Of a DNA stretch of 57,313 bases, positions 1 to 57,313 are shown one piece after another. Position numbers and translations under genes: made by a program. The stretch comes from Bacillota bacterium (GTDB lineage Bacteria; Bacillota; Clostridia; Peptostreptococcales; Anaerovoracaceae), in contig JAFYYP010000002.1 in NCBI GenBank assembly GCA_017557505.1, positions 1-57,313 on the forward strand, written 5' to 3'. Below the pieces are notes generated by a model, which saw only the letters and a program-made list of their open reading frames with translations, was not told the origin of the DNA and made no database searches. Positions within the stretch are counted from its first letter, which is position 1. Each line of letters opens with the position of its first letter.

Positions 1-507
1 GTGATCGCCATGGCCCTGATCAGCGAGCCCAAACTGCTGATCGCGGACGAACCGACGACCGCTCTGGACGTGACCATCCAGGCGCAGATCCTGGACGTCA
101 TGAAGGACATCCAGAAGCGCGTCAACACGTCCATCATCTTCATCACGCACAACCTCGGCGTCGTCGCCGAGATCTGCGACAAGGTGTCCGTCATGTACGC
201 GGGCAAGATCGTGGAGCAGGGCGACGTCAACGATATCTTCTACGACCCGCAGCACCCGTATACGAAGGCGCTGCTGGCTTCCATGCCGCGTCTGGACGAA
301 GACGGCCATGAGAGGCTCATCCCGATCGAGGGCACGCCCATCGACCTGCTGGATCCGCCCCAGGGCTGCAACTTCGGTCCGCGCTGCAAGGACTGCCGCA
401 AGATCTGCCTGTCGAAGAAGCCGCCTTACGCGGACCTCGGAAACGGCCACATTTCGGCCTGCTGGCTCCACTTCATGGACGGCGCGCTGAAGAAAGAGGA
501 GGCATAA
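1..507 (+). CDS. Peptide-type ABC transporter ATP-binding protein, DppD/OppD-like (3' part only)
   Basis: C-terminal half of an ABC ATPase that energises import of peptides or similar solutes. The window edge removes the Walker A and signature regions. What remains begins just before the Walker B segment ([12 protein letters not shown]), followed by the H-loop ([10 protein letters not shown]). The oligopeptide-transporter C-terminal extension follows, with a cysteine-bearing segment ([14 protein letters not shown]) typical of OppD/DppD proteins. It ends two bases before the next ATPase gene, so the two are translationally linked and form the usual D/F pair. The first codon shown is not a true start. 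The family is certain; the substrate cannot be read from sequence. Confidence 0.93.
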
Positions 508-509
508 CC

Positions 510-1502
510 ATGGACGAACGCAAGAAACTCCTCGAGATCGAAAACTTAAAGAAATATTTCCCGGTCAAGGCGGGCTTCGGCAGGAAGCAGTACGTCCAGG
601 CCGTGGAGTCCGTCGATTACTTCATCTATGAAGGCGAGACACTGGGCCTGGTCGGCGAATCCGGCTGCGGCAAGACGACACTGGGCAGAACGACCATCCG
701 TCTGTACGAGCCCACGAGCGGCCGCATCGTGTTCGACGGCGAGCCGATCTACGACTCCGAAAAGAAGATCGCCGTACCTATGCTGCCTTACCGCCGCAAG
801 ATGCAGATCATCTTCCAGGATCCGTCCGCGTCGCTCGACCCGCGCATGACCGTCGGCGAGATCGTCGGCGAAGCGCTGGACATCCACGGACTGTATCAGG
901 GCAAGACCGAAAGACGCGAACGCATCAACCAGCTGCTGGACGAAGTCGGCCTGAACACCGAGCATTCGAACCGGTTCCCGCACGAGTTCTCCGGCGGACA
1001 GCAGCAGAGGATCGGCATCGCGAGAGCGCTGGCCGTGGAACCGCAGTTCATCGTCTGCGACGAGCCTATTTCCGCGCTCGACGTTTCCATCCAGTCGCAG
1101 GTCATCAACATGCTCGAAGACCTGCAGGAGCAGAAAGGCCTGACATATCTGTTCATCGCTCACGATATCTCGGTCGTACGGCACATCTCCAACCGCATCG
1201 GCGTCATGTACCTCGGAAGCATGGTGGAACTGGGCGAGAGCTACGAGCTCTGCAACCATCCCATCCATCCGTACACGAAGACGCTGCTGTCGGCTGTGCC
1301 CATCCCCGACCCGGTCAAGACCCGCAGCCGTCAGAGACAGCTGCTGGAAGGGGAGATCCCCAGCCCGATCAATCCGCCGAGCGGCTGCCGCTTCCACACG
1401 CGCTGCCCGTACGCGACGGAACGGTGCAAGCAGGAATTCCCGAAACTCAAGGAATACGGCCCCGGCCATTATGCCGCGTGTCATTTGCTTGAAAATAGTT
1501 AG
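510..1502 (+). CDS. Peptide-type ABC transporter ATP-binding protein, DppF/OppF-like
   Basis: Second cytoplasmic ATPase of the importer, 330 residues, normal for OppF/DppF. Walker A is GESGCGKT (about residues 48-55), Q-loop [11 protein letters not shown], signature FSGGQQQR, Walker [14 protein letters not shown]-loop FIAHDISVV. The C-terminal peptide-transporter domain carries the cysteine pair of the family ([14 protein letters not shown]). The ATG follows the upstream stop by two bases with an AAAGAGGAGG ribosome site. It pairs with the truncated ATPase before it and with the binding protein after it, although the latter has its own promoter inside the last codons of this gene. The membrane permeases presumably lie upstream of the window. 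Confidence 0.95.
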
Positions 1503-1517
1503 CGATTGGTTTATAAT
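1489..1517 (+). promoter_or_regulatory. Sigma-A type promoter for the solute-binding lipoprotein gene
   Basis: TTGAAA at 1489-1494, 17-base spacer, perfect TATAAT at 1512-1517. The -35 lies inside the end of the upstream ATPase gene. It would give a leader of about 95 bases containing an A/T-rich hairpin (TTTTTTCATGAAAAAA at 1578-1593). A separate promoter fits the need for excess binding protein over ATPase. Confidence 0.7.
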
Positions 1518-1616
1518 ATTTAGGTCGCTGAAAAAACGATACCGACCGGCCCCGCCCGGATGTGTATATTAAAAAGGTTTTTTCATGAAAAAAGTTTTTT
1601 AAAACAGGAGGAAAAC

Positions 1617-3344
1617 ATGAAGAAAATCATTGCTTTGCTTCTGGCACTGTGCATGGTATTCACCATGGCTGCCTGCTCTTCTTCCAACGAGCCCGCTCCC
1701 GCTGAGCCGACTCCGACCGAAGAACCCGCAGCCGAATCGGACACTTTCGTCCTGAACGCCTGCATCGCGTCAGAACCCGAGACCATCGACGTCAGCACCA
1801 TCAGCTCCGTTGACGGCTCCACCTACGTGCAGCACATGTTCGAGAACCTGATGAAGTATCAGCAGATCTCCGAGCATCCCGCTGAGGACCCCAACATGTA
1901 CATGACGGAAGTCGTCCCCGGCCAGGCTGCATCCTACACCGTTTCCGATGACGAAATGGTCTACACCTTCAAGCTTCGCGACGACATCTTCTGGTCCGAT
2001 GGCCAGCCCGTCACCGCGAACGACTGGGTCTATTCCTGGAGAAGACTGGTCAACCCCGAGACCGCGGCTGACTACGGCTACTTCCTGGACGGCATCGTCA
2101 AGAACGCTTACGCCATCTATGAAGAAGGTTCCATGGATCCTTCCGAACTGGGCATCAAGGCGATCGACGACAAGACCCTGGAGATCACTCTGGAATCTCC
2201 CTGCCCCTACTTCATCGAAATGTGCGCATTCGCATCCCTGATGCCGCTGCGTGAAGATGTTGTGGAAGGCAACGACAACTGGACCGATCCCGCGAATATC
2301 GTTGTCAACGGTCCGTACATCATCTCCGAGTGGGTACACGACTCCTACATTAAGATGGTTCCCAACGATCAGTACTATGATGCTGCCAACCTGGGACCGG
2401 ATGAGATCGTATGGCACCTGTCCGACTCCGAGACCGCGATCCTGTCCTCTTATCAGAACGGCGAGTACGACTTCATCGAGAGCTTCCCGACCGACATGAT
2501 CGAGAGCCTGACAGCTTCCGGCGATTGCTTCATCAACCCGTACGTAGGTACTTACTATCTGTACCTGAACTGCGACAAGATCCCCAGCTGGAAAGTACGT
2601 GCTGCGATGACCATCTCTGTTGACAGAGATCACATCGTCAAGAACGTCACCCAGGGAGGACAGATGCCTGCTACCGGCTTCGTTGCCAGCGGTATCCTCG
2701 ACTCCACCGGCAAGGACTTCGCCTATGGCGTTTCCGAACTCGGCGCGATCTACAACTGGCTGTCTCAGCAGTATCCCGACGCAGACCTGACCACCTATGC
2801 AGGCAAGTGCGAACTGGCCAAGCAGCTGTATGACGAAGCTGTCGAAGCCGGCGAATGGGATGCCAACACCACCATCGTTTACAACTTCAACACCTCCGAT
2901 ACCCACAAGGCTATCGCAGAAGCTTGCGGCCACGACTGGCAGACGGTTCTGGGCATGAACATCACCCTGGAGAACCAGGAATGGGCTACCTACACCAACG
3001 GTCTGGGCGAACACAACTTCGGTGTTGCAAGACTGGGCTGGATCGCTGACTACAACGACCCGATCACCTACCTCGAACTGCTCGTTACCGGCAACGCTTA
3101 CAACTACGGTCTGTACAGCGACGCCAACTACGATGCAGCCATCGCAGGCGCGAAGGCCATCGCAGCCGGCGCAGACAGAGACGCTATGCTGTACAAAGCA
3201 GAAGAAACTCTGTTCAGCGAAGGCGGCTTCCCCGTCATGCCCGTTTACTATTACACCAATATGTACTGCGCTCACGGAATCACGAACATGGGCTACACCC
3301 CCATGGGCTACTTCTTCATGCAGTACGCACAGCCCGCTCAGTAA
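1617..3344 (+). CDS. Family 5 solute-binding lipoprotein (OppA/DppA-like)
   Basis: Extracellular substrate-binding component of a peptide/nickel-type ABC importer, 575 residues. The start is the ATG after AACAGGAGGAAAAC; the frame is open further upstream but lacks a ribosome site there. The signal peptide MKKIIALLLAL ends in the lipobox MAAC (Cys20 lipidated), followed by a Pro/Glu-rich linker. The mature part has SBP_bac_5 hallmarks: an early region on predicted outcome (ASEPETIDVSTI), the internal FKLRDDIFWSDGQPVTANDWVYSWRR-type stretch, and a C-terminal region rich in Tyr/Asn. It follows two cognate ATPases and is closed by a strong terminator. The ligand is probably an oligopeptide but is not determinable here. 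Confidence 0.94.
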   Translation: MKKIIALLLALCMVFTMAACSSSNEPAPAEPTPTEEPAAESDTFVLNACIASEPETIDVSTISSVDGSTYVQHMFENLMKYQQISEHPAEDPNMYMTEVVPGQAASYTVSDDEMVYTFKLRDDIFWSDGQPVTANDWVYSWRRLVNPETAADYGYFLDGIVKNAYAIYEEGSMDPSELGIKAIDDKTLEITLESPCPYFIEMCAFASLMPLREDVVEGNDNWTDPANIVVNGPYIISEWVHDSYIKMVPNDQYYDAANLGPDEIVWHLSDSETAILSSYQNGEYDFIESFPTDMIESLTASGDCFINPYVGTYYLYLNCDKIPSWKVRAAMTISVDRDHIVKNVTQGGQMPATGFVASGILDSTGKDFAYGVSELGAIYNWLSQQYPDADLTTYAGKCELAKQLYDEAVEAGEWDANTTIVYNFNTSDTHKAIAEACGHDWQTVLGMNITLENQEWATYTNGLGEHNFGVARLGWIADYNDPITYLELLVTGNAYNYGLYSDANYDAAIAGAKAIAAGADRDAMLYKAEETLFSEGGFPVMPVYYYTNMYCAHGITNMGYTPMGYFFMQYAQPAQ

Positions 3345-3377
3345 TTCTGAACCAGGCTGACGTGTAACAGCGACTTG

Positions 3378-3408
3378 AGTGACCCGTCCCTTGGGCGGGT
3401 CACTTTTT
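3378..3408 (+). terminator. Rho-independent terminator after the binding-protein gene
   Basis: AGTGACCCG pairs perfectly with CGGGTCACT, with extra TCCC/GGG pairing possible in the loop, and is followed by a run of five T. It closes the first transporter operon. Confidence 0.9.
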
Positions 3409-3424
3409 CAAACAGGAGGCGAGA

Positions 3425-4102
3425 ATGAAATACGAAGTCAAGGGCGAACCCATGCCCGTCGTCATCTGCACGCTGGAAGCGGGCGAAAAGATGATCACCG
3501 AGAGCGGTTCCATGGTATGGATGAGCCCGAACATGCAGATGGAAACGTCGGCCGGCGGAGTCGGAAAGGCCTTCGGCCGTCTGTTCTCCGGCGAGAACAT
3601 CTTCCAGAACATCTATACCGCGCAGGGCGGCCCGGGACTGATCGCATTCGGTTCCAGCTTCCCCGGCTCCATCCGCGCGATCGAGATCACGCCGGACAAG
3701 CCTGTCGTCTGCCAGAAGTCCGCATTCCTTGCGGCGACTGACGGCGTGCAGCTGTCCGTATTCTTCCAGAACAAGGCTCTGACCGGTTTCTTCGGCGGCG
3801 AAGGCTTCATCATGCAGAAGCTGTCCGGCAGAGGCCTGGCATTCATCGAGATCGACGGCAGCGCTGTCGAATACAGGCTGGAAGCAGGGCAGAGACTGAT
3901 CGTGGACACCGGCAACGTCGCGATGGTGGACAGCAGTGTCTCCATCGACATCCAGCGGGTCAAAGGCGCCAAGAACATCCTGTTCGGCGGCGAGGGCCTG
4001 TTCAATACGGTCGTTACCGGCCCGGGCAACGTCATTCTGCAGACCATGCCCATGAGCAATTTCGTGACTGCGGTCGCGAGTATGCTGCCCAGCAAAGACT
4101 GA
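3425..4102 (+). CDS. AIM24 / TIGR00266 family protein
   Basis: A 225-residue cytoplasmic protein of the AIM24 (DUF124, TIGR00266) family, a beta-rich fold of unknown biochemical role in bacteria. Visible family features: the N-terminal MVWM-type segment (GEKMITESGSMVWM), the central GGEGFIMQKLSGRG motif, and the late stretch LFGGEGLFNTVVTGPG followed by a MPMSNF-like end. Ribosome site AACAGGAGGCG precedes the ATG. It stands alone between a terminator and a very long hairpin that begins inside its last codons. Family assignment is firm; I do not assign a function. Confidence 0.9.
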   Translation: MKYEVKGEPMPVVICTLEAGEKMITESGSMVWMSPNMQMETSAGGVGKAFGRLFSGENIFQNIYTAQGGPGLIAFGSSFPGSIRAIEITPDKPVVCQKSAFLAATDGVQLSVFFQNKALTGFFGGEGFIMQKLSGRGLAFIEIDGSAVEYRLEAGQRLIVDTGNVAMVDSSVSIDIQRVKGAKNILFGGEGLFNTVVTGPGNVILQTMPMSNFVTAVASMLPSKD

Positions 4103-4190
4103 TGAAAAGGGCCGCAAGAGAGGATTCCCGCTGTTCGGCAAGGAAGATTGCCTCACAGTCGGGAACCCTCCTCTTGCGTCCCTCTTTGCT
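4091..4190 (+). terminator. About 100-base extended hairpin (bidirectional terminator or structured RNA)
   Basis: Nested complementary arms: AGCAAAGA (4091-4098) with TCTTTGCT (4183-4190); GGG with CCC; CGCAAGAG (4113-4120) with CTCTTGCG (4171-4178); TTCCCG with CGGGAA; CTGT with ACAG; GGCAA with TTGCC. The outer arm overlaps the end of the AIM24-family gene. A T8 run sits 11 bases after the outer arm rather than at its foot, so plain terminator function is likely but not certain. Confidence 0.6.
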
Positions 4191-4199
4191 AAGTTGGGG

Positions 4200-4228
4200 T
4201 TGTTTTTTTTCATGCTTGCCTATATAAT
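4200..4228 (+). promoter_or_regulatory. Promoter of the small membrane protein gene
   Basis: TTGTTT, 17-base spacer and perfect TATAAT at 4223-4228; the spacer contains the T8 run that follows the long hairpin. The predicted leader is about 30 bases and carries GAAGGAG before the start codon. Confidence 0.55.
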
Positions 4229-4263
4229 ATTCGGGTAAGTGATTCGAAGCGAAGGAGCATTTG

Positions 4264-4773
4264 ATGGCAGGTAAAAAAGGACAGCGCACAATCAATATCT
4301 ACGCTTTCTTCTTCTCTCTGGTAGCGTTTCTGTTCGTGATGCAGCTGGGAACAGGCATCGCGGGAGCGCTCATGGGATTCCGCTATCCTGACGGGCTTCT
4401 GGGCATGACGGGCGTCATCAATACGATCTCCCTGGTCATCGTCCTTACCGCGATCTTCCTCGCGGCGTCTTCAGCCGGTTTTATCATCATCCGCAAGGCG
4501 GAGGCCGACAAGAAGAACTTCATCATTTACCACTGCATCGTCATCGCGGTCATGCTGCTCGGCCTGATCTACGTGATCATGGCATACAAGAACGTCTGGT
4601 TCGCATTGCCGAACATCTTTACGATCGCCGCAACGGCCTACAGTTTGAAGAACGTCAACCGTTCGAAGTACGAGGTCGTCAGGGGTACGCGCGCCTGGCG
4701 CAACGAACAGGCGAGAAAAGAACGCGCCGAGATGCTGGCAAAGGAAAAGGCATCGAGAAAGAGCAGGAAATAG
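4264..4773 (+). CDS. Small integral membrane protein of unknown function
   Basis: I do not recognise a family. The 169-residue product has four hydrophobic segments at about residues 11-36, 49-75, 85-108 and 111-129, followed by a highly basic C-terminal tail (clusters of Arg/Lys with Glu, ending KASRKSRK) that should be cytoplasmic. The ATG with GAAGGAG seven bases upstream is preferred over the in-frame TTG one codon earlier. It has its own promoter and is followed within ten bases by a tRNA gene, so the tRNA may be co-transcribed and cut out. Confidence 0.75.
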   Translation: MAGKKGQRTINIYAFFFSLVAFLFVMQLGTGIAGALMGFRYPDGLLGMTGVINTISLVIVLTAIFLAASSAGFIIIRKAEADKKNFIIYHCIVIAVMLLGLIYVIMAYKNVWFALPNIFTIAATAYSLKNVNRSKYEVVRGTRAWRNEQARKERAEMLAKEKASRKSRK

Positions 4774-4782
4774 GGCGTACGC

Positions 4783-4859
4783 GGGCTGTTAGCTCAGTTG
4801 GTTAGAGCGCTTGCGTCACATGCAAGAGGCCGTTGGTTCGAGTCCAATACAGCCCACCA
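4783..4859 (+). tRNA. tRNA-Val (anticodon CAC)
   Basis: Full cloverleaf of 77 bases including encoded CCA. Acceptor GGGCTGT/ACAGCCC, D-stem GCTC/GAGC, anticodon stem CTTGC/GCAAG around loop GTCACAT (anticodon CAC), T-stem GTTGG/CCAAT with loop TTCGAGT. It decodes GUG. All stems pair, with one G-U in the T-stem. Confidence 0.93.
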
Positions 4860-4865
4860 AAAGAA

Positions 4866-4896
4866 AGCAGAGATCCGGTAAGGGTCTCTGCTTTTT
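4866..4896 (+). terminator. Terminator after tRNA-Val
   Basis: GCAGAGATCC pairs with GGGTCTCTGC (one wobble) around loop GGTAA, followed by TTTTT. It ends the transcript carrying the small membrane protein and the tRNA. Confidence 0.85.
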
Positions 4897-4979
4897 CATG
4901 TGCTCCGTTGCTTTTGATAATTCAATATGTTAAAGTGGATTTGAGGATAAAACTTGCTTTTTCAAGCGGAGGTATATTT

Positions 4980-6398
4980 ATGAGAAAAGTTGACATGATC
5001 GTAAAGGCTCCCCATTTCTACACGATGGAAGGGGACGGCGTAGGCTACAAGACCGGCGTGGCGATGATCGTGAACGCGGGCAAGATCGAGGGCTTTGCCG
5101 ATGCAGCAACAGTAGACAGCGAGTACAGTGCGGATGAGGTTCTGGACCTGAAGGACCATGTCATCTTCCCGGGACTGATCGACGCGCACATGCATACGCT
5201 GGACAACGTCCTGAGAGGCCTGGCGCAGGACTCCAACAACTGGATGATGCTGGCGCTGCAGCCGTTCGTGAACGCAGCGACGCCCGAAGACAAGGTCAAG
5301 GGCAGCCGCGTGGCCATCATCGAGGCCATTAAGGCCGGCACGACCTGCCTGGGCGACTACAACGTCGAAGTGGACAGCTGCGCGGAGTTCATCACGAAGA
5401 TCGGCGCGAGAGGCAACCTGGCTCCGATGTTCAGAGCGGCCAAGAGAAAGGTCTACTATCCCGGCGAACTGTATGAGTTCGACGACGAGATGGGCGAGCG
5501 CGAGATGAACGAGAATATCGCGTGCTTCGACCGCTGGCACGGCAAGGGCAACATCCGCATCCTGTTCGGTCCGCAGGGCGCCGATTTCATGAGCCCCGAG
5601 ATGCTGCTCAAAGCGCAGAAAGCCGTCAAGGAAAGACATACGAAGATGCATCTGCACGTACAGCAGGGCGACAGAGAGACGTACCAGATCGTCCAGAGAT
5701 ACGGCAAGCGCCCGACGCAGTTCCTGCAGGAACTCGGCATACTCGATAAGGACCTGATCGCGGTCCACCTAACTGACTGCAACGACGACGAGACCCGCAT
5801 CATCGCCAAGAGCGGCGCGGGCATGGTCGTCAACCCGGCTTCCATCGGCATCATCGACGGCATCGTCTGCCCGTCCGTCGTGTTCCAGGAAGCGGGCGGC
5901 ATGTGCGGTCTCGGTTCCGATCAGGCACCGGGCAACAACTGCCACAACATCATCCACGAGATGAAGAACGTCTGCCTGTTCAACAAGATCAAGTATCAGA
6001 ACCCCGAGATCATGCCGGCCTGGAGAGCGCTGCGCATGGCTACGATCGAAGGCGCGAAAGCCATCGGCGTGGACGACGTCTGCGGATCCCTCGAAGAGGG
6101 CAAGAGCGCGGACTTCATCGCGGTATCCCTGAACTTCCCGAGCATGCTGCCGGTCTACACCTATCCGATGCGCAACCTCGTCACGAACTTCGTCTACTCC
6201 GCAAGAGGCGAGGAAGTGACCCACAGCGTCGTCGCCGGCAAGGTCATCATGCGCGACCGCAAGATCGTCGAGATCGACGAACAGGAATACATCGACGCGG
6301 TCAAGGATTGCCCGGCGGGCATCGGCGAGCGAGCGTCCGGGGAATTCAACAGCATCGACGGCATCAACAACAAGTACATGAGAGAAGGGAAGCTCTAA
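4980..6398 (+). CDS. Amidohydrolase, SsnA/TrzN/chlorohydrolase-like
   Basis: Metal-dependent amidohydrolase of the TRZ/ATZ/SsnA group, 472 residues, cytoplasmic. Chosen start: ATG after GCGGAGG at 4969-4975; the frame is open back through the tRNA but that is spurious. The HxH metal site is in GLIDAHMHTLDN (His70, His72); further candidate ligands are the His in HLHVQQGD, the His in AVHLTDCND and the Asp in GLGSDQAPGNN. The C-terminal strand GSLEEGKSADFIAV rejoins the small beta-sandwich, as expected. It is nine bases from an MFS permease gene, suggesting uptake followed by deamination or dechlorination-type hydrolysis of a heterocycle or related amine. The substrate is unknown. Confidence 0.88.
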   Translation: MRKVDMIVKAPHFYTMEGDGVGYKTGVAMIVNAGKIEGFADAATVDSEYSADEVLDLKDHVIFPGLIDAHMHTLDNVLRGLAQDSNNWMMLALQPFVNAATPEDKVKGSRVAIIEAIKAGTTCLGDYNVEVDSCAEFITKIGARGNLAPMFRAAKRKVYYPGELYEFDDEMGEREMNENIACFDRWHGKGNIRILFGPQGADFMSPEMLLKAQKAVKERHTKMHLHVQQGDRETYQIVQRYGKRPTQFLQELGILDKDLIAVHLTDCNDDETRIIAKSGAGMVVNPASIGIIDGIVCPSVVFQEAGGMCGLGSDQAPGNNCHNIIHEMKNVCLFNKIKYQNPEIMPAWRALRMATIEGAKAIGVDDVCGSLEEGKSADFIAVSLNFPSMLPVYTYPMRNLVTNFVYSARGEEVTHSVVAGKVIMRDRKIVEIDEQEYIDAVKDCPAGIGERASGEFNSIDGINNKYMREGKL

Positions 6399-6407
6399 AG
6401 CGGTATT

Positions 6408-7640
6408 ATGAAACATTTTCAGAGCGAAGAGCAGTTCAGGCGCACATTCCGCATCTTTCTGGCGTGTGTATTCTGTTATGGCATCGTGGAAGGCTTCAGC
6501 CTGAACATCTTTTCGAATTTCTTTAAAGACGCGTATAACGTGAGCGACCAGGTGCGCGGCTGGATCGAGACCCCAAGAGAGTCTCCGGGCGTGTTCTGCA
6601 TGTTCTACCTGCCTGCCCTGGCGGCGTTCTCGGACGTGCGCTTGTCGCGATACGCCCTGATCCTGGGCGCCATCGCGCTGTCGCTCATGGGCTTTCTGCC
6701 CACGCCGTTCTGGACCATGATGGTGTTCCTGCTGATGTTCTCGTTCAGCAGCCACACGTACTATCCGATGGAAGGTTCCATCGGCCTCGCCCTCGCGGGT
6801 GAAACGGACAACGTGGGTCAGACGCTCGGCCGGATCCGTTCCGTGGCGCAGGTCTCGTATTTCGTGGCCGCGACGTGCGTGCTCGTGTTCTTCCGCAACG
6901 GTTTCTTCGACTTTACGGCGAACATCCGGCGGCCGTTCATTTTCGGCGCAGCTGCCTGCCTCATCGAATTCGTGCTGTTCGGCCTCATCGAAAAGGACAT
7001 GAACTGGATGCCCAGGCGGGAAAAAGGCAAACTGGTCGTTAAGAAGGAATTCACGAACTACTATCTGCTGACGTTTGCCTACGGCATCCAGAAGCGCATC
7101 CGCATGGTGTTCGCGCTGTGGATGTTCACACAGCTGCTCTCCAAAAAAGCGGACTTTACAGCCATTCTGCTGATCATTTCCGCCATCATCGGCATTTTCG
7201 TATCGCCGCAGATGGGTAAACTGCTGGACCGTATGGGCCAGAAGAGGGCGATCATTTTCGAAGGCGTGTACATGCTCGTGATCTTCACGGTCTACGGCTT
7301 CGTTGCGAAAGGCTTCGCGGAAGGCAGCCTGCTGCTGACGAACATGGTGCTGTATTTCTCTATCGGCCTGTTCGTGCTCGCGGATCTGACGAAGTTCTTC
7401 GAGTTCTTCCACAATTTCGCCATGCGCAGAATGGCGAAGGATGAGCAGGATATCGCCGCCACGCTTTCCGTCGGTCAGGCTATCGACCATCTGATGGCGA
7501 TCTCGCTGTCACCGGTGTTCGGCATCATGTGGGCGCACTTCGGCCCGCAGAGCGTATTCTGGACCTGCGCGGCCATGTCGGTCGTCCAGTTCTTCGTGGC
7601 GCCGAGGCTTCCGGAGAGTGAGCCTCCCAAGACCGCCTAG
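6408..7640 (+). CDS. MFS-type permease
   Basis: A 410-residue polytopic membrane protein, with hydrophobic segments spread across its length in the pattern of a 12-helix major facilitator. Typical MFS loop residues are weak, but the central charged loop (EKDMNWMPRREKGKLVVKKE, about residues 193-212) splits it into two six-helix halves and GKLLDRMGQKRA (about 268-279) is a second-half A-motif-like loop. It starts nine bases after the amidohydrolase stop and is probably co-transcribed with it, so it may import that enzyme's substrate. Orientation and substrate are inferred only from context. Confidence 0.82.
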   Translation: MKHFQSEEQFRRTFRIFLACVFCYGIVEGFSLNIFSNFFKDAYNVSDQVRGWIETPRESPGVFCMFYLPALAAFSDVRLSRYALILGAIALSLMGFLPTPFWTMMVFLLMFSFSSHTYYPMEGSIGLALAGETDNVGQTLGRIRSVAQVSYFVAATCVLVFFRNGFFDFTANIRRPFIFGAAACLIEFVLFGLIEKDMNWMPRREKGKLVVKKEFTNYYLLTFAYGIQKRIRMVFALWMFTQLLSKKADFTAILLIISAIIGIFVSPQMGKLLDRMGQKRAIIFEGVYMLVIFTVYGFVAKGFAEGSLLLTNMVLYFSIGLFVLADLTKFFEFFHNFAMRRMAKDEQDIAATLSVGQAIDHLMAISLSPVFGIMWAHFGPQSVFWTCAAMSVVQFFVAPRLPESEPPKTA

Positions 7641-7669
7641 AAGGGCAAAAATCGCCCCGTAGAGCAGAA

Positions 7670-7709
7670 TAAAACGCGGAAACGATAAATGATTCGATTC
7701 CGCGTTTTT
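7670..7709. terminator. Bidirectional terminator between convergent genes
   Basis: AAAACGCGGAA and TTCCGCGTTTTT form a perfect arm pair around an A/T-rich loop. It has T-runs on both strands, serving the MFS gene and the IclR gene that face each other. Confidence 0.85.
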
Positions 7710-7728
7710 GTATTGTATTCGGCCGATT

Positions 7729-8529
7729 TTACCGGGCTGCAGGCTCCGCTTTTTCCTCCGGGACTTTGCCCAGCAGGCCGCTGATCTCTTTGGCTGCCGC
7801 GATCACTTTCGGCGCCAGTTTCTGAATAGTCTCCTCCGTAAAGCGCGAAGAGGGGGCCGAGATGCTGATGGCTGCTACGGGTTCGTCTTTCCAGTTGAAA
7901 ATGGGGGCGGCAACGCAGCGCACGTTTGGGTCATGCTCTTCGTCGTCTATGGCATAGCCGCGTTCACGGGTCTTTCCCAGATCCGCCTGCAGTGCCCCGA
8001 GTGTCGTAAGCGTCTTTTCTGTAAACTTCTGTACGTCGGTCGCATCCCATACGGCTTTTACCTCGTCTTCGGGCAGACAGGCGAGAATGCTTTTGCCGAC
8101 ACCGGTGCAGTACATGGGATTGTGCCGGCCGACGGAAGAGGAGATGTTCACCGGGTTGCTGTAAGGTTCAAACTTATATAAATAGACGACTTCGCTGCCG
8201 CTGCGCTCCACCAGATGGACCGCTTCGCCCGACAGATTGGCCAGTTCTTCCAGATAATGCTCGGAGACCGGCAGCAGATCCAGGACGGTCGAGACCCGCT
8301 GGGAGATCTCGAATAGCCGCAGGGTGAGGCGGTATTTGCCGGTACCGGCATCTTTTCGCACATAACCGCGCGAGGTGAGGGCAGCGAGCAGCCTGTGCGT
8401 CGTGCTGACGTGCAGGCCGACCGCCTCGCTGATATCGGACAATGCCATGCCCTGGGGTATAGAAGATAAAACTTCCAGAATATCGAATACTCTGTCTATG
8501 GATTGGACGGGGTGTTTCTTTTCAGCCAT
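7729..8529 (-). CDS. IclR-family transcriptional regulator
   Basis: A 266-residue DNA-binding regulator. An N-terminal winged helix-turn-helix at about residues 12-60 (ALSDISEAVGLHVSTTHRLL is the recognition segment) is followed by the IclR effector-binding domain, with the family's PMYCTGVGKSILA and RERGYAIDDEEH motifs. The start used (MAEKKHPVQSID) has GGAGAG seven bases upstream; an in-frame ATG 14 codons earlier lacks a ribosome site and would lie in the operator region. Divergent from the fermentation operon with about 200 bases between starts, it most likely controls that operon and itself through the repeated sites found there. The effector is unknown, perhaps an organic acid or acyl-CoA precursor. 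Confidence 0.92.
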   Translation of the reverse strand: MAEKKHPVQSIDRVFDILEVLSSIPQGMALSDISEAVGLHVSTTHRLLAALTSRGYVRKDAGTGKYRLTLRLFEISQRVSTVLDLLPVSEHYLEELANLSGEAVHLVERSGSEVVYLYKFEPYSNPVNISSSVGRHNPMYCTGVGKSILACLPEDEVKAVWDATDVQKFTEKTLTTLGALQADLGKTRERGYAIDDEEHDPNVRCVAAPIFNWKDEPVAAISISAPSSRFTEETIQKLAPKVIAAAKEISGLLGKVPEEKAEPAAR

Positions 8530-8542
8530 TTCGTTCTCTCCG

Positions 8543-8709
8543 TTTTCGTATCGTGAAATCTTGCTCATCATAGCATAAAGAATAAAGGTTTACAATATCA
8601 TATTGTGAAATTCATTCTCACAAAATAGAAATTGACACAGGGTGTCAAGGTGCTATAATGAACCTAAGAAATTACCGAATTACAGAAAATATTTTCACAA
8701 TACGAAAAT
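8543..8709. promoter_or_regulatory. Four-copy operator-like repeat between IclR gene and fermentation operon
   Basis: Consensus TTTTCGTATTGTGAAAT. Forward copies: 8543-8559 (one mismatch) and 8595-8611 (three mismatches, core ATATTGTGAAAT). Reverse copies: 8614-8632 (degenerate) and 8691-8709 (perfect ATTTTCACAATACGAAAA). The second copy overlaps a 15-base palindrome ACAATAT-c-ATATTGT at 8592-8606. The third abuts the -35 and the fourth lies downstream of the predicted transcription start, positions suited to repression. Binding by the adjacent IclR protein is inferred. Confidence 0.6.
8632..8659 (+). promoter_or_regulatory. Consensus promoter of the fermentation operon
   Basis: Perfect TTGACA at 8632-8637, 16-base spacer, perfect TATAAT at 8654-8659 with an extended TGC just before it. 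One of the strongest promoters in the window, which makes tight control by a repressor plausible. Confidence 0.85.
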
Positions 8710-8726
8710 TTGTAAGGAGAAACAAA

Positions 8727-11700
8727 ATGAGCAGCTCAAAAAAGAATTACGTCGTGATGGACGGCAACACCGCTGCGGCGCATGTGGCCTATGCGTTTAC
8801 GGAAGTTGCCGCGATCTATCCCATCACTCCGTCGTCTCCGATGGCGGAAAAAGTGGACGAATGGTCCGCGAAGGGCAAGAAGAATCTGTTCGGAACGCCT
8901 GTGGACGTCATCCAGATGCAGTCCGAAGCCGGCGCCGCAGGCACCTGTCACGGGTCCCTGCAGGCAGGTGCGCTGACGACCACCTTCACCTCTTCCCAGG
9001 GTCTGATGCTGATGATCCCGGCGATGTACGCCATGGGCGGCCAGTTCCTGCCGTCGGTCATGCACATCGCGTCCCGCGTCGTCACCTCCAATCATCATTC
9101 CATCTTCGGCGATCATACGGACTTCATGACCTGCCGCACGACTGGCTACGCCATGCTGATGTCCTCCTCTCCGCAGGAATGCATGGATTTGGCAGCTGTC
9201 GTGCATCTGTCCGCCATCAAGGCGAAGTACGCCTTCATGCACTGCTTCGACGGTTTCCGCACTTCTCACGAGATGCAGCGCATCGAGGCGCTGGACTACA
9301 AGGACCTGGAAAGCCTGCTGGACAAAGATGCCCTGAAAGCTTTCCGCAGGAATTCTCTCAACCCCGAACATCCCTCCAACCGCGGCAACAACGTCAATCC
9401 GGATGTCTACTTCCAGTGCAAGGAAGGCGCCAACGAAAAGGCAGATGCTGTACCCGACATCGTGCAGCACTACATGGACGAGATCTCCAAACTGACCGGC
9501 CGCGACTATAAACTGTTCAATTATTATGGCGCCCCCGACGCCACCGAGATGATCGTCGTCATGTGTTCCGCTTCCGAAGCGATCAAAGAGACTGTCGATT
9601 ACCTGAACGCTTCCGGCCGCAAGACCGGCGTCCTGCAGGTGCATTTATACAGACCTTTCTCTGTCAAACACTTTGCCGCTACGATCCCCGGGACCGTCAA
9701 GAAGATCGCTGTTCTGGACCGCTCCAAGGAGACCGGTTCTGTGGGCGAGCCTCTGTATCTGGACGTGGTCACGGCGCTGAATCAGGCGGGCAGAGGAAAT
9801 ATCCGCGTGGTCGGCGGCCGCTACGGCCTGTCCTCCAAGGATGCGACCCCCGGCATGTTCATCGCGGTGTTCGACAATCTTCTGAAGGAGGAGCCGAAGA
9901 ACAACTTCACGATCGGCATCGTGGACGACGTCACCTATACTTCCCTGGATTATAAAGAAGTCGAGATGCCCAATCCCGGCCTGATCTCCTGCAAGATCTG
10001 GGGTCTGGGAGGCGACGGCACGGTCGGCGCCAACAAGAACGCGATCACGACGATCGGCCTCGTCGCGGGCAAGTACGCGCAGGCGTATTTCTCCTACGAT
10101 TCCATGAAGTCCGGCGGACTGACCCAGTCCCACCTGCGCTTCGGTGACGAACCCATCCGTTCCACCTATTCGGTGAACCAGGCGGACTTCGTCGCGGTCC
10201 ACGCGCCGACTTACGTCAAGAAATACGATACGACCGGGGATCTGAAAGACGGCGGCATCTTCCTGCTCAACTGCCCGTGGAGCGCGGACGAACTGGAAGA
10301 GCACCTGACCGGCAAGATGAAGAGAGACCTGGCGAACAAGCATGCGCAGTTCTACATCATCGACGCCGGCAAGATCGCCCGGGAGATCGGTCTCGGCAAC
10401 CGTACGAACAACATCCTGCAGGCTGCGTTCTTCGCGCTCACGAAGGTCATCCCTCTGGAGACCGCCGTCGAGGACATGAAAAAGAACAATTACGACTCTT
10501 ACTTCAAGAAAGCCGGTCAGAAGATCGTGGATCTGAACGACAAGGCTGTGGAGATGGGCGTCGATGCGGCAGTAAAAGTGGAGATCCCCGCGTCCTGGGC
10601 GACGGCTCCCGACGTGCCTGAACCCGAAAGAAAGACGACGGAATTCGTCAAGGATATCGTTCTTCCCTGTGACCGTCAGAAAGGCAACGGTCTGCCCGTA
10701 TCCGTGTTCAAGAAACACGGCGTGCTGGACGGCACCTGGGAGAACGGCACTTCCGCTTATTCCAAGCGCGGCGTCGCGGTCAGCGTTCCCGAATGGAACG
10801 GCGAAGCCTGCATCCAGTGCAACCGCTGCGCCATGGCTTGCCCGCACGCGGCGATCCGTCCCGTTCTGCTCTCCGAAGAAGAGAAGAACGGCGTTCCCGA
10901 AAGCTTTGTTACCGTTCCTGCCAAGGGTCTAGGAAAAGACGTGCCCGCTTACGGTTTCCGCATGCAGGTCTCGCCGTACGACTGCCTCGGCTGCGGCGTA
11001 TGCCTGACGGTGTGCCCGGCGAAGGAAAAGGGCGCTCTCGTCATGAAGCCGTTCGAGGAGATGAAGGGCGAACAGCAGAACTTCGACGAAGTCGCCATGA
11101 ACGAAGCCTATCTGAAGAAGGACGTCATCAGCGATAAGAACGTCAAGTCCATCCAGTTCTCCAAGCCGTACTTCCAGTTCTCCGCCGCCTGCGCAGGCTG
11201 TGCGGAGACGACCTACCTGAAGCTGCTGTCTCAGCTGGTCGGAGACCGGATGTATGCAGGCAACGCAGCAGGGTGCTCCTCCGCCTATTCCGGCGGCGCC
11301 CCGATCCTGCCGTACTGCAAAGACTCGCAGGGCAGAGGCCCGGCCTGGGAACACTCCCTGTTCGAAGACAACGCGGAATTCGCCTACGGCTTCTTCCACG
11401 CGCAGGATTCCATCCGCAAGGAACTGCTGCTGCACGTACAGGCGCTGAAAGACGCCGGCATCGCGGCTGCCGCATGCGGCGACTACCTGAGCGGCTGGGA
11501 CGATAAGGAAAAGACCAGAGCGGTCACCGACGCGCTGCTGGCAGCGCTCGAAGGCTGTGAGAATGAAGATGCGAAGTACGTTCTCGAGAATAAGGAATAC
11601 CTGTCCAAGAAGTCCATCTGGGCCATCGGCGGCGACGGCTGGGCCTATGACATCGGCTTCGGCGGCATCGACCACGTGATGGCGCAGAACCGCGACGTCA

Positions 11701-12260
11701 ACCTGCTGGTGCTCGATACGGAAGTCTATTCCAACACCGGCGGCCAGTCGTCCAAGGCGACGAATACGTCGGCTGTCGCGAAGTTCTCCGCCGGCGGCAA
11801 GCAGGTCGCCAAGAAAGATCTCGGCGCCATCCTCATGACCTACGGATACGTTTACGTAGCGCAGGTCGCCATGGGCTACGACCAGGCGCAGACTCTCAAG
11901 GCCATGCGCGAAGCGGAAAGCTTCCCGGGCCCCGCGATCATCATCGCCTACTGCCCGTGCCTCGAACACGGCATCAAAGCCGGCATGAGCACGACACAGG
12001 ATGAGATGAAGAGAGCCGTCGAGTGCGGCTACTGGCATCTGTACCGCTACGATCCGCGCAGAGCAGCCGAAGGCAAGAATCCCTTCCAGCTGGATTCCCC
12101 GGCGCCCGACAGCAGCAAGATCGCGGCGTATCTGCAGGGCGAGAACCGCTATGCTTCCCTGAAGAACAACTTCCCCGAGTATGCGGACGACCTGTATGAA
12201 AAGTTCTACGAGCAGGCGAAGGCCCGCTATGCCAAATACGTCAAGATGGCGGAAGAATAA
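8727..12260 (+). CDS. nifJ: Pyruvate:ferredoxin (flavodoxin) oxidoreductase, single-chain
   Basis: Oxidises pyruvate with CoA to acetyl-CoA, CO2 and reduced ferredoxin; cytoplasmic, 1177 residues, standard for the fused enzyme. Order of domains: N-terminal pyrimidine-binding domain with AIYPITPSSPMAE (about residues 31-43), CoA-binding/transketolase-like region, linker, the two-[4Fe-4S] ferredoxin domain (CIQCNRCAMACP near 694 and CLGCGVCLTVCP near 752), then the C-terminal TPP domain with the proximal cluster cysteines (CAGCAE near 822), GGDGWAYDIG near 969 and SNTGGQSSKAT near 1003. The start follows AAGGAGA; an earlier in-frame ATG lies within the -10 box and cannot be used. First gene of the operon with the acyl-CoA dehydrogenase and Etf. 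Confidence 0.97.
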   Translation: MSSSKKNYVVMDGNTAAAHVAYAFTEVAAIYPITPSSPMAEKVDEWSAKGKKNLFGTPVDVIQMQSEAGAAGTCHGSLQAGALTTTFTSSQGLMLMIPAMYAMGGQFLPSVMHIASRVVTSNHHSIFGDHTDFMTCRTTGYAMLMSSSPQECMDLAAVVHLSAIKAKYAFMHCFDGFRTSHEMQRIEALDYKDLESLLDKDALKAFRRNSLNPEHPSNRGNNVNPDVYFQCKEGANEKADAVPDIVQHYMDEISKLTGRDYKLFNYYGAPDATEMIVVMCSASEAIKETVDYLNASGRKTGVLQVHLYRPFSVKHFAATIPGTVKKIAVLDRSKETGSVGEPLYLDVVTALNQAGRGNIRVVGGRYGLSSKDATPGMFIAVFDNLLKEEPKNNFTIGIVDDVTYTSLDYKEVEMPNPGLISCKIWGLGGDGTVGANKNAITTIGLVAGKYAQAYFSYDSMKSGGLTQSHLRFGDEPIRSTYSVNQADFVAVHAPTYVKKYDTTGDLKDGGIFLLNCPWSADELEEHLTGKMKRDLANKHAQFYIIDAGKIAREIGLGNRTNNILQAAFFALTKVIPLETAVEDMKKNNYDSYFKKAGQKIVDLNDKAVEMGVDAAVKVEIPASWATAPDVPEPERKTTEFVKDIVLPCDRQKGNGLPVSVFKKHGVLDGTWENGTSAYSKRGVAVSVPEWNGEACIQCNRCAMACPHAAIRPVLLSEEEKNGVPESFVTVPAKGLGKDVPAYGFRMQVSPYDCLGCGVCLTVCPAKEKGALVMKPFEEMKGEQQNFDEVAMNEAYLKKDVISDKNVKSIQFSKPYFQFSAACAGCAETTYLKLLSQLVGDRMYAGNAAGCSSAYSGGAPILPYCKDSQGRGPAWEHSLFEDNAEFAYGFFHAQDSIRKELLLHVQALKDAGIAAAACGDYLSGWDDKEKTRAVTDALLAALEGCENEDAKYVLENKEYLSKKSIWAIGGDGWAYDIGFGGIDHVMAQNRDVNLLVLDTEVYSNTGGQSSKATNTSAVAKFSAGGKQVAKKDLGAILMTYGYVYVAQVAMGYDQAQTLKAMREAESFPGPAIIIAYCPCLEHGIKAGMSTTQDEMKRAVECGYWHLYRYDPRRAAEGKNPFQLDSPAPDSSKIAAYLQGENRYASLKNNFPEYADDLYEKFYEQAKARYAKYVKMAEE

Positions 12261-12282
12261 CTGAAAAAGGAGACAATACGAC

Positions 12283-13422
12283 ATGGATTTCAATCTGAGC
12301 CGTGAATACCAGCTGCTTCGCAAGATGATGGCAGAGTTCACCGAAAATGAAGTGAAACCGATCGCGGCCGAAACGGACCGCACGTGCACCTACCCCAAAG
12401 AGAACATCGACAAGCTGTTCGAACTTGGGGTGATGGGCATCTGCGTTCCCAAAGAATACGGCGGCGTAGGAGCTGATCCGCTGGCTTCTGCGATCTGCAT
12501 CGAGGAACTCAGCAAGCAGTGCGCCTCTACCGGCGATATCGTGGCGACGCACAACGGACTTTGCTGCGACCCTATCCTGATGCACGGAACGGATGAGCAG
12601 AAGGCGAAGTATCTTCCCATGCTCACGACAGGCCGCAAGGTCGGCGCGTTCTGCCTGACCGAGCCCAACGCGGGCTCCGACGCCTCCAAGGGCACGACGG
12701 AAGCGAAACTCGAAGGGGACCACTACGTACTGAACGGTTCCAAGGTCTTCATTACAAACGGCTACGTAGCGGAAGTCTTCGTGGTCTTCGCCATGACGGA
12801 CAAGAGCAAGGGCACCCGCGGCATCTCCGCGTTCATCGTGGAGAGCAGCTTCCCCGGCTTCTCCGTGGGCAAGCACGAACAGAAGATGGGCCTGCACGGG
12901 TCCCCGACGGCGGAGATCGTATTCCAGGACTGCATCGTTCCCAAAGAGAACCTGCTGGGCCAGGAAGGCAAGGGCTTCAAGATCGCCATGCAGACGCTGG
13001 ACGGCGGACGCATCGGCATCGCGGCCCAGGCGCTAGGCATCGCGGAAGGCGCGATGGACGAGGCGAAGGCCTACGTCAAGACGAGAGAACAGTTCGGCCG
13101 TCCCATCAGCAAGTTCCAGAACACCCAGTTCGTGCTGGCGGACATGGAGATGGGCAACGAAGCCGGCCGTCTGCTGACCTATCAGGCGGCAGCACGCAAG
13201 GCGGCAGGCCAGCCCTATACCAAGGAAGCTGCCATCGCCAAGCTCTGGTGCTCCGAACACGCCATGAAGACGACGACGAAGGCGCTTCAGATGTTCGGCG
13301 GCTACGGCTACACGCAGGACTATCCCATGGAACGCATGATGCGCGACGCCAAGATCACGGAGATCTACGAAGGAACGTCCGAGATCCAGCGCGTTGTCAT
13401 CTCCAACAACATCGGACTGTAG
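12283..13422 (+). CDS. Acyl-CoA dehydrogenase (butyryl-CoA dehydrogenase-like)
   Basis: FAD enzyme interconverting short acyl-CoA and 2-enoyl-CoA, 379 residues as usual. Family motifs: FCLTEPNAGSDA (FAD/substrate binding, about 125-136), FITNGYVAEVFVVF, the central GGRIGIAAQALGIAEGA, REQFGRPI, and the C-terminal MFGGYGYTQDYPMERMMRDAKI. The catalytic base is expected to be the Glu of IYEGTSEIQ (Glu363), as in short-chain butyryl-CoA dehydrogenases. It sits 22 bases after the PFOR gene with an AAAAAGGAG site and directly precedes etfB and etfA, the arrangement of bifurcating Bcd-Etf complexes in butyrate-forming clostridia. Chain-length specificity and bifurcation are inferences. Confidence 0.93.
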   Translation: MDFNLSREYQLLRKMMAEFTENEVKPIAAETDRTCTYPKENIDKLFELGVMGICVPKEYGGVGADPLASAICIEELSKQCASTGDIVATHNGLCCDPILMHGTDEQKAKYLPMLTTGRKVGAFCLTEPNAGSDASKGTTEAKLEGDHYVLNGSKVFITNGYVAEVFVVFAMTDKSKGTRGISAFIVESSFPGFSVGKHEQKMGLHGSPTAEIVFQDCIVPKENLLGQEGKGFKIAMQTLDGGRIGIAAQALGIAEGAMDEAKAYVKTREQFGRPISKFQNTQFVLADMEMGNEAGRLLTYQAAARKAAGQPYTKEAAIAKLWCSEHAMKTTTKALQMFGGYGYTQDYPMERMMRDAKITEIYEGTSEIQRVVISNNIGL

Positions 13423-13440
13423 GAAAGGAGGAGAAAGAAC

Positions 13441-14241
13441 ATGAAGATACTCGTATGCGTCAAGCAGGTTCCGGACACCTCTGGCAAGATCGCGGTCAAC
13501 CCCGACGGGACGCTGAACCGCGCTTCCATGCAGACCATCATCAACCCCGACGATATGAACGCGGTGGAAGCCGCGCTGAAGCTGAAGGACGAGACCGGCT
13601 GTCCGGTCTATGCGGTCACGATGGGACCGCCCCCGGCGGAGAGCATGCTGAGAGAGCTCATGGCCATGGGCTGCGACGGGTCGTACCTCGTATCCGGCCG
13701 TGAATTCGGCGGCTCCGACACCTACGCGACGTCTCAGATCCTGGCCGCCGCGCTGGATACCATAGGCATCGAAGAAGACGACATCCTCTTCTGCGGCCGG
13801 CAGGCCATCGACGGCGATACCGCCCAGGTGGGCCCGCAGATCGCGGAAAAACTGCACATTCCCCAGGTGACCTATGCGGCGGACATCCATAAAGACGGTA
13901 ATACGGTTACGGTAAGGCGCATGCTGGAAGACGGCTACATGACCATCAAAGTCAAGACGCCTTGCCTTATCACCTGCATTAAGGAACTGAATACGCCGCG
14001 CTATATGAGCGTTGCCGGCATCTTCGGCGCCTGGCAAAGGCCCATGACTGTGCTGGATTACGAAGCGCTGAAGGACAATGCCCTGATCGACAAGAGCACG
14101 ATCGGCCTGTCCGGGTCACCGACCAATATCCTTACCTCCTTTACGCCGCCGCAGAAAGGCGCCGGCCGGATGCTCGAAGGAAACAATATGGCGACTTGCG
14201 AGAAACTGGCTTCCATTCTGGCGGAAAAGCATTATCTATAG
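13441..14241 (+). CDS. etfB: Electron transfer flavoprotein beta subunit
   Basis: The 266-residue partner of EtfA, carrying electrons to or from the acyl-CoA dehydrogenase. Starts MKILVCVKQVPDT, the hallmark EtfB N-terminus, and contains NPDDMNAVEAALKLK and the signature DGDTAQVGPQIAEKL (about 121-135), a phosphate-binding motif for AMP in ordinary EtfB or a second FAD in bifurcating ones. GGAGGAG stands seven bases before the ATG; the gap to the dehydrogenase gene is 18 bases. Operon position predicts a stable complex with the flanking gene products. Confidence 0.95.
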   Translation: MKILVCVKQVPDTSGKIAVNPDGTLNRASMQTIINPDDMNAVEAALKLKDETGCPVYAVTMGPPPAESMLRELMAMGCDGSYLVSGREFGGSDTYATSQILAAALDTIGIEEDDILFCGRQAIDGDTAQVGPQIAEKLHIPQVTYAADIHKDGNTVTVRRMLEDGYMTIKVKTPCLITCIKELNTPRYMSVAGIFGAWQRPMTVLDYEALKDNALIDKSTIGLSGSPTNILTSFTPPQKGAGRMLEGNNMATCEKLASILAEKHYL

Positions 14242-14259
14242 AGAAGGGAGGAAACGGAC

Positions 14260-15414
14260 ATGAATATGATCTTATCCAATCCGGATTACGACAGCACGAA
14301 CCTGGAGGAATTCAAGAATATCTGGGTCTTCTGCGAGCAGCGCGGCGGACAGATGATGCCCACGACCTACGAACTCATCTCCGAAGGCAGAAAACTGGCT
14401 GACCAGTTGGGCGTCAAGCTCTGCGGCCTGCTGCTGGGCGAGAACGTCGACGGGCTGGCAAAGGATCTGGGCGGCTACGGCGCGGACGAAGTGATCCTCT
14501 GCGAACACCCCCTGCTGAAGACTTATACCACCGATGCCTACGCGAAGGTGATCTGCGACACGATCTCCTGGATGAAGCCGGAAGTCTTTCTGATCGGCGC
14601 GACCAACATCGGCCGCGATCTGGGTCCCCGCTGCGCAGCCAGGCTGCACACGGGTCTGTGCGCGGACTGCACGCACCTGGACATCGACCTGGATCTCTAT
14701 AAGGCGTTCCTGCACGAAGCGTCCACGCTGCCCGCAGAGCGCATCGACGGTCTGGGCACGGCGAAGGTGCTTGGCAAAGATCACGATATCTCCAGGGATC
14801 TGAAGATGACCCGTCCCGCCTTCGGCGGCAACCTGATGGCGTCCATCATCTGCCCGCGTTTCCGTCCCGCCATGGCGACGGTGCGTCCGGGCGTGCTGAA
14901 GAAGGCTGCGTATGACGAAGCGAAAGCAAAGGCCATCAGCGTAACGAGATTTTCTGTGGAACTGTCGGAAGACGACCTGGCGACGGAAGTCCTGGAAGTC
15001 GTCAAGGCCGCGAAGAAGCTGGTCGATCTGGTCGGCGCGGACTACGTCGTATCCGTCGGCCGCGGTATTTCCACCGATGTGGAAGGTGGCATCAAACTTG
15101 CGGAAGAGCTGGCAGACGTGCTCGGCGGCGTCGTGGGCGGCTCCCGCGTGGCCATCGATTCCGGCTGGCTGACGTCCGACCATCAGGTGGGGCAGACCGG
15201 CAAGACCGTGCATCCGAAGGTGTATGTGGCGCTGGGCATCTCCGGTTCCATCCAGCATCAGGCCGGCATGAAGGAATCCGAGTGCATCGTTGCGGTCAAC
15301 AAGAACGAAGGCGCTCCGATCTTCGATATTGCGGATTACGGTATCTGCGGCGACCTGTTCAAGGTGACCCCGATGCTGATCGAAGCGGTGAAGGCTGCGA
15401 AGGCGGCGAAATAG
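14260..15414 (+). CDS. etfA: Electron transfer flavoprotein alpha subunit
   Basis: FAD-binding Etf subunit, 384 residues. The N-terminal domain begins with FKNIWVFCEQRGGQ, and the C-terminal FAD domain shows GRGISTDVEGGIKLAEELADVLGG, GSRVAIDSGWLTSDHQVGQTGKTVHPKVYVALGISG and IQHQAGM, in which Arg, Ser and His residues contact FAD. There is no N-terminal ferredoxin domain, unlike some long clostridial EtfA proteins. AGGGAGGA precedes the start. Last intact gene of the PFOR operon; just after it lies the broken aldolase fragment. Confidence 0.95.
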   Translation: MNMILSNPDYDSTNLEEFKNIWVFCEQRGGQMMPTTYELISEGRKLADQLGVKLCGLLLGENVDGLAKDLGGYGADEVILCEHPLLKTYTTDAYAKVICDTISWMKPEVFLIGATNIGRDLGPRCAARLHTGLCADCTHLDIDLDLYKAFLHEASTLPAERIDGLGTAKVLGKDHDISRDLKMTRPAFGGNLMASIICPRFRPAMATVRPGVLKKAAYDEAKAKAISVTRFSVELSEDDLATEVLEVVKAAKKLVDLVGADYVVSVGRGISTDVEGGIKLAEELADVLGGVVGGSRVAIDSGWLTSDHQVGQTGKTVHPKVYVALGISGSIQHQAGMKESECIVAVNKNEGAPIFDIADYGICGDLFKVTPMLIEAVKAAKAAK

Positions 15415-15451
15415 GCTGGAGTAATAGATTAGAAGAGAAAAGAATTGTACC

Positions 15452-15660
15452 GTGATCGACATCAGGATCTCCTCTCTGGAAAACGTTAAGCAATTCTGTG
15501 TCGGCCTGGAAACGGAAAAGGGCGTCTTCGGACCCTTTATGATCACGGCAGCCCCCGCCTTTGTGGAGGCGGCAGGCTATGCCGGCTAAGATTTCGTCCT
15601 CCTGGACATGGAACACGGTTCGGGAACCTTTGAGAATCTACAGAACCTGATCCGCGCACG
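15452..15660 (+). pseudogene. 5' remnant of an HpcH/HpaI-type aldolase gene
   Basis: Reading from GTG at 15452, about 69 codons match the N-terminus of the intact aldolase encoded at 25.85 kb, with roughly 53 of 69 positions identical by eye (shared GVFGPFMIT, AGYAG, DFVLLDMEHG, GTFENLQNLIRA). The frame is interrupted by TAA at 15587-15589 where the intact protein has Tyr, and similarity stops abruptly near 15660, so three quarters of the gene is missing. Nucleotide identity is only about 70%, so this is the relic of a diverged paralogue, not a recent copy. The whole 318-base gap after etfA holds only this relic and a terminator. Confidence 0.85.
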
Positions 15661-15681
15661 AAACAACAGAATAAATAAAAT

Positions 15682-15722
15682 AACCGAGATCGCTGACAGG
15701 TTCGGCGATCTCGGTCTTTTCT
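15682..15722. terminator. Terminator between the aldolase relic and the LysR gene
   Basis: ACCGAGATCGC (15683-15693) pairs perfectly with GCGATCTCGGT (15705-15715), followed by CTTTTCTT. Located between convergent units (etfA operon and LysR gene), it can serve both. Confidence 0.88.
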
Positions 15723-15732
15723 TATAAAACAG

Positions 15733-16668
15733 CTATAGGAAATCCTTCGCGAACATGTTTTTCAGTTCTTTTTCAAATAGAGAGGCCATGTACGGCAGGT
15801 CCAGGTCGCTGCGCTTTAGATAGTAATGCTCCAAGATGTTGTCATCTCCGGGCAGGGGAAGAGAGACGAAGTGGTAATGCTCATCGTGCTGCCAAGGCAT
15901 GGAACTGATGAAAAACGCATTGGTCTCATGGACGATCTCGTGCTCAGCCTGGCTGTCGTTGACGGAGATTACGCACTTTGGTACATTTTTGAAGATCTGC
16001 CGGATCGACCGGGAGGATTCATCGTAAAAGGCGCCGAAGTTCTCCTTCTCCTCAAGGATCACATAGGGATACTCCGTGATGTGATCTAAGGGATCGATCT
16101 CCTTCAGGACGGGATGGTCAGGCTTCAATACGACACAGATGCGGCTTTCGCCCAGTTTCGTGCAGATCAGATTCGCGACTTTGCATTGATGCATCAGACG
16201 TTTTCTGTTTTCCTTCAGCACGAAGACGATGCCTAGGGATGACCTGTTTTCTTCGACATCCTTCAATACGACGGGAAGCGGCTGCTTTTTCAGCCGCAGA
16301 TAGACCGATTGATCCGAAAATCGGTACAGATCATGCTGTATATGGATGAATGGTATGCTCAGCAGAAACGCCCGCATGGACGACACGTTTAGATAGAGGC
16401 GCTCTTTACTCAGACGCGCCTGGTACAGTTCTTCGATATATGCTTTTCTGCTGACGATATCTTCCGCGTATGATAAGAATTCACGGCCTTCTTCTGTTAC
16501 AACGATACCTTTTTTGCTGCGCAGAAAAATTTGGACGCCCAGCTCATCCTCCAACTGCTTGATGACGTTGCTAACGTTGCTCTGATGGGTATAAAGCTGG
16601 TCAGCAGCCTTGTTGATAGACGTGCATCTGGCCACTTCCAGCGCATAAGCCAATTGTTGGAATGTCAT
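15733..16668 (-). CDS. LysR-family transcriptional regulator
   Basis: A 311-residue LTTR. The N-terminal helix-turn-helix at about residues 13-40 (CTSINKAADQLYTHQSNVSNVIKQLEDELG) is followed by the linker helix and a periplasmic-binding-protein-like effector domain. Conserved LTTR features include FLRSKKGIVVTEEGREFL after the winged helix. Divergent from the opine-type dehydrogenase gene; the 194-base spacer holds a 24-base interrupted palindrome fitting an LTTR site. By family precedent it should activate the adjacent operon in response to its substrate and repress itself; this is inference from layout. Confidence 0.92.
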   Translation of the reverse strand: MTFQQLAYALEVARCTSINKAADQLYTHQSNVSNVIKQLEDELGVQIFLRSKKGIVVTEEGREFLSYAEDIVSRKAYIEELYQARLSKERLYLNVSSMRAFLLSIPFIHIQHDLYRFSDQSVYLRLKKQPLPVVLKDVEENRSSLGIVFVLKENRKRLMHQCKVANLICTKLGESRICVVLKPDHPVLKEIDPLDHITEYPYVILEEKENFGAFYDESSRSIRQIFKNVPKCVISVNDSQAEHEIVHETNAFFISSMPWQHDEHYHFVSLPLPGDDNILEHYYLKRSDLDLPYMASLFEKELKNMFAKDFL

Positions 16669-16704
16669 GGTAAAGACCTCAATAAATACTGAATACGTCC
16701 CCCA

Positions 16705-16762
16705 AAGGGTAACCCTTCCGAATAAGTTATATCAATGTCTTATAATTAGTACCAATTATAAG
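16705..16762. promoter_or_regulatory. Two palindromes in the LysR/opine-dehydrogenase divergent region
   Basis: AAGGGT-A-ACCCTT at 16705-16717 is a perfect 6-base-arm palindrome. CTTATAATT at 16739-16747 and AATTATAAG at 16754-16762 form perfect 9-base arms around AGTACC, and contain T-N11-A spacing like LysR-type boxes. Arms containing TATAAT may also supply a -10 for either gene, so operator and promoter may overlap. Nothing else recognisable is in this 194-base gap. Confidence 0.5.
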
Positions 16763-16862
16763 GCATAACTGCACCTTTCGCAAATAATATACAATATAAA
16801 TAACAATTGTAGATAATATCATATCCTTTTTAGAATCTTTTCTGTAACAGGAGGAACGATCC

Positions 16863-17939
16863 ATGTTGAGATTTGCTGTTTTAGGAGCAGGCGCAGGCGG
16901 TCAGTCCATGGCTGCTATCCTTTCAGAACAGGGCTATCCGGTCAAGCTGTACGATATCGACCGGGAAAAGATCGCCGCGTTGAAGTCCATGAAGACGATC
17001 ACCGTATCCGGGAAGATCGAGGCATGCGGAACTCCTGACCTGATCACCGACCAGCTTGAAGAGGCTGTTACGGATGTAGATATCATCATGGTCGTTACGA
17101 CGACAGATGCTCATGCGCAGCTGGCAAGAGACTGCGCCCCTTATCTCCATGACGGAGAGTTGTTCATCCTGACGCCCGGTCACTGCGGCGGAGCCCTGGA
17201 GGTTGCGGGGATCCTTCGCGGAGAGAACGGCTGCGGCAAGGATATCCTGATCGCGGAAACGGGAGACCTGCTCTATGCCTGCAGATGCTATGAAGTGGGT
17301 AAACCGCTGCATACCGGCCTGAAGTCTTCCGTAAAACTGTCCGCATTCCCCGCTTCGGATACGTCCCGCGTTATGGACGTTCTGGGGCCGGTGTTCCCCA
17401 TGCTCCGCGCTGTGGACAGCGTTCTGGAGACCGGTTTTGAAGGCGGCGGCGCGATGCTCCATCCGCTTCCCACCGTGATGAACATCAACAAAATGGATCT
17501 GGGCGAACCCTACGATTACTACATGGAAGGCATCACGCCCCATGTCGCGGAGATCATCGAGGCTTGCGACAAGGAAAGGGTCGCCGTCTGCAGAGCTCTC
17601 GGTCTGGACGTGCTCCCGGAAGCGGAAGCGCTGGTCAAAATGTATAAGCTGGAGCCGAAGGATTCCTTCTACGACCTGATCCAGAGCATCGAACCCTATA
17701 AGGGCCTGAAGAACCCCACTTCGACAAAGCACAGGTTCCTGGTGGAAGATACGATGAACGGCTTGGTGCCCCTGGCGTCGGTCGGGAAGGCTCTCGGGGT
17801 CAAGACCCCGATCATGGATGCTTTCATCACGCTGGCAAGCATCATCTGCGGCAGAGACTTCGCTTCTGATGGCAGGACTGCGGAAAAACTGGGCTTTGCG
17901 GGCAAAACCGCGGCAGAGATCCGCGAGATGGTGAAATAG
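16863..17939 (+). CDS. NAD(P)-dependent opine (octopine/nopaline-type) dehydrogenase
   Basis: A 358-residue oxidoreductase of the octopine dehydrogenase family, which joins or splits an amino acid and a 2-oxo acid via a secondary amine. The N-terminal Rossmann fold starts FAVLGAGAGGQSMAAIL (residues 4-20, GxGxxG) with an acidic DID at the end of the second strand (about 31-33), favouring NAD(H). The C-terminal helical domain bears GGGAMLHPLPTVMN, where His200 matches the catalytic histidine of the family. Strong ribosome site AACAGGAGG. It leads an operon containing a nitroreductase and a peptide-type importer, so a catabolic direction on an imported opine-like compound is plausible but unproven. 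Confidence 0.85.
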   Translation: MLRFAVLGAGAGGQSMAAILSEQGYPVKLYDIDREKIAALKSMKTITVSGKIEACGTPDLITDQLEEAVTDVDIIMVVTTTDAHAQLARDCAPYLHDGELFILTPGHCGGALEVAGILRGENGCGKDILIAETGDLLYACRCYEVGKPLHTGLKSSVKLSAFPASDTSRVMDVLGPVFPMLRAVDSVLETGFEGGGAMLHPLPTVMNINKMDLGEPYDYYMEGITPHVAEIIEACDKERVAVCRALGLDVLPEAEALVKMYKLEPKDSFYDLIQSIEPYKGLKNPTSTKHRFLVEDTMNGLVPLASVGKALGVKTPIMDAFITLASIICGRDFASDGRTAEKLGFAGKTAAEIREMVK

Positions 17940-17948
17940 GAGGACTCT

Positions 17949-18461
17949 ATGGAAACGATGCAGGCGATGCGTGAGCGCAGAAGCGTCCGTCATTATACGT
18001 CAAAAGCCGTTGAACCCGAAAAACTGAATGCGGTTCTGGAAAGCGTCAGACTCGTTCCTTCCAGACACAACGATCAGAACATCCGGTGCATCGTCGTCCG
18101 GGATCCCGCTGTGAAAAAGGCGATCCATGAACAGGCGAACACGCAGCCGATGGTGGAAGAAGCAGATACCCTGCTGGCTTTCGTCGCCACAGACGCATTG
18201 GATTTCGTGATGCCCTGCGGGCAATACGGATATACGGCGGACATGTATCTCGCGCTTGGATACGCGATCCTAGCCGCTGCAGACCAGGGCCTGGACAGCT
18301 GCATCGTATGCGCGTTTGAAGAGACTGCTGTCAAAAAGATACTGAACGTTCCCTGTGAATGCAGGATTCCCTGTATGGCAGTGATCGGCTATGGCGACGA
18401 TCCTTCTCCCCGGAAGGTCAAGAAGGAACTGGACCAGCTGATCTCGTACGAAGCATTTTAA
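17949..18461 (+). CDS. Nitroreductase-family FMN oxidoreductase
   Basis: A 170-residue protein of the short nitroreductase family, cytoplasmic and FMN-binding. The typical N-terminal MRERRSVRHYTSKAVEPEKL (about 7-26) supplies FMN phosphate-binding Arg residues, followed by VPSRHNDQNIRCIVV; the late GYGDDPSPRKVKKELDQLI ending is typical. Family members use NAD(P)H to reduce quinones, nitro groups or flavin; the native substrate is unknown. It starts nine bases after the dehydrogenase stop with AGGAGGA, so it is clearly co-transcribed. Confidence 0.87.
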   Translation: METMQAMRERRSVRHYTSKAVEPEKLNAVLESVRLVPSRHNDQNIRCIVVRDPAVKKAIHEQANTQPMVEEADTLLAFVATDALDFVMPCGQYGYTADMYLALGYAILAAADQGLDSCIVCAFEETAVKKILNVPCECRIPCMAVIGYGDDPSPRKVKKELDQLISYEAF

Positions 18462-18468
18462 GGTTGTG

Positions 18469-18485
18469 ACGGGGATCGTCCCCGT
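18469..18485 (+). other. Intercistronic hairpin before the binding-protein gene
   Basis: ACGGGGA pairs perfectly with TCCCCGT around TCG, with no following T-run. In this position, ahead of a binding-protein gene in a transporter operon, it could protect the downstream mRNA end after cleavage. Confidence 0.5.
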
Positions 18486-18509
18486 ACAGATAATACAAAG
18501 GAGGAAAAA

Positions 18510-20099
18510 ATGAAAAAGATCATCGCATTACTGCTTGCTCTTTCCATGATCTTCGCTCTCGCTGCATGCACGAGCGGCGGAGGTACTGAGCCGGCTACAG
18601 ATGGCGGCGAAAGCACCGAAGGCGGCGAGACCGCTGTCAAGGATACGCTGACGATCGCTCACAAGCAGGACATGGTCGATAAGGATCCGATCAACGGCAG
18701 CACCACGAATGCCACGATCAAGATCAAGGCCAACGTTTACGAGACCCTGATCGAGCGTACGGTTCCCGAAAGCGAAATGAAGCCGCTGCTGGCTGAAAGC
18801 TGGGAATGGAACGACGATTACACTGAACTGACCGTTCATATCAAGAGCGGCGTCAAAACCCACAATGGCGGCGACCTGACCGCGGAAGACTGCCTGTTCT
18901 CCCTGCAGAAGATCTCCGAATCCAGCAACAACAGCGTTACGGAAAAGATGGATCTGGCCAAGAGCTATGCCGTAGACGATACGACGTTCGTCATCGTCAT
19001 GGAAGAGACCTACATGCCCGTTATCGCAAACCTGTCCTATCCGACCGCTGTCATGTTCGACAAGGAAGGATATGAAGAAGCTAACGGCGACTGGAACGCC
19101 ATGGACATCGGAACCGGCGCCTTCCAGTGGGGCGATTGGGTCTCCGGCGACCACGTGACCCTCGAGAAGTTTGACGAATATCACGTCGCAGGAATGCCCG
19201 CTATCAGCGAGGTCAACTTCAAGGTCATCCCCGAAGACGGCAACCGCTACATCGAAGTGGAGACCGGACACGCGGATATCGCTTATGAGATCACCGGTGT
19301 GGATATCGATTCTGCTGAATCCAACCCCGACGTCGTTCTCTTCAGAGAATTCACGAACGATAACTCCTATCTGAGCTTCAACCAGAGAGAAGAGATCTTC
19401 CAGGATGTACGCGTCCGCAAGGCTTTAGCCATGGCTATGGATCTGCAGTCTGCATGGTCCGTCTGCATGGACGGCGTTGGCCGTCCTCCCGTAGGACTCC
19501 TGCCGGACAACATCACGGACTCCATCGCAAAGAGCGATTCTCCCTGGCACGTAGATTACCCGATGTACGCTTACAACGTTGAAGAAGCGAAGAAGCTGCT
19601 CGCGGAAGCCGGCTATCCCGATGGGTTCTCCTGCCGCTACAACACCGGCGACAACTCCGTCCGTATGGCTTACGGTGAATTCTTCAAGAACGCTTTCGAA
19701 AAGATCGGCGTTACCGTTGAACTCATCTCCCTGGACGGCGCTACCAACAACCAGAAGCTGAAGGTCGAACACGATTTCGATATCTACACCTGGGGTATTG
19801 CCGCAACGAACGGCGACATCGACTACGCAAACCGCTACTTCTGGAGCAAGGACAACACCAACCGCAACATCATGGGATACAGCGATCCTGAAATGGACCA
19901 GCTGATCGAAGACGCTGCAAGAGAGGGTGATCCCGCGAAGAGAAGCGAGCTGAACGCCAAGGTCCAGCTCAAGGCTCTGGAAGACGTAGCCATCATTCCT
20001 ATCTATCAGCAGGAAGACGTACACTGCTATGTCAACGGTCTGGAAGGCTTCGTAAACGGCGCCTATCAGTCCCCGCTGCTGAAGTATGTACATTTCTAA
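18510..20099 (+). CDS. Family 5 solute-binding lipoprotein (DppA-like)
   Basis: Extracytoplasmic receptor of the ABC importer encoded just downstream, 529 residues. Signal peptide MKKIIALLLALSMIFALAAC with lipidated Cys20, then a Gly/Thr/Glu-rich linker. The body fits SBP_bac_5: ESWEWNDDYTELTVHIKSGVK near the N-terminus and a PLLAESW-type segment, with FQDVRVRKALAMAMDL in the middle. Ribosome site AAAGGAGGA. It is flanked by a hairpin on the 5' side and a 12-base-pair terminator on the 3' side, which should raise its level relative to the permeases. Neighbouring opine-type dehydrogenase suggests an amino-acid-derived ligand. Confidence 0.93.
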   Translation: MKKIIALLLALSMIFALAACTSGGGTEPATDGGESTEGGETAVKDTLTIAHKQDMVDKDPINGSTTNATIKIKANVYETLIERTVPESEMKPLLAESWEWNDDYTELTVHIKSGVKTHNGGDLTAEDCLFSLQKISESSNNSVTEKMDLAKSYAVDDTTFVIVMEETYMPVIANLSYPTAVMFDKEGYEEANGDWNAMDIGTGAFQWGDWVSGDHVTLEKFDEYHVAGMPAISEVNFKVIPEDGNRYIEVETGHADIAYEITGVDIDSAESNPDVVLFREFTNDNSYLSFNQREEIFQDVRVRKALAMAMDLQSAWSVCMDGVGRPPVGLLPDNITDSIAKSDSPWHVDYPMYAYNVEEAKKLLAEAGYPDGFSCRYNTGDNSVRMAYGEFFKNAFEKIGVTVELISLDGATNNQKLKVEHDFDIYTWGIAATNGDIDYANRYFWSKDNTNRNIMGYSDPEMDQLIEDAAREGDPAKRSELNAKVQLKALEDVAIIPIYQQEDVHCYVNGLEGFVNGAYQSPLLKYVHF

Positions 20100-20146
20100 T
20101 GTGTGCATCCTGTCTTAAAAAGCATTCTGATCGATAAGTAAACGAG

Positions 20147-20199
20147 AACGGGGAGGAACCACGGAAACACCTATGTTCTCCGTCTTCCTCCCCGTTTTT
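20147..20199 (+). terminator. Internal (attenuating) terminator between receptor and permease genes
   Basis: AACGGGGAGGAA (20147-20158) pairs perfectly with TTCCTCCCCGTT (20185-20196), enclosing a second ACGGA/TCCGT helix, then TTTT. It lies inside an otherwise continuous operon, so read-through is needed for the permeases. Confidence 0.85.
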
Positions 20200-20244
20200 A
20201 TACCCTCTGTGGGCCTGGTTCTACGCCCCAGATCGGAGGATACT

Positions 20245-21231
20245 ATGTTAAAGTTCATCATCAAGAGGCTGTTGTGGATCATCCCGGTGCTTTTTGGTGT
20301 CGCGATCATCGTCTTTACGATCCTGTACTTTTCTCCCGGTGATCCGGCTCTGCAGGCGTTGGGAGACAATGCGTCTCCGGAAGCGATCGAGGCATTCAAC
20401 AAGGATATGGGACTCGACGGCACCTATTTTGATCGTTTGGTCCGCCTGGTAACGGGTCTTTGCAAAGGGGATCTGGGAAAATCCTACAAGACCAGGACCC
20501 CTGTCATCAATGAACTGGTCACGAAATTCAAAGTGACGCTGCACATCTCGGCGTACGCGATCATTCTGGGTATCATTCTGGGAATATTTTTCGGCATCAT
20601 CTCTGCTTTGTATCAGAACAGTATCTGGGATACGCTCTCGACGGGCGTCGCGTTGTTCGGCATCTCGATGCCGATGTTCTGGCAGGGGTTGATGCTGATC
20701 CTCTTGTTCTCCGTCATTTTGAACTGGCTGCCGCCCTCCGGTTACGGGACATGGCAGCAGATGATCATGCCTGTCGTCGCTCTGGGGGTCAACTCCTCCG
20801 CAACGATCATGCGGACAACACGCAGTTCGATGCTGGAAGTCATGCGGCAGGATTATATCCGTACGGCAAAGGCGAAGGGGCAGAAGTTTTCGACCATCGT
20901 GATCCGCCACGCTCTGCATAACGCCATGATCCCGATCATCACCGTCATCGGTCTGCAGCTGTCCGCTCTGCTGGCGGACTCCATCGTGACCGAAGTGATT
21001 TTCAGCATCTCCGGCGTCGGAAGATATCTGGTGGACTCCATGACCGCCAGAGACTATGCCGCCGTTCAGGGCTGCGTGATCCTGATCGCTTTCGTGTCTG
21101 CCATCCTCAATTTGATCGTAGACATCATCTATACATTCATTGACCCCCGCATGAAAACGATGTACGAGAGTGCGGGCGTCAAACTGAACCCGAAGAAACT
21201 GGCTAAGGCCGCGGAGGTCTCCAATGGCTAA
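20245..21231 (+). CDS. ABC transporter permease, DppB/OppB-like
   Basis: Integral membrane subunit, 328 residues with about six transmembrane helices. The first helix (FIIKRLLWIIPVLFGVAIIVF) and the FSPGDPA motif directly after it are hallmarks of DppB-type permeases. The EAA coupling loop is DYIRTAKAKGQKFSTIVIRHAL (about residues 205-226). Start chosen at the ATG after GGAGGATACT; an open frame extends 24 codons upstream across the terminator hairpin and is not translated. Overlaps the next permease gene by eight bases, implying coupled translation. Confidence 0.94.
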   Translation: MLKFIIKRLLWIIPVLFGVAIIVFTILYFSPGDPALQALGDNASPEAIEAFNKDMGLDGTYFDRLVRLVTGLCKGDLGKSYKTRTPVINELVTKFKVTLHISAYAIILGIILGIFFGIISALYQNSIWDTLSTGVALFGISMPMFWQGLMLILLFSVILNWLPPSGYGTWQQMIMPVVALGVNSSATIMRTTRSSMLEVMRQDYIRTAKAKGQKFSTIVIRHALHNAMIPIITVIGLQLSALLADSIVTEVIFSISGVGRYLVDSMTARDYAAVQGCVILIAFVSAILNLIVDIIYTFIDPRMKTMYESAGVKLNPKKLAKAAEVSNG

Positions 21232-22093
21232 GAAGACCAGAGATAAGAATCAGCATCACTCCATGGTCGGAGAAGTTTGGCATCAGTTCAAAAAGAACCG
21301 CAATGCTGTGATCGGCTTGATCGTATTATGCATTTTCATTATCATCGCCGTGTTTGCGCCTATGATCGCCCCCTATGGCTACGATGACCAGGACGCGGCG
21401 CACACGAAGATCGCTCCTTGCCGTGAATATCCCTTCGGTACGGACAATCTGGGACGGGACGTTCTCAGCAGGATCATCCACGGAAGCCGTTATTCGCTGA
21501 TGATCGGTTTCCTGGCTGTCACGATATCCATCATCGCCGGCGGTATTCTGGGCGTGTTGGCGGCGTTTTATCCAAAACTGGACAATATCATCATGCGCAC
21601 CATGGATCTGTTCATGGCTATCCCGCAGATGCTTCTCGCCATGTGCATCGTGGCGGCGCTGGGCTCCAGCCTGTTCAATCTGATGCTGGCAGTCGGCCTG
21701 TCCTCGACGCCTCAGTTCGCAAGAGTCGTACGGGCATCCGTTCTGAGCACGCGCGGCCAGGAATACGTAGAAGCCGCCAGGGCGATCGGCGGAAGCGACT
21801 TCAACGTCATCGTCAGACACATCATCCCGAATTCGCTGGCTCCCCTGATCGTTCAGGCGACCTTGTCCATGGCCAGGGCGATCATCTCCGCATCCGCCCT
21901 CAGCTTCCTGGGCTTCGGCATCCAGGCTCCGAAACCGGAGTGGGGCGCCATGCTCTCTGCCGGACGCAAATATATCCGTCAGTGCTGGTGGCTGACAGTC
22001 ATCCCGGGCCTTGCGATCATGGTCGTCGTATATGCGCTGAACGTTGTAGGTGACGGTCTTCGCGACAGCTTAGACCCGCGTCTGAAGAAGTAA
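21224..22093 (+). CDS. ABC transporter permease, DppC/OppC-like
   Basis: Second permease, 289 residues: a charged N-terminal tail, the first helix (AVIGLIVLCIFIIIAVFAPMIAPYG), the FGTDNLGRDVLSRIIHGSRYSL motif universal in DppC/OppC proteins, then five more helices with EAA loop EYVEAARAIGGSDFNVIVRHIIPN (about 184-207). The start codon lies inside the preceding permease gene. Forms the heterodimeric channel with it. Confidence 0.95.
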   Translation: MAKKTRDKNQHHSMVGEVWHQFKKNRNAVIGLIVLCIFIIIAVFAPMIAPYGYDDQDAAHTKIAPCREYPFGTDNLGRDVLSRIIHGSRYSLMIGFLAVTISIIAGGILGVLAAFYPKLDNIIMRTMDLFMAIPQMLLAMCIVAALGSSLFNLMLAVGLSSTPQFARVVRASVLSTRGQEYVEAARAIGGSDFNVIVRHIIPNSLAPLIVQATLSMARAIISASALSFLGFGIQAPKPEWGAMLSAGRKYIRQCWWLTVIPGLAIMVVVYALNVVGDGLRDSLDPRLKK

Positions 22094-22104
22094 GGAGGTC
22101 CGGC

Positions 22105-23085
22105 ATGTCTGAAAAAATACTCGATATCAAGGATCTCAGCATCCGCTATGTAACAGAAGAGGAAACGGTCCTGGCTGTCAACGGCATCTCCTTCTCGCTG
22201 GATAAGGGCGAAAGCATCGGCTTGGTAGGCGAGACCGGTGCCGGCAAGACTACGACGGCTCTGGGCATCATGGGGCTCGTCCCCGACCCGCCGGGGGAGA
22301 TCACCTCCGGAACGATCGAATTCGAGGGTGAGAACCTTCTGGAGTATCCGGAAAAGAAGATGCGCGAGATCCGCGGCGGAAAGATCTCCATGATCTTCCA
22401 GGATCCCATGACTTCTTTGAACCCGGTCATGCCGGTGGGCGATCAGATCCGGGAAGTCGTCCTGCTCCATAACAATGTCTCCAAGGCCGAAGCGAGAAGC
22501 CGCGCGGAAGAGATGCTGGAGCAGGTGGGCATTCCAAAGGAACGGTATGACGATTATCCCCACCAGTTTTCCGGAGGAATGAAGCAGCGCGTCATCATCG
22601 CGATTGCGCTGGCCTGCAGCCCGGAACTGCTCATCGCCGACGAACCGACGACGGCGCTGGACGTCACCATCCAGGCGCAGGTCCTGCAGTTGATGAAGGC
22701 TCTGAGGACGCAATATCAGACGTCCATGATCCTGATCACGCACGATCTGGGCGTTGTCGCCAAGATCTGCAACAAGGTAGCCGTCGTATATGCCGGCCAG
22801 ATCATAGAATCCGGCACCTTAAAGGATATCTACACGAACAAACAGCATCCTTACACGATCGGGCTGTTCAACTCACTGCCCGATATTGAGCATGAGACCT
22901 CGGAACTGAAGGTGATCAAAGGGCTCGTCCCCGATCCTTCCAATCTTCCGAAGGGCTGCAAATTCAATCCCCGCTGCCCATACTGTACGCCGGAATGCTG
23001 CGAGAACGAGGTGGAAATGACCGCCTTGTCCGATACACATTCCGTTAGGTGCATCCATGTGGGTGAATTTGACAGGGAGGCATAG
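22105..23085 (+). CDS. ABC transporter ATP-binding protein, DppD/OppD-like
   Basis: Cytoplasmic ATPase, 326 residues. Walker [10 protein letters not shown] (about 42-50), Q-loop [12 protein letters not shown], signature FSGGMKQR, Walker [14 protein letters not shown]-loop LITHDLGVV. The C-terminal peptide-transporter extension contains a cysteine-rich stretch ([18 protein letters not shown]) that in related proteins may bind an iron-sulfur cluster. TAAGGAGG precedes the ATG; two bases separate it from the following ATPase gene. Confidence 0.95.
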
Positions 23086-23087
23086 CA

Positions 23088-24050
23088 ATGGCTGAAATTT
23101 TAAGAGTTGAGGAATTAACAAAATATTTCAACACGAAAAGCGGCCTCCTGCACGCTGTTGACGGGGTCACGTTTTCTGTGGAAGAAGGAAAGACCCTGGG
23201 CATCGTCGGGGAATCCGGCTGCGGCAAGTCCACGCTGGGCCGGGTGATCCTCCATCTGCATGAACGGACCAGCGGAAAGATCCTGTTCAACGGAGAAGAT
23301 ATCTCCGAAGTGAACGCACAGAAGCTGCATGCGCTCCGGAAGGATATGCAGATCATCTTCCAGGATCCCTACGCATCCCTCAATCCCCGTATGACGGTCG
23401 GCAATATCATCGCGGAGCCTCTGAAGAATTATAAGCTGACAAAGTCCAAGGAGGAATCGGAAAAGAAAGTCCGGGAGATGATGGATATCGTCGGCCTGGC
23501 AGACCGTACCTACAATCTGTATCCGCATGAACTGGACGGCGGCCGCAGACAGCGTATCGGCATCGCGCGTGCTCTGATCCTGGATCCGAAACTCGTCGTC
23601 TGTGACGAACCTGTTTCCGCGCTGGACGTATCGATCCAGGCGCAGGTCCTGAACCTGCTGATGGAGCTGCAGAAGGACAGAGGCCTTACTTATCTGTTCA
23701 TCACACACAACCTGTCCGTCGTCAAACACATCTCTGACGACATCACTGTCATGTATTTGGGGCAGATGGTCGAAAAAGCGGAATCCAATGAAATCTTCCG
23801 TCATCAGTATCACCCCTATACGAAGGCATTGATTTCCGCTATCCCGGTGCCGAAGTACAATGCTCCGGATAATCAGATCATTCTGAAAGGAGAGATCACT
23901 TCACCGATCAACGTCGGAAAGTCCTGCCGCTTTGCCGCAAGATGTCCGTACGCGAAGGAGAATTGCTTCAATACGGAACCGGTATTGGAAGAGGTAACGA
24001 AAGACCATTTCGTGAAATGTCATTATGTAAAAGAGATCAACGGTTTTTAA
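23088..24050 (+). CDS. ABC transporter ATP-binding protein, DppF/OppF-like, with altered signature
   Basis: Partner ATPase, 320 residues. Walker A GESGCGKST, Q-loop FQDPYASLNPRM, Walker B LVVCDEPVSALD, H-loop FITHNLSVV, C-terminal CRFAARCPYAKENC. The signature motif reads ELDGGRRQR where LSGGQ is usual: Ser is replaced by Asp and Gln by Arg, while both Gly remain. I have the impression that this variant occurs in other clostridial DppF proteins, and it may make one of the two ATP sites weak. The fifth component of the opine-module transporter. Confidence 0.94.
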   Translation: MAEILRVEELTKYFNTKSGLLHAVDGVTFSVEEGKTLGIVGESGCGKSTLGRVILHLHERTSGKILFNGEDISEVNAQKLHALRKDMQIIFQDPYASLNPRMTVGNIIAEPLKNYKLTKSKEESEKKVREMMDIVGLADRTYNLYPHELDGGRRQRIGIARALILDPKLVVCDEPVSALDVSIQAQVLNLLMELQKDRGLTYLFITHNLSVVKHISDDITVMYLGQMVEKAESNEIFRHQYHPYTKALISAIPVPKYNAPDNQIILKGEITSPINVGKSCRFAARCPYAKENCFNTEPVLEEVTKDHFVKCHYVKEINGF

Positions 24051-24068
24051 GAGTAAAGAGGAGATACC

Positions 24069-25592
24069 ATGGGTGATTACAAAAGGTCAATGCTGATCGA
24101 ACAGCAGGACAACGTCGCGGTAGCCGTCGAACCGATCCAAGCCGGGGAGCAGACGAAGGTCGCGGACGAGATCATTACCGCAAATGCTTTTATCAAAGAG
24201 GGGCACAAAATTGCCCGCTGCGATATCAAAAAGGGCGATGAGATCATCAAATACGGCGTCCACATCGGTGTCGCCACGGCTGATATCAGCAAAGGCGATT
24301 GGGTACATGAGCACAACGTGTACGACGATTTCGAGGAGATCAACCGGGAGAAGCGGGCTTTCTACCGCTCGATGGGCAAAGATGACATGGATTATTCCCG
24401 CGTCATGCAGTACGCCAAGGAAGAACTCGGTCTACCGGAAACGATCCTCGGCTATCCCCGCAAGGACGGATCGTTCGGTGTCCGCAACCACGTGGTCGTG
24501 ATCTCCCTGGTGCAGTGTTCCAATAACGCTGCCCAGAGGATCTCGGAAGCGTGCGACGTTCCCGCCACATTCGTAGATGCCGTGTGCGGTGAATTCCCCG
24601 CAAGATTCGAACGCAGCAAGAGAGGGTTCATCAGCGCCGGAACGCATCCGAACACCTACGGTGCGGTCCTGCTCTCCCTCGGCTGCCAGCAGACGGATCC
24701 CAACGAGATCAAAGCCGCGATCGAAGCCACCGGCCGTCCGGTCGTCAACATCTCCATGCAGGATGACGGCGGCGCGACGGAAGCGATCCGGAAGGGGATC
24801 GAGGCAGTTAAAAAGATGAAAGCCGAAGCGGATGCCCAGAAGCGGGTGCCCTGCCCACTGAGCGGGCTCACCCTGAGCGGCTATAACGGTGGTTCTGACT
24901 GGACCAGCGGACTGTCTGCCAACCCCATCGTCGGTGTTGCGCTGGACATGCACGAAGCGATCGGCGGTACGATTGTTGAGATCTGTGGCAGAGGCGGCTA
25001 CCCCGAAAACGCGTCGTCTTACGAGGTCGGCATGAAACTGATGGATATCGGTGACTTCTTTAATGAAGACTGCACGATCCGCGGCGGAAAAGGCCTGTCT
25101 CAGGTCAACCCCACCCCCGGCAACAAGGCCGGCGGTCTTACGACAATGACGGAAAAGAACCTGGGCAGCTTCAAGACCCATGGTCATGTCAAGATGCAGG
25201 GGATCCTCGACTGCGGAGAATTGCCTCCCGCAAACGGCGGTTGGGGCATCAACCAGGCGCAGGGCGCGAACGATGCCTATGCCAGCACGACGCTGGCGAT
25301 GGGTGGATGTCACATCTGCCTGTTTACCACCGGCAGAGGCAATCCGATCGGAAATGCCTGCATGACCACGATCAAGATCACCGGCAATCCGCGCACGGCT
25401 ACCGCGCTGGAAGATATGATCGATTACTCCGCCGCTCCTTATCTCTATGGGGAAAAAGGACTTGTGGAGAGCGGACGGGAACTCTTCGATATGATCATCC
25501 GCGTTGCCGAAGGTGAGCCCACAAAAGCCGAACTGCTGAAGGATTACAGCTGGACGACGCCCCACGGAACGAGTTACAACGGGGATTACTGA
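24069..25592 (+). CDS. UxaA-family (altronate/galactarate dehydratase-like) lyase
   Basis: A 507-residue cytoplasmic lyase. The N-terminal SAF domain (residues about 10-85, ending DWVHEHNVYDDFEE) is fused to a UxaA C-terminal domain with the family motifs GYPRKDGSFGVRNHVVVIS (about 127-145), GVALDMHEAIGGTIVEICGRGGYPENA and the late TTGRGNPIGNACMTTIKITGNPRT. Known members dehydrate altronate or galactarate or split sulfolactate; all remove a leaving group beta to a carboxylate. It ends the LysR-controlled operon, 18 bases after the ATPase gene, so its substrate is probably a hydroxy acid released from the imported compound. Exact substrate unknown. Confidence 0.85.
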   Translation: MGDYKRSMLIEQQDNVAVAVEPIQAGEQTKVADEIITANAFIKEGHKIARCDIKKGDEIIKYGVHIGVATADISKGDWVHEHNVYDDFEEINREKRAFYRSMGKDDMDYSRVMQYAKEELGLPETILGYPRKDGSFGVRNHVVVISLVQCSNNAAQRISEACDVPATFVDAVCGEFPARFERSKRGFISAGTHPNTYGAVLLSLGCQQTDPNEIKAAIEATGRPVVNISMQDDGGATEAIRKGIEAVKKMKAEADAQKRVPCPLSGLTLSGYNGGSDWTSGLSANPIVGVALDMHEAIGGTIVEICGRGGYPENASSYEVGMKLMDIGDFFNEDCTIRGGKGLSQVNPTPGNKAGGLTTMTEKNLGSFKTHGHVKMQGILDCGELPPANGGWGINQAQGANDAYASTTLAMGGCHICLFTTGRGNPIGNACMTTIKITGNPRTATALEDMIDYSAAPYLYGEKGLVESGRELFDMIIRVAEGEPTKAELLKDYSWTTPHGTSYNGDY

Positions 25593-25794
25593 TCACCTTC
25601 TCCATTCTATACATTTTCCATAGCGATCCAGCAGGTTGCCTCCTTATGCAACCGAACATCTTTTGCACAGCCTGCCGGACTCTGAACTCTAGCTCCTTAT
25701 AGAGTAAAGATAAACGAGTCGAAAAAGCAGAGGGACGAATACACTGTATCAACACCGCAGTGCGCCCGTCCCTTTGCTTTGCTTTTTCTTTTTG
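25593..25794 (+). ncRNA. Candidate 3'-UTR-derived small RNA with anti-Shine-Dalgarno loops
   Basis: No gene in this 261-base gap. Two hairpins present the same loop core CTCCTTA: GGTTGC/GCAACC at 25634-25653 and ACTCTA/TAGAGT at 25686-25705, the latter closed again by GACTC (25678-25682)/GAGTC (25716-25720). A strong terminator follows at once. CUCCUUA complements the UAAGGAG ribosome site, as in C-rich-loop regulatory RNAs of Gram-positive bacteria. I see only a weak upstream promoter (TTACTG-16-TATACA at 25586-25613), so processing from the operon mRNA is also possible. Confidence 0.4.
25723..25794 (+). terminator. Strong terminator ending the LysR-controlled operon
   Basis: A 14-base arm (AAAGCAGAGGGACG, ending 25737) pairs with CGTCCCTTTGCTTT (25767-25780) with one wobble. 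A nested CACTG/CAGTG helix lies in the loop, and T-rich sequence follows. Confidence 0.85.
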
Positions 25795-25801
25795 TTATAC
25801 T
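25774..25801 (+). promoter_or_regulatory. Promoter of the aldolase / CoA-transferase operon
   Basis: TTGCTT, 16-base spacer and TATACT at 25796-25801 with an extended TGT just before it. The -35 overlaps the 3' arm of the upstream terminator. Confidence 0.5.
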
Positions 25802-25853
25802 TAGAATCAGAGACGATCCAACCAGAGAGATGAGATGTTACAGGGAGGAGAAA

Positions 25854-26642
25854 ATGGACAGTATTAAGATCCCGTCGCTGGAGAGCGTTAAGAGATTCCG
25901 TGCCGGCCTTGAGTCCGAAAACGGCGTGTTCGGCCCGTTCATGATCACGTCGGACCCGGCCTTTGTGGAATCCGCCGGTTATGCCGGCTACGACTTCGTG
26001 CTGCTGGATATGGAGCATGGCCCCGGTACGTTCGAAAATCTGCAGAACCTCATCCGGGCCGCTAACGTGGCGGACGTCATGCCGGTCGTGCGCGTGCCCA
26101 GAGGCACGGATATCTGGATCGATCAGGCGCTGGACGTCGGCGCGGGCGGGGTCATGATTCCGCAGATCGACACGGCCGAGCAGGCGAAAACGGCTGTCGC
26201 AGCGGCCAAATTCAGCCCGAGAGGAAATCGCGGTACCTGCCGCTTCGTGCGCTCCGCAGCCTACGGCGGCATCTCCGGCGCACACTATTTCGCTGAAGCG
26301 CAGGACACCGTCGTAATCCTGCAGGCAGAAGGCAAGAAGGCCATCGAGAACCTGGATGCGATCCTCGACGTCGAAGGCATCGACATCGTGTTCGTCGGGC
26401 CGTACGACCTGTCCGCTTCCCTTGGGATCATCGGGCAGATCGACCACCCGATGGTCATGGAAGCCATCGCGGATATCTGCAAGCGCGCGGCAAAGAAGAA
26501 CGTCAAGGTCGGCTGCTTCGCGGACAACGTGCAGTCGGCAAGAAAGCTGAGAGATATGGGTGTGAAATTCCTGGGTTATTCCTGCGACACGGCCATCTTC
26601 CAGTATGCAGCTGCAGCGGACGTTGCAGCGTACAAGAAATAA
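25854..26642 (+). CDS. HpcH/HpaI aldolase/citrate lyase-family protein
   Basis: Class II, metal-dependent aldolase of 262 residues cleaving a 2-keto-4-hydroxy acid type substrate to pyruvate or glyoxylate plus an aldehyde. TIM-barrel motifs: YDFVLLDMEHGPGTFENLQNLI (about 44-65), PVVRVP with Arg for carboxylate binding, GAGGVMIPQIDTAEQA (metal-site region), SPRGNRGTCRFVRSAAYGG, and IVFVGPYDLSASLGI late in the barrel. The start ATG follows AGGGAGGAG; upstream in-frame codons are untranslated. First gene of an operon with a CoA-transferase. A diverged 5' fragment of a paralogue lies after etfA. Confidence 0.88.
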   Translation: MDSIKIPSLESVKRFRAGLESENGVFGPFMITSDPAFVESAGYAGYDFVLLDMEHGPGTFENLQNLIRAANVADVMPVVRVPRGTDIWIDQALDVGAGGVMIPQIDTAEQAKTAVAAAKFSPRGNRGTCRFVRSAAYGGISGAHYFAEAQDTVVILQAEGKKAIENLDAILDVEGIDIVFVGPYDLSASLGIIGQIDHPMVMEAIADICKRAAKKNVKVGCFADNVQSARKLRDMGVKFLGYSCDTAIFQYAAAADVAAYKK

Positions 26643-26653
26643 GAGGGCGGACC

Positions 26654-27988
26654 ATGGATTATTTCGCGGATTACCGCAGCAAACTGCGCACAGCGGAAGA
26701 GGCGGTCAAGGTCGTCAAGAGCGGCGACTGGGTCGACTACGGCACGAACGTCGGATTTCCCAAGCTGCTGGACGCAGCGCTCGCAAAGCGAAAGGACGAG
26801 CTGACGGACGTCAAGATCCGCGGCAACCTGATCTTCGAGCCGATTCAGGCCGTCGAATGCGACCCGCTGCGCGAGCATTTCCTCTACAACAGCTGGCATA
26901 TGTCCGGCTACGAACGTTCGCTTTGCGACAAAGGGTTGTGCAACTTCATCCCCATGATCTTCCGCAACCTGGCGCCGTACTACTTTCATTTCCTGACGGT
27001 GAACGTGGCCATGGTGTGCGCGACGCCGATGGATAAGCACGGATTCTTCAATCTTTCCTGCGGTTCCGGCATTGCGAAGGCGATCCTGGATAAGGCGGAC
27101 GTCGTGATCATCGAGGTCAACGAAAATCTGCCCAAGGTCTCCGGCGGCTACAGCCAGTGCATCAGCGTCACGGACGTGGATATGATCGTGGAAGGGGAGC
27201 ACGGACCGCTTCCCGAGGTCCCGGACATGCCGGTCTCTCCCGCGGAAGAAGCCGTCGCGGAGCATATCCTGGAGATCATCCCGAGCGGCGCTACGCTGCA
27301 GCTGGGCATCGGTTCCATGCCTAACGCGCTGGGCAAGATGATCGCGAAGTCCGATCTCGGGGACTTCGGCATGCACACAGAGCTGTGCTCGGACGCCTAT
27401 GTGGATCTGGCGGAGGCCGGCAAGCTAACCAACAAGAAAAAGACGTTCCTGAAGGACGTCGGGGTCACGGGCATGGCCTTCGGAACGAAGCGCACGTACG
27501 ACTACGTGGACGAGAACCCCTGCGTCACGTTCATGCCGCTGGAGTTCGTGAACGCGCCGGAAGTGATCGCGCGCAACGACAACATGGTGTCCATCAACAA
27601 CTGCATCGCGGTGGATCTGTTCGGCCAGGTGAGCGCAGAGAGCGCAGGCACGCGGCAGATCAGCGGCACCGGCGGGCAGCTGGATTACCTGACGGGAGCA
27701 GCTATGTCGAAGGGCGGCAAGGCGTTCATCTGCCTGACGTCCACATACACGGACAAGGACGGGACCGTCCATTCCCGCATCCGTCCGACGTTCCAGGGCG
27801 ACATCGTGACCGACCCGAGGAGCCAGGCGTACTACCTCGTGACGGAGTACGGCCGGGTCAATCTCGTGGGCAAGACGACGTGGGAAAGGGCTCAGGATAT
27901 CATATCGCTGGCCCATCCGGATTTCAGGGAAGAACTGATCGCGCAGGCCGAGGAGCTTGGCATCTGGCGCAGATCGAATAAAAGATAG
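26654..27988 (+). CDS. Acetyl-CoA hydrolase/transferase-family CoA-transferase (butyryl- or 4-hydroxybutyryl-CoA:acetate type)
   Basis: Moves CoA between a short-chain acyl-CoA and acetate; cytoplasmic, 444 residues, normal for this family. The catalytic Glu forming the glutamyl-CoA thioester is expected in GMHTELCSDAYVDL (Glu243). Other motifs: LQLGIGSMPNALG (about 215-227), and SAGTRQISGTGGQLDYLTGA, characteristic of the butyryl-CoA:acetate / 4-hydroxybutyrate group. With the PFOR-Bcd-Etf operon 12 kb upstream it could complete a short-chain fatty acid pathway, but the acyl specificity cannot be read with confidence. Confidence 0.9.
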   Translation: MDYFADYRSKLRTAEEAVKVVKSGDWVDYGTNVGFPKLLDAALAKRKDELTDVKIRGNLIFEPIQAVECDPLREHFLYNSWHMSGYERSLCDKGLCNFIPMIFRNLAPYYFHFLTVNVAMVCATPMDKHGFFNLSCGSGIAKAILDKADVVIIEVNENLPKVSGGYSQCISVTDVDMIVEGEHGPLPEVPDMPVSPAEEAVAEHILEIIPSGATLQLGIGSMPNALGKMIAKSDLGDFGMHTELCSDAYVDLAEAGKLTNKKKTFLKDVGVTGMAFGTKRTYDYVDENPCVTFMPLEFVNAPEVIARNDNMVSINNCIAVDLFGQVSAESAGTRQISGTGGQLDYLTGAAMSKGGKAFICLTSTYTDKDGTVHSRIRPTFQGDIVTDPRSQAYYLVTEYGRVNLVGKTTWERAQDIISLAHPDFREELIAQAEELGIWRRSNKR

Positions 27989-28007
27989 CAAAGAAGGAGT
28001 AAAAACG

Positions 28008-28514
28008 ATGGATCCGAAACATTTTGTCATCAGAGACGCGGAAGAAAAGGACTATGACTTTATTCTGCGGGTCAACGAAGAGAACGTGGAAGTACTTTCT
28101 CCGATGCCTCTGGAACGCCTGAAGCTGTTCAAGGAACACGCGAACGTGCTGCAGGTCGCGGAGATCGACGGCGAGCTGGCTGCGTTCATCATCTGCATGC
28201 GGGAAGGGGACGACTGGTACGACAGCGAGAACTATCTGTGGTTCTGCAAGACCTATCCGAAGTTCCTGTACGTGGACCGTATCGTGCTCGACGAGCCGTT
28301 CCGCCACAAGGGACTGGGCCGCTGGATGTACCAAGCCGTATTTGACAAGGCAAAAGCTGACGGCGTTCCCGTAGTCACGTGCGAAGTCGATACCGTGCCC
28401 TATAACGGACCGTCCCTGCTGTTCCACGAGGTCATGGGCTTCAAGGAAGTCGGCGCGCAGTACGTGCGCGGCGGCACCGTCAAGGTAAGCCTGCAGGCGG
28501 TAGAAATCAAGTAA
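28008..28514 (+). CDS. GNAT-family N-acetyltransferase
   Basis: A 168-residue acetyl-CoA-dependent acyltransferase. The beta4 strand and pyrophosphate-binding loop are seen in FLYVDRIVLDEPFRHKGLG (about 87-105, R/QxxGxG form RHKGLG), followed by helix WMYQAVFDKAKADG and the C-terminal strand ending LLFHEVMGFKEVG, common in GNAT proteins acting on small molecules. The start with AAGAAGGAG is preferred to a frame-open codon 17 residues upstream inside the CoA-transferase gene. Substrate unknown. Confidence 0.87.
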   Translation: MDPKHFVIRDAEEKDYDFILRVNEENVEVLSPMPLERLKLFKEHANVLQVAEIDGELAAFIICMREGDDWYDSENYLWFCKTYPKFLYVDRIVLDEPFRHKGLGRWMYQAVFDKAKADGVPVVTCEVDTVPYNGPSLLFHEVMGFKEVGAQYVRGGTVKVSLQAVEIK

Positions 28515-28517
28515 TTC

Positions 28518-29729
28518 ATGAACCTCATCCTCGTAAAACTCGTTATCCTGTTCATCCTCCTCATCGTCCTGATGAAGCTGAAGCTGAAACTGGCGCCGGC
28601 CATGGCCATTACCATCGCGGTCAGCCTTGTGCTGTACGGATTCGGCCTGAGCGGTTCGCTTAACCTCCTGAAGGACGCGACGTTTACATGGAGCACGTTC
28701 TCGCTCGTCGCCACGGTCTATGCCATCTTCGTCGTGCAGGGACTGCTGGAAAAGCGCGGGGAATTAAAAAAGGCCCAGGAGAACCTGAGCGCTTTGTTCA
28801 ACAACAGAAGGATCAACGCGACAGTGGCGCCGGTGTTCATCGGGCTGCTGCCGTCGGCTGCCGCGGTCAACATTGCGGGCGAGATCGTCAAGGATTCTGT
28901 CGGAGATGAACTGCCGGATGACGAGCTGGCCTTCATCACGACGTTCTTCCGGCACATTCCGGAAAGCTTCCTGCCGACGTATCTTTCCATCATACTGATG
29001 TGCTCGCTGTCCGGCGTTTCCCCGGCCTCTTTCGTGCTGGTGCAGCTGCCGATGACCGCGCTGTGTTTTGTACTGGGCTACATGTTCTACGCGAGGCGCA
29101 TCCCGAAAGAAACGGGTCTGCCGCCCTGCGAAGATAAAAAGAAAGAAGCGCTCGGCATCCTGCAGCACCTGTGGTCGCTGCTGCTGATCATCGTGCTGGT
29201 GCTGGCGTTCGGCAGAAGCGTACTGTTCTCCACGTGCGTGGCGATCATCGCTTTGCTGATCGTGCACCGCTTCAAGCCAGCGGAACTGCCGGACGTACTG
29301 AAGCAGGCCTGCCGCTGGAACGTGCTGCTCAGTACCTATCTGATCATGGTATTCAAGGAGATCCTGAAAGCGAGCGGCGCTGCGGAGGAACTGCCGAAGG
29401 CGCTCATGGGCATTCCGGTGCCTGCGTTCGTGATCTTCATGCTTTTATTCTTCCTGGCACCTTTCGTGGTCGGCAGCGACGCCACTTCGGCCATGTTTAC
29501 CGTAATGGCATTCTCGTCGATCTCCAGCGCGGGCGTGCCTTTGGCCGTTCTGCTGCAGACGACGATGTACACAGCCATGCAGTTTTCACCTACGCATATC
29601 TGCATTCACATGGTCGCGGACTATTTCAAGGTCCCCTTCGGCGAAGTGACCCGCTACATGCTGCCGATCGCGGCCTGTCTGCTGCCCGCAGCTGTCGCGT
29701 ATTACCTGCTGCTGTCAGCTGTGCTGTAA
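28518..29729 (+). CDS. DUF401-family integral membrane permease
   Basis: A 403-residue protein, very hydrophobic, with about ten transmembrane segments, resembling the DUF401 family of presumed anion permeases related in layout to the ArsB/NhaD superfamily. Notable loops: PVFIGLLPSAAAVNIAGEIV (about 106-125) and APFVVGSDATSAMFTVMAF (about 313-331), which look like paired re-entrant substrate loops. It starts three bases after the acetyltransferase stop without a clear ribosome site, implying translational coupling. It may export or import an organic acid handled by the operon; function is not established for the family. Confidence 0.78.
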   Translation: MNLILVKLVILFILLIVLMKLKLKLAPAMAITIAVSLVLYGFGLSGSLNLLKDATFTWSTFSLVATVYAIFVVQGLLEKRGELKKAQENLSALFNNRRINATVAPVFIGLLPSAAAVNIAGEIVKDSVGDELPDDELAFITTFFRHIPESFLPTYLSIILMCSLSGVSPASFVLVQLPMTALCFVLGYMFYARRIPKETGLPPCEDKKKEALGILQHLWSLLLIIVLVLAFGRSVLFSTCVAIIALLIVHRFKPAELPDVLKQACRWNVLLSTYLIMVFKEILKASGAAEELPKALMGIPVPAFVIFMLLFFLAPFVVGSDATSAMFTVMAFSSISSAGVPLAVLLQTTMYTAMQFSPTHICIHMVADYFKVPFGEVTRYMLPIAACLLPAAVAYYLLLSAVL

Positions 29730-29751
29730 GGATCACGCCGTTTTCTGCATG

Positions 29752-29787
29752 AAAAAACCGCTCCTATTCGGAGCGGTTCGTTTTTTA
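29752..29787. terminator. Bidirectional terminator between convergent genes
   Basis: AACCGCTCC pairs with GGAGCGGTT around TATTC, with A-run upstream and T6 downstream. It serves the DUF401 gene and the radical SAM gene that converge here. Confidence 0.88.
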
Positions 29788-30687
29788 TTCGACTTTTTCG
29801 ATCCAGTGCAGGTCGTAGGGCTCGAACACCACGTGGCGGTAAGCCGGGATGTCCAGACGGACGTCCTTGAGGACGGCGTCGCTCCAGTCTGCGTGGATCT
29901 CGCCGGTCTGCTTGATCAGGATATCGTACAGGATGTTGTACGTGATGCGGTCCTTCGGATCTTCCTCCACGATGCAGGAATAGGGAAGAGTCTTGTGATA
30001 GACCATTTCCATGCCGTGGTAATCGTAGTGGAATCCGCAGCGCATGCGGCAGCCGTCCAGGCCCGTATAGCGTCCGATCTTGTTCAGGTCGTGCACGATC
30101 TTGTCGTGTTCGCTGTCGTACAGGTTTTCCGGGGTCGTCGCCGTGTAGTCGAAACGGAACTGGATGTTCGATCCGGGGATCTTCTTGAAGCGTTCGATGA
30201 ACGGGATGAGGCCCTCGACGGGGTAATCCTGGTACAGGACGCAGTTGATGCGGAACGGCACCGGCAGCTTTGCGAGCAGTTCGTCGTTCGATTCGACGAC
30301 GTAGTGCTGCATGTGGCGGGACACGTTGATGCAGCTGATCTTGTCCTTGTTCTTTTCCGTGAACGCGAGGATATCTTCTTCCGTCGTCGTCTTGGAGACG
30401 GGCAGGGTGGTATTGATGTAGACGTGGTGGGTATACGGCACCTTGTCCAGCATGATCTGCAGGCTGTCGAGATTTGCGAACGGTTCACCGCCGGTGAAAA
30501 CGAAATCGCATGCCGGGGTGATCTTATCCATCACTTCGATGCTTTCGCAGATCTTCTCCAGGGAAAACCCTGTCATGTCGGCATACTCGCCCTTGTTTAC
30601 GCAGAACGGGCAGTTGTTGTTGCAGTCGTAGGGTACGAATACGGTGACGGTGCAGCCGCCGGCTCTTGTCTTATATGGTCTGTGCAT
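29785..30687 (-). CDS. Radical SAM protein
   Basis: A 300-residue radical S-adenosylmethionine enzyme. The [4Fe-4S]-binding CxxxCxxC is DCNNNCPFCVNKGEY (Cys22, Cys26, Cys29); the GGEP SAM-amino contact is FVFTGGEPFANL (about 63-74). There is no SPASM-type cluster of cysteines at the C-terminus, only isolated Cys (GCRMRCGFHYDYHG near 215), so one cluster is expected. Family members range from peptide to nucleotide modification; the neighbourhood gives no peptide precursor. It has its own promoter between it and the CBS gene. Confidence 0.87.
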   Translation of the reverse strand: MHRPYKTRAGGCTVTVFVPYDCNNNCPFCVNKGEYADMTGFSLEKICESIEVMDKITPACDFVFTGGEPFANLDSLQIMLDKVPYTHHVYINTTLPVSKTTTEEDILAFTEKNKDKISCINVSRHMQHYVVESNDELLAKLPVPFRINCVLYQDYPVEGLIPFIERFKKIPGSNIQFRFDYTATTPENLYDSEHDKIVHDLNKIGRYTGLDGCRMRCGFHYDYHGMEMVYHKTLPYSCIVEEDPKDRITYNILYDILIKQTGEIHADWSDAVLKDVRLDIPAYRHVVFEPYDLHWIEKVE

Positions 30688-30729
30688 CAGTTTTCCTTAC
30701 TATATCAGCTTGAGACAGTTAACTCGGTT

Positions 30730-30758
30730 ATTATACACTAATCTCCGTATTTTGCAAA
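30730..30758 (-). promoter_or_regulatory. Promoter of the radical SAM gene
   Basis: On the minus strand TTTGCA, 17-base spacer, perfect TATAAT (complement of 30730-30735). The -35 lies within the last codons of the CBS gene. Confidence 0.5.
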
Positions 30759-31157
30759 TCTTTCAAGTAAACTTTTCCGGGTGATGATCCCGATGAACGA
30801 ACCCCAGTCGTCCACGACGGGGATGAAGTTCTGCTCCAGGCCGCGCTCGACGAGTTCGTTCGTCGTCGCCGTGATGAGGACAGGCGGATTCTTGTCCTCG
30901 TGCATGACGTCGCGGATGAGCGAATCTTCGAGTTTCTGTACAGGTACTTCCTCGAGGTCGCCGTCGTCCTGCGTGCGCAGGATGAACCACAGGAAATCGC
31001 CTTCGCTGATGGTCGTGATATACCGGCCTTCGCGGTCGATGACGGGGATGGCCGTATAGCCGTGATGCTTCATTTTCTCCAGCCCCTGGCGGAGCGTAAA
31101 GTCGTCGTACAGGAACGCGGTATCGTTCTTGGGCTGCAGGAGAAATGCTATGTTCAT
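30738..31157 (-). CDS. Tandem CBS-domain protein
   Basis: A 139-residue cytoplasmic protein consisting of two CBS motifs (about residues 10-65 and 80-138) and little else. The first carries GYTAIPVIDREGRYITTISEGDFL, the second FIPVVDDWGSFIGIITRKSLL. Stand-alone CBS pairs bind adenine nucleotides; related Firmicute proteins include c-di-AMP receptors, but I cannot tell the ligand. It is divergent from the DUF2179 gene and upstream of the radical SAM gene. Confidence 0.85.
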   Translation of the reverse strand: MNIAFLLQPKNDTAFLYDDFTLRQGLEKMKHHGYTAIPVIDREGRYITTISEGDFLWFILRTQDDGDLEEVPVQKLEDSLIRDVMHEDKNPPVLITATTNELVERGLEQNFIPVVDDWGSFIGIITRKSLLERFAKYGD

Positions 31158-31211
31158 AGGAGTTTTTCCTTTCCGTTGCGGTTGGTCTGCAGGTCATATA
31201 CCCACGCTCTA

Positions 31212-31244
31212 ATTATACACAAAAACCGCCCGATATGGTATAAT
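31212..31244. promoter_or_regulatory. Divergent -10 elements between CBS and DUF2179 genes
   Basis: Plus strand: TATAAT at 31239-31244 with extended TGG directly before it. Minus strand: TATAAT as the complement of 31212-31217. The two face away within about 30 bases. Confidence 0.6.
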
Positions 31245-31292
31245 ACCTTGTTATCAAACTTCTACATCGTGTATTAACAGGGGGAATTCTTT

Positions 31293-31817
31293 ATGACCAC
31301 AGCACTGCTGCTCAGCTGCTTGAAAATATTCTGCTGCCGTATCCTGGACGTTACGTGCGGCACTGTCCGAACCATCCTCACCGTAAAGGAAAACGCGAAA
31401 GGCGCGGCCTTCATGGGCTTCGTCGAAGTGTTCCTGTGGTATGTCGTCGTGCGCGACGCCATGACGAGCGACGGGCCCGTGCTTGCGATCGCCGTGGCTT
31501 ATGCGGCGGGCTTTGCGACCGGTACGTTCGTCGGCGGGCAGATCGCGCGCCGGATCATCAGCGGCAACGTGACCGTTCAGGTCGTGACGAGCCGCAGGGA
31601 CGATACGCTGCTCGCAGCCATCCGCGAAGCGGGTTATGCCATCACGGTGCTGAACGCGAACGAATCGGAGTTTTCCGAGAACAAATATCTCATCATCGCG
31701 ACAGTGGATAAGAAAAACCTGAAGGCGTTCGAGGAGATCGTGAAGCAGCGCGACGAGCACGCGTTCATCATGGTGTCGGATACGAAGAGCTACGTGGGCG
31801 GATATTTCGGAAAGTAG
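31293..31817 (+). CDS. DUF2179 / UPF0316-type membrane protein
   Basis: A 174-residue protein with three N-terminal hydrophobic segments (about 3-20, 37-56, 62-82) followed by a cytoplasmic DUF2179 domain (about 90-172) containing VTSRRDDTLLAAIREAGYAITVLNA and FIMVSDTKSYVGGYFGK. The early CRILDVTCGTVRTI motif is typical of UPF0316 proteins. The biochemical role of the family is unknown. AGGGGGA ribosome site; five bases separate it from the PIG-L gene. Confidence 0.83.
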   Translation: MTTALLLSCLKIFCCRILDVTCGTVRTILTVKENAKGAAFMGFVEVFLWYVVVRDAMTSDGPVLAIAVAYAAGFATGTFVGGQIARRIISGNVTVQVVTSRRDDTLLAAIREAGYAITVLNANESEFSENKYLIIATVDKKNLKAFEEIVKQRDEHAFIMVSDTKSYVGGYFGK

Positions 31818-31822
31818 GACTT

Positions 31823-33124
31823 ATGCGCAGATTCATCAAGATCGCATTATTCATCTGTCTGTTCGCGGCGCTTACCGCCGCGCCTGCTTTCGCGCAGGAC
31901 GCAGCGGTCCTGGACGTGGAACTCGACGTGATCGAGGACGGCCAGCACTGGAGCGGCGCGAAGCTGCTGGACGATAAATGGACTTCGAAGCTGTCCCTGA
32001 ACGAGACGGGCAGCGTGGAGATCACGGCGGAAGAGGACATCTGCTTCCTCTACATCGTGTGGGACCGCATTCCCGGCCCGTGGACGCTGGCAGAAGAGAC
32101 GAACGGCAGCGCGCTGGAAATGCAGTGCGGACAGGAGCTGTTCCTGCACGAGTACGTGACGTTGGATGCGCCGAGCAAACACGTGACCCTGAAGGCGCCT
32201 GCAGATGGCTGTCTGCTCTGCGACATCTTCTGCTACGGGGCAGGGGACGTGCCTGCGAACGTGCAGCAGTGGAAACCGTACTGCGAAGACGCGGACATGC
32301 TGCTCATCTCCACGCACGCGGACGACGAGCACCTGTTCTTCGGCGGCACCATGCCGACCTATGCCGGCGAGCTCGGCTACGACGTACAGATCGCGTATCT
32401 GACGCATCACTGGGAGCAGCCCGTGCGCCCGCACGAACTGCTGGACGGCCTGTGGACGGTCGGTATGACGCACTATCCGGTCATCTCCACGTTCACGGAT
32501 TATTATTCCGACAATCTCGAGCATGCAAAGACGCTTTGGGACCTCGACGAGGTCGAGGCATATGAGGTCATGCTGCTGAGACGCTTCAAACCTGAAGTCG
32601 TCATCGACCACGACGTGAACGGCGAATACGGCCACGGTGCGCACATGCTGAACACCTGGGTGCTGCAGCAGGCTATCGAATGGGCCGCGGATCCTTCGTG
32701 GCGCGCGGGCGAAACGGCTGCGGCAGGCTCGTATCTGGAAGCGGCGCAGAAGCTGCCGGCATTTCAGGTGAGCAAGGTCTACCTGCACCTGTGGCCGGAA
32801 AACGCGGTGCACATGAACTGGGACAAACCGCTGGAGCGGTTCGACGGAAAGACTGCGTTCGAAATGGCGGTCGAAGGCTTTGCCTGTCACGCTTCGCAGC
32901 AGCAGTGGTTCAAGGTCGGCAGAAAGGGCGTGTTCGACTGCATGGCTTTCGGTCTTTACTACACGAACGTCGGCGTCGATACGCAGCTCGACGATCCGGA
33001 CTTTTTCGAGAACATCACGGAGGAAGACTTCTCGGACTTCATGCCCGAGCCCGCAGCGCCGCCCAAACCTATGAGCTGCGTCGCTACAGCTGCGTTCATC
33101 CTGTCGGGACTGATCAGACAATAA
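31823..33124 (+). CDS. Secreted PIG-L-family deacetylase
   Basis: A 433-residue protein with signal peptide (MRRFIKIALFICLFAALTAAPAFA, cut after about residue 24), an N-terminal beta-sandwich-like domain of about 120 residues, then a PIG-L/LmbE zinc-dependent N-deacetylase domain. The metal site HADDEH is at residues 165-170 and the third ligand is probably the His of YGHGAHMLN. The C-terminus is a short hydrophobic stretch after a Pro-rich linker (PEPAAPPKP), possibly a membrane anchor. Acting outside the cell, it would remove acetyl groups from an N-acetyl sugar of a surface glycan. Neighbouring GT2-GtrA protein supports a glycan role. Confidence 0.82.
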   Translation: MRRFIKIALFICLFAALTAAPAFAQDAAVLDVELDVIEDGQHWSGAKLLDDKWTSKLSLNETGSVEITAEEDICFLYIVWDRIPGPWTLAEETNGSALEMQCGQELFLHEYVTLDAPSKHVTLKAPADGCLLCDIFCYGAGDVPANVQQWKPYCEDADMLLISTHADDEHLFFGGTMPTYAGELGYDVQIAYLTHHWEQPVRPHELLDGLWTVGMTHYPVISTFTDYYSDNLEHAKTLWDLDEVEAYEVMLLRRFKPEVVIDHDVNGEYGHGAHMLNTWVLQQAIEWAADPSWRAGETAAAGSYLEAAQKLPAFQVSKVYLHLWPENAVHMNWDKPLERFDGKTAFEMAVEGFACHASQQQWFKVGRKGVFDCMAFGLYYTNVGVDTQLDDPDFFENITEEDFSDFMPEPAAPPKPMSCVATAAFILSGLIRQ

Positions 33125-33145
33125 AAAGGGGAAAGAGATTACTTT

Positions 33146-34228
33146 ATGACAGAGATCCAGGAAAAACTGAAAGGGCTGGCCGTGATCGTGCCATGCCTGA
33201 ATCCGGACGAAAAGCTGATGGAAGTGGTCAGGGGGATGCTTGCCGAAGGCTTTTCGCATATTCTCGTGGTCAACGACGGTTCGTCCGCGGACTATCAGCC
33301 GTTCTTCGACGAAGCGGCTGCCGTGCCCGAATGCACGGTGCTCGGCTACGAAACGAACCGCGGCAAAGGCTACGCGCTGCGCACGGCGTTCTCCTACGTT
33401 GTTGAGAACTGGCCGTGGTGCGAAGGGGTCATCACTGTGGACGCCGACAACCAGCACACGCCGCACGATACGGCTGCCGTGGCCCGCGATATGCTGGAAA
33501 ATCCGGACACCGTCGTCATCGGTTGCCGCGACTTCAAGAAAGCCGGCGTGCCGCTGCACAACCGCATGGGCAACCTGATCACGAGCTTCGTGTTCAAGCT
33601 GCTGTGCGGCATCAAGCTGTCCGATACGCAGACGGGGCTGCGCGGCATCCCCGCGAGCTGTTTAAAGCCGTTCTGCGACGAAGTGGAAGGGGACCGTTAC
33701 GAATACGAGACGAACATGCTGCTGTACATGAAGACGGCGGGCATCCCGTTCATCGAGCGCTCGATAGACACCGTGTACATCGAAGGCAACAAGTCCAGCC
33801 ATTTCCACGTGCTGCGCGATTCCGCGAAGATCTACGTGCCCATCCTGAAGTTCGGTCTGGGCAGCGGGCTGTCGACGGTCATCGACCTGGCGCTGTTCAC
33901 CATCTTGTGCCGCGTGTTCAGTCATCTGCCGACGACGTGGGAGATCCTGATCGCGACAGCCGGCGCGCGCATCTGCTCGTCGCTGTTCAACTACGCCTAC
34001 AACAAGACGCAGGTGTTTCAGCACGACGGCGAGCACAGGAAGACGATGGTGCGCTACTATACGCTGGCGGTGTGCCAGATGACCCTGTCGTGGCTGTGCG
34101 TCACCGGTCTCGTGACCCTGTTCGGCGCCGCGGGCGGAGCGAAGACCTTTATCAAGCTGGTCGTGGACTTTATCCTGTTCTTCCTGACGTTCCAGATCCA
34201 GCGCGAGTGGGTGTTTAAGAAAAAGTAA
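33146..34228 (+). CDS. Glycosyltransferase family 2 fused to GtrA-like membrane domain
   Basis: A 360-residue membrane enzyme. The GT2 domain (about 10-225) resembles dolichyl/undecaprenyl-phosphate mannosyl- or glucosyltransferases: AVIVPCLNPDEKL, VVNDGSSADYQ, NRGKGYALRTAF, the DXD motif VDADNQH, and DTQTGLRGI. The GtrA-like domain (about 235-358) has four hydrophobic segments and the conserved FNYAYNKTQVF and FQIQREWVFKK. Such fusions load a sugar onto a polyprenyl phosphate and flip it. A surface polysaccharide, teichoic acid or protein glycosylation role is inferred. Co-operonic with the secreted deacetylase. Confidence 0.9.
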   Translation: MTEIQEKLKGLAVIVPCLNPDEKLMEVVRGMLAEGFSHILVVNDGSSADYQPFFDEAAAVPECTVLGYETNRGKGYALRTAFSYVVENWPWCEGVITVDADNQHTPHDTAAVARDMLENPDTVVIGCRDFKKAGVPLHNRMGNLITSFVFKLLCGIKLSDTQTGLRGIPASCLKPFCDEVEGDRYEYETNMLLYMKTAGIPFIERSIDTVYIEGNKSSHFHVLRDSAKIYVPILKFGLGSGLSTVIDLALFTILCRVFSHLPTTWEILIATAGARICSSLFNYAYNKTQVFQHDGEHRKTMVRYYTLAVCQMTLSWLCVTGLVTLFGAAGGAKTFIKLVVDFILFFLTFQIQREWVFKKK

Positions 34229-34237
34229 AGATTTTTC

Positions 34238-34266
34238 TTGACAATTTACCTGAAATTGTGGATAAT
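34238..34266 (+). promoter_or_regulatory. Promoter of the tRNA cluster
   Basis: Perfect TTGACA at 34238-34243, 17-base spacer, GATAAT at 34261-34266, 30 bases before tRNA-Met. Confidence 0.8.
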
Positions 34267-34296
34267 AATCTCTGCAGTCGCAAAACTGCGATGTGT

Positions 34297-34373
34297 GGCG
34301 GGATAGCTCAGTTGGCTAGAGCACTCGGTTCATACCCGTGGTGTCGAGGGTTCGAATCCCCCTCCCGCTACCA
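34297..34373 (+). tRNA. tRNA-Met (anticodon CAT, elongator-type)
   Basis: 77 bases with encoded CCA. Acceptor GGCGGGA/TCCCGCT (terminal G-U), D-stem GCTC/GAGC, loop TTCATAC. Two unusual pairs: a T-T mismatch in the anticodon stem (CTCGG/CCGTG) and an A-C mismatch in the T-stem (GAGGG/CCCCC). Without modification data a CAT anticodon could also be tRNA-Ile2; the shape resembles elongator Met of Firmicutes. Confidence 0.85.
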
Positions 34374-34384
34374 TTTTTATTTGC

Positions 34385-34461
34385 GGTGGGTATCGTCAAG
34401 CGGTTAAGACCCTGGGTTGTGGCTCCAGTATACGTGAGTTCGAATCTCACTACCCACCCCA
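34385..34461 (+). tRNA. tRNA-His (anticodon GTG)
   Basis: Extra 5' G (G-1) opposite C73 as required for histidyl-tRNA synthetase; acceptor GTGGGTA/TACCCAC, anticodon stem CTGGG/TCCAG with loop TTGTGGC, T-stem GTGAG/CTCAC, encoded CCA. Confidence 0.92.
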
Positions 34462-34526
34462 AAAATTTTTTAAAAACCCCTTTTCAAAATCCTGAATTGG
34501 TGGTATATTACGTAGGTACCAGACAT

Positions 34527-34601
34527 TGGGGTATCGCCAAGCGGTAAGGCAACGGATTCTGATTCCGTCATGCGAAGGTTCGAATCCTTCTACCCTAGCC
34601 A
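34527..34601 (+). tRNA. tRNA-Gln (anticodon CTG)
   Basis: Acceptor TGGGGTA/TACCCTA (weak first pair, typical of tRNA-Gln), anticodon stem ACGGA/TCCGT around TTCTGAT, T-stem GAAGG/CCTTC, discriminator G, encoded CCA. Confidence 0.92.
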
Positions 34602-34606
34602 ACACA

Positions 34607-34628
34607 GGGCCGGCCAGATGGCCGGCCC
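34607..34628 (+). other. Spacer hairpin between tRNA-Gln and tRNA-Cys
   Basis: GGGCCGGCC pairs perfectly with GGCCGGCCC around AGAT. No T-run follows, so it probably separates or protects processing ends rather than terminating. Confidence 0.6.
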
Positions 34629-34637
34629 GAACAATAT

Positions 34638-34711
34638 GGTGGCATAGCCAAGTGGTAAGGCACGGGTCTGCAAAACCCAGATCCCCGGTTCAAATCCGGG
34701 TGTCACCTCCA
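34638..34711 (+). tRNA. tRNA-Cys (anticodon GCA)
   Basis: Acceptor GGTGGCA/TGTCACC, discriminator T73 (the cysteine identity base), anticodon loop CTGCAAA, T-stem CCCGG/CCGGG, encoded CCA. The outermost anticodon-stem pair is C-A. Confidence 0.92.
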
Positions 34712-34713
34712 AC

Positions 34714-34740
34714 AAAAAGCCGTCCTTCGGGGCGGCTTTT
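34714..34740 (+). terminator. Terminator of the tRNA operon
   Basis: AAAAGCCGTCC pairs with GGGCGGCTTTT (one wobble) around a TTCG tetraloop, ending in TTTT. Confidence 0.88.
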
Positions 34741-34741
34741 A

Positions 34742-34750
34742 TGGTATAAT
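34742..34750 (+). promoter_or_regulatory. Extended -10 promoter immediately before a start codon
   Basis: TGG-TATAAT, with the -10 ending seven bases before the ATG at 34757. The expected transcription start coincides with the A of that ATG. No recognisable -35. Confidence 0.6.
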
Positions 34751-34756
34751 TTGGTC

Positions 34757-36187
34757 ATGAGTACTATAACCACATATGCTGCCGCCAGGAAGAATGTCTT
34801 CGTTTGGCTGGCCGCCCTGCTGAGCCTTGTGGCCGCAGTGGCAAGAATCGTCTTTGCCGCCCGCACCGGGGGCATGGACTTCACAGATGTGGTCGTCCGT
34901 ATCATACTTCCCGTCGCAGCTAATCTATTTATCGCATTCCGGCTGCCTTTACGAGGCGAGAAGCAGTTTTACGTGACTGTAGTGCCCGTCGTCATCCTTA
35001 CGCTGTACCTTTGCATCGCGGGTACGGGCGTGAGCGGACGCGTGGCAATGACCCTTCTGTGCATCATCGTGAGCGTGGTATTCGCCGTGCTCTACTGTTT
35101 AACGTTCATGGGCAAGCTGTCCTCTAAGATCATCGCGCTGGTCTACTTTATCGTTGTCTGCGCGCTGATGGCTTACGATCCGCAGCTGCGTGCCTTCCTG
35201 ACGCGTTACTGGCCCCTGAACAAACCTCTGTTCGTCTCCGACGCCGCCATCCTCGGCACCATTTTCTGCTGCCTGCTGGCAGCGAAGAAGCTGCCGCCGT
35301 GGAAGGAAGGAGACCCGTACCGCCTGCGTTTCGGCGACCGCCTCGACGGACGCCGCGTGCGCAGCATGCCCGTCATGTCGAAGGTGACTCCGTACTTCAT
35401 GGCGACCCGCCTCAACCGCAGCAACTACATCGCGGACACGGTGGAGATCTCCAATATGGAGAAGTACATCCGCCAGAAGAGGAAAGAGGGCTTAAAGCAC
35501 TTCGGCATCACCCACGTCATCGTGGCGTCCTACGTGCGCATGATCTCGGAGATGCCGGAACTCAACCGCTTTGTCGCGGGTCAGCGCATTTACCACCGCT
35601 TCGAACTGTCGCTGAACATGGTCGTGAAGAAGGAGATGAACAAGAATTCTCCCGATTCGTCCATCAAGGTGCTGTTCGACCCGGCCGATACCGCGGACGA
35701 CGTGTACAGCAAGTTCAACGCCGCTCTCGAGACCGCGAAGGAAGAAGGCGTTTCGAACGGCTTCGATTCCGTCACGTACGTGCTGGATTACCTGCCGAGC
35801 GTCGTCATGTCGTTCTTCGGCTTCCTCGTGCGCTTCCTGGACTACTTCGGCCTGCTGCCGAGCGTCCTGGAGAAGGTGAGTCCGTTCCACGGCTCGCTGT
35901 TCATCACGTCCATGGGTTCGCTGGGCATTCCGCCCATCTACCACCATCTGTACGATTTCGGCACCTGCCCCGTGTTCATCGCGTTTGGCCACAAGTACAC
36001 GAAGTACGAGCTGAACAAGGAAGGCGAGACGGTCGCGAAGAAATACATGGACTACAAGGCCGTGTGTGACGAAGGCATCTGCGACGGATTCTATTACGCC
36101 GCCGCTGTCAAGACGCTGCGTTCCTACATGACTCACCCGGAACGGCTGGATACGCCGCCAGAGAAAGTAGTGGAGGATATCGAGTAA
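34757..36187 (+). CDS. Membrane protein with 2-oxoacid dehydrogenase acyltransferase (E2)-like domain
   Basis: A 476-residue fusion. Residues about 13-175 form five or so transmembrane helices; residues about 200-470 resemble the catalytic domain of E2 acyltransferases (YIADTVEISNMEKYIRQKRKEG; GHKYTKYELNKEGE; SLFITSMGSLGIPPIYHHLYDFGTCPVFIAFG). Where E2 enzymes have the catalytic DHxxxDG this protein has DEGICDG (about 438-444), so the key His is replaced by Glu. There is no lipoyl domain and no E1/E3 gene nearby. The start is the ATG seven bases after the -10; no ribosome site exists and the frame-open region upstream runs through tRNA genes. Function unknown. Confidence 0.78.
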   Translation: MSTITTYAAARKNVFVWLAALLSLVAAVARIVFAARTGGMDFTDVVVRIILPVAANLFIAFRLPLRGEKQFYVTVVPVVILTLYLCIAGTGVSGRVAMTLLCIIVSVVFAVLYCLTFMGKLSSKIIALVYFIVVCALMAYDPQLRAFLTRYWPLNKPLFVSDAAILGTIFCCLLAAKKLPPWKEGDPYRLRFGDRLDGRRVRSMPVMSKVTPYFMATRLNRSNYIADTVEISNMEKYIRQKRKEGLKHFGITHVIVASYVRMISEMPELNRFVAGQRIYHRFELSLNMVVKKEMNKNSPDSSIKVLFDPADTADDVYSKFNAALETAKEEGVSNGFDSVTYVLDYLPSVVMSFFGFLVRFLDYFGLLPSVLEKVSPFHGSLFITSMGSLGIPPIYHHLYDFGTCPVFIAFGHKYTKYELNKEGETVAKKYMDYKAVCDEGICDGFYYAAAVKTLRSYMTHPERLDTPPEKVVEDIE

Positions 36188-36199
36188 AACATGCAAAAG

Positions 36200-36224
36200 A
36201 AAAACGCCCTCGCGGGCGTTTTTT
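36200..36224. terminator. Bidirectional terminator
   Basis: AAAACGCCC pairs with GGGCGTTTT around TCGC; A/T runs on both sides. It ends the E2-like gene and, on the other strand, the helix-turn-helix gene whose stop codon begins at its foot. Confidence 0.88.
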
Positions 36225-37345
36225 CATATATTCTGCAGATATTGTTCCAAAGCCGCCAGCATGCGGGGTTCCTTGATGATGAACGCCGCGTACGGCGGTT
36301 CTTCCTTTACGACGAGCGATGCGATGCCTTTCTTCAGCAGGATCTTCATGCCGCTGCTTTCAGCCGTCAGCAGTTCGCCCGGCGTGTTCAGCAGGGCATT
36401 CTGCAACTCCTCTAATTCTTCCGCCTTGTCGGGTCGGACGATATCCATCAGCGGCTTGCATAGCTTCAGAAACGCTTCGTATTCCCGCTGCATCGCTTCG
36501 GCGGTATCTCTGTCGCGGATCAGCATGTTGAGCGGCTCATCGGTCTGGCCCGGCACAGAACTGCCGAACACCGCCGAATGACCCTGTGCGATAAACTCCG
36601 TCCGTTTGAAGATGCCGTCCCGCAGGCGGGGGCAGAACCAGGGCTCTACGGCGCCGGTGGCATAGAGAGGCATCCAGCTGCGGACCGCTTCCCACATATC
36701 GCCCGCGCTGCGGCCCAGGGAGTGAATGATGCGGATGCGGCTTCCCTGTTCGATCAGCTGACGCATCAGAAGCATCCAGGTACGGACGAACGTCTTGTCT
36801 TCGTACAGCCAGAACATATCTTCATCGGAGAACAGCAACAGGGTATGGGCTCTGCCGGTCTGCACCAGTTCTTCCAGAAACGTGATCACAGCGTCGCGCT
36901 TGCCTGCGTTGCCGAAGAATATCTGTGCGGAAACAGCGCTTCCTTTTTCCGGGGTATAGCGTGCTTCCGGGGCGTTTGTCTCTGCAAACGGCAGCTTTAA
37001 CGCCGCAAGCACGTCTTCCATGCTCAATTCTTCCTGCGGCGTCTGGAATCTTCCGGATAACCAGGTCAGAATGAGCTGCGCTGCGTCTTTTTCTTCCGGC
37101 GGCCATGACGTTGCCAGATGCAGCTCCTTCGCGGCTGCATCTTTCTGGTAGTCCTCGCGGATGGCATGGGAAAAGTAGATGCTGGCAGGTTCCAGGAAGG
37201 GCTGACCCTTCGGCAGTCCGCGCTTGCCGCTGCGGATGCGGCTGATATAGGAAGAATCGAAGTTGAGCGCGCGGCCGAGGGCCGAGTTCTTCGTCTGCGT
37301 CAGATCCATCAGAAAGTCGAGCTTTTGTGCCAGTGTGCGTGCCAT
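36224..37345 (-). CDS. Helix-turn-helix (XRE-like) regulator candidate of the SLH cluster
   Basis: A 373-residue protein I cannot place in a named family. The N-terminus (residues about 5-50) looks like an XRE-type helix-turn-helix: LAQKLDFLMDLTQTKNSALGRAL then FDSSYISRIRSGKRGLP, where SSYISRIRSGKR matches the recognition helix and following turn. The remaining 320 residues are mixed alpha/beta with no membrane segments or enzyme motif I recognise; they include TFVRTWMLLMRQLIEQGSRIRIIHSLGRS. Ribosome site AAAGGAGG. It is divergent from the four SLH genes, and the first large palindrome lies 63 bases ahead of its start codon. It is the obvious candidate to bind the palindromes, but this is inference. 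Confidence 0.7.
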   Translation of the reverse strand: MARTLAQKLDFLMDLTQTKNSALGRALNFDSSYISRIRSGKRGLPKGQPFLEPASIYFSHAIREDYQKDAAAKELHLATSWPPEEKDAAQLILTWLSGRFQTPQEELSMEDVLAALKLPFAETNAPEARYTPEKGSAVSAQIFFGNAGKRDAVITFLEELVQTGRAHTLLLFSDEDMFWLYEDKTFVRTWMLLMRQLIEQGSRIRIIHSLGRSAGDMWEAVRSWMPLYATGAVEPWFCPRLRDGIFKRTEFIAQGHSAVFGSSVPGQTDEPLNMLIRDRDTAEAMQREYEAFLKLCKPLMDIVRPDKAEELEELQNALLNTPGELLTAESSGMKILLKKGIASLVVKEEPPYAAFIIKEPRMLAALEQYLQNI

Positions 37346-37374
37346 AGGGGCCTCCTTTGCGATCGTTCTAACAG

Positions 37375-37404
37375 CATTATACTTGTGGAATGGTCCGTTG
37401 TACA
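37375..37404 (-). promoter_or_regulatory. Promoter of the helix-turn-helix gene
   Basis: Minus strand TGTACA, 17-base spacer, perfect TATAAT (complement of 37376-37381). The upstream edge touches the first palindrome, so a factor bound there could affect both directions. Confidence 0.55.
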
Positions 37405-37407
37405 GGT

Positions 37408-37487
37408 TTCTGGCACGATTCGTGCCAGAAAATTGTCATTGACAAATGCCTGCAAAGAAACACAGGTTCATGGCCTCTTGCTAAAAT
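37408..37487 (+). promoter_or_regulatory. Dual-palindrome promoter, copy 1
   Basis: Palindrome A: TTCTGGCACGA, central T, and its complement (37408-37430), perfect 11-base arms. Palindrome B: TTGTCA-T-TGACAA (37433-37445). Centres are 20 bases apart. Extended -10 TGC-TAAAAT has its hexamer at 37482-37487, 43 bases from B's centre and 63 from A's centre. No good -35, suggesting activator dependence. A hairpin AGGAG/CTCCT plus TTTT follows in the leader (37507-37525), and GCTGCT/AGCAGC precedes the AAGGAGG ribosome site. Confidence 0.7.
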
Positions 37488-37561
37488 ATATAAGTGGTTA
37501 AAGTGGAGGAGTTTCTGCTCCTTTTCTATAAAAGCTGCTTCAGCAGCAAGGAGGACCCTAT

Positions 37562-39823
37562 ATGAAACGAAAAGTGCTTAATTTATTGTTGACTCTGGCC
37601 TTGTGCCTGAGTTTGGTGCCGTTGACGGCAGTTCCGGTGTTTGCGACAAAGGCTTCGCCTGCAACATCACTGATCGTTGGCGGCGTTACGCTGGATTCAT
37701 CTAATCCATATGCTAAGACCGACGGTGCAGGCGTTGTTTCACTTGGAGGAAGTGAAAGTGACTATAATATAAAATTTGACGCATCTACATCGACGCTGAC
37801 GCTCAATAATGCCAATATTTACGGGTATTATTATGACAGAAGTTACGAATATGCATATGGAATCTGGACAAAAGGCGATTTCACGCTGCTGGTAAACGGA
37901 GACAATACTGTTACTCCGTCCGGAGCCTGGGCAGCACATCCCAATGCAGATGTCTTAGGTATAGCGAGTGGAGCAAACGAGCAAGGTGTCTGCATTACAA
38001 TAGGCGGAAACGGTACATTACAAGTGGGGTGCAATGACGAGAATGATGGCCGATATTTTGATGGCATTTCCTTAAGTTCATATAACGGCGACCGCAATGG
38101 CTTGACCCTGAAGGATAGTGTTTCCGTATCTGTCAGGGGAGCAAAATGCTACAGTAATACCGGGGTTGATGTTACAGGCGATATTATCATACGTGATGAT
38201 GCAAACCTGACCGTTTTCTGTAATCAGGCGTGCGGATCCAGCATTGGTGTCGATTGCAGCTTCTCATTAACGGTTCAGGATAATGCCGTTCTGATTGCTG
38301 CCGGTGCAGACAGTTATACCTATTCTATTGAGGATTCCGGGACAACATATACTAGAGAATTAAGTAGCAGCATCGGAATCAAAAGCTCTGATATGACTGT
38401 GAACGGAAATGCAACTGTCGCTTCGACCGGGGGCAAAGTGGTTGAAGGCAGTGGCTCCGAGGACGGCAGTTATGGAATCGTTGTGAACGCAAATGCGTTT
38501 AACATAAATGGCGGAACTGTAGTAGCAAACAGTAAATCTACAGAGGGAGTTTCTGCGGCGTTAAAGCGTGTGCCTGTATTAGGTTCCGGCGTTATCGCCG
38601 GCGGCAGTGTTAATGCGGACGGCAGCGGCGCAGTTCCATATGTGGCTGCGGATAACGACACATATAAGTGGTTCAGAACACCGTTTACAGCATACACTGT
38701 ATCGATCGCCGCCGGCACGGGTATGAGCAAAACGGATGCTTCCGGCGCATTGGAACAGACTGTTGGCGATGGGAGCGCTATTCAGGACATCGTCTTCACT
38801 GCAGACGATGGTTACTGTTTCCCTGACAGCTATTCTGTATCTACAGCAGACGGCATCTCTGTGACGCGGAACAGTGATACCCAGATCACGGTTTCCGGTA
38901 CACCGACCACAGATGTGACGATTAAACTTGCAGATGCTGTAGAGGTTCCTGTTGTACCTAAGGCTCCCACGCCGGTCTTCACACCTGGCGCACAATCCTT
39001 CACCGAATCGATTGATGTTACAATTACGTGTACGCTTTTCGGTGCGACAGTTTACTACACAGACGATGGCAGCGCTCCGAGTGCGACGAACGGCACTGTG
39101 ACTACAGGTGCAGCCATCACGTTGACCGATACGGCAACCTTGAAGGCGATCGCGATTATGGCCGGTTATGATGACAGCGAGGTTGCGACAGCAACATACA
39201 CCAAGACCACCCCGTCTTCCGGTGGTGGTGGCGGCAATGCGACGCCGGAAGAACCTGAAGAGCCTGAAGAATCGGTAGAACCTGCTCCGTCAGATGATTT
39301 CCCGTTCGTGGATGTTCCGGAAGATGCCTATTATCGCGAGCCTGTGGAATGGGCAGTCGAGAAGGGTGTCACGAATGGCGTCAGCGAAGACGAGTATGGC
39401 CCCGAATTGTCCTGCACCAGAGCCCAGGTGGTCACGTTCCTGTGGATCACCTGCGGCAGCGAAGATGCCGGCTCGGAGACCGGATTTGATGATGTGGACG
39501 TGGATGCGTACTACGACAAGGCGGTCGCCTGGGCCGTAGAGCAGGGCATTACGGCTGGTACTTCCGAAAACGAGTTCAGTCCGGAAATGACCATCACCAG
39601 AGCTCAGTTCGTCACGATGCTTTGGGCGGCCAAGGGCAAGCCTGAACCGGATGGCGAAATGCCGTTCAAGGATGTCCCTGAGGACGCGTATTATGCAAAG
39701 GCTGTTGCCTGGGCGTACGCGAACGACATCACGGCAGGCAAGTCCGCCGACAGCTTCGCGCCGGACGATCCCTGCACGAGAGGCCAGATCATGACCTTCC
39801 TGTACAACGCGTATGCGGAATAG
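37562..39823 (+). CDS. Secreted SLH-domain surface protein, 753 residues
   Basis: First of four tandem paralogues. Signal peptide MKRKVLNLLLTLALCLSLVP...VFA (cut near residue 28). A Thr/Asn/Gly-rich region to about 370 starts with a divergent form of the cluster's lead motif (IVGGVTLDSSN ... TSTLTLNNANIYG) and has the short-strand rhythm of a beta-solenoid. Residues about 377-460 carry a shared domain (YTVSIAAGTGM ... DDGYCFPDSY ... ITVSGTPTTDVTIKLADA). A chitobiase-C-like domain follows (about 468-550: ATVYYTDDGSAPSATNGTV). After a GGGGG and Pro/Glu linker, three SLH domains (578-753) should bind the secondary cell-wall polymer. It lacks the InlB-type repeat of its paralogues. Base composition is richer in A+T than housekeeping neighbours. 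Confidence 0.9.
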   Translation: MKRKVLNLLLTLALCLSLVPLTAVPVFATKASPATSLIVGGVTLDSSNPYAKTDGAGVVSLGGSESDYNIKFDASTSTLTLNNANIYGYYYDRSYEYAYGIWTKGDFTLLVNGDNTVTPSGAWAAHPNADVLGIASGANEQGVCITIGGNGTLQVGCNDENDGRYFDGISLSSYNGDRNGLTLKDSVSVSVRGAKCYSNTGVDVTGDIIIRDDANLTVFCNQACGSSIGVDCSFSLTVQDNAVLIAAGADSYTYSIEDSGTTYTRELSSSIGIKSSDMTVNGNATVASTGGKVVEGSGSEDGSYGIVVNANAFNINGGTVVANSKSTEGVSAALKRVPVLGSGVIAGGSVNADGSGAVPYVAADNDTYKWFRTPFTAYTVSIAAGTGMSKTDASGALEQTVGDGSAIQDIVFTADDGYCFPDSYSVSTADGISVTRNSDTQITVSGTPTTDVTIKLADAVEVPVVPKAPTPVFTPGAQSFTESIDVTITCTLFGATVYYTDDGSAPSATNGTVTTGAAITLTDTATLKAIAIMAGYDDSEVATATYTKTTPSSGGGGGNATPEEPEEPEESVEPAPSDDFPFVDVPEDAYYREPVEWAVEKGVTNGVSEDEYGPELSCTRAQVVTFLWITCGSEDAGSETGFDDVDVDAYYDKAVAWAVEQGITAGTSENEFSPEMTITRAQFVTMLWAAKGKPEPDGEMPFKDVPEDAYYAKAVAWAYANDITAGKSADSFAPDDPCTRGQIMTFLYNAYAE

Positions 39824-39858
39824 ACGGTAACAGTTAGAACTGAATGAAATACTGAAGA

Positions 39859-39889
39859 ACAGGCGGCTTGTAAATAGCCGCCTGTTTTA
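39859..39889 (+). terminator. Terminator after the first SLH gene
   Basis: AGGCGGC (39861-39867) pairs with GCCGCCT (39877-39883) around TTGTAAATA, followed by GTTTTATT. It ends four bases before the next palindrome. Confidence 0.8.
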
Positions 39890-39892
39890 TTG

Positions 39893-39969
39893 TGGCACGA
39901 TTCGTGCCAGAAAATTGGCAATGACAAATGCCTGCAGAAAAACACAGGCGCGGGGCCGCTTGTTAAAAT
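39893..39969 (+). promoter_or_regulatory. Dual-palindrome promoter, copy 2
   Basis: Palindrome A: TGGCACGA-T-TCGTGCCA (39893-39909), perfect. Palindrome B: TTGGCA-A-TGACAA (39915-39927). Centres 20 apart; TGT-TAAAAT with hexamer 39964-39969, again 43 and 63 bases from the two centres. Leader hairpin GGAGGCA/TGCTCC (one bulge) at 39985-40000 with T6 directly after, shaped like an attenuator. Confidence 0.7.
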
Positions 39970-40041
39970 GTAAGTGGTTAAAGTGGAGGCATTTTGCTCC
40001 TTTTTTATAGAAAATACTTTGTACAACAAGGAGGACCCTGT

Positions 40042-43000
40042 ATGAAACGAAAAGTACTTAGTTTATTGTTGACCCTGGCGTTATGCCTGAGTCTGGTGCC
40101 GCTGACAGCAGTACCGGTGAGTGCGGCAACCGTTTCAAATGTTATAAAAAGTTTCGACTTTGAAACAGACCCGACGGTAGAGGGCTGGACCTTCGTGGAT
40201 GCTGACGGAGATGCGAGGAGCTGGGTATGGTCAGAAAACAACTCGCAATATAGTGGTAATGGATATGATGGAAGCGAATGCATCGTATCCCGTTATAATC
40301 CATCTGGGGATGTTGACAACTGGGCCATCTCTCCGGCGGTGGATCTCTCCATGTATACTGCGGGTGATCAGCTGGAACTGTCATTGTATGCCAAAAAAAA
40401 CAGCGATACTTACGTGGAACATTTTCAGATATGGGCAGGGACAAGTGCTGATAAAGATCAGATGACATGCATCTCTGGCAACGAGGACATTGTTCCTACG
40501 AGTTCTTATGCACGCTATAAGGCAGATCTCAGCGCTTTTACCGGTAAAGAGATGGTCTATGTTGCGATCCGTCACTGTAACTCGTTTGACCAGTTTAATC
40601 TACTTGTTGATCGGGTTGAGATATGCAAACTGGAGGAGGTTGTTTCCGTCACTGAATACGACCTGTGGGTCGGCAGCGAGCGGGTGACCAGTTCCAATGC
40701 CTCTGACGTCTTCAGCGATGGCAAAGTCAGCTATGACGCAAACAGTAAAACGCTGACCTTGAACGGTTATTCATTCTCTGGTACTGGTTATTATGAGAAT
40801 ACAGGCACTTACGGATCCAGCGATGAGTATTCCGCAATCTTCTCAAAAATCGACGGTTTAACGATCAATTTGGAGGGAACGAACTCTCTGACAGAAGTCG
40901 GAGGTCATCAGAGCAGCAACGGTATCTATTCATTGTATGATCTTACTTTCACCGGCAGCGGTTCGTTGAACGTGACATCTGGCACCCACGACTATAGCTT
41001 TGCCGGACACAGCTGTGGGATCAACGGTCAGACAACTCTGACACTTGACAGCAGTTTTACAGGTTCTATTACGGCCGTTGCAGGCAACAGCAATAACGAT
41101 AACGGGTTTTTGGCCACTATGGGTTGCATTGCGCCAACGATTACGATAGAAGGCGGTACGCTTAACGCAACAGGAGGCAACGTGACTGTCTCCGGTTTTG
41201 GCAGGTCCTATGGCGTCTATGCAAATAACTATTCACAGAGTGGCGGCACCGTTATTGGTACCGGTAACACTGGCGGTGATACTGATGATTCCAGTTTTGG
41301 TCTCTACAATGCTTATGGCGCGTCGATCACAGGCGGTTTCTTCGCTTTTGCAGGAGATAATTACGCTGCCCAAGAGCATCTTTCTTTAGGAACCGGTATC
41401 GATGCCGTCGCTTCTGCAAATAAGAACGGTGATGGTTCGACAGCATATGACCAGAATAATCTGGATAGTTATAAATACATCTCAAATTGCGCGGTTATTC
41501 CCGTCACGACCTATCCTGTTTACGTCGGCAGCGTGCAGGTCGATGAAACCAACACATCAGATGTGCTGGGGGATGGGAAGGTGAGCTATGACCCGGACAG
41601 CAACACGCTTACGCTGAATAATGCAATCATCACTGGCGGAAGTGAAAATACAAGCTACTATGGATGGGGTATCTGTTATCGTGGCAGTGATGACTTCCAG
41701 ATCGTTGCGAACGGAAGTAATATTGTTCAGGATGCCAACTCGAGAACGTTCGCCTCTTATGGCATCATAATTGGCGAGCCCAGCCCGGTTACGTACAGCA
41801 CGGACGCTGTAAACGTCACCATCACAGTCTCCGACGGAGCGAGTCTGGTCGCTGCAGGGGGGAAAGTCAATTCCCATGCTGAAGACTACGAAGGCATTTG
41901 GGGCATCTACAACAAGGGTTCCGGTTCTTTGACTGTAAATGGTGGAGGGACGTTAATAGCGAATGCGAGCACTGACGACAGTAACAGTGATATTAGAAAA
42001 ACGATAGGTCTCGTGGCACAGGATATCACGATCGATGGAAGTTGTACGGTCAACGCCGTTGCAAGTAATTCTAATATGAGCGTTGGTATACTATGTGGTA
42101 ATCTCACTCTGCCTGATAGCTTTACGGGCACTGTTAATGCCGCTTCCGGCAAAGCACCCGGAACAGGTTATAACTATGGAACTTATGGCATCCGGGCTAC
42201 AGGAGATGTTTCCATCGGCGGCGGTACTGTGACAGCTTCGACAGGTGCCAGAACCGGGAATAATACTGCAGGCGACTATGCAGTGGGCATTTTTGGTGAG
42301 AACAGTCTTTCCATCACCGGCAGTACAGTGATGGCTTCCGGCGACGGAGTTGGATTGTGGTGCTACCAGGATACAACATCCATCAATAAATCTGATGTTA
42401 CTGCAATAGGCAACAATATGGCCACTAATGGTTTGAATCTGACAAGCGTAACTGCAGAAGCATCAACAGAAACCGGAGGGACTAATCTTGTCGAATACGA
42501 TGATAGTGCATATTCGACATATAAGTATGTCCATACAACGCCTGTTACGAGCAATAAAGTCGCAGAGCCTGTATTACCTAAAGCCACGACCTTTACAGAC
42601 AGCATGACGATCGAGATCACGTGCGAGACAGAAAACGCTGAAATCTATTACACTACCGGCAGTGCGATCACCCTGTATACAGCGCCGTTCGTCATTACGG
42701 AAACGACAACTGTCGAGGCGCATGCCACCAAGGCTGGTTTTGAAGACAGTGACGTCGTTACTGCGACCTACACCAAGACGACGCCGTCTTCCGGCGGTGG
42801 CGGCGGTGGCGCAACCACTTATCCGGTCACCCCGGCGGAAGCCGAAAACGGCAAGATCACGGTCAGCCCGAAGAACGCGGCGGAAGGGGACAAGGTGACG
42901 ATCACCGTAACTCCGGACGAAGGCTACGAGCTCGATAAGCTGACGGTGAAAGACAAAGACGGCAACGAGATCAAGGCCAAGGATAACGGTGACGGTACCT

Positions 43001-43608
43001 TTACCATCGAGATGCCGGCATCCGAGATCGAGGTCGAAGCGACGTTCAAGGAGGCGGAAGAGACTCCGGGCGAGGACGGCTTCCCGTTCGTAGACGTACC
43101 CGAAGAGGCATACTATCGTGAAGCGGTCGAATGGGCGCTGGAAGCTGATGTTACTGCGGGCACTTCCCCGACCACGTTCAGCCCGAAGGCGAACTGCACG
43201 AGAGCGCAGACCGTCACGTTCCTGTGGAACGCGAGCGGCAAACCCGAACCCACCATCACGAAGTGCCCGTTCAAGGATATCACCGAGAGCGATTACTTCT
43301 ACAAAGCAGTACTTTGGGCATACGAGAACAACATCACGGCAGGCGTAAGCGCGGACAAGTTCGGTCCTGAACAGACGGTCACGCGCGGCCAGGTCGCAAC
43401 GTTCCTGTACGGCATCGCAGGCAAACCTGCTGCCGGAGACGAGCCGTTCGAAGACGTCAACGAAGGCGATTATTTCGAAGGCCCGGTCGCATGGGCGTAC
43501 GAAGAAGGCATCACGGCAGGTACAGGCGCTACGACGTTCAGTCCGATGGCAGACTGCCTGCGTGAGCAGATCGTGACGTTCCTGTACAAGTACTTTGGTG
43601 CAGAATAA
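40042..43608 (+). CDS. Secreted SLH-domain surface protein, 1188 residues, with adhesin-type N-terminal domain
   Basis: Signal peptide nearly identical to its neighbours (cut near residue 29). Residues about 32-195 form a jelly-roll domain of the cleaved-adhesin / choice-of-anchor type (FDFETDPTVEGWTFVDADGD, then WAISPAVDLS and VYVAIRHCNSFDQFNLLVDRVEI). Two solenoid modules follow, each opened by the lead motif: YDLWVGSERVTSSNASDVF near 205 and YPVYVGSVQVDETNTSDVL near 491. Then a chitobiase-C-like domain (about 840-910), an InlB-B-like repeat (TTYPVTPAEAENGKITVSPK, about 920-1005) and three SLH domains (about 1012-1188). ATG follows AAGGAGG; the open frame 16 codons upstream is leader. Likely adhesin or glycan-binding; ligand unknown. 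Confidence 0.9.
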   Translation: MKRKVLSLLLTLALCLSLVPLTAVPVSAATVSNVIKSFDFETDPTVEGWTFVDADGDARSWVWSENNSQYSGNGYDGSECIVSRYNPSGDVDNWAISPAVDLSMYTAGDQLELSLYAKKNSDTYVEHFQIWAGTSADKDQMTCISGNEDIVPTSSYARYKADLSAFTGKEMVYVAIRHCNSFDQFNLLVDRVEICKLEEVVSVTEYDLWVGSERVTSSNASDVFSDGKVSYDANSKTLTLNGYSFSGTGYYENTGTYGSSDEYSAIFSKIDGLTINLEGTNSLTEVGGHQSSNGIYSLYDLTFTGSGSLNVTSGTHDYSFAGHSCGINGQTTLTLDSSFTGSITAVAGNSNNDNGFLATMGCIAPTITIEGGTLNATGGNVTVSGFGRSYGVYANNYSQSGGTVIGTGNTGGDTDDSSFGLYNAYGASITGGFFAFAGDNYAAQEHLSLGTGIDAVASANKNGDGSTAYDQNNLDSYKYISNCAVIPVTTYPVYVGSVQVDETNTSDVLGDGKVSYDPDSNTLTLNNAIITGGSENTSYYGWGICYRGSDDFQIVANGSNIVQDANSRTFASYGIIIGEPSPVTYSTDAVNVTITVSDGASLVAAGGKVNSHAEDYEGIWGIYNKGSGSLTVNGGGTLIANASTDDSNSDIRKTIGLVAQDITIDGSCTVNAVASNSNMSVGILCGNLTLPDSFTGTVNAASGKAPGTGYNYGTYGIRATGDVSIGGGTVTASTGARTGNNTAGDYAVGIFGENSLSITGSTVMASGDGVGLWCYQDTTSINKSDVTAIGNNMATNGLNLTSVTAEASTETGGTNLVEYDDSAYSTYKYVHTTPVTSNKVAEPVLPKATTFTDSMTIEITCETENAEIYYTTGSAITLYTAPFVITETTTVEAHATKAGFEDSDVVTATYTKTTPSSGGGGGGATTYPVTPAEAENGKITVSPKNAAEGDKVTITVTPDEGYELDKLTVKDKDGNEIKAKDNGDGTFTIEMPASEIEVEATFKEAEETPGEDGFPFVDVPEEAYYREAVEWALEADVTAGTSPTTFSPKANCTRAQTVTFLWNASGKPEPTITKCPFKDITESDYFYKAVLWAYENNITAGVSADKFGPEQTVTRGQVATFLYGIAGKPAAGDEPFEDVNEGDYFEGPVAWAYEEGITAGTGATTFSPMADCLREQIVTFLYKYFGAE
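42760..42878 (+). repeat. Identical 119-base tract shared with the next SLH gene (copy 1)
   Basis: By eye identical to 46738-46856, covering the end of the chitobiase-C-like domain, the Gly-rich linker and the start of the InlB-type repeat, while the flanks differ. This suggests recombination between paralogues. Confidence 0.75.
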
Positions 43609-43638
43609 AGACTGAAAAGCGCTAAACAAAACAATCAA

Positions 43639-43668
43639 AACGGACGGTCCTTCGGGACCGTCCGTTTA
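43639..43668 (+). terminator. Terminator after the second SLH gene
   Basis: CGGACGGTCC pairs perfectly with GGACCGTCCG around TTCG, followed by TTTAT. It ends just before the third palindrome. Confidence 0.85.
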
Positions 43669-43673
43669 TGTTA

Positions 43674-43748
43674 GCACGATTCGTGCCAGAAAATTGTCAT
43701 TGCCAAATGTCTGTAGAAAAACACACGCATAGGGCCTCTTGCTAAAAT
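43674..43748 (+). promoter_or_regulatory. Dual-palindrome promoter, copy 3
   Basis: Palindrome A: GCACGA-T-TCGTGC (43674-43686), arms shortened by an A for G change at the 5' side. Palindrome B: TTGTCA-T-TGCCAA (43694-43706). Centres 20 apart; TGC-TAAAAT hexamer 43743-43748, 43 and 63 bases from the centres. Leader hairpin AAGGAGC/GCTCCTT with TTAT loop at 43765-43782 and following T's. Confidence 0.7.
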
Positions 43749-43821
43749 GTAAGTGGTTAAAGTGAAGGAGCTTATGCTCCTTTTCTATAGAAACTGCTTT
43801 ATACAGCAAGGAGGACTCTGT

Positions 43822-46800
43822 ATGAAACGAAAAGTACTAAGTTTATTGTTGACTCTGGCGTTGTGCCTGAGTCTGGTGCCGCTGACGGCTGTGTTAGTGC
43901 ACGCAGTGACGGTACCGAATGCGACCGAGATCAGCATCTACGGTAACGGATATGATGCGACGGCGGACTTTGAAGATCCGGCAGGAAAGTATTCGTACAG
44001 AGCGGCGACTCATACGCTGACGTTGAATAATTTCAACGCAGATGACGAGTGGTCGGCGCCGGATGTAGGGACCATTGACACGGAAGCGAGCATCTACGCA
44101 AACGGAAGCCTGAATATCACGCTGCAAGGCAATAACGTTATCGATGCGACGCAGCACAGAGGTCTCGCAGAGTTGTTCTGCGCGATCGCGATCGATGGCG
44201 GTGACCTGACGATCAACGGTCCGGGAACGCTCACGATCACGATGAACGATACGATGGGAAGTTACCTGGATGCAAACGCTGGTATCTACGTCGCAAGAAA
44301 ATACGACAGCTCTCAGAGCTCGTATGTAGGCGGCAGCCTGGCCATCTATAACGCGACGATCGATGTGACCTGCGGAAGCGTCATCACAAAAACGTGGGAC
44401 GGAAGTTCCTGGTCAGTCACCGGCGCGTATTATTCGTATGGTCTGTATGCGGAAGAATCAGTATACATCGCGAACTCGACAGTGTCGGCAACGTCAGGCG
44501 ATTCGTATTATTACGGATACGGCATCAAGGCTGGTGGCGGTTTGACGGTGTCAGACAGTACGCTGAATCTGGAAACAGGATGGGGTTACGACTACTACGA
44601 ATTCGGAGCCAGGGTCGAAGGCGATATAAACGTAAATAACAGTACCGTAACGGCGCACATTGGCGACACGTACTACGGCGCTTATGGTCTGTACACAGGA
44701 AAGTCTCTGTCGCTCACAAATGGTTCCCAGGTGTTTATCGAAACAGATCCTGTTATAAGCACGTGGACGAACGGCGTTTACGCAGGCGATCTCGTTCAGA
44801 CGAACTCACTGCTCGATATTGATATCGACGTAACGACGAACAGCACGGGACTTAGCGTCGGATACACAGGCGCGGTGAGAAGCTCACAGATCAATATCGA
44901 TATCGATGAAGCGACGAAGGGCGAAAACCTCGGCATCGATATCGGTACTCAGGCGGACAGCAGATCAGGTTTCCTGTTCGGGAACAGTGAAGTCAACGTA
45001 ACGCTCGGACCCTCAAGATCTCAGGATGAGAATAGAAGCGGTAAGGCGATCGCCATGCGTGTAGTATGGGGCGATGTCGATATCGTCAACAGCGATGTCG
45101 ATCTGAGCGTAACGAGCTCGACGAGCTACATGCCGTACGACGCGTATGGAATCTATGTGGAATCTCCGAATTATTACAATTCAAACAGAGGCGGAGATCT
45201 AACGGTTGAAGCTGGCAGCACGCTGGATATCGAAACCGGAAATGTGGTTCATGACGCAGGCGGCATCTACATTTCTTCCAACATACTGAACGGTGATGAT
45301 GCCAAGATCACCATCAAGACCGGCGAGGCGAAAGGAACCACATATTCAAGCACGGACGGTCTCTATGCCAACGGGTTTGATTTGGCAGACTGCGATCTGA
45401 CGATCGAATCGGGTGAAGCAAACGACGGATGCACATGTATCTACGTTCACGACGATACAGCGGAAAAGACTTTCGATAACTGCAAAGTAAGCCTGACGGC
45501 GAACGGCTCGCCGACCTACAGTTCAACCGCAATGAGTTCCGGCGGACGCTCTCCGTTCAAGGTAAAGAACGGCACGGATCTGTCGGTCGAAGTAAAAAAG
45601 AGCGAAAGCGCATGCGGTATCGAAAGCTGGGGCGGTCTGACGGTAGAAGACAGCACCCTGACGGTAAAGACAGCAGATGCGACGCTATACAGTAACTACG
45701 GCATCAACGCTCCGAGCGATAACAGGGGAGTCGTGGCGTCCGTTAAGAACAGCACGGTCACGATCGACGCTGGCAAAGCAGGTCCGGATACGGGCTGGTC
45801 AGTCTCGATCGGTTGGTCTTCCTACAAGGGCTTCGATATCGACGAAGACAGTACGGTTACCGTAACAGCTGGCGGCAACGCGAGCACGCAGTGCATCGGC
45901 ATGGCTGTATATGACGGAGAACCTATCAACCTGGCCGGCACGGTAACAACGAAGGCTGGAAACGTTATTGGTGATAACGCGAGAGGAAGTTTCGGACTCG
46001 TGACGAATCTCGGATCAGATACCACGCTGAATATCCCCGGCACGTTTACGGCACAAGGATATACCAGAGCAATAACCGGTGGTTGGACATCCGGAAGTTT
46101 CGGTAACACGAATATTGAAGCAGAAAATATCTTAGCAGGTGTAGCATATGATGGCTCGGATGCAGAGCTCGTAGACAAAAACGGCGCGGCTACGGCTACG
46201 CTGTACACATCTACGGCAAAATACGTCAAGACGGCGGAAGCTTATACGGTAACGGTCAACCTTGGCAGCCACATGGCGTTTAGTGACGCTACGATGCCTG
46301 TGACGCAGTCTGTACTCAAGGACGCTGCAATCAAAGAACTATCTGTTGTCGCAGAAACGGATTATTGTTTCCCGGATAGCTATGCTTCTTTAGGAACAAC
46401 TAACGGCATTACCGTTAAGCTGAATAATGGTGACATTACTATTTCCGGCACGCCGACTGCAGATGTAACGATCAATCTTGCAGATGCGGAAGCGGTTCCG
46501 GCAGTGCCCAAGGCCGCTACTCCAGTCTTCACACCTGCTGCGCAGTCCTTCACTGAATCGATCGACGTTACGATCACGTGTACGCTTACCGGTGCAACCG
46601 TCTACTATACAGACGACGGCAGCACGCCGAGCGCAACGAACGGTACAGTGACCACAGGTGCAGCGATCACGCTGACCAACACGACGACGCTAAAGGCGAT
46701 CGCGGTCATGGCCGGCTACGACGACAGTGAAGTTGCAACTGCGACCTACACCAAGACGACGCCGTCTTCCGGCGGTGGCGGCGGTGGCGCAACCACTTAT

Positions 46801-47586
46801 CCGGTCACCCCGGCGGAAGCCGAAAACGGCAAGATCACGGTCAGCCCGAAGAACGCAGCAGAAGGGGACAAGGTGACCATCACCGTAACTTCGGACGAAG
46901 GTTACGAACTCGATAAACTGACAGTGAAAGATAAGAACGGCAACGAGATCAAGGTCACGGAAAAGGACGGCAAGTACACGTTTACGATGCCGGCTTCTGA
47001 AGTGGACATCGAAGCGACCTTCAAGGAAGCGGAAGAAGAACCTGCTCCGGCAGACGACTTCCCGTTTGTGGACGTTCCGGAAGACGCTTACTACCGCAAG
47101 GCTGTCGAGTGGGCGCTTGAGGAGGGCGTGACCGGCGGAACTTCTCCGACGACCTTCAGCCCGATGGCAGACGCGACCAGAGCGCAGATCGTGACGTTCC
47201 TGTGGGCGGCAGCAGGCGCACCCGAACCCGAAACGACGGAGAACCCGTTCAAGGATATCTCCGAAAGCGATTACTTCTACAAGGCCGTGCTGTGGGCGTA
47301 TGAGAACGGCATCACGGCAGGCGTTTCCGAAGACGAGTTCGGTCCGTACCGGACGGTGACGAGAGGGCAGGTCGTGACCTTCCTCTACGGCTATGCCGGA
47401 AGACCGGAGGCCGGAACGGAGAATCCGTTCACGGACGTTTCCGAGAGCGATTACTTCTGCGCGCCGGTGCTGTGGGCTTACAGAGAAGACATCACGGCGG
47501 GCACGAGCGCGACGATGTTCAGCCCGGACGACGATTGCCTGAGAGGCCAGATCATAACGTTTATGTATCTGTACTTTGCGGAATAG
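43822..47586 (+). CDS. Secreted SLH-domain surface protein, 1254 residues
   Basis: Signal peptide as in its neighbours (cut near residue 30, LVHA). The long repetitive region (about 32-830) opens with a diverged lead motif (ISIYGNGYDATADF ... YRAATHTLTLNNFNADD) and then alternates YGxYA/G-type turns with short strands (SYGLYAEESVYIANSTVSA, YGYGIKAGGGLTVSDSTLNL), as expected of a beta-solenoid. It continues with the shared YTVTVNLGSHMAFSD...SGTPTADVTINLADA domain, a chitobiase-C-like domain, an InlB-B-like repeat and three SLH domains (about 1079-1254). An in-frame codon 23 residues upstream is in the leader and is not used. The last ~360 bases are nearly identical to those of the next gene. 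Confidence 0.9.
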   Translation: MKRKVLSLLLTLALCLSLVPLTAVLVHAVTVPNATEISIYGNGYDATADFEDPAGKYSYRAATHTLTLNNFNADDEWSAPDVGTIDTEASIYANGSLNITLQGNNVIDATQHRGLAELFCAIAIDGGDLTINGPGTLTITMNDTMGSYLDANAGIYVARKYDSSQSSYVGGSLAIYNATIDVTCGSVITKTWDGSSWSVTGAYYSYGLYAEESVYIANSTVSATSGDSYYYGYGIKAGGGLTVSDSTLNLETGWGYDYYEFGARVEGDINVNNSTVTAHIGDTYYGAYGLYTGKSLSLTNGSQVFIETDPVISTWTNGVYAGDLVQTNSLLDIDIDVTTNSTGLSVGYTGAVRSSQINIDIDEATKGENLGIDIGTQADSRSGFLFGNSEVNVTLGPSRSQDENRSGKAIAMRVVWGDVDIVNSDVDLSVTSSTSYMPYDAYGIYVESPNYYNSNRGGDLTVEAGSTLDIETGNVVHDAGGIYISSNILNGDDAKITIKTGEAKGTTYSSTDGLYANGFDLADCDLTIESGEANDGCTCIYVHDDTAEKTFDNCKVSLTANGSPTYSSTAMSSGGRSPFKVKNGTDLSVEVKKSESACGIESWGGLTVEDSTLTVKTADATLYSNYGINAPSDNRGVVASVKNSTVTIDAGKAGPDTGWSVSIGWSSYKGFDIDEDSTVTVTAGGNASTQCIGMAVYDGEPINLAGTVTTKAGNVIGDNARGSFGLVTNLGSDTTLNIPGTFTAQGYTRAITGGWTSGSFGNTNIEAENILAGVAYDGSDAELVDKNGAATATLYTSTAKYVKTAEAYTVTVNLGSHMAFSDATMPVTQSVLKDAAIKELSVVAETDYCFPDSYASLGTTNGITVKLNNGDITISGTPTADVTINLADAEAVPAVPKAATPVFTPAAQSFTESIDVTITCTLTGATVYYTDDGSTPSATNGTVTTGAAITLTNTTTLKAIAVMAGYDDSEVATATYTKTTPSSGGGGGGATTYPVTPAEAENGKITVSPKNAAEGDKVTITVTSDEGYELDKLTVKDKNGNEIKVTEKDGKYTFTMPASEVDIEATFKEAEEEPAPADDFPFVDVPEDAYYRKAVEWALEEGVTGGTSPTTFSPMADATRAQIVTFLWAAAGAPEPETTENPFKDISESDYFYKAVLWAYENGITAGVSEDEFGPYRTVTRGQVVTFLYGYAGRPEAGTENPFTDVSESDYFCAPVLWAYREDITAGTSATMFSPDDDCLRGQIITFMYLYFAE
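46738..46856 (+). repeat. Identical 119-base tract shared with the previous SLH gene (copy 2)
   Basis: Matches 42760-42878 base for base by eye; both copies include the run of Gly codons and the TTYPVTPAEAENGK-encoding segment. Confidence 0.75.
47212..47571 (+). repeat. Near-identical SLH-coding 3' segment (copy 1)
   Basis: Colinear with 54386-54745 at a constant offset of 7174 bases, with only scattered third-position changes. It encodes the second and third SLH domains of the third and fourth SLH proteins. Confidence 0.75.
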
Positions 47587-47608
47587 GGCTTTAGTTGAAT
47601 GAATACCG

Positions 47609-47642
47609 GAAAAGCGGTCTCTTAGAGACCGCTTTTCTTTTT
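47609..47642 (+). terminator. Terminator after the third SLH gene
   Basis: AAAAGCGGTCTC pairs perfectly with GAGACCGCTTTT around TTA, followed by CTTTTTT. Confidence 0.9.
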
Positions 47643-47652
47643 TATCAGTCCT

Positions 47653-47727
47653 GGCACGATTCGTGCCTGAAATTGGCATTGCCAAAATCCCGCCAATCAG
47701 GACATGTGCAGGATAATTCTATACAAT
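47653..47727 (+). promoter_or_regulatory. Dual-palindrome promoter, copy 4
   Basis: Palindrome A: GGCACGA-T-TCGTGCC (47653-47667). Palindrome B: TTGGCA-T-TGCCAA (47673-47685), here perfect. Centres are 19 apart (one base deleted), yet TACAAT at 47722-47727 is still exactly 43 bases from B's centre. Outside the palindromes the region is unrelated to copies 1-3, so conservation of the palindromes is selective. Leader hairpin AGCAA/TTGCT at 47736-47748. Confidence 0.65.
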
Positions 47728-47794
47728 GAAATTGGAGCAATTTTTGCTATTCCGTTGTTATTATTTTTGCTTTCCGAAGAAGGGGGCTTAGTTT

Positions 47795-50700
47795 ATGAAA
47801 AAAGTATTCAGTATCCTGCTGACCCTGACATTGTGTCTGGGTTTGGCGGCAGCGATCAGTACGCAGGAGGTGCACGCCGAGACCTACAGTATATGGGTAG
47901 GCGGTACGGAGGTCACGAGCGATAACGCTTCGGACGTCTTCGGCGACGGCACCGTCAGTTACGATACTGCCACGAACACTCTCACCCTGAAGAATTACTC
48001 CTACTCAGGGCAAGGGTGGAAAAATTACAGTTCATTCTACGGGATATATCTCGGGATGTACGGGGATCTCAAGGTCCAGCTCGTCGGTGATAACAACATT
48101 CAACTTGCTGCTCCGGATACCAATTGCAATTCGTACGGACTGTTTTACAGCAATTATGACAAGCTGACATTCAAGGGCAGCGGGAGTCTGACCGTCCGCG
48201 GAGGAGATCTGCCGGAAGGAACCAGCACATCTATCGAAACTGCCGGTATGGGAGGTTATTACGGAGATATTATCTTCGGAAACGAGTTCACCGGCAGTGT
48301 GACCGCGCTGGGCGGAAAAGTCACCAATGCGGGAAGTTCCATAGGTCTTTTTGCAAGCTCAGGGTGTGATGTATTCAATGGTACTGTCGTGTGCATGGGC
48401 GGAGATTTCAGCGCAACAGGCAGTATTTACAGTTTGGGTTCCAAAATGAGCAGTACTGCCAACATCTACGGCGGATCATTTACGTCTTTAGGCGGCAAAA
48501 TATCCACGTCAAATGGATATGCTTACAGCTATGGCGTATATGGTTCTTCGCTGACCGTTAATGTGTTTGACGGTACTCTCATCATGCAGGGAGGCAGTGC
48601 AACAGGCACTTCCTCTGCCTACAGTAATGGTACGAACTGGGGCACTCTAAACCTGTACGGCGGTGTTACTGTCGCTCAGGGGGGTGCTGCCGCGAAGACA
48701 GACACATCGAATTTCTCCGGCCTTTACAGCATCGGTGCAGACTGCGATGTAAGATCTTACGGTGGTGTACTGATCGCGCGCGGCGGGACGCTCAACGACG
48801 GATATAGAGTTGTGACAAAAGGATATGGTGATCAAAGATCTGCGATCGACGGCCGATTCCTTTTGGGTGAGGGAATGAAGATCGCAGGCGCTGTGGGTTA
48901 TTCAGACGTAACGGGAACTTCCGGCTTTGGCGAATTGACCGTCACCAGTGACAACAGCACTGCCGCCAACCTGAGCGGTTCTGTCGGAGGCGTCAGCAAC
49001 TACAGCGGACAGGAAGGATTGGGATCCGGTTATCTTGTTTATCCGACCGGCATAGTTATCGTTCCTTCAGATTGGACGGAAACAGATACTGCCGGTACCC
49101 TTACAGGCAATTCCTACAATGTACGTATCGATGGATCAGACCTTTCCGCATCCTCGGTCCAGCTCGGATCGTATTCGCTCCTCAGTGCAAACCTGTACGA
49201 AGGGACTGCTGTTTCCGCCGGAACAGGCCTTAACCTCAGCGGCGGCATCAGTGGAAACGGCGGAACTCTTGTAGCCGCAGGACCCACTCTTACCGGAGCA
49301 GGTTCTGTCAGTTCCGGCCTTATGACCACCGGCGCGGTCAGCGGAAATATCGGCGTGATCGCTGTCGGCGGCACAGCGCCGGTTACTTATGGATTGGGCG
49401 GCTCCGGAACGGTCAATGCTTCCGGGCTCACAGAGGACGGAAAGCTGATCGCGACAGGTCTTGCTTCTGCACTCGGATCCGGAACAGCAGTAAATGCCGG
49501 GGCACTCGGGGTTATCGATCAGGAAATGTATTACAGCGTAGCGTATTACGAAAATACCGCACCGACGTATACCGTCACGATCACACCTGGCGCGCATATG
49601 ACCCTTGCCGAAGGTTCCGGCGATCTGGTGCAGACGGGGAACGGCCCGCTGACGACCATCATCCTGACGGCAGACGAGGGGTACTACTTCCCGAAAGACT
49701 ATGTCGAAAAGAATTTCCTGCCCAAAGACAGCTGGAATATCGAGGCGGCATGGAGCAGGAGCGGTTACGGCACCACGATAAAGATATCCGGGACACCGGG
49801 AACAAACCATAACATCAACCTTGCGGATGCGGAACTCTACGTTTATCCGGTCTGGATCGGCGGCGTCCGCGTAACGGCTCTTAACAAAGACGACCTTGTC
49901 ACTGCCATCAACGAGGCTGCAGGCGAGGAAGTCGCTACGGGAACGGCTGTGTATACGCCCGGTACGCTCAGGTTCCATTCCTCTTATCCCGAGATCGTCA
50001 TGGACTACAACGGCACCATTACGCTTACGGATTTCACGTACAAGGGCGAAGGGTATCAGTTTGCGACGGGAAACGATAAATACGCAGCACTGTATGTTGA
50101 TGCTTACAAACTTACATATCCGCAAACCTCTTCAGAATACAGGCTGACGGTGGAACTTTCCGGCTCGAACAGCATTACGCAGCATGTTTCCAGCACGGAA
50201 GCGAACGCAGACGATGTATATGGCATCTATTTCAACGGCGGCGGAAACAGGGATCAGGGCATAAGTTTTACCGGCAGCGGTAATCTTACTGCCACAGCAG
50301 AAGTTGTGGACAGCAAGAACATCGCAGCAGGTCTGTATGTATACGGTCACTGCTATGCGAAGAGCGGAGCGGAAGTGACCTTTACAGGACCTTCCGGAAA
50401 CGTCAATGAAAGCAGCGGCATCATTCTTCGCAGCAATACCTATTATCTCGGCGCCAGCAGCAATGGTATATTCACGGCGAGCGGGGATACCTACGCGATC
50501 AACGACTTGACGACTCCATCGAATGGGTATTCCAGAGTACAGTATTCCGCTCCGTATTACCTGCTTGCAGGATCTTCTCCGGATGGAAGCGACGCTTCAC
50601 CCTATTCGGGTACGGGAGAGGATAATGCGAAAGATCTGATGGGATACAAGTTTATCTCTTTGGGTCAGGGCGAATTGTTCGTTGCCGGTATGGCTGTAAC

Positions 50701-53700
50701 CGACGGCAACGCGAATGATATTGCAGCTGCTGTCAATGCGGCTTATCCCGGTTCCATGACCGGAACAGCGACCTACGACTCGTCCACGCACACTCTGACG
50801 CTGAAGGATGCTGATATCAGCAATCTCAGCACAGGCGAGCAGGACATCAACTACTGGGGTATCACTTATTACGGCAAGGAGCCGCTGAATGTTGTGGTCA
50901 ACGGCACCAACAGCGTAACAGGGAAAGACAGAAGTGATGACGATACTTACGGAATCTGCAGTGACTACGGCATAAACTTTACCGGCAGCGGCAAGCTCGT
51001 AGTTACCGGAGGCAACGTATCCACTTACGATGATTCCGGCGGTATCTATGGAGCTGTTACTGTTGACGGGCCGGATATCGAGGCTTACGGAGGCAGTACG
51101 AGAGATTATTCTTATGGCATTGATGGATCGGTAACACTTAAGAGCGGCAGTCTGAAAGCTGTTGGCGGCAAGTCCAGTTCGGAAGATTCCTATGGCATCG
51201 ATGGCAGCGTGCTCGTTGAAGGCGGTACGCTGACAGCAACGGGTGGAACCGCTTACGATTATTCATATGGTATTGACGGAACTTTAACGCTGCAGGATGG
51301 AGAGGTCTATGCCAACGGAGGACCATCCACCGGAGATTACAGTGTGGGTCTGTACAGTGCAGAAGTCAACGGAGGTAAACTCACAGTCACTTGTGATGTC
51401 GGTTACGACGGCAATTACGGTATATACAGCTCTCTCACGGTAAATGACGGCGAAGTGATCGTCAACAGCGGAGATAGTAAATACAGCGTAGGTGTCGATG
51501 GTACTACGACGATCAACGGAGGAAAGACCACGATAAATGCCGGCAACGCACAGACCAGCCGAGGCATTTACGCAAGTACTTATGTATATGGCGGAGAGTT
51601 GTACGTTAACGGCGGAACAGGGACCGCCAGCGGGAGCGATTCGACCTACAGTTATGGCGTATCCGGTACACTCTATATGCACGATGGAGGAACTGCGAAG
51701 ATCACATCCGCTGAGGCTACGTACAGTTATGCGGTCAATGGATATCCTTATATCAAGGGTGGTTCGCTTGAACTGATCGCGAACGGAACGCAGACAGCGC
51801 AGATCTGCAGCTCCACGCCAAGCCTTGAGGAAAAAGTCGCGGTACTCATTGCATCCCCGAACGCGGATGCCAGCGATCCGGTTCCCTATGTAAAATCGGA
51901 CTACGCAACATATAAATATCTGAAGACCGGTCCGGGTTACGCGCTGTGGGTCGGCGACAAGCAGATCCACGCGGGTATCGCAGACGATGTCTTCGGCGAC
52001 AATAAGGTGAGCTTCGATCCCAAGACCGTCACGCTCACGATAAACGGAGCAGATCTCACCGCATCCGGAAACAATGCTGTGATCCATTATAACGATAATG
52101 ACCTCGGGCCCCTGACGATCGAATTTGCGGGCACAAGCACGTTGACCTATACCGGAACGAACAGTACGTGCGGTATCTACAGTTCTGCCCACGATGCAGA
52201 CTACAATGATTATCCGCTGACCATAAAACTGGCAGACGATGCTGTCGTCAATATCGTTTGTCCGACGATCAGTTCGGGATATGACAGGCCTTCTTATGGG
52301 ATACGGCTGTGGTCGCCTCTTACGATAGACGGCGCCGGAACATTCAATATCAACGCATCCGACTTTACTGGCGAGGTGCTGGGTTCCAGCACGGGACTCT
52401 ATGCAACCGATCTCATCCTTTCCGGCGGTGTTACGCTCAACGTCAATGGCGGCGACTGCGACGCGGTCTACTCCGACCGTACCTGCGACAGCATGGGCGT
52501 CTATTTGAACCGGGATCTTACTATAGAGGACGGCTGCACGCTGAACGCAGCCGGAGGATCCGTCATAGGATCCAACAACTCGAGTTATCCTGCTACGAGT
52601 GACGGACTCTGCATGTATCCCGGAACGACGGTCACACTGAGCGGCAGCGCAAAGGCGCTTGTTAAGGGCGGAACCTATACCTCCGGCAATTACGGCGGAT
52701 CCTACGGATTCTTCGCCCTTGGCTGGGATTCCAAGAGCATCGTATTCGATACGAGCAGCTGGACCGGGGAATTCGACATGAGAGGTGAGAGCGGACACTC
52801 CGCGATATACTATATCTATGGATCCTACGCTTATGCCCGTGATGTCGATGCGACAGAAATGACTGTCTTTGAGAATTCGGATGATACGGAAGGTACTGAT
52901 ATAACGTACAGTCCTTACTGGTGCTACGGCAGAAATACGACCGACAAGAGGCTGCTCATCTATCCGAACAGCAGCCTTACGGTCACCATCACCGCTGCAG
53001 ACGGAATGACTCCGGCGGCAGCATATAAAGAGACCGTTAAAAGCAAGAACAGCATGACGGAGCAGATCTATACTGCTGCGGACGGCTACTATTTCCCCGA
53101 GGATTATGCATCCATCGGTATCACTTCCGGCATCGAAGTCAGCCGGATAGACTACAGCCAGATCAAGGTCTCCGGTACGCCGACAGCAGCCGTGGACATC
53201 AAGCTTGCTGCCGCGACTGCCAAAGCCGCAGCTGCAGTGCCTACCGGTGTGGACAAGACCGACTGCACCACCGTTGCGAACAACGACGGTGCAATCACCG
53301 GCGTGGATAAGACCATGGAGTATCAGAAGTCCAGTGATTCCTCCTGGACAGCCATTACCGGCAGTACGGTCGAAGGACTTGCTCCCGGAACATATTCCGT
53401 TCGGGTCAAGGCGACAGATACAGCATATGCATCTGAAGCGGTCAACGTTACGATCGCGGAATACAACGCGCCGAAGTTCGCTATAACGGTGGACGGCGGC
53501 AGCGCATTGAACAGCGCAGGCAAGACCATCACGGAAGCCGTGGAAGGAGAGACGGTAAAGCTTTCCTATGAAGAACCGGACGGAATGGGCTTCGATCACT
53601 GGGAGTTCATCACCGGAATCGGTGCTTCCGATCTCTCGAACGATCAGTTCACGATGCCCGCAGAAGCGGTATCGTTGAAGGCGGTATTCCTCGAACGTGT

Positions 53701-54763
53701 GGCAACGCCGGTTCTGGAGGCGGAGAGCACGGTCTTTAAGGATTCCCTCGACGTCACCATTTCCTGCATGACGTCCGGCGCAGCCATCCACTACACGCTG
53801 GACGGCAGTGACCCGACGGCAAACAGCAGCACGTTCACATCCGGAAGCGCGATCACGCTCACGAAGACGACGACGGTCAAGGCGATCGCAGTTCTTGACG
53901 GTTATGCGGACAGTGAGATCGCATCCCAGACCTACACCCTGAAGTCCGCTTCCGGCGGCGCGACCACTTACCCGGTCAAACCGGTAGAAGCTGAGAATGG
54001 TGAGATCACTGTCAGCCCGAAGAGGGCGTCGAAGGGCCGCACGGTCACCGTGACGGTTACTCCCGACGAAGGCTACGAGTTAGACAAACTGGTCGTCAAG
54101 GACAAGGACGGCAACGAGATCGAGGTCACCGACAACGGAGACGGCACATACACGTTCAAGATGCCGGATTCCGAAGTCGAGATCGAACCGGTGTTCAAGG
54201 AAGCGGAACCCGAAACACCCGCAGAAGATGCATTCCCGTTCGTGGACGTTCCCGAGGACGCTTACTTCCGTAAAGCGGTCGAGTGGGCACTCAAGGAGGG
54301 CGTGACCGGCGGAACGACGCCGACGACTTTCAGCCCGTATCTGGATGCGACCAGGGCACAGACTGTCACGTTCCTGTGGGCGGCTGCAGGCGCACCCGAT
54401 CCCGAGACGACGGAGAACCCGTTCAAGGATATCTCCGAGAGCGACTACTTCTACAAGGCAGTGCTGTGGGCGTATGAGAACGGCATCACGGCAGGTGTTT
54501 CCGAAGACGAATTCGGTCCGTACCGGACGGTGACGAGAGGGCAGGTCGTGACCTTCCTCTACGGCTATGCCGGCAGGCCGGAGGCAGGAACGGAGAATCC
54601 GTTCACGGACGTTTCCGAAAGCGATTACTTCTGCGCGCCGGTGCTGTGGGCTTACAGAGAAGACATCACGGCGGGCACGAGTGCGACGACGTTCAGCCCG
54701 GACGATCCGTGCCTGAGAGGCCAGATCATCACGTTCATGTATCTGTTCTTCGGGGCAGAATAA
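47795..54763 (+). CDS. Giant secreted SLH-domain surface protein, 2322 residues
   Basis: Largest member of the cluster. Signal peptide to about residue 28 (EVHA). Four solenoid modules, each opened by the lead motif: YSIWVGGTEVTSDNASDVFG near 31, YPVWIGGVRVTALNKDD near 682, LFVAGMAVTDGNANDI near 960, YALWVGDKQIHAGIADDVFG near 1381. Between them lie the shared YTVTITPGAHM...SGTPG domain (near 590-680) and, at about 1085-1332, some ten tandem short repeats of YSYGIDGSLTL..G.L.A.GG type. Residues about 1727-1810 repeat the SGTPT domain; then an Ig-like stretch, a chitobiase-C-like domain, an InlB-B-like repeat and three SLH domains (about 2145-2322). ATG follows AGAAGGGGG. Cell-wall bound, probably binding glycans or other cells; no enzyme motif seen. 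Confidence 0.9.
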   Translation: MKKVFSILLTLTLCLGLAAAISTQEVHAETYSIWVGGTEVTSDNASDVFGDGTVSYDTATNTLTLKNYSYSGQGWKNYSSFYGIYLGMYGDLKVQLVGDNNIQLAAPDTNCNSYGLFYSNYDKLTFKGSGSLTVRGGDLPEGTSTSIETAGMGGYYGDIIFGNEFTGSVTALGGKVTNAGSSIGLFASSGCDVFNGTVVCMGGDFSATGSIYSLGSKMSSTANIYGGSFTSLGGKISTSNGYAYSYGVYGSSLTVNVFDGTLIMQGGSATGTSSAYSNGTNWGTLNLYGGVTVAQGGAAAKTDTSNFSGLYSIGADCDVRSYGGVLIARGGTLNDGYRVVTKGYGDQRSAIDGRFLLGEGMKIAGAVGYSDVTGTSGFGELTVTSDNSTAANLSGSVGGVSNYSGQEGLGSGYLVYPTGIVIVPSDWTETDTAGTLTGNSYNVRIDGSDLSASSVQLGSYSLLSANLYEGTAVSAGTGLNLSGGISGNGGTLVAAGPTLTGAGSVSSGLMTTGAVSGNIGVIAVGGTAPVTYGLGGSGTVNASGLTEDGKLIATGLASALGSGTAVNAGALGVIDQEMYYSVAYYENTAPTYTVTITPGAHMTLAEGSGDLVQTGNGPLTTIILTADEGYYFPKDYVEKNFLPKDSWNIEAAWSRSGYGTTIKISGTPGTNHNINLADAELYVYPVWIGGVRVTALNKDDLVTAINEAAGEEVATGTAVYTPGTLRFHSSYPEIVMDYNGTITLTDFTYKGEGYQFATGNDKYAALYVDAYKLTYPQTSSEYRLTVELSGSNSITQHVSSTEANADDVYGIYFNGGGNRDQGISFTGSGNLTATAEVVDSKNIAAGLYVYGHCYAKSGAEVTFTGPSGNVNESSGIILRSNTYYLGASSNGIFTASGDTYAINDLTTPSNGYSRVQYSAPYYLLAGSSPDGSDASPYSGTGEDNAKDLMGYKFISLGQGELFVAGMAVTDGNANDIAAAVNAAYPGSMTGTATYDSSTHTLTLKDADISNLSTGEQDINYWGITYYGKEPLNVVVNGTNSVTGKDRSDDDTYGICSDYGINFTGSGKLVVTGGNVSTYDDSGGIYGAVTVDGPDIEAYGGSTRDYSYGIDGSVTLKSGSLKAVGGKSSSEDSYGIDGSVLVEGGTLTATGGTAYDYSYGIDGTLTLQDGEVYANGGPSTGDYSVGLYSAEVNGGKLTVTCDVGYDGNYGIYSSLTVNDGEVIVNSGDSKYSVGVDGTTTINGGKTTINAGNAQTSRGIYASTYVYGGELYVNGGTGTASGSDSTYSYGVSGTLYMHDGGTAKITSAEATYSYAVNGYPYIKGGSLELIANGTQTAQICSSTPSLEEKVAVLIASPNADASDPVPYVKSDYATYKYLKTGPGYALWVGDKQIHAGIADDVFGDNKVSFDPKTVTLTINGADLTASGNNAVIHYNDNDLGPLTIEFAGTSTLTYTGTNSTCGIYSSAHDADYNDYPLTIKLADDAVVNIVCPTISSGYDRPSYGIRLWSPLTIDGAGTFNINASDFTGEVLGSSTGLYATDLILSGGVTLNVNGGDCDAVYSDRTCDSMGVYLNRDLTIEDGCTLNAAGGSVIGSNNSSYPATSDGLCMYPGTTVTLSGSAKALVKGGTYTSGNYGGSYGFFALGWDSKSIVFDTSSWTGEFDMRGESGHSAIYYIYGSYAYARDVDATEMTVFENSDDTEGTDITYSPYWCYGRNTTDKRLLIYPNSSLTVTITAADGMTPAAAYKETVKSKNSMTEQIYTAADGYYFPEDYASIGITSGIEVSRIDYSQIKVSGTPTAAVDIKLAAATAKAAAAVPTGVDKTDCTTVANNDGAITGVDKTMEYQKSSDSSWTAITGSTVEGLAPGTYSVRVKATDTAYASEAVNVTIAEYNAPKFAITVDGGSALNSAGKTITEAVEGETVKLSYEEPDGMGFDHWEFITGIGASDLSNDQFTMPAEAVSLKAVFLERVATPVLEAESTVFKDSLDVTISCMTSGAAIHYTLDGSDPTANSSTFTSGSAITLTKTTTVKAIAVLDGYADSEIASQTYTLKSASGGATTYPVKPVEAENGEITVSPKRASKGRTVTVTVTPDEGYELDKLVVKDKDGNEIEVTDNGDGTYTFKMPDSEVEIEPVFKEAEPETPAEDAFPFVDVPEDAYFRKAVEWALKEGVTGGTTPTTFSPYLDATRAQTVTFLWAAAGAPDPETTENPFKDISESDYFYKAVLWAYENGITAGVSEDEFGPYRTVTRGQVVTFLYGYAGRPEAGTENPFTDVSESDYFCAPVLWAYREDITAGTSATTFSPDDPCLRGQIITFMYLFFGAE
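51046..51790 (+). repeat. Tandem beta-solenoid repeats within the giant SLH gene
   Basis: About ten repeats of 22-28 codons. Protein consensus roughly YGIDG-(S/T)-L-T-L-(x)2-G-x-L-x-A-x-GG with a short variable linker. DNA copies are diverged, so the array is not expected to slip readily. Confidence 0.75.
54386..54745 (+). repeat. Near-identical SLH-coding 3' segment (copy 2)
   Basis: Partner of 47212-47571; see that entry. Differences are mostly silent. Confidence 0.75.
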
Positions 54764-54792
54764 GATCGCTCTGTTGATTCAAAGAAGATAAA

Positions 54793-54836
54793 AACCGGGC
54801 AGTCCTGCGGGGCTGCCCGGTCGCTTTTCTTTTTGA
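54793..54836. terminator. Bidirectional terminator at the end of the SLH cluster
   Basis: ACCGGGCAG pairs with CTGCCCGGT within a GC-rich hairpin, with A-rich sequence upstream and CTTTTCTTTTT downstream, between convergent genes. Confidence 0.88.
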
Positions 54837-54841
54837 TTCTT

Positions 54842-56251
54842 CTATTCCTCCGTCTCCACTTCGCTGAAGACTTCCTCCAGCTGGGCGTCGAATTCGCGGA
54901 ACCACTCTGCAGCGCCTTCTCCGGAAGCGGAGTCGTAGACCACAGTGCCCGCCAGGACCGTCAGATCGGCCCGCAGCGCGTCGAACTCCTCCGGGGTCGA
55001 TAAAGAACACGGATCGACGGAAAAGACCGCGAAATCGGCGGATTTTCCTTCCTTCAGGCTTCCGAGGCCGTGCTCTCCAAGACGCCAGGCAGCGCCTTCC
55101 GTTCTCTGGGTCAGCATCTCTTCGCCGGACCCGGTCAGGGGAAGGGGAGCGGTCAGCGGACATTCGTAAACGTCGCCCGTGTATACATCCGCTTTCTCCT
55201 CATCGGAAACTTCCTCGTCGAACGCAACGGTAAAAGCCGCTTTCTTGTAGCTGGTGGATATGCTGCCAAGCGCGTCCATGCCCTGCAGCACCATATCTTT
55301 GTCCATGGCGTTCAGACGGATGGAATAGCCCTTGTCCGCCGCAGCAGCGCACATATCCTTCAGGTAGGCCGGGGACATGTAGATCGCGTCGTTCTCCTTG
55401 GAATCGGCGGTCAGCAGCAGGGTGTTGAAATTGACCAGGCCCTGCAGTTCGGAGCATCCTGTGCGCCTGCGGTCCAGGTTGTAGAGGACCGAGATCGGGG
55501 TCAGCATGCGCTTGATGGGCAGCGAGCCGAAATAGCGCTGCTTGACCAGCCCTGCCTGGAAGAACTCCAGCAGCAGGTTGCGGTACATGTTGTCGAAATA
55601 CGTGCAGGTCTCGAGGTTGAGCACGGACGTATAGCCCCGTTTGGCGTAGTCTTCCGCGATAGCGAACGCCTTGCGGCTCATGGCGGCGTAGTCGAGCGCC
55701 ACGATCGTATTGAACACGTAGTTCGGCGTGACCGCGACCTCGAACGTTTCAGCCTCCGCTCTCTCCTTGACCATCTGCTGCGCCGTGTGGTTCATCCGCA
55801 TGCTCACGGAGTCTTCGCCGATGATCAGCAGGGGAACGCCCGGGCATGCGTCGTCCAGCACCGGCAGTTCCTCTTCCTCCGAGAACCAGCCGTAGGCCAG
55901 GATGAATTCGCAGGGGTCATGGGCGGCAGCCCAATCGTTGACCATTGCAGCGACTTCCTCCGCGGAAAGTCCGGAATGCAGCTTCAGATAACTGCCTTCC
56001 ATGACCTGCGCGGCAGGCGTGCCGGTCAGTTCGATGAACCCCGGGACGAGGAACCGCCCCTGCAGGTCGATCACCTGCGTATCCGGTCCGATGAGGGGAC
56101 TGACGTCTTCGTCCGAACCTGCGCGCAGCACCTTGCCGTCCTTGCAGGCGATGGCGGTCGCGTCTTCCGTTTCCGGGTCGAGCGTGTGCAGACAGCCGTT
56201 CCTGTAGACCGCGTCCGCGTACGTTTTCTTTTTGAATAAACCGAATGCCAT
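54842..56251 (-). CDS. Amidohydrolase-like (YtcJ-type) protein lacking metal-binding histidines
   Basis: A 469-residue protein with the architecture of YtcJ-type amidohydrolases (usually about 530): N-terminal beta-sandwich YADAVYRNGCLHTLDPETEDATAIACKDGKV, barrel, and the C-terminal return GLGSLKEGKSADFAVFSVDP. The hallmark GF(I/L)DxHxH reads GFIELTGTP (about 71-79), and where a HAxGD motif is expected it has RLNAMDKDM, so the metal ligands are absent. It is therefore probably not a hydrolase, though the frame is intact. Start has GGAGGA upstream. Divergent from purine nucleoside phosphorylase with 60 bases between starts. Confidence 0.78.
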   Translation of the reverse strand: MAFGLFKKKTYADAVYRNGCLHTLDPETEDATAIACKDGKVLRAGSDEDVSPLIGPDTQVIDLQGRFLVPGFIELTGTPAAQVMEGSYLKLHSGLSAEEVAAMVNDWAAAHDPCEFILAYGWFSEEEELPVLDDACPGVPLLIIGEDSVSMRMNHTAQQMVKERAEAETFEVAVTPNYVFNTIVALDYAAMSRKAFAIAEDYAKRGYTSVLNLETCTYFDNMYRNLLLEFFQAGLVKQRYFGSLPIKRMLTPISVLYNLDRRRTGCSELQGLVNFNTLLLTADSKENDAIYMSPAYLKDMCAAAADKGYSIRLNAMDKDMVLQGMDALGSISTSYKKAAFTVAFDEEVSDEEKADVYTGDVYECPLTAPLPLTGSGEEMLTQRTEGAAWRLGEHGLGSLKEGKSADFAVFSVDPCSLSTPEEFDALRADLTVLAGTVVYDSASGEGAAEWFREFDAQLEEVFSEVETEE

Positions 56252-56311
56252 AATGTCCTCCGTTTGCCTAATATGTTATACTTTAAAAAGAGCGATTTCA
56301 AGGAGGAAGCC

Positions 56312-57148
56312 ATGGAATACACTTACGATTATTTCAAGAAGAGCGCGGATTACATCCGTTCCGTCATCGGCGGTTTCGAGCCCGAGATCGGGCTGATCCT
56401 GGGCACGGGGCTGGGCAAGTTCAGCGCCCGCATCGAGGACCCCATCGAGATCCCGTATAAAGACATCCCGAATTACCTGGTGAGCACGGCTCCGGGCCAT
56501 TCCGGCAAACTGATCTTCGGCACCGTCGAGGGCCGCAGGGTCATGTGCATGTCCGGCCGGTTCCACACGTACGAAGGATACGATTTCGAACAACTCGTCA
56601 TCCCTGTGCGGGTCATGAAACTGCTGGGAGTCAAACTCCTGGTCGTGACCAACGCGGCAGGCGCGGTGAATACCGAATACCGCCCCGGCGACGTCATGAT
56701 CATCAAGGATCATATCAAACTCAACGGGTTCTCACCCATGCGCGGACCCAACGTGTCAGAGTTCGGCGACCGCTTCTTCGATATCAGCGATCTGTACTGC
56801 AAGGATCTGCGCGAGATCGCCTGGCGCTGCAGCGAGGACAGCGGCCTGACCATCCACGAAGGCGTGTACTTCTTCTTCCCGGGGCCGCAGTTCGAGACCC
56901 CGGCGGAAGTGCGCGCGGCCCGCATCCTGGGCGGCGACGCGGTGGGAATGTCCACGGTCACCGAGACCCTGACGGCCGGCCATTGCGGCATGCCGGTGCT
57001 GGGCCTGTCCCTCATGACGAACATGGCGGCCGGCGTGCTGGAGCAGAAACTGTCCGGCGAGGAAGTGGAGGAGACCGCGCAGCGCGTGGCGCCTCTGCTC
57101 GAAGCCTATTTCGCGAAAGTCCTGAAGGCGCTGCCTTCTTACAAGTGA
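56312..57148 (+). CDS. punA: Purine nucleoside phosphorylase
   Basis: Splits inosine or guanosine with phosphate into base and ribose-1-phosphate; cytoplasmic trimer type, 278 residues. Motifs: GLILGTGLGKFS (phosphate loop, about 30-41), STAPGHSGKLIFG, MSGRFHTYEGYD with the phosphate-contacting Arg/His, VTNAAGAVN, FFPGPQFETPAEV (base-binding Glu) and GMSTVTE. The start has AAGGAGGAAGCC; an in-frame codon 16 residues upstream lies in the promoter gap. It is followed after one base by an amidohydrolase gene, suggesting purine salvage coupled to deamination. Confidence 0.95.
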   Translation: MEYTYDYFKKSADYIRSVIGGFEPEIGLILGTGLGKFSARIEDPIEIPYKDIPNYLVSTAPGHSGKLIFGTVEGRRVMCMSGRFHTYEGYDFEQLVIPVRVMKLLGVKLLVVTNAAGAVNTEYRPGDVMIIKDHIKLNGFSPMRGPNVSEFGDRFFDISDLYCKDLREIAWRCSEDSGLTIHEGVYFFFPGPQFETPAEVRAARILGGDAVGMSTVTETLTAGHCGMPVLGLSLMTNMAAGVLEQKLSGEEVEETAQRVAPLLEAYFAKVLKALPSYK

Positions 57149-57149
57149 T

Positions 57150-57313
57150 ATGAGCATCCTGTTTAAGAATTGCAAACTGCTGCTGCGCCAAAGCGCTGAC
57201 CCGTCCGAAGCCCCGGTCTACGAGGTGATGGACGGTTACCTCGGCGTGGAAGGGAAAACGATCGACTATATCGGTCCGGACCGCCCCGCGAAGCGGTATA
57301 ACGAAGAAAAGGA
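57150..57313 (+). CDS. Amidohydrolase N-terminus (cut by window end)
   Basis: Only the first 54 codons are present, beginning MSILFKNCKLLL. The pattern (polar strand, a VMDGYLGVEGKTIDYIG segment) is the N-terminal beta-sandwich of metal-dependent amidohydrolases such as guanine deaminase or related SsnA/TRZ enzymes. The ATG lies one base after the phosphorylase stop, so the two are coupled. With purine phosphorylase upstream, a guanine- or related purine deaminase is a reasonable guess, but the catalytic part is outside the window. Confidence 0.6.
   Translation, partial: MSILFKNCKLLLRQSADPSEAPVYEVMDGYLGVEGKTIDYIGPDRPAKRYNEEK

Follow-up and report, generated by a model that had tools for sequence, protein, structure and literature searches.

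Each of the four SLH genes in the window, i.e., the whole 57,313-nucleotide stretch analyzed here, is preceded by two palindromes, A and B, and a −10 hexamer, which raises the question of what reads these sites and to what effect. A first-pass annotation had proposed that a set of surface proteins is co-regulated, either by two factors or by one that acts at two sites on one DNA face. The finding is real and more general than first reported, and most likely represents the operator of an undescribed clostridial helix-turn-helix (HTH) regulator family.

Four palindrome pairs upstream of SLH genes

All coordinates of palindrome A, palindrome B and the −10 hexamer upstream of the four genes were found again (Table 1). 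Re-measurement confirmed centre-to-centre distances between A and B of 20, 20, 20 and 19 bp in copies 1–4 and a −10 located 43 bp past the centre of B in all four; an extended TGn before the −10 is present in copies 1–3 only, as described before. The 15-bp core of palindrome A is exact in copies 1, 2 and 4 and carries one mismatch in copy 3, and palindrome B matches TTGKCANTGMCAA exactly in all four copies. Searched singly with mismatches across the whole window, both elements are found near chance level (A with ≤3 mismatches, 6 seen and 4.56 expected; B with ≤2 mismatches, 11 seen and 6.19 expected), and the signal in the window consists of exact matches at a fixed spacing.

Copies 1–3 are highly similar from A into the signal-peptide codons. 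Copy 4 had been said to retain both palindromes and the distance from B to the −10 within surroundings unrelated to the other copies. The first part holds, but the leader of copy 4 (TTGGAGCAATTTTTGCT) can be aligned with those of copies 1–3, and it closely resembles the leaders of three further loci (L066, L067, L068). Leaders are alignable across the genus. Repeats which we take to be MraZ-like occur in the leaders of copies 1–3 and in none of the other 11 aligned leaders. When six leaders were folded, those of copies 1 and 3 were beaten or equalled by just 4 of 200 shuffles; in the remaining four, between 26 and 180 of the 200 shuffles folded equally well. A third dyad (e.g., GGAG...CTCC) is seen in the leader just past the −10, at 37488–37562 and 43749–43822 of the window and at L043:10362–10432 (minus strand).

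All four encoded proteins have three SLH matches and, judged by eye, signal-peptide-like N termini. Inverted repeats resembling intrinsic terminators stand directly before copies 2, 3 and 4, so each copy seems to start its own transcript.

Table 1. Positions of the palindromes, promoter elements, genes and terminator-like repeats in the window.
Feature	Position	Strand	Remark
Candidate regulator gene P0001	36224..37345	−	373 aa; divergent from copy 1; N-terminal helix-turn-helix by sequence
−10 of regulator gene	37376..37381	−	TATAAT on minus strand
−35 of regulator gene	37399..37404	−	TGTACA; 17-bp spacer
Palindrome A, copy 1	37411..37427	none	sequence match
Palindrome B, copy 1	37433..37445	none	sequence match
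−10 of SLH gene 1	37482..37487	+	TAAAAT; extended TGC
SLH gene 1	37562..39823	+	753 aa; three SLH matches
Terminator-like inverted repeat after SLH gene 1	39860..39884	+	intrinsic type
Palindrome A, copy 2	39893..39909	none	sequence match
Palindrome B, copy 2	39915..39927	none	sequence match
−10 of SLH gene 2	39964..39969	+	TAAAAT
SLH gene 2	40042..43608	+	1188 aa from ATG
Terminator-like inverted repeat after SLH gene 2	43640..43665	+	intrinsic type
Palindrome A, copy 3	43672..43688	none	sequence match
Palindrome B, copy 3	43694..43706	none	sequence match
−10 of SLH gene 3	43743..43748	+	TAAAAT
SLH gene 3	43822..47586	+	1254 aa from ATG
Terminator-like inverted repeat after SLH gene 3	47610..47636	+	intrinsic type
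Palindrome A, copy 4	47652..47668	none	sequence match
Palindrome B, copy 4	47673..47685	none	sequence match
−10 of SLH gene 4	47722..47727	+	TACAAT
SLH gene 4	47795..54763	+	2322 aa; three SLH matches

A divergent candidate regulator and the proposed operator in its relatives

Just beyond the interval covered by the first-pass annotation (37408..47727) lies the gene of P0001, whose N-terminal segment reads as a helix-turn-helix. No Pfam or NCBIfam model matched P0001 over the cut-off and no PDB chain was found below an E-value of 0.49. Weak matches to HTH_31 (10 of 55 family members, best E 0.0057) and HTH_3 (2 of 55, best E 0.0041) were obtained for relatives, none of them for P0001 itself, and the C-terminal region of the regulators gave no significant match in Pfam, NCBIfam or PDB. 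The titles and opening parts of abstracts covered by a literature search contained no description of this regulator or operator, nor of a regulator for such surface-protein clusters.

Relatives of P0001 are encoded in 13 of 73 genomes, including the window's own, and 10 of 13 intergenic regions beside regulator matches hold palindromes of TGNCA boxes by our own reading. An alignment of 11 regulators served as query for a wide contig scan, which yielded 133 loci encoding relatives; the best 80 of the 133 were kept for analysis. Four relative-bearing records are labelled as organisms outside Bacillota (Atopobiaceae, Brocadia, Smithella and a delta proteobacterium) and may be mis-binned.

The operator consensus is TGNCA-N7-TGNCA for A, a 17-bp palindrome with boxes 12 bp apart, and TTGNCA-N-TGNCAA for B, a 13-bp palindrome with boxes 6 bp apart. 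Using as criteria at least 7 of 8 matches for A, at least 8 of 10 for B, and centres 18–22 bp apart upstream of the regulator, an A-B pair was detected in 48 of the best 80 loci, and in none of 20 dinucleotide-shuffled sets of 80 upstream regions; as the motif was set after some of these sequences had been viewed, the shuffles test chance and not the choice of motif. The spacing is 20 bp in 21 loci, 21 bp in 12, 19 bp in 9, 22 bp in 4 and 18 bp in 2. By these criteria 32 of the 80 loci have no pair, and some of them have A alone; in L069 a pair is present, but its A scores 6 of 8. Cultured species with a pair include Youngiibacter fragilis (L102), Petrocella sp. (L109) and Acidaminobacter hydrogenoformans (L137). 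Occurrence in relatives, on which the first-pass annotation had let its proposal depend, was thus found at the same spacings in genomes of the same genus and in distant Clostridia. The architecture looks old and functional rather than a local repeat.

The 80 loci were also rescanned end to end with a stricter B (9 of 10). This gave 48 pairs, 42 of which lie in the regulator's own upstream region. Of the six pairs elsewhere, those of L069 and L073, which are once more contigs of G005 and G002, are found before SLH genes, that of L067 stands ahead of a secreted gene running off the locus end, and those of L091 and L135 have no clear target gene. The sixth, at L144:10422 (minus strand) in Anoxynatronum buryatiense, lies ahead of a small partner gene, some 4 kb past the point where the regulator gene ends; there is no pair upstream of that regulator gene.

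A partly independent test used the sequences upstream of 12 regulators encoded in genomes of the class, three of them on apparently already-covered contigs. The nine further relatives comprise one with a full pair and a TATAAT 44 bp past B, one with an A-like site only, four tandem-HTH proteins with a B-type palindrome and no canonical A, and three with neither clearly. The four tandem-HTH proteins (L172, L173, L175 and L176) are distant relatives with an additional N-terminal HTH-like segment, and their B-type palindrome lies in the divergent promoter.

Within the 2.2-Mb, 87%-complete genome of the window, A with ≤2 mismatches occurs at twelve places, four of which are the window copies, and B was absent beside the A-like site at the seven places viewed of the other eight. 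An operator profile built from 14 genus-level operators was run over eight genomes of the same genus, including the window's own, and scored 150 of the 182 to 307 first-look candidates per genome. Full sites numbered four in the window's genome, one in G001, three in G002 and three in G005, the latter three genomes giving expected matches, as their sites are training sequences or copies of these. Five weaker rows were three reverse-strand readings at known sites, one partial site (at the regulator of G006) and one weak site (G002); G003, which has a regulator and a variant operator (L051), gave no row. The genome-wide search that the first-pass annotation had suggested therefore returned no full site besides the window copies, among 150 of 290 candidates scored by profile in this genome, and the regulon looks local. 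By our own row count, 28 open frames of the genome contain 62 SLH matches altogether; four of these frames lie in the window. The 24 further frames, on contigs other than C6, have no such operator by these searches, and other controls must exist for them.

In 119 genomes, a loose A-B pattern matched in the window's genome, in two genomes of the same genus and at two places in G066, and its reversed control gave three matches. A strict pattern with fixed spacing and ≤1 mismatch found three window copies and two other sites in 245 genomes of the class: one in G159, inside open frames, and one in G272, in no open frame of 100 aa; at E 1e-15, no regulator was matched in either genome. The strict pattern missed all 17 other regulator-bearing genomes and is thus insensitive. 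The look-alikes of G066 (L013, and L017 on a plasmid-sized contig of 5132 bases) precede small genes; judged by eye, their flanks could be a mobilisation region, and they seem unrelated to the surface-protein operator.

Likely target genes, promoter geometry and proposed direction of control

In G005 and G002, operators precede a lipoprotein gene, which is divergent from the P0001-related gene, and two further secreted genes each; of the four secreted genes, three finish with SLH-like repeats as judged by eye and the fourth runs off the end of the stretch. Neighbours at the 80 loci were classed by a crude gene-calling rule of our own, which misfiles at least L071 (a long secreted gene is divergent there); on this basis, the pair is found in 39 of the 50 loci whose divergent gene encodes a secreted protein or the ~100-aa partner and in 2 of 14 without a divergent neighbour (p = 2.4e-5), besides 4 of 11 with another divergent gene and 3 of 5 without a gene call. 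At least 16 of the 80 loci have an SLH open frame in their flanks, which extend to 5 kb and contain many incomplete frames. Of eight long divergent proteins analysed with Pfam, two carry SLH domains; the others matched leucine-rich, cadherin-like or YDG models, or gave no more than weak matches of surface type. The regulators seem to act on surface proteins more broadly, with SLH proteins as one kind. By the same rule, 23 of 80 loci have, divergent to the regulator and near it, a gene for a conserved ~100-aa protein with a KTGFFET-like motif (e.g., L117:4544–4840 and L089:4542–4844, both minus strand). Two members scanned had no Pfam match; the protein may belong to the same system.

For promoter geometry, 47 of 52 operators (48 from the loci and four from the window) remained once those ≥70% identical to a kept one or near a sequence end had been removed. 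A target −10 of sigma-70 type (at least 5 of 6 matches to TATAAT) starts at B+42 to B+46 in 41 of the 47, mostly at 43 or 44; five search intervals shifted along the sequence gave 1 to 4 each. The 43 bp noted between B and the −10 in the window holds throughout the family to within two bases, at a mean identity of only 30% for the DNA in between. The extended TGn, present in 8 of 47 operators, is not family-wide. On the other side, a −10 of the regulator gene with the same minimum of 5 matches lies 36–40 bp from the centre of A in 32 of 45 cases, with a peak at 38–39 (37–39 when taken across loci). The −35 scores on average 2.9 of 6 at target promoters (controls 2.4, n = 41) and 3.5 of 6 at regulator promoters (controls 2.4, n = 32). 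With the first base of the −10 set to −12, A is positioned near −75 and B near −55 of the SLH promoters; relative to the regulator gene, A is at about −51. Since A and B are thus upstream of the −35 region in both directions and off the promoter cores, activation is favoured, and A lying just upstream of the regulator's own −35 makes autoregulation likely.

Based on these results, A-B is quite probably the operator of the divergently encoded P0001, through which the four SLH genes would be activated together. We infer from the sequences that P0001, probably as a pair of dimers, would bind the TGNCA boxes of A and of B and would activate rather than repress. At A-B it would recruit RNA polymerase to a −10 with a poor −35, the four monocistronic surface-protein genes would be switched together, and the C-terminal region of the regulator would sense an input. 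Activation, which is argued from site geometry, fits best. Regulators of the Cro/C1 type are often repressors, and a divergent layout would suit autorepression too; the same regulator at the same operator might thus repress the SLH genes, and possibly its own gene, or act on them as a ligand-switched dual regulator. We consider this unlikely, as A and B are located upstream of the −35 both ways and would not block the polymerase sterically, and as the target promoters look weak at the −35.

Proposed recognition of both palindromes and comparison with known systems

Whether a single protein reads both palindromes can be approached through the letter N of the TGNCA boxes, at which the arms of A are complementary in 33 of 47 operators and those of B in 24 of 47. 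In a first screen with A's left arm, regulator column 33 came out on top, and over the 53 loci with an A call it led all 265 columns for both arms of A. Residue 33, placed by alignment to known repressors, presumably lies in the recognition helix. H33 goes with letter A in 36 of 46 arms of palindrome A, and 44 of 46 arms at Y33 loci have G or T; the counts for F33 (8 arms) and L33 (6 arms) are too small to judge. Letter A in A's left arm is found in 19 of 23 loci with H33 and in 4 of 30 with other residues (p = 6e-7). When loci were thinned by protein identity, this association weakened, giving p = 9e-5 (<70%, n = 37), 0.0017 (<60%, n = 31) and 0.38 (<50%, n = 19), and five phylogenetically independent contrasts were split into three for, none against and two ties.

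The joint analysis of A and B covered 260 columns in the 46 loci for which both a pair and a readable protein were available. Column 33 ranked first of 260 both for N of A (z 8.0) and for N of B with both arms together (z 8.8). For B's right arm alone it was again first, and for the left arm alone second (z 4.2, versus z 7.1 for column 17). In palindrome B, letter A occupies 21 of 42 arms at H33 loci as opposed to 1 of 50 at the others. As the same column correlates with bases of both palindromes, one factor is favoured. Co-regulation of a surface-protein set by two factors or by one at two sites, as first proposed, is supported by conserved spacings and secreted neighbours, with residue 33 speaking for one. 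The additional claim of a single DNA face fares less well: a spacing of two turns applies roughly, but at 18 to 22 bp it is merely approximate.

We lean, with some reservation, towards an undescribed and widespread clostridial regulator family that would control surface proteins, those with SLH domains included, by way of a conserved four-box operator (TGNCA boxes at ~12, 11 and 6 bp), and in which one HTH would read both palindromes and H or Y at position 33 would set the base. Quite unlikely, to our mind, is that P0001 occupies one palindrome and another protein the other. The centre-to-centre spacing of the boxes does differ between A (12 bp) and B (6 bp), the latter being an odd geometry for a single dimer, a B with no canonical A beside it is seen in four tandem-HTH relatives, and column 33 is just second for B's left arm alone. 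Nevertheless, residue 33 ranks first for A and for both arms of B together, the TGNCA box is common to both palindromes, and 42 of the 48 strict pairs are located at the regulator gene.

In the layout of its putative N-terminal HTH and in its divergent, probably self-regulating gene, P0001 is like Cro/C1 (XRE) regulators such as lambda CI and the 434 repressor. Lambda operators are 17-bp palindromes with half-sites about one turn apart, similar to palindrome A. However, the P0001 family has only weak Pfam HTH matches and an unassigned C-terminal region, and here a second palindrome of other spacing is present, with the sites placed upstream of the −35 instead of overlapping the promoter. EspR of Mycobacterium tuberculosis, a solved HTH regulator, gave a weak, non-significant match over the HTH only (E 0.78–1.1, profile positions 24–58); its name links it to secretion genes, and the search reported no such match for the C-terminal region of the P0001 family.

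Sigma-54 promoters have −24/−12 elements with GG-N10-GC spacing, and A in copies 1, 2 and 4 resembles their TGGCACG-N4-TTGC. That A is such a promoter, with B at the start site, would agree with A's TGGCACG-N4-GTGC, which has this very spacing, and with the window's genome encoding RpoN (one DNA-binding-domain match) and four activator-domain matches over the cut-off, one of them low-scoring; the excerpted text of a comparative study also ties sigma-54 to the cell exterior (PMC3162934). Across the 47 operators, however, the required G on A's left is found in 17 and the C on its right in 19 while palindromy is kept, and the conserved spacing is instead that to a sigma-70-type −10. GG-N10-GC not being conserved, we rejected sigma-54 as a general explanation and regard it as very improbable. 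Recent duplication of one promoter, with the palindromes as passengers, would account for the close likeness of copies 1–3 but can practically be dismissed, as A, B and their spacings persist in copy 4 and in dozens of distant loci whose other positions have diverged.

SLH proteins and other surface proteins influence the way in which Clostridia of the gut and rumen, and syntrophic ones, interact with their environment. What is gained for the control of these proteins is a candidate regulator gene, an operator, a promoter geometry and a putative recognition code, which are transferable to other species, including cultured ones. If true, a single-factor operator composed of two palindromes with differing box spacing would pose an unusual problem of DNA recognition.
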